Shown here: piece after piece, positions 1 through 64,000 of the stretch
Position numbering within the stretch: the stretch's first letter is position 1
Layout: the number at the start of each line of letters is the position of its first letter
Origin: Rhodamnia argentea
Lineage: Eukaryota; Streptophyta; Magnoliopsida; Myrtales; Myrtaceae
Direction of reading: 5' to 3'
NCBI RefSeq assembly: GCF_020921035.1
Contig: NC_063152.1
Coordinates: 23,882,887-23,946,886, forward strand
Length of the DNA: 64,000 bases
The notes under the pieces: generated by a model
Databases searched by the model: none
What the model saw: only the letters and a program-made list of their open reading frames with translations
Told to the model about the DNA's origin: nothing
Made by a program: the position numbers and the translations under genes

Positions 1-219
1 CTTGAAATTGTTTAATTCCGCATTAAGTTTCATTTTAGTTTAGAAGCACCCATTCACCCCATCTAGGTGTTATTGCTAGATACAACACCAACATTAGGCC
101 TCCTTCAAGAATTCATGAAGACAGGAAATAAGCTAGACACTGGTTATATAAACCCAACAGACAGTAATGAATAGATAACAACGACGCATGCCACACTTTA
201 ACCCTAGACCCAAGAAAAC
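1..219. repeat. Displaced 3' flank of the first MADS gene (left of the MULE)
   Basis: From about position 95 this sequence matches 13539-13665, the DNA just downstream of the second MADS gene; shared words include 'aagctagacac' and 'ccctagaccca'. It is therefore the original downstream flank of the MADS gene at 11759-12496, pushed 11.5 kb away by the MULE. No gene is visible in it. Confidence 0.8.
211..219. repeat. Left 9-bp target-site duplication of the MULE
   Basis: The word 'caagaaaac' directly precedes the left terminal repeat and occurs identically at 11688-11696 after the right terminal repeat. A 9-bp duplication is the signature length for Mutator-type transposases. Confidence 0.93.
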
Positions 220-350
220 GGGCTTTTTTCCAAACCAGGTGTAAAAAACCAAATAATTACCAAATCAGGGGTTGACTTTTTTTATTTACCAAATCGTGTG
301 TCGCCGCGGTCGTAGTGCCGAGCGACACTCGGCTCATAGTGCCGAAGCGA
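220..350 (+). repeat. Left terminal inverted repeat of the MULE
   Basis: It pairs with 11558-11687 in reverse complement. The first 22 bases are identical and the rest is imperfect. It contains two hairpins of the form GCCGAG-CGACA-CTCGGC (near 322 and 342, the second slightly altered), which also occur in the right arm. Such subterminal repeats often bind MULE transposase; that role is inference here. Confidence 0.88.
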
Positions 351-408
351 CACTCGGCTCGCCACACCGCCGAGCTGGGCCTTTAGTGCGACCCCGTTAG
401 GAGCCGTC

Positions 409-446
409 GGCACTATAAGTGCCGCGCCCGTCGCACTATAAGTGCC
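409..446. repeat. Palindromic subterminal motif GGCACTATAAGTGCC, two copies
   Basis: A 15-bp palindrome occurs at 409-423, a near copy at 433-446, and an exact copy near the other end of the element at 11537-11551. Its symmetric position at both ends of the MULE suggests a protein-binding site or a structural motif. Function is inferred only. Confidence 0.6.
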
Positions 447-3176
447 CCGCCACCGGTTTCCAATAAACAAATATAATAATTATATATTTGATTTTCATTA
501 AACTTGTATTATAGAGTAATATTAGAAATAATTTATCACACATGAAAGCGGTCAGGTTGGGGAAGAAAAGGCATGGCTAAATGGTCATGGGTTTTCATTT
601 ACAAATTGTGGACAATTAGATTGTAAAATGTACAACACTACACTCCTATCATTTTCATATTGTCTATAATTGATTGACTTGATGGCATGCGCTAATTTCA
701 TTTGATCCAAATGACGAGTTGTTGAAGAGTATGTATTAATCATAATTAATTAAGTAGGCAAATTGGGTTGATCACAAATTGATAACGATTATTCAGTACA
801 TTGTAATTAAGAAGGTGCAAACGAATTGGAGTTTTAAGTATCGAGCATAGGGACCTCAAACACCTAGCCGTTCTTTGTAAGCTAAGTACTTAACGATTTA
901 TTCTTTGTAGAATAAATTGTTAGTTGAGGTGTCATATACTATCCAAATAATGATAGTGCGGACACCAATTATTTTAGAAATAAAGAGCATGTTGCTTTTG
1001 ACGGTTGACGTTTTCCCTCCTTAGTTTTCACGTATCAAATTAAGGAATAATAAATTACGCGCATACTAAGAAAATAGAAAGAGGATTTCCTTCGTATTTA
1101 TTTTTTGACATCACACCATTCTCAAAATACTCAAAACAACGTAACGATCTCGAGACTTGCTACGGCACCCGAGGCTCCTTAATCCGAACATAAACCCAAG
1201 ATTAAAAATGAACAACCATGAAGAGACACACACCCTTTAGGAGAGACATCATGATAAGATCGACAATCTTGTGGTAATAGACGGTAACGTTTGACATTCT
1301 TAGCAAGCATTACGGTTGGCCTGAGATAGCCCTCAAGAGCGTTGAACAAGAAGACCTTTCCTTGCCTTCGTTGATTTGCTCCTCTGAACTGAATGTTACC
1401 GGGGCGTAGTACTGCTTCTGTTCTTGCATATGGACCCTCCTCGGTTGGCCTCGATCTTGATGTCATACGAGATCTTTCGAATATGTTCATCGGGCGTCGC
1501 TCGATCCGATTGTAGCTGTATGTGAGTTTGTCCTGGTCCGAGCGCTAACCCCGTGTTCGCGTACTTGAAATGGCTAGCTGCAATTGTTATCGTTGAATCA
1601 AATGTAAGAGAGCGTTACTTGCAAATATATTGATGATGAGTCAAAATTGTTTGTATGCAAATTGTGATACCAATTCACAAGAAGCCTGGACACAAGATGG
1701 TGCGGCGTAACTTGACGGTTGTAACTTTGCTAAGGATTTTCCTCTTTGCTCTAGGTTGTAAATTTGAAGAAAAGAATTCGTGGTCACTCTCAAACATAAT
1801 TAGTATATCGTACACCTCTATGCATTTTGTAAGTTACTTTGAACTATCATCTACCAGTGTTTATATGAGTAGGCATTATATTTTTTTAAGGGATCGATTG
1901 GTTTTTTAATTTATTATTTTCATTGGTAAAGCATTCATCCTATGAAGTTTGGAAAGATGCAAGTTGAGCTCATATATGTGTCTACACGATATGTTGTCTT
2001 TAGCTCTTTTGGAATAATTATGAGAGAACGAACCACTGATTCATATTTTTTTAAGGATAAATTGTATCGGGACATTTCATCAAAATTATCTCGAACATTG
2101 ATTGGGAAACAAAATAGGAATTTGACTGCCGGTAGTTGGATCGGTGATTTCATCTTGGATAGAAACATGCATAGAATCTTTTGAGGGTTGACCCCTTATA
2201 TATATATACTACTTTAAAGGAAATACGGTTGATAATATCTCTCGCAAAATGAGAGTTCATTTCTTTTCCGCTGATCAAGTTAATTTGAAGCTATTCATAC
2301 GGTTGTTTCAAAAAAGGAAAAAAAAAAGCAATCGAACACAATAATAAAAACAAGAAAATATATCGGAACTGGATTTACGCGATCCGATTGGCACACATAC
2401 TCCATGAGGAGCAGCACATGATTCACCATTAATCAAGCGACAAAACGAAAATTACAACTACACTTGAGTCACTAAAATACTGTCACTTTTATAGTCCTCA
2501 CAATTCATCGCGAGACAATCGATGACGAATTCACATAATTTTCCACAAGATTTACTAACTTGATCACCAAAAGCTCCTTTTGGATGAAATTTAAAAGGAG
2601 AAAATGCTCAAGCCACGTATTAATTTTACCGAAAATTTTTTGCCGGAGGTACCAAACTGATCCTTTTGTTTCCGACTTAGTATTAAAGTAATCCGTTTGA
2701 AATTTTTTGCACTAAAGTAATCTTCATACACAACTATGACACTAAAAGTGTACTTTTGCGGGTAAAAGTGAACATGAAATTTGCTGTTGGAAAACTTACG
2801 TGTGTTTAAACCGGGAGAAACGTAGAAAGTAGCTTCTCCAATAATCATATGATCTTCTTGAATAATTATATGATCTTCTTGAATGGAGATTAGTGTTTTA
2901 AAATTGCTCCATCTAATGCTTTTCTTCCACCATCCCCTTTTGATGCACATGGTCTACGGTTTTTGTGGTAGGTCAATTTTTAAGGTTTTAGTGATGAACA
3001 AAAAATTGCGTATGTGTTACCATGGGCACCGTTTCGTGGTTTTTATTTTTATTTTTTGGTGTTTTCTTCAAATAAATAAAAATGGATACGTGTCGAAACA
3101 CGACATATAATTGCATAAGATATACAAAAACACGAAATCTTCATAACGTATATCAAGTTAATTGCAATTACATGTA
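447..3176. other. MULE left arm, no recognisable gene
   Basis: This is AT-rich sequence inside the MULE. The only moderately long open frame is at 1179-1490 on the minus strand: 103 codons, basic, with no family I recognise. It could be a captured gene fragment. Overlapping open frames on both strands near 1935-2184 look fortuitous. Direct copies of a short 'tatgatcttcttgaat' word occur at 2848-2885. Confidence 0.5.
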
Positions 3177-5345
3177 CTAACGATGTCGTCTTCCTACATG
3201 ACCTCCTGTTCCGCAATGAGGTTGTCTCCGTTGATCAGGGAGCCTAGTGTCATACCGACGAGAACGAGGGTCCGACCGAGTAGGATATCTCGATGACGAA
3301 GGCATATCTTGTGAAAATATGTCATACCCTTCTGTAGGAGGGACTGGATAAGAATGAGAGAAATCGGGTCCATACTCCGAAGGAGAACTAGCCGGAGTCT
3401 GCGGATGTTGATCATCAAATGTTTCGTGGAACCGGGTGAACCCCGCATCGAAATGTTGGCTGAACCCCGGAGTGAACTCGGGAGCAAAATCCGTTGTATG
3501 ATATTCCATGGAATACGGGACGACATCATCATATGTATGAGCTCGAGGACTTCTCCGGGTCGGGTGAACAGTCTCATGGGGGTCATCCTCCTCGTCCGGC
3601 CCAACGGGTGTTGCCGTAATTGCTGGTTGAGGTGCTGGCATCATTGTTAGCCGCCGTTCCTCATTCCGGGCATATAACATTGTCCTAGCTATCGTCCTTA
3701 CTTTTTCCCAAGCTCGAGGAGATGGACCGACCGAATCCATGATATGTACGATCTGCTCAACCCTGTCACCCTAGTAATGATATTAAAATTAACAAAAGTT
3801 ATCAATATATCAATAATTTATGTTACTTAAAATAAGTAGTGAAATAAATTAAAATTAAAATGCACGAACCGTTGAACCCATTGCTCCCGCAATGTAAATC
3901 CACTTCCTTGTATGTCGACGGAACCACTCCATATATCCGAATGAAAGTGAAGTGTTTCGTTGAATGTCTACCCCGCACTATACGTTCGGCACGCCTGTTC
4001 CACAAATCGATCCACCGTCTATGCTTATTCTCCCAATCGCCTTGGGTGGCGTGTTATCAAGACCATGCAAGGCACTATGATCGTGAGGATTCTTAGGTAT
4101 TGAACGCCGCAACCGAAACTGCCGAAGTTCGGGATAGTCAACTATCAAGGTGATGAGTGGGACTTTCGCCCTCCAATAGTTTTGTCCGTGAAGGTAGACA
4201 TCTTCTTCAATTTCGTCATACGGCTCCCAAATAATCTGTTATCGTAATGAAATATATCAAATTACACCAAAGCTAAATTTAAAGATTAACATTATATTAA
4301 ACCCACTCGTGCTATCATTACTTACATCATCGGTCCCCATTCGATCAAATTGGTAGCGCATGTGTCACAGATCGTGGGGACGTCGTTGTAGTTCGGCCTC
4401 GACTCTCGAAACATACAACTTTAGATTTCATGTACTATACGCGCTACAAAAAATTAATGACGCACGAAATGAAAAAAGGCAATACATGACATACCGACTC
4501 ACCAAAGGTGTATCCGGGAAAGGAGCACGAAGTCGACCGGGGAGACACATTTGAACGCTCCCACGCCCAACTGAGTACATGTAGGGCACCGCCCATTTGC
4601 CTGCGTTTGGATCGGTTACACGGCATAGCTCCCGATACAACCATGCTAGTGCTCGGAACCCCAACACTTTGTTAGGGGCCTCGATGTTCGTTAATAGTGG
4701 GAGAAATAGCAAACTAACTCGAGCACCCGATTTGTCCGCAAAATATATCCTCCAATCAGCGAAGAACGAATGCCCTAGCATGATATAGTACGGTGTCCTC
4801 ATCGGCATCTTTCCGGAAGATGGTGAAAGTTTTCACTCAACCATCTTAAATTTATTTGTGTGCCGCGCGTTGAGGATGATCACGAGATTGCCCCAATTCC
4901 AATCGTAGGGCCGACAAGTCCCTCGATAGGAAGCCCTGTAATCATCGCAATGTCCTGCGGCGTGATCGTAACTTCACCTTCCGGCATATGAAAGGTATGG
5001 GTCTCGGCTTCCATCGCTCACCAATGCTGTAATCAAATGCCAACAGTTGGACAAACCCCATTTTATAAACACCGTAAAATCCCGAATCTTGCGATAAGGG
5101 AGTATTCGGGATCAAGTTCACCTACGTGTTGCGCCGCTCTTTGACATCTAAGAACCGCATTGCAGGTATTCGCAAAATTGTCACATCAACTATTAGTGAC
5201 TATTTTCATAATGTCGTGACAAATGACGGTTAACATGCTAAATTCCGCAATTACCTCTGTCCCATAAAGCTTGTGATCGTGTCGCGCCCTGTCCACTAAG
5301 TAGTGAATCATTCTCGGCCCCGTGAATGTGACTCCTCTGTGCCAT
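3177..5345 (-). pseudogene. Plant-mobile-domain (PMD/MAIN-like) gene of the MULE, decayed
   Basis: Read on the minus strand from ATG 5345, successive pieces match the plant mobile domain order: 'ENDSLLSGQ' and 'SQALWDRE' (5345-5255), then 'RFLDVKERRN' and 'YKMGFVQLLAF' followed by 'ERWKPR' (about 5160-5015), 'THTFHMPEGEVTITPQDIAM' (about 4990), 'LAWLYRELCR' and 'WAWERS' (about 4660-4560), 'IIWEPYDE' (about 4230), 'YMEWFRRHTRKWIY' (about 3930), and a Pro/Ser/Tyr-rich tail ending 'GTGGHVGRRHR' (3740-3177). Introns are plausible between blocks. There is an in-frame stop after 'RRNT', and frame changes occur near 'ERWKPR', before 'RRWIDLWN' and before 'YMEWF', so it cannot make a full protein. 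PMD proteins occur both as host genes (MAIN and MAIL1 in Arabidopsis) and inside MULEs; this one lies within the element and is probably element-borne. Its role in transposition is unknown. Confidence 0.82.
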
Positions 5346-5479
5346 TTCAACAATTGTGAAGAATGCTAAAATTTCGTAACTCTAAGTAATCGAGGAAGAG
5401 CACAGAGTTGAGTAATCAATCGAAGAAATATAGTCGATGATGAGAAATGAGAGCACTCGCCTCTAAAAAAAATAAAAGG

Positions 5480-5720
5480 ACACTGCACGCCCGTGAGGCG
5501 CCGCACCCCCATGGCGCAGACCATTATTGGCGCCGCCTCATGTGAGGGCGCCCCCCCCTGTGGCTGCGGCCATTATTGGCGCGCAGCCCTAGGAGTGGGG
5601 AGGCCCCTTCCGCCATAATGGCGCGGAAATGGGGGCCCTCCCGCGCCATTATTGTGACTAGGAGGGGTGCCTCACCCCTATTTTTGCAACGTCATTATGG
5701 TGTTATTGCCGTCCTACCTC
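5480..5720. promoter_or_regulatory. GC-rich divergent intergenic region of the MULE with repeated motif
   Basis: This lies between the two divergently oriented element genes. The motif CCATTATTGGCGC occurs at 5521 and 5570, and inverted or partial forms (GCCATAATGGCGC near 5612, GCGCCATTATTG near 5643) follow within 130 bp. The GC content contrasts sharply with the AT-rich surroundings. By position it could be a shared bidirectional promoter with transposase-binding sites. The motif arrangement is seen; the function is inferred. Confidence 0.5.
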
Positions 5721-6258
5721 CTTCACGGGTGCTACGCTTCTCTTTCGTGTTTAAAGCACGCTAAAGCTCCTCTCTCTTACTCTCGCATTTTCATCACTCT
5801 TGCTTTCCCCTCTCGTGTTCCAACCTCGCACTTCCTCTATTTCACTAAATTGTTGCCCTTGTTGTTGTAAGTGTATATTACGGTGTGTTTTTTTATATTT
5901 TTATTAATATCTACGTCTATTGAAATTAATTTCTAAATTTTTTTCCAGTTGTGATTTTGTCCCAAGCAACGTTGTTGCTCGGTGCATTGTCTTGAGTTAA
6001 GAAATATTCATTCGACGTGCTCTCCATCGATATTTCGAGGTTAATTTTGTTGTACCTATTTTTAGTTCAAGTATAGATTTATTTTTTGATTGTTATTTAT
6101 ACGTGAAATAATTATAATATTTAAAATTCATTGAATTTAATTTTGTAAACATTTCTTTAGCAAATTTTTATGGCTATAGAAGGATGTTTATTTCATTTGA
6201 TATATTGGTTGTTGTAATGTTTCTAAATGTAGCCCAAATAATTTATAATTTCTTTAGG

Positions 6259-8721
6259 AATGGCGTCTACATCGTTGCGATTTTGCATTGGGGAGGTAGA
6301 ATAGTGCAAAAGATTATGAGCTAATTACGAGGCGGAGAATCCACGGTTCGCGTTTGCAAATATATGACATTAGATGCATTACGTGCTACATTAGAGCGCA
6401 TTGAATATTACGAAATAGATATTCATAGATCATCTATAGATGCCCAAATGTCACACAAGGGTTTGTCGTGTATGATATAATGGACGGCGTGATGATAATA
6501 TGTTCGGATGATCCAGAATTTGCTAATGATCTTGGAATGGGGTTTCTAGTGTTTTATGTCATTGTAGATGAACACCAGGTGATACATGATTATCATACGG
6601 GGAAGGGTCCAATGTTTGTGAAGAAGAAGAAGATCAAGAAGGAGCGAAGAAGAAGAACAAGAAGGAGGAAGAGAAGAACAAGGACAATTTGCTGCGTAAT
6701 CGACCGGTGAGTCCGATGATAATAACGATAATAATGATGATGATGGTGATAATGATGATAATGACCATGATGAGGCTAGCGATGAAGACGATGATAGTTG
6801 GATGGACGGTGATGATAGTGATGTGTTGAATCGATAATATGGAGAGTTACTATAACAGTATAGTAACCCCATTCACTTGGTACATCCACGCCCTACTCAG
6901 ATCGACTTTGATATGATGAAGACATACAAGAGCAAAGCCGGCGGTACGGTATTTGATCCGTCGAAAGAATTTGCTGTTGGGCACTTTTTCCATCACGGAT
7001 GCGGTGCTAGTTGCCAGGAGTACTCAATGAGAAGAAATCATAGGTTTTGCTATGATACCACGAAGAAGAGAGAATATGTCATCAAGTGTGGTAATCGAAT
7101 GGACCATGTGGTAGGTCGCCATCACAAAAGTGGGTGGCATGTTTTGGAAAATAAGTAAGTATAATGGCCCACATACATGGTAATATACATGCATCCGATC
7201 ATCCGCACCTCGATCAAATGTACATATGTAGCTTCATCCAACAAATGGTTTCGCCCAACCGGATATCAAAATCAAGGCGATCATGGCGGAGATTCAAGAC
7301 AAGCTTAACTTCCAACCTACTTACCGTAAAACTGGAAGGCCAAACAATTGGCATTGCCAAAGAATTTGGCGGATGGGATGAGTCATATGGTAAGTTGAGG
7401 AGATACATGAACGCAATGATGAAAGAGAATCCAGTTCTCATTTCGTGATCAGAACGCATGGCTAGGATGAGAGCTGACGGTTTTCGACCGCATGTTTTGA
7501 ACTTTTAGGCAAACAATTGAAGGTTTCAAGTTGTCGGCTTTTATATTTGTCGACGGTACTTTCTTGTATGGAAAATACCGAGGAACGCTCCTTTGTGCGG
7601 CCTCACTTGATGGGAATAATCATAATTTCCATTGGCATTTCTGTGGTTGATAGGGAAAATGTTGACAAGCGGTGGTTTATGAATATGTCTGGAGATATGT
7701 CACTGAAGGGATTGATATTACAGACATATCGGATTCAACAAGCAATGCGAAAGACGGTGGCGTCCTCCACATGCCCACCATAGATATTGCATTCTTCATA
7801 TTGTCGCAACTACAAAAATATTTCAAAATGCTGACGGGATAAAACATGTTCAAATGGCGTAAATGTTAAATTTTGTAATTCCCACCTCAAAACTTTTACA
7901 AAATTTTACTATAATGTCTTGTCTGATTATTGTTGTAATGTGCTTTACGCGAATCAACGACGAAGTTCGATTTCATCATGAGCCAATTAGGAGGTCGATC
8001 AACCCATGTAATGGTGTGATCGATTCCAAGGGAGAAATGGACAAAGGCTTATGATGGAGGGAAGAGATATGGGTCGATGACCACAAATTTGGTTGAATCG
8101 GTCAACGGGATGCTAAACCCGTTCGTGGTTCCAATAACAGCCATGGTGGAAAAGGTTGTCTCATTATTTTGACACGAGGAGAACGATGTACACGACGCAA
8201 GGCCAACCAATGGCAATTTACGCAAATTGCGGGTGAAACGCTCCACAAAATAGCGAAAGGCAAAGAGGCATCGTAAGATGTTTCACTAAAGAGGGATTTA
8301 CAGTGAAACGCACGTGATAGAACTAGAGGACGGGGGCAACAAATACAAAGTGCATCTACACGAGCGAACATGCACATGTGGGAAATTTGAACAGTTGAAA
8401 ATTCCTTGTTCCCACGTAATTGCTATGCCACTACGTGCAATTGATTACACGGGTTCGTAGATGAATGCTATACGTTGGTCAAAACCCTTTGCTATCGGAC
8501 ATGTTTCATCCGTTAGGGCATCATACGGGATAAAGCTAATGAGTTGCCATTAGTTCCGATCAGGCGTATTAGGAAGAAAGGAAGGCCTCTGCATCTCGGA
8601 TACGTAATGAGATGGATCGAGAACCCCGAGCGTGGCGATTCGCGTAACCATTGCGCGAGAAATCGGGCACAACAGTAAACATGTGCGCACATCGGCCGGA
8701 TTAGTTGTGCCAATTATGTAA
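6259..8721 (+). pseudogene. MuDR-type MULE transposase, decayed
   Basis: The order of pieces matches MuDR-family transposases. An N-terminal domain ('YMTLDALRATLERIEYYEID', about 6360-6425) is followed by an Asp-rich linker (6710-6835). The MuDR DNA-binding region is at 6877-7150 ('FAVGHFFHHGC'), then 'IKIKAIMAEIQDKLNFQPTY' (about 7265). The catalytic core has 'FVDGTFLYGKYRGTLLCAA' with the first Asp at 7552-7554, and 'ISD' with the second Asp near 7732. Next come 'RWRPPHAHHRYC' (about 7768), 'YGSMTTNLVESVNGMLNPF' (about 8070), a SWIM zinc finger 'CTCGKFEQLKIPCSHVIA' (about 8370), 'KKGRPASRIRNEMD' (about 8575) and a worn zinc-knuckle tail ending at TAA 8721. At least five frame changes or stops separate the blocks, so the gene is dead. 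The start chosen is the ATG at 6259; an upstream ATG near 6169 is also possible. Confidence 0.88.
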
Positions 8722-9236
8722 AATAGTTTGTTGACATTTTTGTAATGTTATAATACCGCTCAACGATCATATTTATTACGTTCATTTTTTAGTTGATTTT
8801 TATATTACATGTGTAATTTTTTTTTTTTGACATTACCATATCTCAATTGCGCGATATTTCATCATTTATGTGTACATATAATTACTTAATTAATCTACGG
8901 CCAATAGTTTCCTACTTTGTGCACATATAATTGCTACATGTAATTGCACACATACACGTCGTCGGAGTATCCCTTCCCACCTCGTATGGAGCCAAAAACT
9001 TGGGCATCATGGACTTTTCAAATGCAAAAAGAGAATAATTCAAACTAAATTAATCAAACCCGTGAATCGCCCTGTGTGCGCAGCTACGTCGCACACATAA
9101 GGTGTGCGGCCTCCTTTGCGTGCTTATTGCAACGTTTTTTTTTTTTTTTTTCATGCGGTCATTTTGGACCGCACGTCTTGGTTGAGGAGGTCCCCAACCA
9201 AATACTCGGTTCGTGCCATAATGTAGCATGACCTCT

Positions 9237-9278
<42 letters not shown>

Positions 9279-11439
9279 TCTCAAATTTGAAGTGACATGA
9301 CCTCTCACCTCCCTCTCTCACTCTCTCTCTCTCTCTCTCTCTCCCCGTATTTGGGAGGCCCCGCCCCCTCTGCCGCTCGGCATCCCGGCGGGCCCCTGCA
9401 ACCCACCTGCAGGCGCCGCGGCGGGGCCCTCCCAAACACGGCTCAGCCGGAGGGCCTCCCCAAATCTCGGGATAAAGTGGATGGGAAGGAATTCAAGTTG
9501 GAGCGCAAAACGTTAGTCCGTTATTTTCTCTCATTCTTAAGTGCTTCGTGAAAAAGGAAGGACGGATGGATTCTCTCGTCCAACAAGACCGACCCGCCGA
9601 GCTGCAGTTCCCATGGCCGGACGGATTCTACGTTCGTGGCTGAATCCAGCAAGGAAATGGTAGATACTGCCTCCTAGACTTTTCGTCTTAATTTCTGTAA
9701 AGGTTCATTCATTATCGTTTTTTCACAACCATCACAATTTTGGTTTCATTTTGTGGAATTAGGTTGATCGGTTTTAAGGCCGTACATTTTTAAATGCCTA
9801 AAAATCCAAATAAGGTTTGGTTACCCTGATTTTATGTTCGTGGGCGATTGTCGCTCCAATGCGAGATACCGGTTTTGAGGAGCTTTGTTTTTTGAATACG
9901 CGTCCACCGGTAAGTTCCCCTCACACCTCTATAATTACATCACATAATGATACATTGCATTTCGTATGCATCATGAAAGATGTTTGTTATAAATTTGGAA
10001 TGTCGGCTATTTTTTTATCTTTTTCGTTATTGCCTAGTCGGGATTGTCAACCCGAGATTGGAAAATCCGACACGAATGGGGAAGGCTTTACTCCCACGGG
10101 CAAGAAGAAGAAGAGGAGGACTAAGAACCGAAGTGGACGAGGGTGAAGAATGGAAGAAATAAGAAAATGCTCAAACCATGAGCATAAAAGGGATGAGGAA
10201 GAGACGACCTCAATAGCCCCAAATCATTATTGTCTATCTACCTCGGACTTTTCTTGTCCCGCTTTCATATATTCCAACCATTAACTGAAAGCATTTCTCT
10301 AACAATTTCTCTAACAACATCTATTTTGTTCTACCCACCCTACGCTTTCTAATCAATTTTAAGTGGGAAGAAGAGCGGTTCTAGTCGTTCGCGGTCACTA
10401 ATCTCCTCAGATTCTTCCTAAAACGTAGCAAACATCGTATTCGAATCCATCTTATATCGCTCCACACCCGAGTTGTTTAATACGAGATTACTCCAATCCA
10501 CGTAAGCTAGACAATGACTTGAACCCTAATGAGCTTTATGGTCTACTAAAAAGTCAACATCGGCTCGTGAAATTTGCCTCTTTCCAAGTACTAAAATGAA
10601 CTTCACCAACCCCAAAAGATAAGACGCCTTAATGTCCTTTGATGTAAATTAATCTCTTCAATATCATGTACATTGAACTTTTCAATTTGTTCACAGCCAT
10701 GTTTTTTTGCTCCACTTACACAAGAAAGCACTTGGTAACTATTGATTGACAAAACATGATTAAAATAAAATAAAAAATTGCAAATTGCATGTTAAGAAGC
10801 CATTCTTTGAATAGCCTAAGAGGCATCTTTTTTTTTTTTCTTTTTTTGGGTAATCCTTTGCTTGTTTCTGAGGCTCGTGAGTGATGAGAGTCTCATTCGA
10901 CAAAGAATGCCTTTTTATTTTTTATTTTTTGCCCTCCTCATTCAAACATGAGGCATGAATATCATATGCTTTCGTGTGATATCGGTGGCTACATACACAT
11001 ACATAATTATAAGAATTCTCGAGCCGAATCGCTATCCCCTTAATCCACGGGTTGTTAAATCGCCGATTGCTTATGAGACTTCTTAGTTTGTCGCGTGATT
11101 TTTTGTTCGGATGAATTCAAGCTTCATCCCTAGCTAAGAGTTTGGTTCCCTAAGATTAGTCAATTACACTGAATTTTCGTAATCACCTAGCCCTTTGGAG
11201 TGCGGGATACCCCCGATTCAAATGCATGCACATACGAAAATTACCTTTTGCCCATTTAGCTTCCATCATTCACATATCAACCCAAGCTCACTTCTGGAAT
11301 GACCCCTTTTCGTCTTTTACTCTGAATCATTCCCTCTCGTAGAGACTTTTCCTAAACGGGATATTTCCATATCATCCACTGTCACAATTGCACCCCTAAA
11401 ATTTGTCCCAAGCACCAACATATGTTACGTTTCCATTGT
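8722..11439. other. MULE right arm, no recognisable gene
   Basis: Inside the element, downstream of the transposase. It contains CT microsatellites and a GC-rich stretch at 9355-9475 with potential to fold (gggaggccccgc against gcggggccctccc). An open frame at 9817-10146 has a Lys/Arg-rich end. I recognise no protein family. A captured host fragment is possible but unsupported. Confidence 0.5.
9243..9343. repeat. Two CT/GA microsatellite tracts
   Basis: Near-pure (CT)n runs at about 9243-9275 and 9313-9343 are separated by a short spacer that repeats 'cctctcacct'. Any open frames here are artefacts of the repeat. Confidence 0.9.
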
Positions 11440-11470
11440 GGGTGGGTGGGGTGGGGTGGGATGGGTGGGG
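11440..11470 (+). other. G-run tract next to the MULE right end (possible G-quadruplex)
   Basis: Seven runs of three or four G separated by one or two bases lie on the plus strand immediately inside the right subterminal region. The sequence satisfies the usual G-quadruplex pattern. No function can be read from the sequence. Confidence 0.6.
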
Positions 11471-11557
11471 CGATTGGCACCGCTCGGCACCAAAATGCGG
11501 GCGGCGGCCGTCGCATCCATAATGCGGGGACACCCCGGCACTATAAGTGCCGAGCGG

Positions 11558-11687
11558 GTGGCGGCCCCTCTCCGCCGCTGCGTGTTCCGAGCCGGGTGTC
11601 GCTCGGCATTTCGATTTGGTAAATAAAAAAGTCAACACCCGATTTGGTATTTACTTGTTTTTGTCCACCTGGTTTGGAAAAAAGCCC
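11558..11687 (-). repeat. Right terminal inverted repeat of the MULE
   Basis: The reverse complement of the left end at 220-350. The outermost 22 bases are identical, and the inner part shares the 'gagcgacac' hairpin stretch. A 15-bp palindrome at 11537-11551 lies just inside, as at the left end. Confidence 0.88.
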
Positions 11688-11696
11688 CAAGAAAAC
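11688..11696. repeat. Right 9-bp target-site duplication of the MULE
   Basis: 'caagaaaac', identical to 211-219. The following bases resume the MADS gene flank ('aatcttaatttcatc'), matching 'gatcttattttcatc' after the empty site in the paralog. Confidence 0.93.
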
Positions 11697-11758
11697 AATC
11701 TTAATTTCATCTTATTTCGTTTCACTAAGGACCAAGAAAACAACACTCCCAGATTCCT

Positions 11759-12496
11759 TCATGGGAAATAGAAGTTCGACCATGGAGGGGTAAGGTTGCC
11801 GCACGGGTACGACGGCAGCGGCTCGTTCTGGCCGAGATTCGCTGTATTGCCCTCTTTGCACGGCTTCAAAAACTCCATGTACCAAGGCCGGTTCTGCATG
11901 GCCTCCGCGGCCACGACATCATCCAGAGCGGAGTTGTTCTTTGGAGCAGCCTCGCTGTTGTCCCCTTCCGAACCCTTATCTGCCGTCGGCTCTGCCGATA
12001 CCGCCTGCTCCGAGCCCAGTGCTGTGTTCTTCAGCTTCTTGATCCTCTCCTCGATCTCCTTTCCGGTCTTCTCCAGCATCCACCCCAAGTCGTTCAAGTC
12101 CAAGATGGTCAGGCCCTGGAGCGGCTGGCCGACGAGGGCCCGGTACATCACCTGGCAGATCTCCATCTCGCGGTTCTCGCGCAGCTGCTTCTTCAGCTGC
12201 TCCTCGGCCTTCACGATCCTCTGCCGGATGAACCCTTGCTGGTTCACCATCCGCTTAGCCTGGTCCATCTCCGACATGTTCTTGAACCTGGCAATGGCTC
12301 GGCGTGTCCCCAGCGTGGATGGCCACACCTCCGGCTCGGCCTGATACCGGCTGTAGATGATGGCGCAGGCCTCGATCCCGCACAGCGTGCTCAGCTCGCT
12401 CACCTTCTTCATCAAGCCCTTCTTCCTCTTCTTGAAAGCGGCTTTCCTCGCCCCGTCGTTGGCGATGTAGGTGAGGGTGACTTTCTTTCTGGTCAT
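11759..12496 (-). CDS. Type I (M-gamma) MADS-box transcription factor, AGL80-like, copy 1
   Basis: A single-exon, 245-residue nuclear DNA-binding protein. The MADS domain spans residues 1-60: 'MTRKKVTLTYIANDGARKAA' is followed by the KKG-LMKKVSELSTLCGIEAC block and 'PEVWPS'. A short basic, coiled central region (about 70-155) contains 'NQQGFIRQRI' and 'DLNDLGWMLEKTGKEIEERI', as in Arabidopsis AGL80 and its relatives; a Ser/Glu-rich linker and 'PWYMEFLKP' follow. Lack of introns and the missing K domain are typical of type I genes. Family members act in the central cell and endosperm; that role is known for the family, not shown here. It differs from copy 2 at about 38 of 245 residues, including Arg50 where copy 2 and AGL80 have Pro in the 'YSPY' motif. 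A MULE sits 62 bp past the stop and may have replaced the poly(A) region. Confidence 0.93.
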   Translation of the reverse strand: MTRKKVTLTYIANDGARKAAFKKRKKGLMKKVSELSTLCGIEACAIIYSRYQAEPEVWPSTLGTRRAIARFKNMSEMDQAKRMVNQQGFIRQRIVKAEEQLKKQLRENREMEICQVMYRALVGQPLQGLTILDLNDLGWMLEKTGKEIEERIKKLKNTALGSEQAVSAEPTADKGSEGDNSEAAPKNNSALDDVVAAEAMQNRPWYMEFLKPCKEGNTANLGQNEPLPSYPCGNLTPPWSNFYFP

Positions 12497-12573
12497 GGCT
12501 AGGGGGATTGGTGCTCTGCAAGGAAAACGTTGGATGATCTCTGTGGGGCTTTCTTGCCCCTCAGGGCAGAGGG

Positions 12574-12581
12574 TTTATATA
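12574..12581 (-). promoter_or_regulatory. TATA box of MADS gene 1
   Basis: On the minus strand the sequence reads 'ctatataaaccct', with the TATA element ending about 77 bp before the ATG at 12496. The same element at the same spacing is kept in copy 2. Confidence 0.7.
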
Positions 12582-13727
12582 GTACGAGGTAGAAGATCGT
12601 TTTAGTAAATGGAGAAGATTTTGTTGTCTTCCTCTTTTTGAATATTAGGATTCCTAGGTATAATGATTGTCGTTGACTGTTCTAATGGAAACTAAAATTG
12701 GGTAACAAAATTTATAATTTGAGATTTATGGACTGATATGGTATGTACCTTAGGGTTTACAGTTTTATTTTGCTCGGGTGAACTGTCAAGAATCTGGGCA
12801 GATAATAAAAACTTATCCGGTCAATAATGATACTACCCATAAGTGATTTGCCGGATTTGATGAACCTAATCTAGAGCACATTAGCTCACCGACCTCTACG
12901 TCGCATTGTTCTAATCTTTCGATTTGCGATGGTCCATCGATTCGAGAACAGGGTGAAAAACATCATAATAATGGCAGTCGGCATTGTTGATATGCCTGGT
13001 GACTAGCCCAGAAGCTACAAAATCTAGTGATGTCTTTGCCCGATTCGTGCTAGGTCCATTGCCGGTGGAGGATTTCGGTTATATATGGAAATTATTGATG
13101 TCACGACTTATATAAATAGAATAGTTTACTCATTTGATAATGGAATCAGTACGGATGACTTCGATAATAAATTTAAAAAATATCCTCATAAGGTCGTTTT
13201 ACGATCGATCCCATGGTCAATTTCCCCAGACGGGAACTTTTCAATACATCTAGGGTTTTGTAAAGCGCACCAAACCATTTGGATAGAACAGGTACAAACC
13301 TCGCCAGTGCTCACCGAATCTCACTGGTGTCTTGTTTCTCAAATCCAACCTCACTTATGCTCGTCCTTGTAAAGTCACAGAACAACCTCGGGCCTTATGA
13401 AGATGAACCAATAGTTGAGCCCTGAAATCTCGAGATTCAGGGGGGGCGGACGAGGCTCGCCCTCGCCGGTTGCACTTCGAGTTTACATAACCGAAAAACC
13501 ATCGAATTTACGTTATTATAATTATTCAAAATGGTCCCCAAACATTAGGTCATCTTCAAGAATCAATGAAGGCAGGAAATAAGCTAGACACAGATCATAT
13601 AAACCCAATAGCCATAGAAATGAATAGACAACAACACATCACTTTCGCCCTAGACCCACCAAAACGATCTTATTTTCATCTTATTTCGATTCACTAAGGA
13701 CCAAGAGGAGAACACTTCCAAATTCTT

Positions 13728-14465
13728 TCATGGGAAGAAGAAGTTCGACCATGGAGGAGGAGGGTTTCCGTACGGGTAGGACGGCCTCGGCTCGTTCTTG
13801 CTGAGATTCATGGTATTGCTCTCGTTGCGCGGCTTCAGAAACTCCATGTACCAAGGCTGGTTCTGCATGGCCTCCACGGCCACGACATCATTCAGAGCGG
13901 CATTGTTCTTCGGAGCCGCCTCACCATTCTCCTCCTCCGAACCCTTATCTACCTTTGGCTCCGCTGGTGCCGCCTGCTCCGAGCCCGGCACCATGTTCTT
14001 CAGCTTTTTGATCCTCTCCTCGATCTCCTTCCCGGTCTTCTCCAACATCCACCCCAAGTCGTTCAAGTCCACGAGGGTCAGGCCCTGGAGTGGCTCGCCG
14101 ACGAGGGCCCGGTACATCACCTGGCAGATCTCCTTCTCGCGGTTCTCACGCAGCTGCCTCTTCAGCTGCTCCTCGGCCTTCACAATCCTCTGCCGGATGA
14201 ACCCTTGCTGGTTCACCATCCGCTTGCTCTGATCCATCTCCGACATGTTCTTGAACCTGGCAATGGCGCGGCGTGCCCCCAGCGTGGATGGCCACACCTC
14301 CGGCTCGGCCTGGTACGGGCTGTAGACGATGGCGCATGCCTCGATCCCGCACAGCGTGCTCAGCTCGCTCACCTTCTTCATTAGGCCCTTCCTTCTCTTC
14401 TTGAAAGTGGCTTTCCTCGCGGCGTCGTTGGCGATGTAAGCCAGGGTGACTTTCTTTCTAGTCAT
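13728..14465 (-). CDS. Type I (M-gamma) MADS-box transcription factor, AGL80-like, copy 2
   Basis: A single exon of 245 residues. The MADS domain (1-60) begins 'MTRKKVTLAYIANDAARKAT' and ends 'IVYSPYQAEPEVWPS', closer to the AGL80 consensus than copy 1. The central helix-forming region with 'FIRQRIVKAEEQL' and 'DLNDLGWMLEKTGKEIEERI', and the C-terminal 'PWYMEFLKP', are shared with copy 1. The length is unchanged between copies, with no indels, which suggests both are still under selection. The 3' flank is intact here, without the MULE. Type I M-gamma proteins usually work as heterodimers with M-alpha partners such as AGL61/AGL62; no partner gene is visible in this window. Confidence 0.94.
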   Translation of the reverse strand: MTRKKVTLAYIANDAARKATFKKRRKGLMKKVSELSTLCGIEACAIVYSPYQAEPEVWPSTLGARRAIARFKNMSEMDQSKRMVNQQGFIRQRIVKAEEQLKRQLRENREKEICQVMYRALVGEPLQGLTLVDLNDLGWMLEKTGKEIEERIKKLKNMVPGSEQAAPAEPKVDKGSEEENGEAAPKNNAALNDVVAVEAMQNQPWYMEFLKPRNESNTMNLSKNEPRPSYPYGNPPPPWSNFFFP

Positions 14466-14544
14466 GGCTAGGGGGATTGGTGCTCTGGAAGGAAATCGTT
14501 TTGGACGATCTCTGTGAGGCTTTCTTGCCCCTTAGGGCATAGGG

Positions 14545-14552
14545 TTTATATA
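14545..14552 (-). promoter_or_regulatory. TATA box of MADS gene 2
   Basis: It reads 'ctatataaaccct' on the minus strand, about 80 bp before the ATG at 14465, matching the promoter of copy 1. The region between TATA and ATG is also conserved between copies. Confidence 0.7.
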
Positions 14553-15372
14553 GTACGAGGAAGAAGATCATTTTATTAAATGGAGAAGATTTGGTTGCCT
14601 TTCTCTTTTTGAATACTAGAATTCCTGAGATGATGATTGTGGTCGGCTGTCCTAAATGGAAATTAAATTTGTGGTAACAAAATTTATCATTTTATATTGC
14701 GGGGTTTACAGTTTGCTTTTGCTCAGGTGAACTGTCAAGGGTGGATAAGATCAAACCCCATTCATGGCTTCCATTTCAATGTGGATGGGGATCAAAGCTG
14801 GATCATGCACTGATACTTGGAATTCAGCACAACCAAGATCTGGGTAATGAAAAAAAAATTGTCAGGTCAATCATGATACCCATAAGTGATTTGCTAGATT
14901 TGATGATCCTACTCTAGAGCACCTTAGCTCACCGGCCTCTACGTAAATCTTTTCGTTTGCGACGGTCCATGGATTTGTGTTCACGGTGGAAAATGATGGA
15001 AAACGCTCGAAACGACGGTAGTCGGCACTGTCGATTTGTCTGGGGACTTGCCTAGAAACTACAAAATTTAGTCGTGTCTTCGCCGCGGTCATGTTATGCC
15101 CGTGTTCAAAAGGAAAAAAGAAGATTCGAATGATGTCATACATTTTCTTAATTAGTGTTAGGTCCATTGTGGGTGGAGGATTTCGGTTACATACGAATAT
15201 TATTGATGTCGCGACTACTATAGAATAGTTTACGCGTTCTGATAATGGAATCGGTATGGATAGCCTTCGATAATGAACCTAATAAATATCCTAATAAGGT
15301 CTTCGCACAATGGATCCTATTGTCGATTTCCCCAGACAAAAAGAAAATTCAATTTCATTCTTTAACTGGGAA

Positions 15373-15967
15373 AAACCAAATACGCTCCACATCTAGGGCA
15401 TTATATTTATTAAGAGTTTGCTTGTTTAATTAGGTTTGACTTGTTCGTATACATTTCAGGTTCAATTTTTACCTTATTATCAACAGAAAGTTGTGGGAAA
15501 ACCCCAGCTTATGACTCATATTTTTCATGCACTAGTCAAAGAAAACTTCTTAAGCTACTTGTATACGAATTTAACATCTTTGTGGGATAACCTCAGTAGC
15601 ATTCCTTGCTCTTGTCGGAGTTGCAATTTTGATCATCAGTCAACATTTCATATAAACTATTAGCTCTGCCACCAACATAAAGGAGATCATACAAGGCATT
15701 GGGCAATCTACTAACCAAAATCCCATATACACAAACAAGATCCATATTTAAGCAAATTTCGTTGCAACTTATATGAAGAAACGTAACGTGGAGGCGAATG
15801 TGTGTCACGATTCCGCTCCGGTTACTGTACAAGCTAGTCGAAAGAAATCATTACATAGGTCGAGCGACATTTCAAATACGAAGAAACCCGGAAATACATA
15901 GGGAAAATGGAGTGGCAGAATCACTCTAGTTCCATCCCACAAGACATGAGAGATTCTCAGGGGACCT
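15373..15967. other. Intergenic, nothing recognised
   Basis: AT-rich sequence between the second MADS unit and the end of the LEA gene. Short open frames on both strands have no family resemblance. The part nearest 15967 is probably the LEA gene's 3' UTR. Confidence 0.5.
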
Positions 15968-16495
15968 CTACAATAAATTGTGGGATGCAGGAGCAGATAA
16001 TGGTTGGCATGGAGAAGCACCTGCTCCAATCGGGTCCGTAGCTCCCGGATCACTGTTCATGGAGCTCTCGTGCACACTGTTGCTTCTAGGACCACCAGCA
16101 ACCTCGTGCTTCTCCAGCTCTTTCCGGGCCAGCCGTTCGGCCTTGGTCACATGCTTGTCCATCTCGGCTTCGGCCTCTCTCGCCAGTCTCACCTCGTGTG
16201 CCACCCCAGCTCTCGCTTTCACATACTCCTTCTCGGCCTACAAAAGGATTTCGACCCAAGAAAATGTCGTCAAATGGGTCATTATTTGGAACCCCACAAG
16301 ATTAGTGCAATCACATACCAATATGGATGAAAGGATATCCGCGTAGCTTTGATCACATGCACGAACCGTGACCAGAATTCAACTGCAAATTAATCTAAAG
16401 ACATAAGATCAATGTACCTTCTCCTCGGCCCTGGCCTCGGCCTTGACCTTGCGCGTGTGGCTCATGTCACTAAGCTTCTCCTTAATGGCCTGCAT
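15968..16495 (-). CDS. LEA_1 (group 4 late embryogenesis abundant) protein, two exons
   Basis: Exon 1 is 16418-16495 (26 codons, 'MQAIKEKLSDMSHTRKVKAE' onward). A 180-bp GT-AG intron follows (16238-16417; donor AAG|GTACAT, acceptor TTTTGTAG). Exon 2 is 15968-16237 (89 codons plus stop). The predicted product is 115 residues, extremely rich in Lys, Glu and Ala. The N-terminal half is a predicted amphipathic helix ('AREAEAEMDKHVTKAERLA'), and the C-terminal half is Ser/Pro/Gly-rich and probably disordered. The MQ(A/S)xKEK start, the single early intron and the 'EAEAxMDxHxxKAE' signature match LEA_1 proteins such as Arabidopsis LEA4 members. These are soluble protectants made in seeds and under water loss. 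Exon 1 is too short to show as a conventional open frame; it was placed by the splice sites and family start. Confidence 0.85.
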
Positions 16496-16568
16496 CTTGT
16501 CTCTCTTTCTCCCTCAAATTGGCTTACTGTGATGTTTTCTCAAAGCTTTTCTCAGACATCTGAAAACA

Positions 16569-16575
16569 ATTTATA
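16569..16575 (-). promoter_or_regulatory. Probable TATA box of the LEA gene
   Basis: 'tataaat' on the minus strand, about 74 bp upstream of the ATG at 16495. The intervening sequence is pyrimidine-rich on the plus strand. I did not identify a convincing ABA-response element nearby. Confidence 0.55.
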
Positions 16576-16579
16576 GAAG

Positions 16580-19070
16580 GAGAGCATTCTATTCTGGGAT
16601 CTCTCTCTCTCTCTTTTTCTTCGTGGTTGTATTGCCTACAAGTGTCGAACATGTGGACGTTCTCCATCGATTCGTGGCGGATGCTTTCTCAATAAGGATT
16701 TGCAGCAAATTTGAAGGAAAGAATGGAGTTGGAGGAATGAGATCCGAATTCTAAGTGGGCATAACTTCTGATCCGACATCAGACGTTTTCTCTTTCAGGT
16801 CACTTTGCTATAATAGACGAACGGACATTCTCGTTCTCTAACAAGAAAGACGAAAGCAAACAAAAACTGGCTGCCATAATGGTAGGGGGAACATTGCATC
16901 CCCACCCGCCATCCTTGTTTATAGGGTGGGAAAAAAATTGGGAAAATATTTTGGAGGGTGGGGATGGGGCATGTCACCTGCCTTCAACAAAAACAGCCCC
17001 TAGAAACGTACGGCCGTGCAACATGGCATCGACCAACAGTGGACGTGGCGCTGTAAACATGACAGAATCACGGCTTAATCTTCACATTCAAATTTTTTAC
17101 TAACCCAACAAATATCATTCAAATTCCTAAAGAAATTAGAGAAATTGTACGTGAATTTACGTATCAACATTTGCTTGTTACGAAAAACTTCGTATGTTGT
17201 TTCTAAGAAATCGGATCTCCACGTTCGTGTCTCGAGATTATAGAAAGAAAATAAAGGAAGCTTAAGGTGTCTCGACTTTGATTTTTTGACTAACCCAACA
17301 TTGGCTCGATGGTCTAGAAAGAGAAATCAAAGTGTGTACGTCGCAAGACTTCAATTAAGTTGTTTCCTCTAAAATTTGCCAAATGGGTGTGCCATGTGTC
17401 CGACCGTGATCCCACGTCCCCATATTTCAGGGCCTTGGCCTGAGTACCGCCACTTCTCTATCTCAATGTTGGCACAACTGATGTTGGAGAATCTTCCTAA
17501 AGAGTTTCGATGATAACGAGATTTAATCCAAACGCTAAAATCGAAAAATTTCACTAAGTCGTCTTTCGGCCGTGTGAAGGCGCTCTAATTAACTTGACCC
17601 ACAAAGTTGCCTCTTACGATTAATGCATGACCTCTCATTAAACGCAGATGACCAATCTAAATCGTTTGGAGGGAGTGCAATCCAATAAATCATCCCTATT
17701 TTTATCGAAATGTCATTTTTGGCAGAGGCCCCTTCAACATCACGCAACATACGAGCTAAAAGAGTTTGTATCTTTGCATGTCAGAAAAGGCCGATCGAAC
17801 TTTCTCAATCCAAAACCCTATAGCCGGGGCATTGGTATTTGTTCGATTTACGTGATTCGATCAATCGGTGTGAGTAAGCTAACAACCGTTGCCTGAATTA
17901 TTCCTCGAGATCAAGCTAGCTATTGATTTTGAGGGGCTCAGCTGGTCATTTTTTTTCCTTGCGGCTTTCTATGGAGACAAGGTCTTTTGCCCAAGTTTGA
18001 AATTCCAAAAGGCAAAACCAGCAGTCGGCTTTATTGAAGATTTGGGACTTTTTTTTTTTTTTTTTTTTATTAAGATTCCGTTTGATTTGCGAAAAATTAA
18101 TGATTGAAAAAATATTTTCCTAAATATAATCGCTAGTATAACTTTGAATAATTAGCCAATGATAAATTTTTTCTTTATGGATAATAATTTACGCCTAAGC
18201 ATTTTGGTGGAGAATGGCAATAATTTTCTTTCATTCATTTTTGTAAGTGATTCAAGCGATCATTTTTCAAGAAATTTTTTTCCTAAATTATTCATTTTCC
18301 GTTAAACAGACGCACCTTGATAAAATCTTATTATAGTCGAAAACTTTTTGAGTTGAGATTTGAGATTGTGCCGGTTAGTTGAAACCCGATCGATTGAAGC
18401 ACCAATCTTGGGTGGACAATGATTCCGATTCAAGAACAAAACTCCGGCTCATCCCATCTTTGCGATCCATACGGGGAGAGATCAAGAGGGAAGAGAAGGG
18501 ATTCTAAAAAAGCACAGTTATGTTTGGATGGAGGGAAAGATAGGGAAGGAAGCAATCAGAAGCGATCGGCTTCGTTCATATGTTGCATTCTTTTGAATCA
18601 CTTGAAATATGGATGGATTAAGCATATATGTAAGAATGTGTGTAATGCTTTATAAAATTTGTACCTTTTATTTTTTCACTTATGCCCTTAATTTTTCATT
18701 TATTTTTCCTCATTAGCATTTGAACAATATTATAGTGACTCTATCCCTTCAGATTATTTTATGGGACCTCTTTATTTTGCTACCTAATTTGGTCCGTTCA
18801 ATCTGAGCGTGGGCATCGTTTGGAACCGAAGCAAGAAGAAACAGCAGCACCGGCCAAGGCCCGAGCTCGGCTGTTTTTGTTCGAGCATCCACTATCTTCG
18901 TCTTTGCGCGATCGGGTACTAGGAATACCGAGTTAAGGTTTCGACCGATTATTCCTGCATTCGAGAGACTTGAGTTCTTGAGCGGACATTGGGTAAGATG
19001 TGTGGGTAGTTTCGCTGCGAGCTTCATTCGGGAAAGAGTTTTGATTGAGTCGCGTTTGGGTCGGCCGCTT
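16580..19070. other. Intergenic, no gene recognised
   Basis: AT-rich sequence with a poly(T) run at 18049-18068. Open frames at 17648-17896, 18419-18655 and 18749-19108 have no domain resemblance. The last few hundred bases before 19123 should contain the promoter and 5' UTR of the first CHY1-like gene. No clear TATA box was found. Confidence 0.5.
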
Positions 19071-19122
19071 TGGAGACGGAGAAGGGTAGGCACTCCACGC
19101 TCGGTCAAGAAGAACAGGTCCC

Positions 19123-22100
19123 ATGGCTTCGTTCTCCTCCAGTAGTGGCCAGGAAGATGAGGTACTGAGCTCCGTTACTCTGCAGGGAAGGCAACTATAG
19201 TGTGCAGATAGTGGTCTTTGTTTCTTCCGGTAATGGGTGAGCCGTGAATTGCCTGTGGATTAAATTTTGGCGACACAATCATGGTTCAAATGTTGCTATG
19301 TGTTTATAATATATATATATATATATTAGCTGGAATTACTGAGGGATGAAGCATGGGTTGTTGTTTCACTGATTAGAACATTGCAATGGAGATTCATATC
19401 CGTTGTTTTTGTAGGTTTTGGTGGAGGAGAAGTCCTTTGTGAGAACACTGATACTAAATAGACCCAAGCAGCTGAATGCTCTTTCATATCAAATGGTATG
19501 TCTCGTATCTGGCTGCTGGATACTCTGTGCAGTTGGGTCTTCCTTCATTCTTACTGTTTGGTTGGGAGTGTTGCTTGGGGTTCTTTTGTTATATTGTTGC
19601 CAATTTGCTGTCTCTCTGTCGAGACTTTTCAATCTATTCATGGGTATTGCTTTTACGAAATGACCGTGTAATTTTTATGTTGAGCATATAGCACCTGAAA
19701 TCCTGCACTCTCAAGAAAGCTCTTTCCACAATGCAAAAACTATTCATCAGGGTTTTATCACATAGGACCAACTAAATGTCTGATAGCATTATCTACTCTA
19801 GTATTTTAAGGTTGGTAGATTCTGCTTGTCTTGCATTTGATGAATACCTTGGAAACTGCATGGGGTTTTGCTAAGAGCAGGAGTAGTGTTCTGCTCAAGT
19901 TTTGGTTTTTAATTGTTTTGCTAGGCAATAATGAATGTGCACCTTCTATACAAACTTTGGAAGCACACATTACGAAAGGTCACAGAGAAAGAAAGTTGTT
20001 CTACAAGATCAATAACCAAATCTGGCAACGTCCAGTACATGTCAAAGATGCTGTGGACTTGTTACACAGTAGTACCATTGTTTGTTGCCTTTTGAAAACC
20101 TTTTATATTTTTTGATTGTGATAGTCACCTTGTTGGCAGTTGGGTTTTGTTGTCATTTCAAATGATTTAAGTACGCGTACTTGACATATTTGACTTCTCT
20201 TGGTTGTCTCAATCCTCAATGGTTCACGATTTTAATGAAGCTTTGTTTGCTTATGTGGTTATTGTATACTATTTGTTGCTTTTTATTCACAGATATCTCG
20301 GCTATTGGAACTTTTCCTTGTCTATGAGAAGGATTCTAACGTGAAGTTGGTAATCTTAAAGGTACATGGCTTCCTATAAAGATTTTTTTTTTTAAAATTG
20401 ACTGTTAATAGCCCTCCAATTTGCATGAGTAGAAATAGCAGAATCGTCAGCCTTGAGACTGTCTTTTGGGAGATTGATAGATTCTTTTTCCCCGCCGTGA
20501 AGATTGGTAGAGTTTATTGGACTAAGTTTTGGTGAAAATTCTCTTGCTGGTGTACCATTTAGGGCTGTGCACTCATTTACATATATTATACAAAATGTAT
20601 AGATAATTTATTAATATGCTTGAGCAGCAAGGTAAACTATGTTTTGTTAGCTTCTTTGACTGCATTTAAAGACCTGTTTTTGGGTAACTTGTCGTATTCA
20701 TGGGACTAGTGGTTTACAATACGAGAAATAAATAGATTTCTGGAGCTTTTGGGAGTTGGATGGCCTTTCAAATGTCTTGTTCTGAGTTGCAGAGGGTGTT
20801 CTCTGGCTTCGAATTATTGTTGACTGTTTACAAATTTTGCATTGGTCAAACATGTTGAAAGGTAAACAACCCCAAGATGTCTTTCATTGAATTAGTTCAT
20901 ATCGACTACATCAAAGTGCTCATCTATATAGGCTACACAGCCATACTTTTCTCAAGTTCAGCATCGCATTGAAGAACATTTGTCGGACTTGTCTTGTTGG
21001 CATTGATTGAAATTGAGGAGGCGATGGTCAGCTCCTTTAGATTGCAAGACCTTAATTATAGCTTGACATTTCTAGAGCTTGTGGCCATTGTCTTCTGTTA
21101 GAGTGTTCTTCTTTCCTATATTGCTTTCTCAATTTGGGAATCTTTTTCTTAGCTCGGGGACGATTGTTTTGTCTGTGTTTTTGTTCTTGTAGGGAAAAGG
21201 GAGAGCTTTTTGTGCCGGTGGTGATGTTGCAGCTGTTGTGCATGATATCAACAATGGTACAGATCATTTTAGTTGTTACATGGTTCATCTCATACAGATT
21301 GTAAAGTCAAAAATAGGGCCAAATTGTACTCATATCGCATTATATAAGTAGATGCAATTATGCATGCAGTGTTCCCTTGTCTCACGGTGGAGTTTCACGT
21401 GCCAACCGTGTCAATCCTCTCGATCCGTCCTTCATTAACCTATAAAAATGATCACGTTGTCCATCAGTTCCAGACAAGGCTTGATCTCTGATATATGCAA
21501 TTTATATGGTGTCGTTCAGACTTGGAAAACGTATGATTGTTGATAATATTGGTTTCTGTAAATGTGCTAGGAAACTGGAAGTCGTGTGAAATCTACTCTC
21601 GGAAGGAGTACACTCTAAATTATCTGATGGCAACATACAGTAAACCTCAGGTGATCGGATATTATAACATGTATCTGTTTGGGACTTCTAATAGTGATAT
21701 CCATGTTAGTGAAGGGTCTGGTAGTTCCATATGTGTAGTTTTGCTTTTTACATGCTGGTTTTAATGCAGGTTTCAATCTTGAATGGCATTGTCATGGGAG
21801 GAGGGGCTGGTTGTTCCGTACATGGTAGTTTTCGTGTGGCAACAGAAAATTCGGTATAGCCTCTTTCTGTTGGCTTAAATTTCTTTTTCATTTGTTAAGA
21901 AACCTACTGTTATAGTCAGGTTGGGAATGTTCTATTGTGGCAGTCAGTGGTGTGTTGTAGCACATAGGTTACTTCTAAGCTTGTCTGATTGGAGAGAAAA
22001 AAGATTTTTTGTTTCTTTTTATTTTTATTTGTGTTAGGCACTTTGCTATGTCATTAATCTCGCTTGCAATTTCACTTGTTATGGCTGATCCGCATCTTAA

Positions 22101-25100
22101 TTATTTACTTAAATGCTGGTGAAATTGTTTTAATTAAATAGAATATAACATGTTTTCCTTGTTTGAAATTCCAGTTGAGAAAAGATCATGATGATGCATT
22201 TTGATATAATATTGTTGTCTGCTCAATCATGGGTGGTGGTGGAGCAGATAAAAGAACTTAAGATTATTATCACTAGAAGTGTGGTTGAACAAGGTTTCGT
22301 AAATCAGGCATAGTCAGAGACCCAAATAAATCAACTATTCCTACTGTCATCATCACGTGTTTGAAGCAGGAAATGATGGGAGCCACACAAATAAGGGGAC
22401 AGCAGAAGAATATGAGAGCTCGCGTGCCCAAAACAGTAACAGCCAAACGTTTAAGGATGCCTAATTGAGTGGTTATTGTTACATTGCTCTAGACTCTTCA
22501 ATCATAGACCCTCATTTTACACCATGGATGAAAAATTTTACAGTATCAGAGAAGGTTAGAGCTCTTGGGGAGAATGTATAATGGAGTGTATCCTGCCATT
22601 TTCCCTTCTTGGGCTACATCTAAGGATTTCATGAATGTGCTTAGTAGTTAGTCCCTAAAGAGCACTATATTTGAATGGTAGAATGTTTCCCTGACTTCAG
22701 TACATGGATAATATACATATCTAGGTGGGCAAGATCCACAGAAGTTAATACAAGACTTTCATTGATTTACTGTGCATACACTTATATTTACCTATGTATT
22801 ATCTGAGATAGTGATTTGGGCTCAGTTGACCCCACTAAACGAGATTGAGATTCTTGTTTGCTTAATGGATAAGGCAGGGTAGATGTCTATTGTCAATTCC
22901 TAAAACAGATGTTTGCTTGTGGAACATGAAATTATTATTTTCTCAGTACCTTTTGCCACTTGTTATGCAATTGGTTACATAACCTAGATTATCTAACCGG
23001 TACTGCTGATATGTGTTAATTGGAGTGCCTCATGTAAGCAAGCAGTTGGTGGGTGCCATCGAGGTGTTGATTGTCCAGTTTCTTGTTCCCTAAACATCAT
23101 CCTTATGAAGATTTTCAGCAGCTTTTAGCAGCATAGTTTGTTGCTCGTTGCAGGTTTTTTCTATGCCTGAAACAGCTCTTGGTCTCTTTCCAGACATAGG
23201 TGCCTCATATTTCCTGTCAAGGCTTCCGGGACATTTTGGTAATGGCCAACAACGAAAAGGGCACTTTATTTCCTATCGAGTTTTATGTGTCGATATTAAT
23301 TGAAGATAAAAAGTTTCTAACTTCTGGAAGTATGTAGATATACTTATTGGGTAGAGGTTCAGTTGTTAATTGAGTCAGGAACATTCTACTGGCAGTGCCA
23401 GTGGAGTGCTAGTCCTAACTATGGTTAACTCAGAAACTTACGTTACAACCAAAACGTTTTGAGTTATGGAGTCAACATATCATAAGCTGGTGGACTTTCA
23501 TGTTGTATTCTGCAAAAATAGCAAATTTGCTACTGTGTTGATATGGTATTTCAGAAGATTAGATAACTTGAGATAAGGAAATTTTCCTCAAATCATATGT
23601 CAAGAGGACAAACAGTGCAGTCGATGGAGGCAACAAATGGTACATAATAGTGGTTGTATGGCTAGTTGATGCTACTTAATGAAATGCAGTTTTGACATAC
23701 TTCAGCGACCATCCACTTTTTACACTTTGATTATAACCTGGAGGGTGATGAGAATGTATAATGTTCTTTTTGGTGTTTTGGGTTAAACCTTGGTTTCAGT
23801 TGCTCCTTTATGGAAGATGGGAAAAATTCCCACCTGGAATATGCACATTAAATTTTGTCTTTTTCTTCCCGTTTAAAGCTGAAAGATGAATCACATAATT
23901 GTGACTGCATTCAGTTGTTTTGTGCTTCTGCTGGCACTTCATTTGTGGCTTTGGCATCTTGAAGTTAAAAATCATTAATTACATTGTTTGTGCCTCGACT
24001 TAAATTGTTAATGGCAGTCAGAAATTGCATGAGAGAACTTATGGAAGATATTCCTGATGTTGATTTTGATAGATTTAGATCTACGACTCTATGTTATTTG
24101 ATTTACTGTTTAGAAAAGTGAAGAACCTGATGTGCACATCTTTAACCTGAGGTTCAGGGTTATATTTTTTATTTCTCTGTATCAACCTGCATAATGATGT
24201 TTTTTCTGGATTATCCTTGGTCTTCGATCCTCCTGTATCAAAATTATGGATTCTCTCGGTTTGCAACTAAACCTGATCTTGACATGCAAGAACCATTTTT
24301 CCTTTGCACTAGATTTCAACTTATATACCTTGCAATACTAAAGATAAAAATCTTGCGCTAGATTTCAGCTCTTATAGTCTTGTACTTTCTTGGGAAATTT
24401 ACACATATTTGTGTGTTTTATTTTTTTGGGGGGTCCAAACACATTTGTGTTAGATTATATGTATTCTGTTGCACTTGTTACCCCAGTGTCTTGTCTAAAT
24501 ATTGAAATCTACCATGCTTCTTTGTTATCTGTGCCAGGGGAATATATTGGTCTTACTGGTGCTAGATTGAATGGAGCAGAGATGCTTGCATGTGGCCTTG
24601 CAACTCACTTTGTTCCCTCGGCGGTATCCATCTGCTTTTACTCTAGTTTTATGATTATTGCTTGATGAATGTAGAAGCTACAGGGGGAAAAAGGGAAATA
24701 GACAAAGCACGGATGTCCAATATGATCTTTTGCACTAGAGGTTGTTAGAGAAGTTCTGCCAAAGGAAAGGGGAAGAAGCGTTGTGAGCAAAGAAAAAAGG
24801 AAGTATAGAAGACCATTACAACTTTTACAACTAGCGGTTATTAGAAAAGCATGTCTTGTCCTTCGATTCATTAGATACTCGGAGCTAGGGAAATATACGA
24901 TTGTTTGCAAGAAGAATGTTGTCATGTTGACGGAATGAGATGTGCTGAAAGGTGGATTATTTCTTTATAATGTTTTACAACAGGAAAATGATTTCCTTTC
25001 AAGTCCTTTTATTTTCAGTTATATGTCTTGTTGGAGGGAAAGATCTTCTTTTTTTTTTTTTTTTTTGTGGGGTTGGGGTGGGGTGGGGGTGTGGGGGGGT

Positions 25101-27739
25101 GGGGTGTTGGGGTGGGGGAGAAGGAGTGCATTTGGATTCTAGTATGTTGGCTGGAAATCATATAGGACCCCATTGATACTAATAGATAAAGTAACACTGG
25201 ATATCATTGAATATTACGAGATAAAAGATTCGATGTGCAAATTAGACAGTGTGGCTGAGAGAACTGCTTGCTTGGTGGACGTGCACAAATGAAAGAATTA
25301 GAACTGAATGCGCATTCTAGAAAGCTTCAAGGATATACCTGTCTGTGAGACCAGGGAAATTCAACCTAAGTGGTTCAGACGTGTCGAACAATGGCCTCCT
25401 CATGTTTCATGGATAAAATGTGACTCTTTGGAAGTGGGCCGTGTTAGGATATGTGGATAGACTATGCATACGTTTAAAGTTTTGGGGGAAAATCCTGGCA
25501 TTTGAGGTCTTGTAAGGGATCAAGTCTTCTAAAGATATGTAAGAAGGAATGCTCATGTAAATTATTGTCAGATAGAAGTGAAAATGATTAGCCATATTGT
25601 GATGCTAATTCGGGAATGCTAGGCCAAATGCTAAATTATAATAGTTACCTGTGTTCTTGAGCTGGACAACAGATGTTCATTCTCACTTGTCATTTCCTAT
25701 GGTTTTCTGAATTTTTTTTATATTTTTTATTTTTGTATATTCATGACATTGTTCAGAAACTGCTGTTACTTGAAGCAGCTCTACACGGGGTAGATTCTAG
25801 CGATCAAGCCATAATTGCAGCAATCATTGGTGAATACTCTGAGTTGCCTATGTTGAAAGAGCAAAGTGCAAACCATCGGTTAGTTTTGACCTAACATTTC
25901 CTGTATCTTCTTGTTGAGTTCTCTGAATGGTTTTGTCTAGCAGTCCATGCACAAATGTTCTTATCTAGAAAATTACAAGAAACCTTAAAACTTTATTCAT
26001 GTGGAAAGAGGATAAATTAGTTATAGGTAAAACAAAACACCATGAAAGGAAGAAAGGGAATTAACTGAAGAGAGGTTATTTTTACCAAACCAAGGACTTA
26101 TTGACATAGCACAACTTTGTATCCCCTATGATGTACTATTAACTGTATGTAGACTTCCAACTTTACTCAAGAAGCTTGAGTGGCTAGCGGTGGATCCTGC
26201 TGACTCACTCTCACAATCAATGTCTCATTCATCATTTTCCAATTTTGGTTTTGACAGGTTGGATGTCATCAATAGGTGCTTCTCACGAAGAACAGTGGAG
26301 AACATTCTAGGTGCTCTTGTAAGCTGTTGGTGATTTTGTTCTACATTTCGAGTCCTTGTTGTGTTCATGAGAAAGGGCCTCTGCATATGTACATGCATGA
26401 GCTTTTTTACGGGGTAATTTCTCAATGTTGATCTGTGCATATTATGTCGACTTCAACATTTCCTGGATCTCTATTTTGCAGGAGCGAGAAGCCACAAATA
26501 AGGCAGATGATTGGATCCTTGCCTCAATTCAGTCGTTGAAGAAAGCATCACCAACAAGCCTTAAAATTTCTCTTATATCGGTGAGATTGCCGAATCTTTC
26601 AACAAGATATCAGCAGTGCAATTTTTGACATGACTATAACATGTAAATAATGTGCATCGTGAATAAGCCTGCATGATCTCCATCTAAGATATGCCAACCG
26701 ACTTCTTGTTGTGGTGTCAGCTAACCGTTAAAATGATAATTGATACAACAGAAAATGACATCATTACTGTTTACTTTTCTTCGCTTTTTGCCTCGGATCA
26801 CCTACTGGAACGAGTATCATGACAACTGTATGCTTGATTTAAATTTTAGACATGCAGGTATATGCCAATAATGCCACCATGTGCATTAGTCTCTGACCTG
26901 GATAATGGTCACCAGTATTGATTAAAATGTAGAGAATAAGAATTAACTTAAAGACCTGTGATAGATGGATGAACAATGTAATAGCCAAAATTCATGGTAG
27001 GCTGGGCAGTATTTGCTCATTGACTACTCGAGTCAATGTGGAATAGTAGAATTTGATTCCCTATCCTTTTATAAAGGTCAAAGTGTGTAGAGTATCTCCA
27101 GTCACTCAGTTTGTTCTAAGAGAGCATTTTACTGCAATAGTTAATTAAGTTGCACAATTGCCTTAGTTGATATTGGAGATAAGTGGGGATCTAGGTTAGG
27201 CAGGTGACCTGGTTAAAAATTGCGAAATCGTCATACTTATGAGCATTGATCCGGCAATTGCAGATAAGAGAAGGTCGACTACAAGGAGTTGGCCAATGCC
27301 TTGTACAAGAATACAGAATGGCTTGCCATGTAATGCGAGGCGAAATCAGCAAGGACTTTGTTGAGGTTCTGTAATTAATCAGATGATTAATTAGCAAGGA
27401 CTTTGTATAGTTTCATTTGAATTTGTTGATAAAGTGACACTTTTCCATGTAATGCAGGGCTGCAGAGCCATACTCTTGGATAAGGATAAGAATCCAAAGG
27501 TTTGACAAGCTTTCTTTTCCATTTTCCGGTGTCGTTCCTATTCTTTTTATTCCCTTATAGTGGAGTTGCTTTACAAAGATTTTCATCCTTCTCTTTTGCA
27601 GTGGGATCCTCCTAGATTGGAGCTTGTCAGTGATAAGATGGTAGACAAGTACTTCTCCAAGGTGGATGATGAACACTGGGAGGATCTAAAGCTGCCCCCC
27701 AGATCAAACTTGCCTGCATCTGCTATTGCAAAGCTGTAA
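19123..27739 (+). CDS. CHY1-like 3-hydroxyisobutyryl-CoA hydrolase, peroxisomal, copy A
   Basis: Fourteen exons, all with GT-AG borders and continuous frame: 19123-19161, 19415-19495, 20293-20361, 21193-21256, 21571-21650, 21770-21853, 23154-23238, 24538-24623, 25757-25878, 26258-26318, 26482-26580, 27264-27365, 27458-27499, 27602-27739. The product is 383 residues; Arabidopsis CHY1 is about the same length. It belongs to the enoyl-CoA hydratase/isomerase superfamily. '[11 protein letters not shown]' (64-74) and '[10 protein letters not shown]' (116-125) form the oxyanion-hole and CoA-binding segments. '[10 protein letters not shown]' (144-153) holds the Glu145/Asp153 pair used by these hydrolases. 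It ends in AKL, a type 1 peroxisomal signal, as CHY1 does. Known role of the family: hydrolysis of 3-hydroxyisobutyryl-CoA in valine breakdown, which prevents methacrylyl-CoA build-up. It is roughly 88% identical to copy B by eye. Intact by inspection. Confidence 0.93.
25067..25120 (+). other. G-run tract in intron 8 of CHY1-like gene A
   Basis: A poly(T) run is followed by about ten runs of three to seven G on the coding strand. The pattern fits a G-quadruplex in DNA or in the unspliced RNA. The corresponding intron of copy B lacks it, so it arose after the duplication or was lost from B. Confidence 0.65.
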
Positions 27740-29931
27740 CTCTCGGTATGGCAGATTTTCGCCATCCAATATATTAGGTGGTGCATTAAGGATAACCTGC
27801 ATGATGTGGAACAACTATCAAGATAATGAGTTATCGAAAAGGCTGTCCCTCCAACGATTTTTGACACGATACTACATGAGGCAATGGCTGAAGATAGACG
27901 ATTGAATTATTTTTTTATTGGTTGAAGACGACTGAATATTTAAGTTGTTCCTTGCATTGTACATACAGAGCACTTGCTCCATTCATCAATATGAGGGACT
28001 CTCGTTAATCTTATTTCAGCTCTCTTGATCTTGGTAACCTTCTTAGGAACTAAAATCATGGAAAACATTGCAGTATCTTTTTTTGAGCGAATCATCAATC
28101 TTTTATAGATTTCTGGAAGCAGAATCGCAGTGATCTCATTGAGAAAAGGGTTCTTGCTGTTCAAATTGTTTCAACTGAAAACTTCTACTTTGCATCTAAT
28201 TGGAGATTATGCATACAGAGCGCGTCTCAGATACATGCTTCTGCATGAGTTTGGAGTAACTTATGAATGAATCCTGTCAATTTTCTTGTCGTCTAGCAGC
28301 CGATAGAAGTCCTCTTTCATATTAGGATAGGTAACCATCTATGACGCGGGATGTTCTCGGCTAGCTGGACCATAGTCTGAGAGGAATGTGCTTATAGACG
28401 GCCACCGTCCCTTTGCCGATTGCTCATGTCAGTGTTGAATTAGACCAATACAGTGAGTCAAGCAAAGTGCAAGAGTTTGGAACTGTCTTTGATTGGAAAC
28501 AGAGATCCATTTGCGTTCATCACTAATTTCTGGTTTCCTTCTCTTGTGAAAATGAAGCAGGCTGTGAACACATGTTTGGGTTTAAGTTTGACCCAGGAGG
28601 TTCGTTAATTTTGATGGTAATACGCTGACAAAGTATTATCTCAATCCAAGTCTCTTTTCACTCGTGGCTACGGTAAAAGCATACGATTTAGCATCAAATT
28701 TACCACCACCTTTGGGCAAATTATTTTTTCCAAAGTCGGCTTTGAGATTTAGAAATCAGCAGAGGATTGAAGTCATGAGAAAAACGGGAGTCATATACTA
28801 AAGCTTGTCAATTAGTGCAATGAGAAATAATTATGTCACTGTCTTTAATACAATGACACTCACATCTATTATGAGCCACAAAAAATAAATAACAATTAAA
28901 AATTATTATGAGATATATTCTTTTAATAATTTGTGGTTCACAACATACTGTTACTTTTACAATCACTCAAAAGATTAGTATATTTTTTTACAGTCACTCA
29001 AAGATTGTTATACTTTCATAGTGCAATATAGTTTTTTCGCTAGCTTCGTCCCTTGCCTATCAAAAAACACTAACGTGGCATCTTTTGAACACACATGCGA
29101 TTGGGCGCCATATCAAGAGAAAAGCTTGAAAAAACAACTAGAAGAATAAATTTAGAAGAAAGGGTAGATTACGGTAAAAAATCAAAGATGAAATAATAGT
29201 GCAAAATTGGGGTAAAGTTTCAAAAAAGTCATAAACTTATTATATTAGTACCAATTCAACCTTAAATATTTCAATTGAATCAATTTAGTGCTAAATAATT
29301 TCACATTTTGTACTCATTAAATCTATCATGCAAATTTAGGTAGGAAATTTCTGACGTGGGTATCGATCATTTTACGTGGCATGGTTGACATTGGCATAGA
29401 TCTTTTTTAAATAAATTTTAAATATCTCTTTGTTTTATTTTTTATTAAATTTTTTCCATTTTTTTTTTTTCCTTTCCTTTCTCTTTTTTCTTTTTTCCTT
29501 ATTTCACTTTTCCATCCGCTAACCTCCGTGGTGGCTGATGGAAGTTGTTGGGCGCTGGCAAGGGTTGAGCGAGGGTCCCCTTGTCGAATTTGCAACGATC
29601 CCTTCGTTGACAAGGAAAGGCTAATCCATCCCTCGTCGACCCTCTCCAAAGGCCAACATGGGCGTCCCAATCCTTGCTATCACTGACATTTTGCTTTTAA
29701 ATATTATTTTATGCGATAGTTAAAGAACCTGAAAAATTAAAAATTTGTTTGTGTCTTAGAAAATAAACGATTTGAAAAATATTTTCATAAAAATAAATAA
29801 ATAATATTTTTAATAAATTAATTATTTCAAGTGATATATTACTTTTTTTTTTAAGTGATATGTTCCTTATTAAATGATATTTTCTAAATTATTTATTTTG
29901 TGGCAAACACACGACAATTGTTACGTCCCAG
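27740..29931. other. Intergenic between the two CHY1-like genes
   Basis: It begins with the 3' UTR of copy A. The segment at about 28190-28530 is one of four related 3'-flank copies in this window (others at 38830-39190, 45787-46045 and 56607-56800). The segment 29215-29690 resembles a decayed member of the 'aaaagtcctaaac' MITE family with a poly(T)-rich centre. No gene is recognised. Confidence 0.6.
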
Positions 29932-29981
29932 GAGACGGAGAAGAGAAGGCACTCCTCGCTGTATCGACAAGCACAAGTTCC

Positions 29982-32900
29982 ATGGCTTCCTTCTCCTCCG
30001 CCGGTAGTGGCCAGGAAGATCAGGTACTGTACTGAGATCCATTATTTACAGACAAAGTGCGACTATACTGTGCAGAGAAGCGCCGTATAGGCTTGTGATT
30101 GTTTCTTTCAATGATTGTGGGAGCCGTGAATCCGGTCGGAGGTTCGATGAACTTGTGCTTGTGCTGCTGAGTTTGACTGTCCCTGCGCTTTGAATTGCCC
30201 GTGGGTCGACATGGTCATGGGTCGAAATGACTCTAGGTGTCTAATAAAATCTAATTTGAGCTGGAATTACTGAGAAATGAAGCGTGAGGTGTTGTTCTGC
30301 TGATTGGGGCATTACCATTTTGTTCTCTAGAGCGCCCGAATACCGTTCTCTGGATGATCATGGTAACTGGGTACTAGTCCTTCAAGAACTTGTATTCGAG
30401 ATTTGATTTACTTCGTTCTTTTCGTAGGTTTTGGTGGAGGAGAAGCCGTTTGTGAGAACACTGATACTAAACAGACCCAAGCAACTGAATGCTGCATCGT
30501 ATTATATGGTATGCCTCTTATCTGGCTGCTGGATACTCTGTGTGGTTGGGTCTTCCTTCACTCTTACTATTTGGTTGGGAGTATTTCATGGGGTTCTTTT
30601 GCAACGTTGGTTGCCGATTTGCTGTCTTGCTGTTGTGGCTTTTCAAACTATTCATGGGTGTTGCTTTCTGCGAAATGGTTCGTGTAATTAATTTGTTAGA
30701 GTTTTCCGATAGCACCTGAATCCCTGCATTCTCAATGAAAGGTCTTTCCACAATTCAAAAATATTCATCGCTGTTTATCATACAGGATTAACTAACTTCT
30801 GATGACATTATCCAGTCTACTGTTTCAAGTTTGGTATTATCCTGCTCTTGTATTGCATTTGATGGATACCTTGGAGACTGCATGAGGATTGCCTAAGAGC
30901 TTTAGTAGTCTTCTGCTTAATTTTTTTTTTTTTTTTTTTGGGGGTTTTTATTCTTTCCCTAAGCAAAAAGGAATGTGCACTTTTTATGCGAATTTTGGAA
31001 GCACACATTACAAAAGGTCATAGGGAAAGAAAGTTACTCTATGAGATCAAGAATCAAATCTGGCAATGTCGGCATACATGTCAAGGATGTTGTAAATCCT
31101 GCATAAAATACGTGAGTCTCCTTGTAGCAAGTTCAGCCTATATAGCCTCTTTTTCTTGCACCCACCAAAATATTTCTTTGGAATTGTCATGCAGTAGTAT
31201 TATTGTATATTGTTCTACTTCCTTTTTTTTTAAGTAGTCACCTTGACGGCAGTTGGGTTCTGTTATCATTCCAAATAATTGAAGTACATTTAGGTGACAT
31301 CTTTGACTTCTCATTCTTGTCTCAAACCTCAATAGTTCACGTCGTCAATTAAGCTTGGTTTGCAAACGTTGTTATTGTGTAAGTATTTGTTGCTTTTATT
31401 TGCAGATATCTCGGTTATCAGAACTTTTCCTTCTTTATGAGAGGGATTCTAATGTGAAGTTGGTAATCTTAAAGGTACATTGCTTCCTACAAAGCTTTTT
31501 TTGTTACTGTAAAGAGATCTCAAATTTGCACGAATAGAAGCATGAGAATCATCAGCCTTGAGACCGTCTTTTGGGAGTTTCATAGATTTTTTTTTGGCTG
31601 CAATTTTTTGGGTATTTCATTACAAACATGGGGACTAGTGGTCTGCAAAATGAGAAATATGTAGATTTCTGGAGCATTTTGGAGTTTGATAGCCTTTCCA
31701 ATGTCTTGTTCTGAGTTGCAGTGGGTGTACTCTAGCTTTGATGTTACTGTTGGCTGATTAAGAATTTTGCATTGGTCCTTCTTTTGGAAAGGTAAACAAC
31801 ATAAAGATGTCTGTCGTTCAAGTATTTCATGTAAGTGACAACCAAGTCCATGATTGAAGTACTTCATGGTAGCAATAACAAAATGCTCCATCTCTTTGGG
31901 CTATCCAGCCATACTTCTCTTAATTTTAACATCGCATTAAGAACATTTTGTCAGATTGGTCTTGTTGGCATTCATTGTCATTGAGGAGAGGATTGTTGGC
32001 TCCTTTAGATTGCAAGACCTTAATTATAGATTGACATTGCTAGATCTTGTGGTCATTATCTTCTGTAACAATGTTCTCCTTTCATATTTTGCTTATTTGG
32101 AAATTCAACAAATTTTCTTGGCTCAATATTATTGTTTTGTTGGTGTTTTTGTTTCTGTAGGGCAAGGGGAGAGCTTTTTGTGCTGGTGGTGATGTTGCAA
32201 CTGTTGTGCGTGATATTAACAATGGTACATATCATTTTAGTAGTTTTATGGTTCATCTCATACTGACTGTAAATCAGAAATAGGGCCAAACTGTACTTAT
32301 ATCCTGTTATAAGTCGATGCACTTAAGCATCCAGTTTTCCCTTGTCTCAAGGTAAAGTTTCACGTGTCTATAGTGGCAATCTTGTCGATCCATCCTTCGA
32401 AACATATAAAAAAGATCATGTTGTCCATCAGTTTCAGACGAGGCCTGATCTCTGTCATATGCAATTTATATGGTGTTCATTCGGACTTGGAAAATGTATG
32501 TCGTTGATAATATTGGGATATATTAATGTGCTAGGAAATTGGAAGTCAGGTGCAATCTTCTTTCGGAAGGAGTTTACTTTAAATTATCTGATGGCAACAT
32601 ACAGTAAACCTCAGGTAATTTGATATTGTTGTGCATATCTTTTTGGGGGTTCATAATAGCGACATTGATGTCCGTATATCTGAGGAATCTTCATTTGGAC
32701 TTGCATGTTTAGTCTTACTTTTTATATGCTGGTTTAATGAAGGTTTCGATCTTGAATGGCATTGTCATGGGAGGAGGGGCTGGTTGTTCCATACATGGCA
32801 GTTTACGCGTGGCAACAGAAAATTCGGTATTGCCTCTTTATGTTGGCTTACATTTCTTTTTATTTGTTAGAAAACCTACTGTTATAGTCAAGTTGGGAGT

Positions 32901-35900
32901 GTTGTATCCTGGGAGTCAATGTTGAGGGTGGTGCATAGGTTACTTCTCAGTTTGACCAATTTAGAGAGTCAATTCCTTGAAAAAAGAATCTCTTTTGCGT
33001 TGGATGCTTTGCTGATGTCATTAATCTCGCTTTCCATTTCACTAGTACTGGCTAATCTGCAGCTATGCATTTTGAAACAACATTACCTTTCGCCCAATTC
33101 TGGTGGGTTTGGTTTAGCAAATAAAAGAATTTAGGATTATTATCGCTAGAAGTTAGGTGAATAAGATTTAGTGAAGCACACAGAGTCAGAGACCCAAATA
33201 AATCAGCCATTCCTTCTGTCCAGGTGCTCAAAAGAGTAATTACTGAACATAAAGGAAACTGCATAGTTAAGTGGTTATCCTTACATTGTTCGACACTCTT
33301 CAAGTGTAGACCCTAATTTTAGATCATGAATGGAAACTTTACAGTGTCACTGGAGGGTAGGGTTTCTTCAGGAGAATGTACAATGGAGTGTAGCTTGCCA
33401 TTTTCTACTATGGGGCAATATCTTGGAATTTCATGAACATGCTTAGTCCGTAAAGAGCACGTACTTGAATGGGGAATGTTTCCCTGGCCTTATACAAGGA
33501 TGATATACATATATAGGTTGGCAAGATTCCACAGAAGTCAATACAAGACTAGCATAAATTTACTGTGCATACTCTTATATGTCTTATACATAAACTGATA
33601 TAGTGACTTGAGAGGATCCATTCAGTTGACCCCATTTAACGAGATTGAAATTATTGTTTGCTTAATGGGTAAGACATGGTAGATGTCTATTGGCAATTCT
33701 TAAAACACATAAATGGTTATTTTCTCAGTACCTTTTACCACTTCTTATGCGATTGGGTTACATAACCTGGATTATGTAACCAATACTGCAGATATGTGTT
33801 GATTCATGTGCTTCATGTAAGCAAGCAAGTGGCACGTGCTATTGTGGTTGTTGATTGTCCAGCTTCTTGTTCCTTAAATATCGTTCTTAGCAGGATTTCC
33901 AGCAGCTTTTTATCAGCATTTTTTTGTTTAATCTTATTGCAGGTTTTTGCTATGCCTGAAACAGCTCTGGGTCTCTTTCCAGACGTAGGCGCCTCATATT
34001 TCTTGTCAAGGCTCCCAGGACATTTTGGTAATGACCAACAATAAACAATGGCCCTTTATTTCATATCAGTATTACCAATCAATATTACTTGAAGATTAAA
34101 CGTTTCGAACTTCTGGAAGTATGTTGTAATCCTTATTAGTTAGAGGTTCAGTTGTTATTGTTAACTGGAGCATTCTACTGCTAGTGCTAGTCTGTACTAT
34201 GGATGACTTCAAAACCTAGGCAACAACCAAAACATTTGAGTTCTTGAATCAACAGCTCATAAGCTGGTGGGTTCTGTCTTATAGTCTGCAAATATGGTAG
34301 ATTTTCCTGCCATGTTGAGATGGTATTTAGGAAGCTTATTCTTCTGCAGATTGGGAAGCTTGAGACAGAGAAAATTTCCTCAAATCATATTTTAAGAGGA
34401 CAAACATTGCAATCAATGGAGGCGACAAATGATATATGATAGTGATTATATGCTACTTAATGAAATGCAGGGTCACGGTTGACATACTTTAGCGACCATC
34501 CATTTTTACACTTGGATTAGGATGAGAAGAAAACAAAACTCTTTCTGGTGTTTTTGGGAAAAACCTTGCTTTTGGTCCCTCTTTTATGGGGGATGGTTAA
34601 TTCCCAGATGGAAGATACCCATTGATTCTTTTTCTCTTTTCTTCCATTTGAAGCTGGAAGATGAATCACCTAAGTGGGAAGATAGTCAGTTGTTTTGAGC
34701 TTCTGCTGCTACTTCATTTGTGGCTTTGGGATGGATTAACTTGAATTTGTTAATAGCACTAACAAATTGCTCAAAAGAATTTATTGAAGAGATTCTGGAT
34801 GTTGGTTGTTAGAAAATCCAACCCAAAAGCTTGAGCTAATAAGTGGAGGGAGACTACATGAATATAAAGAGCATTTAGGACCCGTTGTCAAGCAATGTGG
34901 GATATACTTCAACAGTTTTGATAGATTTGGATGTATGATGTTATGCTTTTCAATTTAGCTTTGAGAAGAGAGAAGAATATAATTTGCACATCTTTTATCT
35001 GATATTTCTTGTCAATTAGCCTGCTATTTTATCCTTTTGTATCAAAATAATAGATTAACCCAGTTTGCAACTGAATATGATCTTGACATGGAAGAAGCAT
35101 TTTTCCTGCAGACTAAATTACAGCTCGTATGGCTTGTAATAATAAAGATAAATGTCATGCATTAGGTTCCAGCTCATATATTCTCATACTTTCTTGGGAA
35201 GTTATACGCATTCATGTTCTTGATATACTGTTTCACTTGTTACCCCATTGTCTTGTCTAAGTATTGAACTCTACCGTGCTTCTTGCTTATCTCTGCCAGG
35301 GGAGTATCTTGGTCTTACTGGTGCTAGATTGGATGGAGCCGAGATGCTTGCATGTGGCCTTGCAACTCACTTTGTTCCCTCAGCGGTATCTATCTGCTTT
35401 TACTTCAGTTGTGTGATAATTGCTTGATGAATGTACAAGCTACTGGGGGGAGAAAAGGGAAAAGACAAATCATAGAAGACTACTGGGATTTTTAGTACTA
35501 GAGGTTGTTACAGAAGTTCTGCCCAAGTAAAGGTGAAGTAGTTGTCGGGGAAAAAGGAAAAACAAAGTATTGAAGACCAATACAATCTTTACAACTAGCG
35601 CTTATTAGGGAAAGCATCTATCTTGCGCTGTCCTTCGATTCATTTAATTAGTCAGAGCTAGGGAAATGTCTCATTGCTTACAGGAAGAGTGTTGTAGAAA
35701 AGGTGGAAGAAAATTAGAAAAAGAGCTTTCATCACTACATAGGTTTGAACTTGACATCACTTGATATAATCATGTTTTATGGGAAGTGGCAAGGTTGGAG
35801 ATAGAGATCATGAGAAGAATCAATTCAGTACTATTGCAGATTGTCTGGGGAAGTGCAAAATGGATAGTTTATGGCTGATCTCTCGTACAAGTATGAATTT

Positions 35901-38444
35901 TTATTGACTGATGGGCTCACAGAATAGTTTTCAACTATGCTTATAGAAGGGGAGTTTGTTTCTTTAGGTGAGTTGTTTATGAAGCTTGTCGTATAGACGG
36001 AATGAGATGTGCTGAAAGGTGGATCATTTCTTCATATTGTTTACAACAAGGAAATGAAGTCCTTTGACTTTCAAGTCGTTAGAAATGAATCCATATTCAA
36101 GAAAGCTTCAAGTATATACCTGTTTGGGGAAAGACCAGGGAAATCTAACCTAAGATGGTTTAGGACAGTCGAAAGATGGCCTCCTCATGTTTCGTAGATG
36201 AAATATGTAAGAAGGAATGCTCATAGAAATTGACCTCGGATAGAAGTGAAAAAGCTTTGTCATATTGCTTTCACTAATTTGGGAATGGTAAGCCGATGCT
36301 AAATTTATAAAAATGGCCTGTGTTTCTTGTGCGGACAACAGATGTTCATCTTCGCCCTCATTTTCTATGGCTCCGTGATTTCTCTGTCCATTCTTGACAT
36401 TGTTCAGAAATTGCCGTCCCTAGAAGCAGCTCTACACACGGTAGATTCTAGTGATCAAGCAATAATTTCAGCAATTATTGGTCAATACTCCGAGCTGCCT
36501 TTGTTGAAAGAGCAAAGTGCGTACCATTGGTTAGTTTTGACCTACCATTTCTTCTATCTTCTTGTTGAGTTCTCTGTATAGTTTTGTCTACAAGTCCATC
36601 CACAAATGTTCTTACCCTAGAAAATACCAAGAAACCTCCAACACTTCTTATTTGGAAAGAGGATGAATTGGTTATATAGCAAACAAAACAACATGAAAGA
36701 ATGCAAAAAAAAAAAAAAAAAAAATTGAGGTTAAAATATACATTTTTACCAAATCAAGGATGTGTCAACATAGCAGGACTTTATAGCCTCTTTTGTCTAC
36801 TGGTAACATGTGTATAGACTTCCAACTTTAACTCACTTGTCAAAGTTGGAAGTCTACTACACATGTTATTAGTAGATAAAAGAGGGTTTAAAGTCCTGCT
36901 ATGTTGACAGCTTGAGTGGCTAGCAGTAGATCCATCTCACTCTCTTGATCAATGTCATATTCATCATTTTTAAGTTCTGTTTTTGACAGGTTGGATGTCA
37001 TCAATAGGTGCTTCTCACGAAGAACAGTGGAAGACATTCTATCTGCTCTTGTAAGCTGTTGGTGCTTTTGTTCTCCATTTGGAGTCCTTATTGTATTCAT
37101 GAGAAGTGGCCTCTGCATGTGCGTGCATGGAGTAATTAGTCAATGCTGATCTGTGCACATTATTTTGATTCAACATTTCTCTTATATTCTTTTGCAGGAG
37201 CAAGAAGCCACAAATAAGGTAGATGATTGGATCCATGCCTCACTTCAGTCACTGAAGAAAGCATCACCAACAAGCCTTAAAATTTCTCTTAGATCGGTAA
37301 GGTTGCTGAATCTTTTGCTGACATATCATCAGTGCATTTTGTGACAACTAATAATCTATAGATATGTGAATTGTGAAATGTTCGAATGAGTTCCATCTAA
37401 GACGTGCCAACCAACTTCTTGTTGGAATGTCTGCTAAAGGGAATGACATCATTATTCTACTGTAAAACCGAGATTTCATTTTCTTCTCTTTTGCCTCAGA
37501 TCACCTACTGGAACAGATATCATGACAACTGTATGCTTGATTTAGATTTAGAGGTGCAGGCATTTGCCTATAATGACACCTGTGCATTAGTGTCTCTGAC
37601 CTGGATAGGGGCCTCCAGTATTGATTAAAACGTGGAGAAGCCATTTACAAATTCACCTAACCTATGATAGGTAGATGGGCAGAATTATAACTAAATTTCA
37701 TAGTAGGGCTGAGAAGTGAGGTCAGTGTACATTATTTGCTCACTGACAACTTGAGTCGGTGTGCAATAGTAGAATTCCGTTCGCTATCCTTTTATAAAGG
37801 TCAAAGTGCCTTGAGTAAGTACAATCACATAATTTGTTCTAAAAGAGCATTTAATTGCAATAGTTAATTAAGTTTCAAGCTTCCTTTTGTTGATAGTAGA
37901 GATAAGTGAGAATTTAGCTCAGGCAGATGACCTGTTTAAAAATTGTGAAATGGTCACACTTCTAAGCATTGATCCGGCAATTGCAGATAAGAGAAGGTCG
38001 ACTACAAGGAGTTGGCCAGTGCCTTGTACGAGAATACAGAATGGTTTGCCATGTAATGCGAGGCGAAGTCAGCAAGGACTTTGTTGAGGTTCTGAAATTA
38101 TTCAGATGATTGTTGTATAGTTTCATTTGAATTGAGGTGATACATTGACACTTGTCCGTGTAATGCAGGGTTGCAGAGCCTTACTCTTGGACAAGGATAA
38201 GAATCCAAAGGTTTGACGAGCGTCCTTTTTCTATTTTCTGGTGTCGTTCCTGTTCTCCTAATCTCCTGAGTCGCTTTACTATGATTTTCATCCTTCTCCT
38301 TTGTAGTGGGAGCCTCCTAGATTGGAATTTGTCACTGACAAGATGGTAGACAAGTATTTCTCCAAAGTGGATGATGAAGACTGGGAAGATCTAAAGCTTC
38401 CTGCCAGATCAAATTTGCCTGCATCTGCTATCTCAAAGCTGTGA
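29982..38444 (+). CDS. CHY1-like 3-hydroxyisobutyryl-CoA hydrolase, peroxisomal, copy B
   Basis: Fourteen exons with the same phases as copy A: 29982-30023, 30428-30508, 31406-31474, 32161-32224, 32535-32614, 32743-32826, 33943-34027, 35300-35385, 36408-36529, 36990-37050, 37198-37296, 37987-38088, 38169-38210, 38307-38444. The product is 384 residues. The '[11 protein letters not shown]', '[10 protein letters not shown]' and '[10 protein letters not shown]' segments are all kept (catalytic Glu146/Asp154). The C-terminus is SKL, the canonical peroxisomal signal, where copy A has AKL. At the exon 9/10 junction the codon is TGG (Trp) where copy A and CHY1 have Arg ('[12 protein letters not shown]'). 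Both copies keep reading frame across all exons, so neither looks like a pseudogene. Which copy carries the ancestral function cannot be told from sequence alone. Confidence 0.93.
36764..36908. repeat. Hairpin-forming inverted duplication in intron 9 of CHY1-like gene B
   Basis: The arms at 36764-36829 and 36842-36908 are near-perfect reverse complements of about 66 bp, with a 12-base loop. Copy A has only one arm's worth of this sequence (about 26100-26175), so the second arm arose by local inverted duplication in copy B. The intron transcript could fold into a long stem. Confidence 0.85.
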
Positions 38445-38759
38445 CTCTCGGTATGGAAGATATTTTCGCTATCAATAAATTAGGTGGTGCAATAAGCTGC
38501 ATGGTGTGGAATAGTAATCAAGATGAGTCCTTGTGCGTTATGGAAAAGGCTATCAATCTGACGGACTTTAGACACAAAATGACATGAGGTCCATGATCTG
38601 AGATGGCCACATGAAAATTAACTAGACAATAGTTGTGTTGTACATCTAATAGAGTGATTACTCTCATCAATGAGTGAAGTCTCCCCGAAACAATTGAAAG
38701 TCTTGGCCATTTGACAGGAAGAGAACCATGTAATGACACCACAGTCAGCAAATTAGTTG

Positions 38760-38850
38760 TAGAGCATCAGATATGCCTGAACTGTTTCTTCTAACCGAAC
38801 TAGATGTAAAGCATCAGATATGCCTGCACAAATTGTTTCTTCTACTTCTG
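38760..38850 (+). repeat. Short tandem duplication in the CHY1-B 3' flank
   Basis: The sequence around 'gcatcagatatgcctg', followed by 'tgtttcttct', occurs twice, at about 38764-38793 and 38813-38846. The second copy begins the 3'-flank segment that recurs downstream of the Agenet pseudogenes. Confidence 0.65.
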
Positions 38851-39190
38851 AGTCTTAGCAGAGACTGCATCCTGCATGCTTCGCAGATTCATGCTTCTGC
38901 ACGGGTTTGTTGCAATTTATAGATGAATTCTTTTGACTTTCTTATCGTCTATTGGCCGATAGTAGCCCTCTTTCGTATTAGGATCTGTAATCATCTAAGA
39001 CGCCATAACATTCTCAACTAAGATAGACCATCGTTTGAGAGGATTGTTTTCATAGAGGGCGACCGTCCCTTTCTCCGCTTGCTCACGTTGTGTTGAACTA
39101 GACAAATACAGCAAGTCAAGCGACGCAGAAGAGTTTGGAAGTGTCTTTGATGGCAAAAGAGATCCATTTTCGTTCAATTTCATCACTGGC

Positions 39191-41649
39191 GGTGTGTTTA
39201 GTGCGTGAGAACATTCGCAGTATCTGGATTGCTTTTCTCTTGAAAATGAAACAGGCTCTCGACATATATTGGGGTACAACCCGTGGGTTTGGTTAATTAG
39301 AATTCTAAAATTTCATCTGAATGGTCAGATGCAAACCAAAGATTCTCTCTTTTCGTAAAACAAGAAAAAAAAAAGTTGCGAATCGTTCAGTATCGCTACA
39401 AGAATCCTCTGTGAATAATGTAACTTTATCTCCAATGCGTTTCGTAGCGTTTCGTAGGGGAAATGGGTAACCAGGCTCATCGGCAAGACTGTCTTCCCCA
39501 GTAGTCGAACTCCTGTTATGAAAATTAGGATTTTGTTGATCTCGATAGAGCCCGAGCTCTTTGCCTAGATACATCTTCTTTGATCGGATTGAACTCATCG
39601 AGCCCGGTCCGGATGCGGCCGGGTTTACTATTGACTTATGCTGGCTGCTTTCATGGTCGGAGTTTCGACTGAGAGGCAACGGTATGCCACCTTCTTGCAA
39701 ATGGACGTGGCAAGTTCCTGCCATGGACGTCGTAAGGTACTTTATTGATTTTAAGGCAAGTTTGATTTAATAATCTTACTGAACAACATCGAATTGGTTC
39801 GAAGGTTTCTTTGCTACTACACACGCCCTTTAACCAAAAACAGAAATAAAGAAGGAAAGAAAGAAAGCGCTTCTTCATCATCTTTATCACACCAAAAGAT
39901 AAGTGACTAAACCCTAGAGATTATGGCAATAACATATTTATGTGGATTGTAAATTTGATTAATCAATTAGAAAATAGATTTTTGACATTAATAAGACATG
40001 ACTATCTCAGTTTCTTATACTTTTTTTTCCCGAAATGGGTACATTTAGAAAAGGAAAATTACCAAAAAATTCATATACATATTGCAATTGTCCTAATTCA
40101 GTCAATTTTTTTTTTTTTGGCAAATTGATTCCTAAACCTTTTACATTTGCACCAATTCATTCCTAAGTTTTTTGCATTTGTGCCAATTCGATCCATCCGA
40201 CCAAGGAAACCACCGATTTGGCGTCGCCGATACTAACGTGGATAATTTTGAATAATTTTAATATATTTTCGATTATTGTATTTTGTACTTATTTTATTTA
40301 TTTATTTTCTCTTCTCTCTTTTTTATTTTTTCTTCCTTCTTCCTCCGGCTGGTCGCTGAGCCTGGCGATTGGCTAGAGGTGATGCCGGCGAATAAGACTC
40401 ATTTGCAAAGCCCATTTTCCAATTGAGAGCAATTTATCTGCTATTTTGTTTTGTTTACGTGTGCGGGGTAAAGGCAAGGAGATCCCTAAGCTATTGCAAA
40501 TTAATTAATTTGGTCCATCGACTTTATTCTTTTGGACAATAAGGTCCTTCAATTACACAACCCTTTTATTATTATTATTACTATATATTTTTTAGTCAGT
40601 CATTCTGTCAAAATCATGAGGTGATCGTGAGGTAGCAACTAGCAATAGTTTAGGGATCGAGAGCACGACAAAACTAAGTTCCTGTCATCCCCTCCTGCAT
40701 AAAATTTCCTTAGTTCCTCAATTTGTTACCTCGTTCTTGGTCGTTCTGTCAAAATCATGACGGGATCGATAGGTAGCAACAGTTCATGGATCGAGAACAC
40801 CGACAGAATTAGATTCCTGTCACCCCCTCCTATATCAAAATTTCCATAATTCCTCACATTTGTTACCTGGCTCAAGTCCGGTGGTCCATAATTTGCATTG
40901 GATGGGCTTGCTTGGTCTGGTTGAATTTAGACCAAAATTTGGCCTTCGAGCAAAGTCTGCATCTTGTTCAATTCCTGTCCAAATTCATGTCGATTGAAGT
41001 GGCACGTGCAACGTCGCAGAGCATCGTGTTTTTTGGTCTATCGTCCAATTGACATTGACGAAATCTATAGAATTAGTATTTAGCCCGTCCATTAGTGAAG
41101 TATCTAATTTCTCGTAAAGCGCATGCCAAATTATGAGGTGAAAAATGTCGCAAGAAATGGAGCGGGAGAGAAAGTCTAAATTGATCGACATGTAGGACGC
41201 GTTTTCAATAGCTCCCAAGCTGGACATCTACATCTAAACATCTTGAGAAGAACTTTGAATCGTGTAAGAAGAAATGCGTAGTTCAAGCAAAAACGATTTT
41301 GACAAATAAATTAGAAACATTTATTCAAAAATTTTTTTCTAGCATGATTGGCACATCCTCGTCAATCCTCGCCCAAAGTCCTCGCCCATAGAACTTCACA
41401 AAATATCCTTCTTCATCTCGTTATGAACCTCAGAAAGATAGGAAAATATTAACATTCTTATGTCACGAGTCGAAACCTTCCTAACAACCAAAATGGGGAC
41501 GCGAGAAATTGGGCCGTGACACTTACCTCTTGCCATAGCTAAGGCCCTCGATTTAGGAAAGCAACCCAAGCCCAATGCAAATCCGACATTACCGCCCGCC
41601 TGAAGTCCACTGGACCCGTCTCGGATTCCATCTTAGAAGGAATCGGCCT
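39191..41649. other. Intergenic mosaic of segments shared with the Agenet cluster
   Basis: No intact gene. The part 39470-39930 resembles 43000-43440, 48690-48850, 54140-54500 and partly 58800-58960 ('gagcccgagctctttgcc', 'cttcatcatctttatcac'). It contains the unfilled site for the MITE family at 42680-43001. The piece 40040-40280 is a partial MITE of the 'ggaaaattaccaaaaa' family. The parts 40990-41280 and 41340-41640 recur at 52330-52480, 52500-52770 and 56880-57530. Confidence 0.6.
40601..40875 (+). repeat. Tandem repeat of about 141 bp, two copies
   Basis: Copies start at 40601 and 40742 ('ttctgtcaaaatcatga'), each running through 'aggtagcaac', 'gattcctgtca' or its variant, and 'ttgttacct'. 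A second, more decayed pair starts near 47163 and 47302, so the array was itself duplicated. Confidence 0.75.
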
Positions 41650-42086
41650 GGGGAAAATTACCAAAAAATCCTATACTTGTTACAATTATGTCAATTTAGT
41701 CTTGAACTTTTTTTTTTTCTAATTGAATCCTAAACCTTTTGCAATTGTGCCAATTTAGTTCATTTAGCCGGTCGACACTAACATGGAAATTTTTTTAATA
41801 ATATTTAATATTTCACAAATTTTTTATTTATTTTCAATATATATATATATTTTTGTCTTTTTTAAGGCCAGCAGGATGTTGCTGGACACTATCCAAGGGC
41901 CATCGACCTTGGCAAAAAAAATTATTAGAAAATTCAAAAAATATTAAAGTATTAATAAAAAATTTCCACGTCAACACTAGCCCGCTACATGGGTTGAATG
42001 GTACAATTGCAAAAGGTTTAGGATGCGATTAGCAAAAAAATTGGCATAATTATAATAAGTTTAGGATTTTTTTGGGTAATTCTCCC
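41650..42086. mobile_element. MULE-type MITE, family A, copy 1
   Basis: 437 bp with inverted ends beginning 'gggaaaattaccaaaaaat' and ending with its complement ('gggtaattctccc'). It has no coding capacity. Flanking 9-mers at 41641-41649 and 42087-42095 are worn. The paralogous sequence at 58375-58395 lacks the insertion and shows the single target 'aaccagcca'. It is shared with copy 2 at 52806-53251. Confidence 0.75.
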
Positions 42087-42679
42087 AACCGAACACACTT
42101 ATGTCGAGGAATGTCAAGAAGTACCTTGTGACATGTTACCAAGACAGTATAAAGAGGAGAATCATGATATAAATGAAATAAATGGGAGCAAGTGTGATGT
42201 TTCTTTTCGGCAAAAACAACATATTATGGGCTCAATAGAAATTATATTCTTAAGCCAAATTCTGCTTTTTGCTTTGAGAAATAGTCGATTTTTTTTTTCC
42301 AAAATAGGTCCCTCGGAAAATTAATTCCCAAAATAAATCTCTTTTGAAGCTATTTTCCAAATCAAAATTCTCTAATTTTCGTTTTTTGAAGTAGGAGGTC
42401 AAGCTACATTCTATGTAAAATAGGACACCTGCTTTTCCCCTTTTTTTTTTCTCGATTTGTAATCTCATTATGATCTTTCAAATAAGTGGATGATCACATT
42501 ATAGATTTATTAGATGGTTGATCAACCTAATTAACGGAGAGGATTCGAGTTTGTACATAAAATAGTTTCAAGGTTAAACCTTATTTCTAGCACAGTGTGA
42601 GAGTGCTCATCAATCTCTACACCCTCTTAGCGCATCTTCGAACATAGGCAACGGGTTTGTCGGCACTGTCTTCTCCATC

Positions 42680-43001
42680 GGGAAAATTATCCATAAATCC
42701 TAAATATATTGTATGGTAGCCAATTCAATCTCAAACATTTCAATTGTGTCAATGTAATTCTTAACCTTTGTGATAGTTTGACAATAAAAGTCCTTTTGAT
42801 CAATTATCCAAATAATATATATGTTTAGGACTAACTTGGCAAATCTTCAAAAGATATAAGGTTAAATTGGCACAATTGAAAGATATATGACTAAATTGAC
42901 AAATCGTCAAAAGGTTTATCACTCAATTGATACAATTGAAAAGTTTATGACTAAATTTGCCACCATACAATAGGTTTAGCGCTTTTTAGACAATTATTCC
43001 C
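42680..43001. mobile_element. MULE-type MITE, family B, copy 1
   Basis: 322 bp with inverted ends ('gggaaaattatcc' and 'caattattccc'). It is flanked by 9-mers 'ttctccatc' (42671-42679) and 'ttccctagt' (43002-43010). The paralog at 39494-39502 has a single 'ttccccagt' and no insertion. Confidence 0.75.
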
Positions 43002-43628
43002 TTCCCTAGTAATCGAACTTTGTTAGAAAAATTAGGGTTTTTTCCGATCTTGCTAGAGCCCGAGTTCTTTGCCCAAATACATCTTCTTCGATCTGATTGA
43101 ACTCATCGAGCTTGGTTAGTATGTAGTCGGGAGTCTTGCCTACTTATGTTGGCTACTTTCTTGGTCGGGGTTTCGACCGAGAGGCAACTATATGGCAATG
43201 GACATGGCAAGTTCCTACCATGGACGTAGTAAGGTACCATATTAACTTTAAGGCAATCTGTGAGTGTTAGCACGTTTGTTTTAGTATTTTATGGAACAAT
43301 ATCAAACTGATTCAAAGGTTTATTTACTACTATAGATACCCTTTAATTGAAAAACAAAAGAAGGAAGAAAAGAAAGAAAACGCTTCCTCATCATCTTTAT
43401 CACTTGAAAAAATTTTTTTGACTAAACCATAGAGGTAATCATTTAGAAAAAGGAATTTTTGACATTTTATCCTCATTTAAAAAGACATGACTATTTCGAT
43501 TTCTTTTTCCTTTTTTTTTCTAAAGGGATACATTTAGAAAAGTAATTCCAAAAATAGATCTCTCTCAAAATTATTTCCCAAATTAAACCAAAACCTAAAA
43601 ATTTCATTAAAACCATACTTTATATTGT

Positions 43629-43631
<3 letters not shown>

Positions 43632-43660
<29 letters not shown>
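43632..43660. repeat. TA microsatellite upstream of Agenet pseudogene 1
   Basis: A pure (AT)n run of about 29 bases. Related but shorter AT runs precede the other Agenet copies, and this may overlap the ancestral TATA region. Confidence 0.85.
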
Positions 43661-43806
43661 GCGAAAGTCAAAGTAGAATAATATTTGACTTAAAAAAATA
43701 GAATAATAAGAACGCTCTATATCATTCTTGGTATTATAGCGCCCACCCTACGCCGTTCTCTCTCTCCGGTGCTTTCATTGTATTAGATCGACGTGGGGAG
43801 TCGATC

Positions 43807-45361
43807 ATGGCGCATCCACGCTTCAGAGCCGGTGCGGAGGTGGAGATCACCAGCCCCATCCACCGCCTCCGGGGAACGCTCTTCCCCGGGAGAGTCGTCG
43901 CTCCATCGCCCCACAAACCCCACGCCTTCTTGGTTGAGTACAAAACCCTAATCAGCGACGCTGGCAGCCCTTTCAAGGCCGTGCCGGGAGGAGGTCTCCG
44001 TCCGCCTCCTGAGGCCTAACTCGCTGGCAGAAACCAGCCGGAGTTTCCATCTCGGCAACATCGTCGACGCGTTCTTAAGCAGGGGTTGGTGGGAGGGAGC
44101 GATCACCATGGCAGTGAAGAGCACGCGGTACATGGTGTACTTCCGGTGCGTGAAGAAGCACTACCGGTTCGACGCGGTGGAGTTGAGGCTCCATCAGGAG
44201 TGGGCAACAGGAATTGGGTCCCGTCATTTGAGGCTGAGGGGGAAGATGGTGACAGTAATGATGATGAGGTAGATTGTTGATTAGGTTTTCTCGTTCGATT
44301 TCAATCACGTTTCTTGAAAGCCTCGCTGCTTGGAATGAATTCCCTGTCTAGTCGTGATTAGCATAGGAAGATTTGACATGATAATCTTAGTGAATTTTTG
44401 CTAGAATTTAAAAGCATTAGAATACTTTCTCTCTAATTTCCTAAAGCCCTCTACTTTGTTAACTTAGCTGTAGTTTCTTATGGTCTCTGAAAGTTCTCAT
44501 TGATTTTCTTTTGTTTGGTCGAAGTTGTGGTTGATTTCAAAGTATTTAAGTTACTAGCTGTGAAGGCCTAATTTGATTAGCTAATGACATTGTTATGTCA
44601 ATTGAAAGGTAGTGATCAGTAGCAACCCTTTTGTTGATAAAGTTCAGACAAACAATCCGCTTCACTGATTTGATTCCCAATATATTAAGGTAAAAAAGTA
44701 GGTATTAACAAAGAATGCCTGAGTCAACGCAATGACAATCGTTTCTCATTCTCATCGTTGATTGTTTACAAGATGCAATTTCGAAAACTTTATGCTGTAT
44801 ATGATATGTAACATGCTTTGCAGTCTCCGTAAGGATGAGGAAGTCACTAAAACTTCTCATGCTAATCTCAATCTTTGGATATTGCAGAAAGTGACCTCAA
44901 CAATGGAAGAGGAATCTAGCAACGTTTGACAAAGAGGGAAGGGAGTGTTCGCCAAGGGAGCACTGGTCGAGGTGAGAAGTGACGAAGATGGACTCCAAGG
45001 TGCTTGGTTCGCGGGCACCATAATCAACAAGGCAGCGAGGAACCAGTTCTTGATCAAGTACCAAACCCTCAGAGCGGAGGATAATAGCTCAGAGTACTTG
45101 AGGGAGCAAGTCGCCACAAGTCATATGAGGCCTTACCCGCCGGAGACCTTCGTGGTCGACCCTTCTGAAAGGAACGCAAGGGTCAATGCCTTGTACAAGG
45201 AAGGGTGGTAGGAGGGCATCGTCGAGAGGGTTCTCGCTGGAATGCGGTATCGGGTTTATTTCGAGGGCACTGGAGATAGGATGGAGTTCCGCCACTCGAA
45301 GCACCATCCTCATCAGGATCTGGTCGATGGGAAGTGTGTGATGCCTTCTCAAGTCTTGTAG
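43807..45361 (+). pseudogene. Agenet-domain gene, copy 1, broken
   Basis: Same two-exon layout as the intact gene at 59290-60684. Exon 1 starts 'MAHPRFRAGAEVEITSPIHR' but shifts frame after about codon 57 and again near 44206 ('gggcaacagg' for 'gggtcaacgg'). Exon 2 (about 44888 on) has a TGA in place of the Cys codon in 'GDVCQ' and a TAG in place of the second Trp of 'GWWEG'. It therefore has at least four disabling changes. The intron, its donor 'GAG|GTAGATTG' and the 3' stop are still recognisable. It shares a downstream foldback with copy 4. Confidence 0.88.
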
Positions 45362-45582
45362 GACCAGTTCGTGTCGTTGTATATGGTGTAGTTGGTCTTC
45401 GTACTAAAGTACTAAGGCTATGGGATCTTGAGCTGAGGTGTAGATTAACTTTTTTTTTTTTTGTGAGTAAGGTAGTGGAGGTTAAAAATATGAAGACCAA
45501 GAAAAGAGGGGGTCTGCAGGAGTGTAACCAATATGACTGATGCATATACAACCAAGAAAAGAGGTCCTGCTCTGAAAACCTT

Positions 45583-45792
45583 CTTCAGTACGAAGACCAA
45601 CTACACTATGTGCAACAACACGAACTGGTCATACAAGACTTGAGAAGGCATCACCCACTTCCCATCGACCTGATCCCGATGAGGACAAAGCTCCGAGTGG
45701 TGGAACTCCATCCTATCTCCAGTGCCCTCGAAATAAACCCGATATCGCATCCCGGCGTGGACCCTCTCGTTGATGCCCTCCCACCACCAGAT
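45583..45792 (-). pseudogene. Inverted fragment of Agenet exon 2 (fourth domain)
   Basis: On the minus strand it encodes 'WWWEGINERVHAGMRYRVYF' and continues through 'EFHHSELCPHRD' to the end of the exon and some 3' flank. It opposes 45203-45430 of pseudogene 1, so the two form a foldback with arms of about 200 bp around a roughly 150-bp spacer. Its open end abuts the recurring 3'-flank segment at 45787. Confidence 0.85.
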
Positions 45793-46045
45793 ATGCCTAC
45801 ACATTGTTTCCTCTACCTTTGAGTCTTAGTAGAGATTATGCATCGTGCGTGCTTCGAATATTCATGCTTCTGCACGAGTTTGTAGTAATTTATGAATGAA
45901 TTCTACTGACTTTCTTATTGTCTATTGGCCGATAGTAGTCCTCTTCCGCATTAGGATCAGTAATCATCTAAAGATGCCATAACCTTCTAAGCTAGCTTGA
46001 CCATCGTTTGAAAGGAACATTTTCATAGAGGGCGACTATCTCGCT
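45787..46045. repeat. Copy of CHY1 3'-flank segment
   Basis: It begins 'agatatgcct' and continues through 'tctattggccgatagtagtcc' variants, matching 28190-28530, 38830-39190 and 56607-56800. The junction with the inverted Agenet fragment is the same here and near 56604, so the chimera formed once and was then duplicated. Confidence 0.8.
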
Positions 46046-46068
46046 TGCTCGCGCAGGATCACTCTCCT

Positions 46069-46169
46069 GTTGGAGTGACTCGTATGTGTTATTTTAATGA
46101 CACGCATCCGAAAGTGATGCATTCTGTACTTTGAACTTACCATTGCTGTACTATACGGGTCACTCCAAC
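46069..46169. repeat. Small 101-bp inverted-repeat element
   Basis: The 17-base ends 'gttggagtgactcgtat' and 'atacgggtcactccaac' are inverted copies with one mismatch. It may be a very short MITE. I saw no convincing target duplication. Confidence 0.5.
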
Positions 46170-46311
46170 GACAAGTTATATTTTCTAAAATCGGCTTTTT
46201 AGATTTCAAGGATAAGTGTAATTAAAATGTAATCAAATATTAAAATTTGTCAAATTAGTGCAATCAAGTCTCTCCGTCGGTTCTACCCATTTTGGATGTT
46301 AGAAAAAATTT

Positions 46312-46666
46312 GGGATAAGTACATCATGAGTGCCATAACTTGTGTACGACATTTACTTGAGTATCATAACTTTCAAAAAGTTCACTTGAGTGCAATAAAT
46401 TTTAAAAATCGTTTACTTGAGTGCTACATTAACTTTTTCGGCGTTCACGTCAACTTTTTCGACATGTCACGTTAGCTTTTCGGCATGCCACGTCAGCTTA
46501 CGGCATGTCACGTCAACTTTTCACATGTCCACGTCAGTTTTTCAACGTCCACGTCAGCTTTTCAACGTCCACGTCAGCAATGACACTCAAATAAACGAGT
46601 TTTGAAAGTTATGGCACTCAAGTGAACACCGTATAAAAGTTATGGCACCGATAGTGTATTTATCTC
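46312..46666. mobile_element. MULE-type MITE, family C, with internal minisatellite
   Basis: 355 bp. The inverted ends 'gggataagtaca' and 'tgtatttatctc' extend inward over about 90 bp ('gtgccataact', 'cacttgagtg'). It is flanked by identical 10-mers 'gaaaaaattt' at 46302-46311 and 46667-46676, which contain the expected 9-bp duplication. The centre (46435-46580) holds about eight copies of a 20-22 bp unit around 'cacgtcagcttttc'. Confidence 0.85.
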
Positions 46667-46799
46667 GAAAAAATTTTGACATGGCATTTTTTAATGCTAT
46701 ATGTTAAAAAAAGTTCGAGTATTATTTGTATCATCATCCCAAGTTATTTCAGCCAAATTCATGTGGGGGAACATTTGGATTAATGCAAACATTAGGAAA

Positions 46800-49300
46800 A
46801 TTTTTAAAACAAAAATTAAAGCGATCCTTGGCAGCAACGAGGACGATTAGGCTAGGCCTAAGTCCAGGACATTAGATCAATGTGGTTCTATAAAACAGGC
46901 ATGGGCCTCATTAAACCAAAACTCAAAACTATTGGACTTAGTAGAAAAGAGAAGCATTGGGTTATCTTTAAAAAGGAGAAAGGACTCATTTGCAAAGCCA
47001 TTTCCTAATCCAGAGCCAGTTATTTGCTTTTCTGTCTGTTTACGTGTGGGGATAAAGGCAAGGAGATCACTAGACTATTGCAAATTAATCAATTTGATCC
47101 ATCAACTTTCTTTTCTTGGACAGTTAGGTCCTTCAATTGCATACCTTTTTTTTTTTTCAAGTCGGTTATTCTCCCAAAATCATGACGTGATCGTTAGGTA
47201 GCAATTGTCCAGGGATTGAGAGCACGACAGAACTAGATTCCTGACACCTACTCCAATGGTAAATGTCCTTAATCCCTTAATTTCTTACCTGGCTCTTGGT
47301 CCTTATGTCAAAATCATGATGAGATCCATAAGCATTATGGCCATTAGTAGAAGTTGTTAATTTTTGATTTTATAACATTGGCAAGTGACAGAGAAATTAG
47401 AGGGTTCTTAGAGAAAATGGGGGCTTACATGATAAGCATGCAATTAGTTAATCTTAAGCTTTGGAAAGATGCGGTACAAATTGTGTTTTTCTAATTGCCA
47501 AGGATTACAATGAGAATAAAAATAAAAAATGAATTTGATGCGTCACTTAATATTTCTTTTAATTTTTGCTGCCATTAAAGAAAATGAAGTCATGATCTAT
47601 TTTTTCTTTTCAATTTATTGAATAGAACAAGGAAAATGAATTCGATTGATCAATGTTCTCTTAAAAAAAAATGGTGAGAGTCACTATTGACATCAACCCT
47701 TGTTAAAATAGAAAAACCTCTTACATTTTTCTTCGAAATTGAGAGAAAAAGAAAACGGTATCAAGAGAAGAGGAGAGAAAAAAAGATACTCTCTGGATAT
47801 ACCCGGGTTTTTTTGTTAAACCTAAAATTAAGTATTGAAAATCTAAAGCATTGATTTTCTCAATTAATACAAAAAAAAAAAAATTATGATGATTGAAAGG
47901 GTAATAGCTACATTTTATTTATTCCGTACTAAAGATAAAACAATGACAATGACCAATAGAATGTAGTAATAGGTTTGGCAAGATTTTAGTTGACATCTAT
48001 AAAATGAAGTAGTTGACCACTTCCTCATATATCACAAAAGGTAGATTTTTAACTTAATTGACCAAAAAAAACTTAATTGACTCTATCAAGCCAATGCCAA
48101 TTAAAGTTATGCAATGAGCTCAATCTCATTAAAATTGCATTTTGTTTTAGTATGATTATCAACGAATAGTTATGTTTTCAATAAATGACAAATTCAACCA
48201 CTGTTGACATTTGTGAAGGGAGAATTATCCAAAAAGTCCTAAACCAATTTTTTTGACAATTCAGTTCTAAACCTTTTCATTTGTGCTAATTCAGTCTATT
48301 TGGCTAACCGACGTAGACATAAGACCATGACATGGCCAATTTTTAGTAATATTTTAATATTTATTTAATTTTTTACCTGTATTTTCTTTTCTTTTCTTTT
48401 TGCAAATTGATTTTGATCAATGTATTGTTGTTCGATTTACTCTGTTGATCATATTAACTTAATATTGGTCCATAGGATTTTTTTTTAGTACATTTTTTTT
48501 AGCAAAGTATCTAATTTCTCATAAAGTGCATATCAAATTATGAGGTGAAAAATGCGCATGAGAAAAGTCTAAATTGATCGATGTGTAGGATGCGTTGTAT
48601 GAGAAGAAATGTGTAATTAAAGAAAAATATAACAGTAAAGTAATCATTATTTAATTTTTCTATGAGGATTAGCACTTTAGCATCCATATTTTTACGGAAC
48701 AATATCAATATGGTACTAAGGTTACTTTACCACTACACCCTTTTAACCCAAAAAAACAGGGGGAAGGAAGAAAACGCTTCCTCATCATCTTTATCACTCC
48801 GGAAAATATTTGACTAAACCCTAGAGATTATGGTAATAATAAGATATTTATGTTAGGGTTTGGGATAGTGAATTTGATTAATCAATTAGAAAAGGTTTTT
48901 TTTAAAAAAAAAATTATCCTTATTTAATAAGACATGACTATCTCGATTTCTTTTACTCTTTTTTCCCCCCCGATCTGGATACATTTTGAAAGGTAATTCC
49001 AAATATAGATCTCTCTCAAAATTGTTACTAAATTAGGCTTTTCATTGCTAAATCACGCCTGAAAGTTGCGTGGTTATCAGAATGATTTTCAACACTATAC
49101 ACAACCTCTATTCTTTTAGAATTAATTTATCATGAGTAGTTCAAATTGCAAACGAAATTGCACTCATGCAACCTCTAAATTTTTTTACTTATCGATCTGT
49201 CCCCTTACATATTCAATATTTAGAAATAAACTATATATATATATTTGCAACTTTGCAAGTCAAAGTAGAATAATAAGAACGCTGTATTCCCTACGTCTCT
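46800..49300. other. Intergenic, duplicated segments and partial MITEs
   Basis: No gene. The part 46930-47330 matches 40400-40870. The part 47340-48200 matches 62500-63840 and contains the unfilled site for the MITE at 63073-63637 (near 47961-47970). The part 48219-48420 is a truncated family A-type MITE. The part 48690-48850 matches other Agenet upstream segments. Sequence close to 49300 resembles the promoter and 5' UTR of the intact Agenet gene ('aataagaacgct', 'ctctctctccgttgcttt'). Confidence 0.6.
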
Positions 49301-49354
49301 CTCTCCGTTGCTTTCATTGTGTGAGGGGGACGTGAAGAGTCAATCCCCTGATTC

Positions 49355-49553
49355 ATGGCTCACCCACACTTCAAAGCCGGAGCGGAGGAGGAGATCCCCA
49401 GCCCCAACTACCGCCTCCGGGGAACGCTCTTCCCTAGGAGAGTCGTCGCTCCGTCGTCCGGCAAACCGCATGCCTTCTTGGTCGAGTACAAACACATAAT
49501 CGCCCAGAGCGATGCCAGCTGCCCCTCCAGGCAAAACCGAGAGGAGGCCTACA
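49355..49553 (+). pseudogene. Agenet exon 1 stub, copy 2, truncated
   Basis: It has the usual start 'MAHPHFKAGAEEEIPSPNYR' and the first Agenet domain to about 'QNREEAY', then stops matching at about 49553. After that the sequence is the reverse complement of DNA downstream of the Agenet gene (matching 61330-61718). Codon choices in the first domain look only mildly altered. The upstream region is retained, so the stub could be transcribed toward the opposing copy 3. Confidence 0.82.
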
Positions 49554-50060
49554 AGTATAAATGAAACAATGAACAATATCAGCCAGTGGCTTCATCCTGA
49601 AAGTTACATCAACTAAAGAGCAAAATTAATTCTTAAATAGACACGCGAAGGCCAATCACATCAGCAGTGATTGCAATACCAAAGTCTGTCATATCATGTT
49701 AGTTCTATCCATCCGCAGAGAAATGATGAGTATATTTTGCGACATAAATATTAAATCACTTTAGCGACCTAGTTAATCCGTATGAACCGAAGAATCCGAT
49801 CAAGAGCTCCTTTGTAAGACACTAACTATTTTTCTAAGTACCGATAAATTTCAAGAACTGCATATGGTGGGTAGTCTCTTCAATCCCAAACCATGACTTC
49901 CATAAGAAACATAAACATTTTCTCCCTATCCAAGCATTCAAAGTAAGTCTATCTGCCAAAAGCACAAAGCAGGGGAATGAGACTGAATATGACTTTGATG
50001 TGCAGGAGTGTAACCAGCAAGACTGATGCATATGTAACAGTAAAGATATTCCCACCTGCA
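49553..50060 (-). repeat. Inverted copy of the Agenet gene 3' flank
   Basis: On the minus strand this is the downstream region of pseudogene copy 3. It matches 61330-61718 beyond the intact gene ('aatgcttggatag', 'gaaaatgtttatgtt', 'ggagctctt.gatcggattct'). It lacks the receptor-kinase foldback that separates this flank from the intact gene. Confidence 0.8.
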
Positions 50061-50193
50061 ATTCAGGCATTAATCTTCAGTCCTCATCAAATTGCAATCA
50101 AGTAAACAAACCAAGAAAAGAGGTCCTACTCCAGAAAACCTTCTTCACCCAATTATCCAGAGCATAGCCTTAACATTTCAGTTCGAAGACCAA

Positions 50194-51785
50194 CTATACT
50201 AAATGCGACGGCACGAACGAGATTGGAGGAGGCATCACCCACTTCCCATCGACCCAATCCTGAAGGGGACGGAGCTCTGACTGGTGGAACTCCATCCTAT
50301 CTCCAGTGCCCTCAAAATAAACTCAATACCGCATCCCGGCGAGAGCCCCTCTTGACCATGCCCTCCCGCCAACCTTCATTGTACAAGGCATCAACTCTTG
50401 CCTTCTGCTCAAAAGGGACGACCACGAAGGTCTCTGGTGGGTATGGCCTCACGTGACTTGCGGCGATCCTCTCCCTCAAGTACTCTGAGCTTTTATCCTC
50501 AGCTCTGAGGGTTTGGTACTCGATGAAGAACTGGTTGCTGGCCGCCTTTTGGACTATGGTGCCCGCAAACCAAGCGCCTTGGAGTCCATCTTCGTCACTT
50601 CTCACCTCGACCAGTGCTCCCTTGGTGAACACTCCCTTTGCTGTTTGGCAGACGTCGCCAGATTTCTCTTCCATTGTGGAGGTCACTTCCTGCAATATCC
50701 AAAGATTGAGGTAAGCATTCGAAGTTGTTGGTGACTTCCTCTATGCCGTGCGAACACGACATTACATAGATTGCAAAGCATGTTACATATCCTGTACAGC
50801 ATAAAGTATACGAAAATTGCATGTTATGTACAATCAACTAAGAATGAGAAAATGTTGCCGTTGCATCGACTTAGGAATTCTTTGCTAATGCCTACTTTTC
50901 CTACCTCAATAAATTTGAGGATCATATTGTATATCTGAACTTTTTGGAAGGAAAGGATCGCCGCTATCCACTACCTTTCAATTGACAAAACAATGTCATA
51001 AGCTACTCAAGCTAGGCCTTCACAACTACTGATTTAAGTACTTTGAAATCAATCACAACTTCGACCCGAAGAAAAAGAATCAAGCAGAACCTTCAAAGAC
51101 TATAAGAAACCACAGCTAAGCTAACAAAGTAGGGGGCTTTAGGAAATAAGAGAAAAAGCATTCCAATTCATTCGAATTATGGCAAGAATGCACTGATATT
51201 GTCATGTCACATCTTCCTATGCTAATCATGACTAGAGAGAGAATTCACGGCCAATAGCGAGGCTTTCAAGAAACATAATTCAAATCGAATGAAAAACCCT
51301 AATCGACAATCTACCTCATCATCGCCATCACCATCGCCATCTTCCTCCTCAGCCTCGAGCAGTGGGATCCAATTCCCGTTGACCCACTCCCGGTGGTGCC
51401 TCAGCCCTGCCGCGTCGAACCAGTACTACTGTTTCACGCACCGGAAGTACACCATGTACCGCGAGCCCTTCAGTTCCTTGGTGATCGCGCCCTCCCACCA
51501 CCAGCCGTTGAGGAGCGTGTCGACAACGTCGCCAAGATGAAAACCCCGGCCTGTTTCGGCAGGCGGGTTCGACCTCAGGAGCCCGACGGGGACCTCCTCT
51601 CGGTACAGCCAGGAGGGGCGGCCGGCGTCGCTAGGGGCGATTAGGGTTTTGTACTTGACCAAGAATGCCTTGGGTTTGCGGCCCGACGGAGCGACGATTC
51701 TTTCGGGGAAGAGGGTTCCCCGGAGGCATTGGATGGGGCCGATGATCTCCACCTCCGCTCCTGCTCTGAAGCGTGGATGAGCCAT
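50194..51785 (-). pseudogene. Agenet-domain gene, copy 3, broken
   Basis: Minus strand. Exon 1 starts at ATG 51785 ('MAHPRFRAGAEVEIIGPIQC') and reads through both domains until a TAG replaces the second Gln codon of 'KQQYRFD' (about 51426). Exon 2 (about 50695 to 50194) keeps 'GVFTKGALVEVRSDEDG' and 'WFAGTI', but has a one-base insertion after 'EGMVKR', a TGA at the Arg of 'MRYR', and a small deletion that removes the normal stop. The promoter and 5' UTR at 51786-51900 are still similar to the intact gene, including an AT-rich TATA-like run. Of the broken copies it is the least damaged. Confidence 0.87.
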
Positions 51786-52805
51786 GAATCGGGATTGACT
51801 CTTCACGTCCCCCTCACATGATGAAAGCAACGTAGAGAGAGAAAACGTAGGGAATATAGCGTTCTTATTATTCTCTCTCTATATATATCTGAATATCACA
51901 AGAGATTACACCGGGCAAGTGAGGATTTTCAATATATTTTCAAAAAAAAATTATCTTATCTTGAGTTGCACCAAACATGTAGTGTGATTTTTTGCAATCC
52001 GAAGGATATTTGGCGGATATCTAATCTCACTTTATCTTATCCTATCCAATCCTAATTCAAATTTGAATGACCAAACGAAATCAGGATTTACTGTTGAAGC
52101 TGTGAATTGTTCTTAGTGCAACAGTTAGGGCATTGATGTTTCAAACAATTGCTCCTGAAAAATCTGCAATTTTTGCTTGTTTTACTTCGAGCTGATGGTG
52201 AGCCAAGCCTCTACGTGCCTTTCGGCGCTTTCCTCTTGTGTTCTGACTCACGCGGTGCGTGTTCAATTTGGCATGCGCTTTCATGAGAAATTTGATAACT
52301 TCACTAATGGATGGACTAAATACTACTTGTATAGATTTGGTCAAAGTCGATTGGACGATATGCAGGACGCGTTTTCGATAGCTCCCAATCTGGACATCTA
52401 CATCTAACATCCTGAGAAGATCTTAGAATCGTGTAAGAAGAAATGCGTAGTTGAAGCAAAACGGAATAATACGACTATGACAAATAAATTAGAAACATTT
52501 ATTCAATTTTTTTTCCCGGCATGATTGGTCTCGCCCAAAGAGCTTCGCAAAATATCCTTCTTCATCTCGTTATGAACCTCAGAAAGATAGGAAAAAATTA
52601 ACATCCTTATGTCACGAGCGGAAACCTTCCTAGCCGAGAACAGCCAATATGGGTACTCGAGAAATTGGGCCGTGACACTTGCCTCTAAGAATAGCTGAGG
52701 CCCTCGGTGTAGGAGAGCAACCCGAGCCCAATGCAAACCCGACATTACTGCCCGCTTGAAGTCCACTGGACCCGTCTCGGGTTCGGTCTCAGCGAGAACC
52801 GGCCA

Positions 52806-53251
52806 TAGGAAAATTACCAAAAACTCCTAAACCTATTGCAATTATGACAATTATGCCAATTTAATCCTAAACATTTTGCAATTGTGTTAATTCAGTCCTT
52901 ATCGTAGGTCAACTCTATCATGGTAATTTTTTTAATAATATTTAATATTTCACAAATTTTTTATTTATTTTCAATAATATTTTTTTTGTCTTTCTTTTTT
53001 TGTTAAGGGCCGAAAGAGGTTGCTGGACCCTACCCAAGGGCAGCCGACCTCGAGGGCCAAATGGAAAAACATTATTGGAAAATTCAAAAAACATTAAAGT
53101 ATTACTAAAAATTTTCCATGTCAACACTAGCCGACTAAATGGACCAAATGGCACAATTGCAAAAAATTTAGGATTCAGTTGGCAAAAACAAATGTTTATG
53201 ACTAAATCAGCATAATTATAATAGGTTTAGGACTTTATTGATAATTCTCCC
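52806..53251. mobile_element. MULE-type MITE, family A, copy 2
   Basis: 446 bp, the paralog of 41650-42086 at the same relative place. The flanking 9-mers 'aaccggcca' (52797-52805) and 'gatcggaca' (53252-53260) are derived from the single 'aaccagcca' seen at 58375-58395. Confidence 0.75.
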
Positions 53252-53823
53252 GATCGGACACACTTATGTTGAGGAATGTCGAGAAGTACCTTTTGACATG
53301 TTACCAAGACATGTATAAAGAGGAGAATCATGATACAAATAAAATAAATGGGACCAAGTGTGATGTTTCTTTTCGGCAAAAACAAGATATTGTGGGCTCA
53401 ACAGAAATTATATTCTTAAGCCAAAATATTGCTTTTTTTTTTCATGAAATAGTCGATTTTCTTTTTCCAAAATAGATCCCTCGGAAAATTAATTCCCAAA
53501 ATAAATCTCTTTCGAAGTTATTTTTCAAATCAAACTTCTCTAATTTTCTTTTTTTGAAGTAGGAGGTCAAGCTACATTCTATGTAAAAAATGATACTACT
53601 TTTCCCTTCTTTTTTCTCAATTTGTAATCTTTCACATGATTGGATGATCACTTGATAGATTTATTAGACGGTTGATCAACATAATTAACTAATAGGATTC
53701 GAGTTCATACATAAAACAATGTCAAGATTAAACAGTATCTTGAAGGCAATGTAGGAGTGCTCGTCAACCTCTACACCCTCCCAATGCATCTTCAATGGGT
53801 TTGTCGGCATCGCCTTCTCCAAC

Positions 53824-54137
53824 GGGAAAATTATCCAATAAGTCCTAAATATATTGTATGGTAGCTAATTCAAACCTAAGCATTTCAATTGTGCCAATGT
53901 AGTCCGAAATATTTTGACAATTTGCCGGTAAAAGTTCTTTCGATCAATTATCCAAATAATAAGGTTTAGAATTAACTTGGTAAATATTCAAAAGGCATAG
54001 GGTTAAATTAGCATAATTGAAAGGTAATTAAATTGACAAATCGTCATAAGATTTAGGACTTAATTGGCACAATTGAAAAGTTTATGACTGAATTGGCCGT
54101 CATATAATAGATTAGGGCTTTTTGAGCAATTATCACC
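53824..54137. mobile_element. MULE-type MITE, family B, copy 2
   Basis: 314 bp, the paralog of 42680-43001. Flanking 9-mers are 'ttctccaac' (53815-53823) and 'ttctgcagc' (54138-54146). The insertion predates the duplication that made these two copies. Confidence 0.75.
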
Positions 54138-54780
54138 TTCTGCAGCAATCGAACTCCTATTGGAAAAACTAGGGTTTTAGCCGATCTCGCTAGAGCCCAA
54201 GCTCTTCGCCCAGATACATCTTCTTCGATCGAGAGGCATATGTGTACCCGGGAGTACTGTCGACTTGTGTTGGCTACTTTCTTGGTTGGGGTTTCAATCG
54301 AGAGGCATATGTGTTAACTTTAAGGCAATCTCTGAGGGTTAGCATATCTGTTTTAGTATTTTATGGAACAATATCAAAATGATTCAAAGGTTTATTTACT
54401 ACTACACACCCTTTAAATGAAAAACAAAAGAAGGAAGAAAAGAAAGAAAACGCTTCCTCATTATCTTTATCACTTGGAGTAAAAATTGACTAAACCATAG
54501 AGGTAATCAAATGGAAAAAGGGACTTGTTGACATTTTATCCTTATTTAAAAAGATATGGCTATCTCGATTTCTTTTTTGTTTTTTTCCAAAAGGGATACG
54601 TTTAGAAAGGTAATTCCAAAAATAGATCTCTCTCAAGATTATTTCCTAAATTAAAATAAAACCTAAAATTTCATCAAAACCATAATTTATATTATATATA
54701 TTGTGCAAGTCAAAGTCGAATAATATTCCACCAAAAAAAAGTAGAATAATAAGAACGCTCTATATCATTCTTGGTATATA

Positions 54781-56245
54781 TTGCGCCGCAAACCCCACGC
54801 CTTCTTGGTCGACTACAAAACCCTAATCGACCAAAGCGACGCTGGCCGCCCCTCCAGGCCATACAGGGAGGAGGTCTCCGTAGGCCTCCTGAGGCCGAAA
54901 CCGCCTGCCGAAACCAGCCGGAGTTTCCATCTCGGCAACGTCGTCGACGAGTGCTTAAACGGCGGGTGGTGGGAGGGCGCGATCGCCAAGGCACTGAAGA
55001 GCTCGTGGTACATAGTGTACTTAGGGTGCGTGAAGCAGCAGTACCGGTTCGACGCGGCGGAGCTGAGGCTCCATCGGGAGTGGGTCAACGGGAATTGGGT
55101 CCCGCCGTTTGAGGCAGAGGAGGAAGATGGTGACAGTGATGATGATGAGGTAGATTGTTGATTTGGTTTTCTCATTCGAGTTCAATTACTTTCTTGAAAG
55201 CCTCGCTACTTAAAGTGAATTCCTTGTCTAGTAGTGACTAGCATAGAAAGATTTGACGAAATAGTCTCAATGAATTTTTGCCAGAATTCGAATGCATTGG
55301 AATGCTTTCTCTCTTATTACCTAAAGCCCCGTACTTTGTTAGCTTACCTGTAGTTTCTTATCGTCTTTGAAAGTCCAGATTGATTTTCTTTTCTTAAGTT
55401 GAAGTTGTGGTTGATTTCAAAGTATTTAAATTACTAGCTGTGAAGGCCTAATTCGATTAGCTTATGACATTGTTATGTCAATTGAAAGGTAGTGGCGAAT
55501 AGCAACCCTTTTTTTTATAAATTTCAGATAAATGATCCGCTTCAGATTGTTTGGTTCTCAATTTACTGAGGTAGGAAAAGTAGGTATTAGCGGAGAATGC
55601 CTGAGTCGATGCAACAGTAATAGTTTCTCATTCTCATAGTTGATTGTATATAAGATGCATATTTCGTAAACTTTATACTGTATATGATATGTAAAATGCT
55701 TTGCAATCTCCGTAAGGATCAGGATGTCACCAATAACTTCTCATGCTAATCTCAATCTTTGGATGCTGCAGAAAGTGAGCTCAACAATGGAAGAGGAATC
55801 TGGCGACGTTTGCCAAACAAGGAAGGGAGTGTTCACGAAGGGAGCACTGGTTGAGGTGAGAAGTGACGAAGATGGACTCCAAGGTGCTTGGTTCGTGGGC
55901 ACCATAATCAACAAGGCAGCGCAGAACCAGTTCTTGATCGAGTACCAAACCCGCAGAGCGGAGGATAATAGCTCGGAGTTCTTGAGGGAGCACGTCGCCA
56001 CAAGTCATATGAGGCCTTACCCGCTGGAGACCTTCGTGGCCGACCATTCCGAAAGGAAGGCAAGATTCGATGCCTTGTACAATGAAGGGTGATAGGAGGG
56101 CATCGTCGATAGGGTTCTTGCTAAGACGCGATATCAGGTTTATTTCGAGGACACTGGAGATAGGACGGAGTTCCACCACTCGAAGCTCCATCCTCATCAG
56201 AATCGGGTCGATGGGAAATGTGTGATGCCTTCTCAAGTCTTGTAG
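54781..56245 (+). pseudogene. Agenet-domain gene, copy 4, 5'-deleted and broken
   Basis: The promoter, start codon and first 30 or so codons are missing: the sequence jumps from promoter-like DNA straight to the 'RRKPHAFLVDYKTL' part of domain 1. The rest of exon 1 is open through the acidic end 'EEDGDSDDDE' and the intron donor. Exon 2 (about 55773 on) is open through 'GVFTKGALVEVRSDEDG' until TGA-TAG replaces 'WW' of 'GWWEG' at about 56090; copy 1 has TAG at the second of these Trp codons. The shared TAG and shared downstream foldback show that copies 1 and 4 have a recent common ancestor that was already broken. Confidence 0.87.
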
Positions 56246-56368
56246 GACCAGTTCGTATCGTTGCATATAGTGTAGCTGGTCTTCGTACTAAAGTGTTAAG
56301 GCTATGGGATCTTGAGCTGAGGTCTTCGTACCCCTCTTTTCTTGGTCTCCACATGGGTAATCTACACC

Positions 56369-56604
56369 TCAACTCAAGATCCCATAGAATTAACACTTCA
56401 GTACGAAGACCAGCCTACACTATATGCAACAACACGAACTGATCCTACAAGACTTGAGAAGGCATCACCCATTTCCCATCGACCCGATCCTGATCAGGAC
56501 GGAGCTCTGAGTGGTGGAACTCCATCCTATCTCCAATGCCCTCGAAATAAACCCCGATACCGCATCCCGGCGAGAACCCTCTCACGATGCCTTTCCACCA
56601 CCAA
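56369..56604 (-). pseudogene. Inverted fragment of Agenet exon 2 beside copy 4
   Basis: The reverse complement of about 56089-56320, separated by only about 50 bp. It is the counterpart of 45583-45792, but with a shorter centre. The inverted arms include the 3' end of exon 2 and about 90 bp of flank ('ctatgggatcttgag'). Confidence 0.83.
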
Positions 56605-56606
56605 AT

Positions 56607-56800
56607 ATGCCTACACAGATTGTTTCCTCTACCTTTGAGTCTTAGGAGAGATTATGCATCCTGCGTGCTTCGAAGATTTATGCTTTTGTACGAGTTTGTA
56701 GTAATTTATAAATGATTTCTATTGACTTTCCTATTGTCTATTGGCCGATAGCAGTCCTCTTTGGCATTAGGATCAGTAATCATCTATAGATGCCATAAAG
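56607..56800. repeat. Fourth copy of the CHY1 3'-flank segment
   Basis: Begins 'atatgcctacacag' and continues with 'tgtctattggccgatag', matching 45787-46045 and the CHY1 flanks. It is followed by segments also seen at 40860-41280. Confidence 0.78.
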
Positions 56801-57524
56801 TCCTGTGGTCCATAATTTGCATTGGCTGGGCTTGGTCTGGTTGAATTTAGATCAAAATTTGGCCTTTGAGAAAAAGCCTGCATCTTCTTCAGTTTCTGTC
56901 CAAATTCATATTGATTGAAGCTGCACATGCGACATCACAGAGCATCATGTTTTACTCTATCGTCCAACTGATTTTGACCAATCTGTAGAATTTTTAGTTA
57001 GTAAATCGATTAGTGAAGTATCTAATTTCTCATAAAGCGTACGCGAAATTATGAGGTTAAAAATGTCGTAAGGTTAGGAATTGCACATTGATCGATATGT
57101 AGGATGCATTTTCTAATATCTTGAGAAGATCTTTGAATAGTACAAGAAGAAATGTGTAGTTGAAGCAAAACAAAATAATACAATTTTGACAAATATATTA
57201 GGAACATTTATTCAATTTATTTTCCAGCATGATCGGCTCGCTGTCCTCGTCAATTCCCGCCCAAAGAGCTTAAAATATATCCTTCTTCATCTAGTTATGA
57301 AGTTACAAACCTCGCAATCCTCGGGAAAGAAAGATAGCAAACGTGCTCTCAGATCATGCACCATCACATAATAGATTGACATCCTTATCTTCCTAGTCGA
57401 GAACAGCCTATATGGTTACAGGAAAAATCGGGTTGTGACAATTACCTCCTAGCTAGCCGAGGCCGTCACTGTAGGAGCAACCCGAGTCCAATGCAAACCC
57501 GACATTATTGCCCTCCCGGAGTCC
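56801..57524. other. Intergenic, duplicated segments
   Basis: Matches 40890-41640 with many substitutions and small deletions. No gene is recognised. Confidence 0.55.
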
Positions 57525-57532
57525 ACTCGACC

Positions 57533-58346
57533 TAGGGGTGAGCATGGTTCCAAGGTAAAAGTGGAACCAGAGAACGGAACCTGTAGTTTTGGTCCGGTTC
57601 TAGGTTCTAGTGAAATAGGATCCGGTTTCCGGTTCTGCATTTTGAGGAACCGCCGGTTCCGGTTCCCGATTCTCTATGGAACCAAACTGGAACCGGAATC
57701 AAGAACCGAAACTGACATTTTATATATGTGTCATAGAAATTGGGAATGTTGCTACTTATGTTGTATGTGTCATAGAAATTGGGAATGTGATCTTGAAATC
57801 ACTCGAACTTCTTTAACAGATCGTCTTGGAGAGGAAGCGAATTGTTCTGGAGTTGGTGGAGGAAAAGAGAGCCCAAGCTGAGTGAGAGAAGTTTACAAGA
57901 GCAAGCTAAAAAAAAATTGAAAACTTGAGCTCTATTGTGTTGTACTCAAATAGGGAGGGAAGAGATTCGAGATAATTTCAAAAAGGTATTGTATAGGTGG
58001 CATGTTGGTATATTGCAAATATTTTAAATTCTCCGAGTCTCGTGTTTTATAATTTACAATCTTGCACTTTGGTAATGCAATCGGCTTTTTTTATCAACTG
58101 CCAATCACTCTCTCTGATTAAAAATGATTATTTAGATATTAGAGCTACTTTTCTTAAGTGTTCATAGTAAAATTTCAAGTTCTCGGGTGCCTTGGAACCG
58201 GACCTTGGAACTTGTGATACTGTAAGTTCCAAATTCCAAGATACATAGAGTAGGTTCTAGGTTTCGAAAAACGAGGAATATGTACTAGCGGATAGATTCC
58301 AAATTCTAGGTGGAACCTACTCAAAACCTAGAACCGCTCACCCCTA
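57533..58346. mobile_element. Non-autonomous hAT element
   Basis: 814 bp. The inverted ends 'taggggtgagc' and 'gctcacccctaa' are the typical plant hAT terminus, with 'ggttc/gaacc' motifs repeated many times in both subterminal regions. Eight-base target duplications are 'actcgacc' (57525-57532) and 'acttgacc' (58347-58354). Paralogs at 41609-41616 and 52765-52772 have a single 'actggacc' and no insertion. A 22-base direct repeat 'tatgtgtcatagaaattggg' lies at 57724 and 57764. No transposase remnant is recognised. Confidence 0.87.
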
Positions 58347-58354
58347 ACTTGACC

Positions 58355-59160
58355 TACCTCGAATTCGGTCTAGTAGGAACCAGCCACACTTATGTCGAGG
58401 AATGTCGAGAAGTGCCTTTTGACATGTTATCAAGACATGTATAAAGAGGAGAATCGCGGCACAAACGAAATAAAACGGGACCAAGTGTGGTGTTTCTTTT
58501 CAACAAAAACAAGACATTATGTGCTCAACAGTACTTATATTCTTAAGCCAAAATTCTTTTTTCTTTTTTACGATAATAAATCTCTTTCGAAGCTATTTTC
58601 CAAACGAGGCTTCTCTAATTTTCATTTTTTTTAAGAATAGATAAGTTCTATATGAAATAGGATACATGCTTTTCCCTTTTTTGCAATTTTTAAATCTCAT
58701 TGTCATCTTTCAATTAAGTGGATTGATAACTTTATAGATTTATTAAACAGTTGATAAATCTATAAGATAATGTTTAATCTAACATTATCTCCAAGGCATC
58801 TAACTCCTGTTGGAAAAAACTAGGCCTTTTTGTTGATCCCGCTAGAGCCCGAGCTCTTTGCCTTACACATTTTCTTCGATCTAATTGAACTCATTGAGCC
58901 TGGTCCCGATGGTTGTCGGGAGTACTACCAACTTGTGCTGGCTACTTTCATGGTCGTCCGGACTTGAATTGTGATTGGATAGGATAAAGTGGGATTAGAT
59001 ATCCTCTAAATATCCCTCGGATTGTAAAAATTCTCATTACATGTCTGGTGCAATCCGACATAAGCTAAAAAAAAATTTGAACATATTTTGAAAATCCTCA
59101 AGCGCAATCTGCTGTGATATTCAAATATCACCACTTAATATGTAAAATAAAATATATGTA
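58355..59160. other. Intergenic, upstream segment of the intact Agenet gene
   Basis: Matches 42090-42560 and 53252-53700, then jumps to the 'gagcccgagctctttgcc' segment. It lacks MITE families A and B. No gene is seen. Confidence 0.55.
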
Positions 59161-59171
59161 AATGTTATTTT

Positions 59172-59181
59172 CTATAAATAG
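59172..59181 (+). promoter_or_regulatory. TATA box of the intact Agenet gene
   Basis: 'ctataaatag' lies 118 bp before the ATG at 59290, followed by a pyrimidine-rich leader ('ttctctctct') and the 'gagggacgtgaagagtcaat' segment shared by copies 2 and 3. Confidence 0.65.
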
Positions 59182-59289
59182 AGAGAAAATAATAAGAACG
59201 CTTTATTCCCTACGTTTTCTCTTCGTTTTCTCTCTCTGTACGTTGCTTCGATTGTGTGAGAGGGACGTGAAGAGTCAATCCCCCGATTC

Positions 59290-60684
59290 ATGGCTCATCC
59301 AATCTTCAGATCCGGAGCGGAGGTGGAGATCACCAGCCCCATCCAACGCCTCCGGGGAACGCTCTTCCCCGGCAGAATCGTCGCTCCATCGCGCCGCAAA
59401 CCCAATGCCTTCTTGATAGAGTACAAAACCCTAATCGCAACTTGCGACGCCGGCCGCCCCTCCAGGCCACACCGAGAGGAGGTTTCCGTCGGGCTCCTGA
59501 GGCCGAACCCGCCAGCCGAAATGGGCCGGAGTTTCCATCTTGGCGACGTCGTCGACGCGTTCCTCAACGGGGGGTGGTGGGAGGGCTCGATCACCAAGGA
59601 ACTGAAGGGCTCGCGGTACATGGTGTACTTCCGGTGCGTGAAGCAGCAGTACCGGTTCGACGCAGCGGAGCTGAGGCTGCACCGCGAGTGGGTCAACGGG
59701 AATTGGGTCCCACCGCTCGAGGCCGAGGAGGAAGACGGTGGTGATGAGGTAGATTGTCGATTAGGGTTTCTCGTTGGATTTCAATTATATCTCTTGAAAG
59801 TCTCACTGCTAGCAGTGAATTCTTTATCTAGTCGTGATTAGCATAGGAAGATTTGACATGATAATCACAATGAATGCTTAATTCGATTAACTTATGACAT
59901 GGTTATGTCAATTGAAAGGTAGTGGCAAGTAGAGATCCTTTCTGTCGATAAAGTTCAGAAAAACGACCCGCTTTAGATTATTTGGTTCTCAATTTATTGT
60001 GGTAGGAAAAGTAGGTATTAGCAAAGAATACCTGAGTCGACGCAGTGGCAATAGTTTCTCATTCTCACAGTCGATTGTTTACAAGATGCAATTTTGAAAA
60101 CTTTATGCAGTATATGACATGCTTTGCAATCTCGATAAGGTCGTGTTCGCATGAAAATGAGGAAGTCACCAATGACTTCTCACGCCAATCTCAATCTTTG
60201 GATATTGCAGGAAGTGACCTCGACAATGGAAGAGAAATCTGGCGACGTTTGCCAAACAGCGAAGGGAGTGTTCGCCAAGGGAGCACTGGTCGAGGTGAGA
60301 AGTGACGAAGATGGACTCCAAGGTGCTTGGTTCGCGGGCACCATAATCAACAAGGCAGCGAGGAAACAGTTCTTGATCGAGTACCAAACCCTCAGAGCGG
60401 AGGATAAAAGCTCGGAGTACTTGAGGGAGCAGGTGGCCGCAAGTCACATGAGGCCGTACCCGCCAGAGACCTTCGTGGTCGACCCTTACGAGCGGGAGGC
60501 AAGAGTCGATGCCTTGTACAATGAAGGGTGGTGGGAGGGCATCGTCGAGAGGGCTCTCGCCGGGATGCGGTATCGGATTTATTTCGAGGGCACTGGAGAT
60601 AGGATGGAGTTCCACCACTCAGAGCTCCGTCCTCATCGGGATTGGATCGATGGGAAGTGGGCGATGCCTTCTCCAGTCTCGTAG
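59290..60684 (+). CDS. Agenet (plant Tudor-like) domain protein, four domains, intact
   Basis: Two exons: 59290-59748 (153 codons) and 60211-60684 (157 codons plus stop). The 462-bp GT-AG intron (GAG|GTAGATTG to GATATTGCAG) is in phase 0. The product is 310 residues. Four Agenet repeats in two pairs: about 5-77 ('AEVEITSPIQRLRGTLFPGR'), 81-142 ('FHLGDVVDAFLNGGWWEG'), 172-240 ('FAKGALVEVRSDEDGLQGAW') and 241-306 ('YNEGWWEGIVERALAGMRYR'). Agenet domains belong to the Royal (Tudor/Chromo) superfamily, and tandem pairs in plant proteins such as DUF724 members and FMRP-like readers bind histone tails or RNA. There is no C-terminal DUF724 region or other catalytic domain. This is the only copy of at least five in the window that is open throughout. 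The start agrees with copies 1-3. The exact ligand cannot be inferred. Confidence 0.9.
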
Positions 60685-60719
60685 GACCAGTTCATGTTGT
60701 TGCATATAATGTAATTGGT

Positions 60720-61300
60720 CCTCAGGTTTCATACATCTCGAAACTTGAGGAAGAAGAGCGACGTGTACATCTTCAGCATAGTTTTATTCGAGTTAATCAC
60801 TAGCCACTCCGCCGTTATAAGAAGTCCGGAAGGCAGCATGCACATACTTCCGGGGCATAGTTTTATTCGAGTTTATCACTAGCTACTCCGCCGTTATAAG
60901 AAGTCCGGAAGGCAGCATGCACATACTTCACCGGGTAACTCCACTCATGAAAAGAGGTTAAATGGCCAATTCAATATCGGTTCTGCATGGAAACCGGTGG
61001 AAATAGCCATGTCGTGCGTGCCGACGACAGGCAGTCCAAAGGCCAAACATCGTCCGGCACGCACGACATGGCTATTTCCACTGCTTTGCATCAAGAACCG
61101 ATGTTGAATTGGTCATTTAACCTCGGGTTGACAATGCTTTGGATGACCGCTCTTTCTATGAGCGAACCTCTTTCTATGAGTGGAGTTACCTAGTGAAGTA
61201 TGTGTATGCTGCCCTCTGTAGTGATTAACTCGAATAAAACTATGGTGAAACTATACACGTCGCTCTTCTTCCTCAATTTCCAGATGTATGAAACCTGAGG
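60720..61300. repeat. Foldback of two opposed receptor-kinase fragments
   Basis: The ends 'cctcaggtttcatacatct' are inverted copies, and the arms 60720-61023 and 61055-61300 are imperfect reverse complements. The innermost 26 bases of each arm (60998-61023, 61055-61080) pair perfectly around a 31-base centre. The left arm on the plus strand encodes 'KKSDVYIFSIVLFELIT' and 'PEGSMHILHRVTPLMKRG'; the right arm on the minus strand encodes 'KKSDVYSFTIVLFELIT', 'VTPLIERG' and 'VEIAMSCVPDD'. This is kinase subdomain IX onward of a plant LRR (malectin-like) receptor kinase. The left arm has a 74-bp tandem duplication (60777-60850, 60856-60929), and both arms have stops. It starts 35 bases past the Agenet stop codon and interrupts the 3' flank kept uninterrupted in copy 3. 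Confidence 0.82.
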
Positions 61301-63062
61301 ATTCAAAAGGAATTGTCACTCTTCTTCCTCATCAGTATATCTTTACTGCTACATATGCATCGGTCTTACCGGTTGCACCCGTGCACATCACAGTTATATT
61401 CAGTCTCATTCGCATTCTTTGTGCGTTTGGAAGTTACAGTCACTTTGAATGCTTGGATAGGAGAAAATGTTTATGTTCCTTGTGGAAGTCATGGTCTGGA
61501 ATTAAAGAAACTACAGACCGGACCGTATGCCGCTCTTGAAATTTCTCAGTTCTTAGGATTATAGTTAGTGTCCTATGAAATGAAGCCAAGGAGCTCTTTG
61601 ATCGGATTCTTTGGGTCATATGTGGAAACTCGGTTGCTAAAGTGATTGAATGTTTCAACTGAAATAACTTTTAGGATGAAGCCACTGGCTGAAATTGTTC
61701 ATTGTTTCATCTATACACCCGTGTTAACATTAAATGCCCAGACCCCAAAATTATGTCTATTGATCGAATAACGAGATTGTTCATTTAATTATTTTGTTTC
61801 ACACATTGTTTAGTGGATAACTTAGATATAAGCAAAAGTGATCCATTGACATATTTTACCAACCGGTTTGGTAGAGAGTCATGATTTGCACAAATGTTCT
61901 TTGTTCTAGGCCAAAGGTGTGATTTAGCACCTATTGATCAGTTTCAAGGATTTTCTTCAACGATTTGCTAGTACTGCTTGACTTATTTATATTTCATTAC
62001 TAGAATTTTCGATGCTATTGATGTCGATGTCGTTAATCTCATGGCTTGAACTCTGTGTCATTTATTAGCATGTGAAGGACTTTATATTAACGCCCAACAA
62101 AGAACCCACCATTCTCTTGTTAGAGAATTCACATTCAGATTTTTGTAAAATCTGCCCTCACATTTTCACAAAACTATTTTTCAATGCCACACACATACAC
62201 ATATCTATTATATATCATACGAATTTTTTAATGAAGGGTTTTTTTTTTTGGTCGAATTAATGAAGGGTTTTAGAGACCAATTAATCAACAGAAACCAATG
62301 ATAACGATATCATCCGAATTAAGGATTGACGGCAATTGAAAACGGTTCTTCCGCCTAGAAACGAAATGTTCCAAATGTTCTTAGAAATTCTTGCTCCCAT
62401 TGAACCATTTGTATCCACATGCATTAGGATCTCGATTTTTATTTGATCTTTTGAATGCGCTCTTCCTTGTTCAGTTTTTAATCCAAATTATTCGATCACG
62501 TGAATATGCTTAGTGGAAGGACTAATTAGCAGGTTATTGCAGTGAAATGGAGCTTACATGTGCCTTATTGCAATTAGTTAATCCTACAGCTTTGGAAAGA
62601 TGCGGTATAAATAGAATTTGATCCGTTTCTGATTGTTACTTTTGTTTCTTGCTGTCATTAAAGAAAATGAAGTCATGATCTATTTTTTCTTTTCAGTCTA
62701 TTGAATTCAGCCTATTGAATAGAAAAATAAAAAGGAATTTGGCCAAACAAAATTCTATTTAACAAAAATAAAAAGTCGCGATAGTTACTATAGACGTCAA
62801 CCCGCATTAAAATAGAAAACATATTACCATTTTCTTCGAAATAGAGAGAAAAATGAAATAGTTTCAACAAAAGAGAAAAGGAGAAAAAAAAAAACTCTCT
62901 CCGGAAGTATTGAAAATTAAGTACTGAAAATATAAAGCTTTGATTTTCTCAAGTAGTGAAAATTAAAAATTAAAAATTTTCTTGACGATGAGTTGAAAAT
63001 ATGAAGCGTTGATTTTCTCAAGTACTAAAGATATAAGTATAACGCTGACAATTACCGATATG
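61301..63062. other. Downstream flank of the intact Agenet gene, no gene
   Basis: 61330-61718 matches the inverted flank at 49553-50060. From about 62500 it matches 47340 onward ('cattaaagaaaatgaagtcatgatctattttttc'-like words). The AT-rich remainder has no recognisable gene. Confidence 0.6.
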
Positions 63063-63072
63063 TTTTAGTAAT

Positions 63073-63637
63073 GGGAAAATTGCTAAAAAAAATCATAAAC
63101 CTTTTGGATTTTTGTCAATTCAGTTCTAAACCTTTTAAATTTTTTGATTTAGTCGTGAATTTTTTCAACTTTTGCCGATTCGATCCTATTAGCTGGAAAT
63201 CGTTGACATGGATAACGGTTGTCCTACGAGGCACTACCGGCGCTAATATGGATAATATTTTATAGGATTTTAATATTCTTTCGAATGTTTTTATTTATTC
63301 ATTTTATTTTATTCTTTTTTCTATTTATCTTTTTACAGTTTCCTTTTTTTTCCTTTTTAATCTTTATTTTTTCCCTCCGGCGGCGAGCAAGGGCTGCCTC
63401 ACCCGACGACGGAGGGAAAAAAGAAAGAAAAAGGAAAAAAAAAAAGAGGAAAAACTTTGTCCACGCCTGCGCCGGCGGTGTCATGTAGAACGGCCTACAT
63501 TCACAAAAACGATTTCCGACCCATAGGATTGAATTGGTAAAGGTGAAAGGGGTCTAGAATTGAATCAACAAACTTAAAATGTTTAGGATTATATTAGCAA
63601 GTGTAAAAGGTTTAAAAAAAATTTCACCTTTTTTCCA
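63073..63637. mobile_element. MULE-type MITE, family A-like, 565 bp
   Basis: Inverted ends 'gggaaaattgctaaaa' and the complement of 'ggaaaaaaggtgaaat' lead into 'aaacctttt' repeats on both sides. Identical 10-mers 'ttttagtaat' flank it (63063-63072, 63638-63647), containing a 9-bp target duplication. The paralog near 47961-47970 has 'atgtagtaat' once and no insertion. The centre is a purine/pyrimidine-rich GC island (63375-63480). Confidence 0.85.
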
Positions 63638-63647
63638 TTTTAGTAAT

Positions 63648-64000
63648 AGGTTTGCAAGATTTCAGTCGGCATCAATTATTGACTGTATCAAGTCAATGCC
63701 AATTAAAGTTAGGCAACGAGCTCAATCTCATTAAAGTTGAATTTTTCAGTTTTCAGCATTTGATTGGGCTACCAAACAGGCCCATTAGTATGCTTTCAAT
63801 AGATGGAAAATTCACACGACTGTTTACATTTGTGAATCAATAGGCCATCTTAATCGATTTCTACATTCCACAATTTTCAACGTTAGGTGATTGTTATCAT
63901 ATTTCATATTTTGTAGTCGCCCAATTTTCTTAAGTGTTTGTAATTTTGGAATTATGAATCCCGTTGCGGCAACGGCGAGAACAAACTCCCGCTTTGTCCC
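63648..64000. other. Intergenic to window end
   Basis: Continues the segment shared with 47965-48210 ('aataggtttg', 'caagccaatgcc' variants) to about 63840, then unique AT-rich sequence. No gene is seen. Confidence 0.5.

Follow-up and report, generated by a model that had tools for sequence, protein, structure and literature searches.

A decayed inverted receptor-kinase fragment in the 3' flank of an Agenet gene, most likely left by template-switch break repair

Within a 64-kb stretch of DNA (the window, 64,000 nucleotides in all), an Agenet gene is followed closely by two fragments of one kinase gene that face each other. The Agenet, receptor-type kinase and MADS-box sequences of the window suggest plant DNA. 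How did this foldback come to lie there, and is its potential to form a hairpin put to any use? We consider it a decayed inverted receptor-kinase fragment in the Agenet 3' flank that most likely arose through error-prone, template-switch break repair, and not a transposable element. The gene and the foldback are composed as follows.

59290–59748, plus strand: Agenet gene, exon 1, with putative start and donor site (Pfam PF05641, E = 5.4e-14; translation)
60211–60684, plus strand: Agenet gene, exon 2 to the stop codon, with putative acceptor AG at 60209–60210 (Pfam PF05641, E = 9.1e-24; translation)
60719–61301, no strand assigned: whole foldback, 583 bp (inverted pairs I1–I6, arm alignment, foldback score)
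60719–61023, plus strand: left arm, kinase fragment in sense, frames broken (arm alignment, translation, phmmer)
60776–60929, plus strand: 75-nt unit present twice (60776–60850 and 60855–60929), copies 97% identical, left arm only
60997–61081, no strand assigned: inner stem and loop, 27-bp perfect arms flanking a 31-nt loop (61024–61054)
61055–61301, minus strand: right arm, same kinase fragment (arm alignment, translation, phmmer)

Agenet proteins are chromatin readers, and the gene encoding this one has two exons and a putative GT-AG intron. Its stop codon ends at 60684, and 34 bp follow before the foldback begins at 60719 (35 before 60720), in agreement with the spacing of about 35 bp given in the original prediction. 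The gene had also been called the only intact Agenet gene, which holds for the final exon: when the final exons of the four copies were compared, this one alone was open, in-frame stops being present in copies A and B and a frameshift in copy C. Divergence from the foldback-bearing copy amounts to 12.1% for A, 13.6% for B and 14.7% for C.

The outer ends of the foldback (60719–60738 and 61282–61301) match perfectly in inverted orientation over 20 bp, and the arms of its inner stem (60997–61023 and 61055–61081) do so over 27 bp. The inverted arms that had been proposed are thus real, but each of the perfect lengths first given, 19 and 26 bp, was short by one. In the three principal alignments of the arms, left and right agree in 191 of the 209 columns free of gaps, which corresponds to an arm divergence of 18/209 or 8.6%. 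Split at its midpoint, the exact foldback reaches a score of 136, and the highest-scoring of 500 mononucleotide shuffles reaches 28, which rules out a chance palindrome. Strong foldbacks are not rare within the window, given that six tiles outrank the foldback's own when the window is covered by 635 tiles, each 583 bp long and set 100 bp on from the one before, an arrangement that leaves most foldbacks off-centre. The median tile score is 19 and the tile nearest the foldback (60701) scores 100, the seventh rank of 635, while the six higher tiles lie at two Agenet self-foldbacks (five tiles, starts 45101–45301 and 56001–56101) and at a MITE-like repeat (one tile, 41601). Inverted repeats with similar ends (e.g. 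AATCCTAAACCTTTTGCAATTGTGCCA at 41.7 kb) are found at 41663–42072, 52851–53187 and 63124–63617; they are MITE-like and apparently belong to one family.

The sequence common to both arms spans KSDVYSF to AMSCVP of a plant receptor-type kinase and reads, with frame breaks or stops, LRKKSDVYxFxIVLFELIT ... EGSxHIL ... PRLNxQFNIGS ... VEIAMSCVP. The outer ends read as kinase as well (LRFHTSRN and LRFHTSGN), and the loop is kinase-like, with VQRPNIV in one frame, which we take to resemble the RP motif found late in kinase domains. In a protein search, whose failure had been named beforehand as a refutation, both arms match kinases among PDB chains: by phmmer, the left arm, with X across its broken stretch, finds 2qkw_B ('Protein kinase', E = 6.8e-05), which is Pto, and SymRK (E = 5.8e-04), and the right arm finds SymRK (E = 0.0024). 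Scores against Pfam PK_Tyr_Ser-Thr stay below threshold, the best being 19.1 bits against a curated cut-off of 23.1 with any match in four of six kinase pieces, as is expected of pieces so short and broken. SYMRK is an LRR kinase, and a parental kinase of LRR type is plausible, its leucine-rich part being absent from the arms. Of the initial designation as LRR receptor kinase, phmmer upholds the kinase origin of both arms; the LRR subclass does not follow, since the arms consist of kinase-domain sequence only. Neither blastn nor tblastn detected a second kinase-like stretch in the 64-kb window, the best tblastn match outside the foldback having E = 0.23. Viral and prokaryote collections yielded no exact pattern match and, in protein scans, 35 and 116 pattern matches with no confirmed relatives, a result that is uninformative for plant DNA.

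Both arms are decayed, each in its own way. Compared with the right arm, the left one has lost a stretch and carries an internal tandem duplication; the right arm, for its part, lacks sequence that the left one has, contains a 13-nt direct repeat (61150–61162 and 61168–61180) and is broken by two in-frame stops. Since each arm retains stretches that are missing from the other, both go back to a single longer fragment and have decayed separately. The 75-nt tandem duplication is probably younger than the foldback.

The origin of the foldback has to be read from its junctions, where two further features lie.

61315–61331, minus strand: 17-nt kinase-like scrap beyond the right end, 16/17 identical to arm piece 61259–61275
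61337–61499, plus strand: flank in which homology to Agenet copy C (minus strand, 50049–49886) returns, the alignment being ended by the query end

On the left, Agenet homology stops at about 60720 in the alignment with copy C, and for copies A and B the similarity extends as far as 60723; that the local alignment with copy C halts at 60682 is due to a 9-nt gap in that copy. On the right, flank of the copy C type returns 35 bp past the end of the foldback. The foldback had been described as interrupting a flank that another copy, numbered 3, keeps whole. The flank is indeed disrupted, yet by more than a mere interruption: about 138 bp of copy C flank are replaced by about 616 bp between the junctions, a change whose direction is unpolarised because the flank of copy C could also be the one that grew or shrank. 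A scan for direct repeats of 4–12 bp around both junctions, with matches of at least 5 bp reported, returned AATTG (5 bp) and TCCTCA (6 bp, plus its 5-mers), both asymmetric and both near the chance expectation, estimated at about 1.2 5-mers and 0.3 6-mers. TCCTCA stands at 60719–60724 and 61326–61331, so that one copy is at the outer end of the left arm and the other within the 17-nt scrap, and the same scan found no target-site duplication at the symmetric ends of the foldback. The scrap, contained in the 35 bp past the right end, has one mismatch to its arm piece and exceeds chance, since none of 200 pieces of 35 bp drawn at random from the window had fewer than three.

With arms 8.6% apart and Agenet copies 12.1–14.7% apart, the foldback appears younger than the duplications, which supports the initial proposal of such an order. 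Judged from these divergences, it probably arose after the Agenet duplications, provided that its two arms started out identical and have never been homogenised since.

Taken together, the replaced flank, the scrap and the inverted copy argue for break repair with template switching. A break would have arisen in the DNA 3' to one Agenet gene, and in the course of error-prone repair the copying end would have switched templates, so that the kinase fragment was laid down as an inverted copy; the repair would thereby have swapped part of the flank for kinase DNA and left an extra scrap past one end. Several points count against this reading, namely that both outer ends stop at one kinase position, like terminal inverted repeats, that TCCTCA might be taken for a short target-site duplication around an asymmetric insert, that the flank replacement is unpolarised, and that long perfect stems survive. 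Filler DNA and flank loss have been described at plant T-DNA and break-repair junctions (PMC8395108). As far as excerpts of that report portray them, the present locus resembles such junctions in that target DNA was lost and scraps were inserted, but differs in that the insert is an inverted duplication comprising several hundred bases of a gene. The foldback junctions may thus preserve a record of hairpin birth through template switching.

Whatever its origin, the foldback would affect any RNA that runs into it, and one further element bears on where such an RNA might end.

61233–61238, plus strand: AATAAA, a possible poly(A) signal in the right arm and the only plus-strand AATAAA in 60685–62200

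Transcripts passing the Agenet stop codon would contain part or all of the foldback and fold as a long hairpin. Indeed, the long kinase hairpin anticipated for a read-through transcript is recovered in structure prediction, the fold of 60685–61340 having 241 pairs and -361.6 kcal/mol (248 pairs and -348.8 for the opposite strand), and an RNA ending at 61258, just past the AATAAA, is still predicted to form 206 pairs (-298.2). Long hairpin RNAs can be diced in plants, and Dicer-like enzymes could cut this one into siRNAs. The predicted fold includes perfect stems of 23, 26 and 27 bp, and their survival could hint at maintenance. These properties, as well as an Arabidopsis kinase-domain inverted repeat that acts in this manner, would fit an active hairpin-RNA or proto-miRNA locus that is transcribed within the Agenet 3' UTR or under a promoter of its own and yields small RNAs silencing receptor-kinase relatives in trans. 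We nevertheless regard such a locus as unlikely, given that the arms are set apart by large indels and by substitutions at 8.6% of columns and that their 18 differences show no pairing bias (6 G-U pairs on the plus transcript versus 5 on the minus transcript), a sample too small to exclude weak selection. Furthermore, Rfam gives no match at gathering threshold in the 64 kb, although a match is not required of a young locus. For the decayed repair product that we favour, the present role is most likely none or weak, that of a hairpin present by accident in the intergenic flank or the 3' UTR of the Agenet gene.

MIRNA loci arising by inverted duplication of protein-coding genes were reportedly described by Allen et al. 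in 2004. That MIRNA foldbacks can originate in this way is established (PMC1790633, PMC3237417), and one Arabidopsis study counts 16 young MIRNA loci of this origin (PMC1790633). The present foldback is like them in being formed by two opposed pieces of one protein-coding gene, and unlike them, as portrayed in those excerpts, in that its arms are long, carry large indels and are known from sequence alone. A closer counterpart is SRKIR-Col-0 of Arabidopsis thaliana, according to the quoted portions of its report a 502-bp inverted repeat of SRK kinase-domain sequence in a relic SRK locus, which gives rise to abundant small RNAs, mostly of 20–21 nt, and suppresses SRK mRNA dominantly; SRKIR-C24, of 434 bp, is a distinct inverted repeat that matches the SRK ecto-domain (PMC7075917). 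Both SRKIR-Col-0 and the present foldback are inverted repeats of a plant receptor-kinase domain. As these portions describe it, however, SRKIR-Col-0 resides within a relic SRK gene and has mapped small RNAs and SRK as its target, whereas the arms studied here lie past an Agenet gene with no relation to them, contain stops as well as large indels, and are known as DNA only. Hence, the statement in the original prediction that no element of such make-up had been described does not stand, in view of SRKIR-Col-0 and of inverted gene duplications as a known origin of MIRNA loci (PMC7075917, PMC1790633, PMC3237417). The kind is already described, and the foldback is a further, decayed example of it in an unusual place. 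Should it be transcribed and diced, it would count as one more natural inverted repeat of receptor-kinase sequence that could act in silencing, this time away from the S locus and joined to a host gene with no relation to its target; should it be silent, it would be no more than a common gene fragment in decay.

Foldback, MITE and Pack-type transposons of plants have terminal inverted repeats around gene-derived sequence, perfect 20-bp ends and a length of about 583 bp are usual for foldback elements, and pieces of genes can occur within elements of plants. A non-autonomous foldback transposon (of MITE, MULE or foldback type) that had captured a kinase fragment and inserted past the Agenet gene would accordingly fit the perfect 20-bp ends, the length of 583 bp and the inverted ends enclosing gene-derived DNA, and TCCTCA at its two positions would offer a 6-bp direct repeat. 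We find this quite improbable, however, since the symmetric ends are devoid of a duplication and consist of kinase sequence themselves, the flank is replaced instead of split, and no second copy is present in the 64-kb window (blastn, E 1e-3). A simple transposon insertion is disfavoured already by the missing duplication at the symmetric ends together with the replaced flank.

That the foldback is the remaining inner part of a larger head-to-head pair of kinase pseudogenes would agree with a loop and arms that are all kinase-derived and with arms that decayed separately, but is hardly credible, as tblastn finds no further kinase match in the window and Agenet-type flank is back 35 bp past the right end.

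Foldbacks are also present at other Agenet copies. The pseudogene copies A and B have their own 3' end repeated in inverted form (45204–45788 and 56087–56602), with arms at 45204–45409 and 45583–45788 in copy A (89% complementary) and at about 56087–56323 and 56366–56602 in copy B (88% identical across 235 columns). Identity to the intact gene is 89% for the inverted arm of A and 90% for that of B, and between 83 and 90% for all four arms; owing to this resemblance, their hairpin RNA could in principle act upon the gene. With the kinase foldback included, a strong foldback lies at or just past the 3' end in three of the four Agenet copies (45400, 56284 and 60720), differing in make-up. A and B have a common outer breakpoint and so look like a single event by descent; the foldbacks at the three 3' ends stem from at least two events, and the Agenet 3' end is possibly a fragile site. 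Very doubtful, in our estimation, is a scheme that joins these elements, in which the 3' UTR of the intact Agenet gene would hold the kinase hairpin, ended by the AATAAA of the right arm, read-through messages would yield siRNAs against a receptor-kinase family as a repair-born trans-silencing cassette, and the self-complementary 3' ends of the Agenet pseudogene copies, acquired at a near-identical spot, might silence the intact copy. Elsewhere in the window, two tandem MADS-box (SRF-TF) open frames occupy 11759–12574 and 13728–14531 on the minus strand (Pfam E = 1.4e-16 and 2.5e-19).
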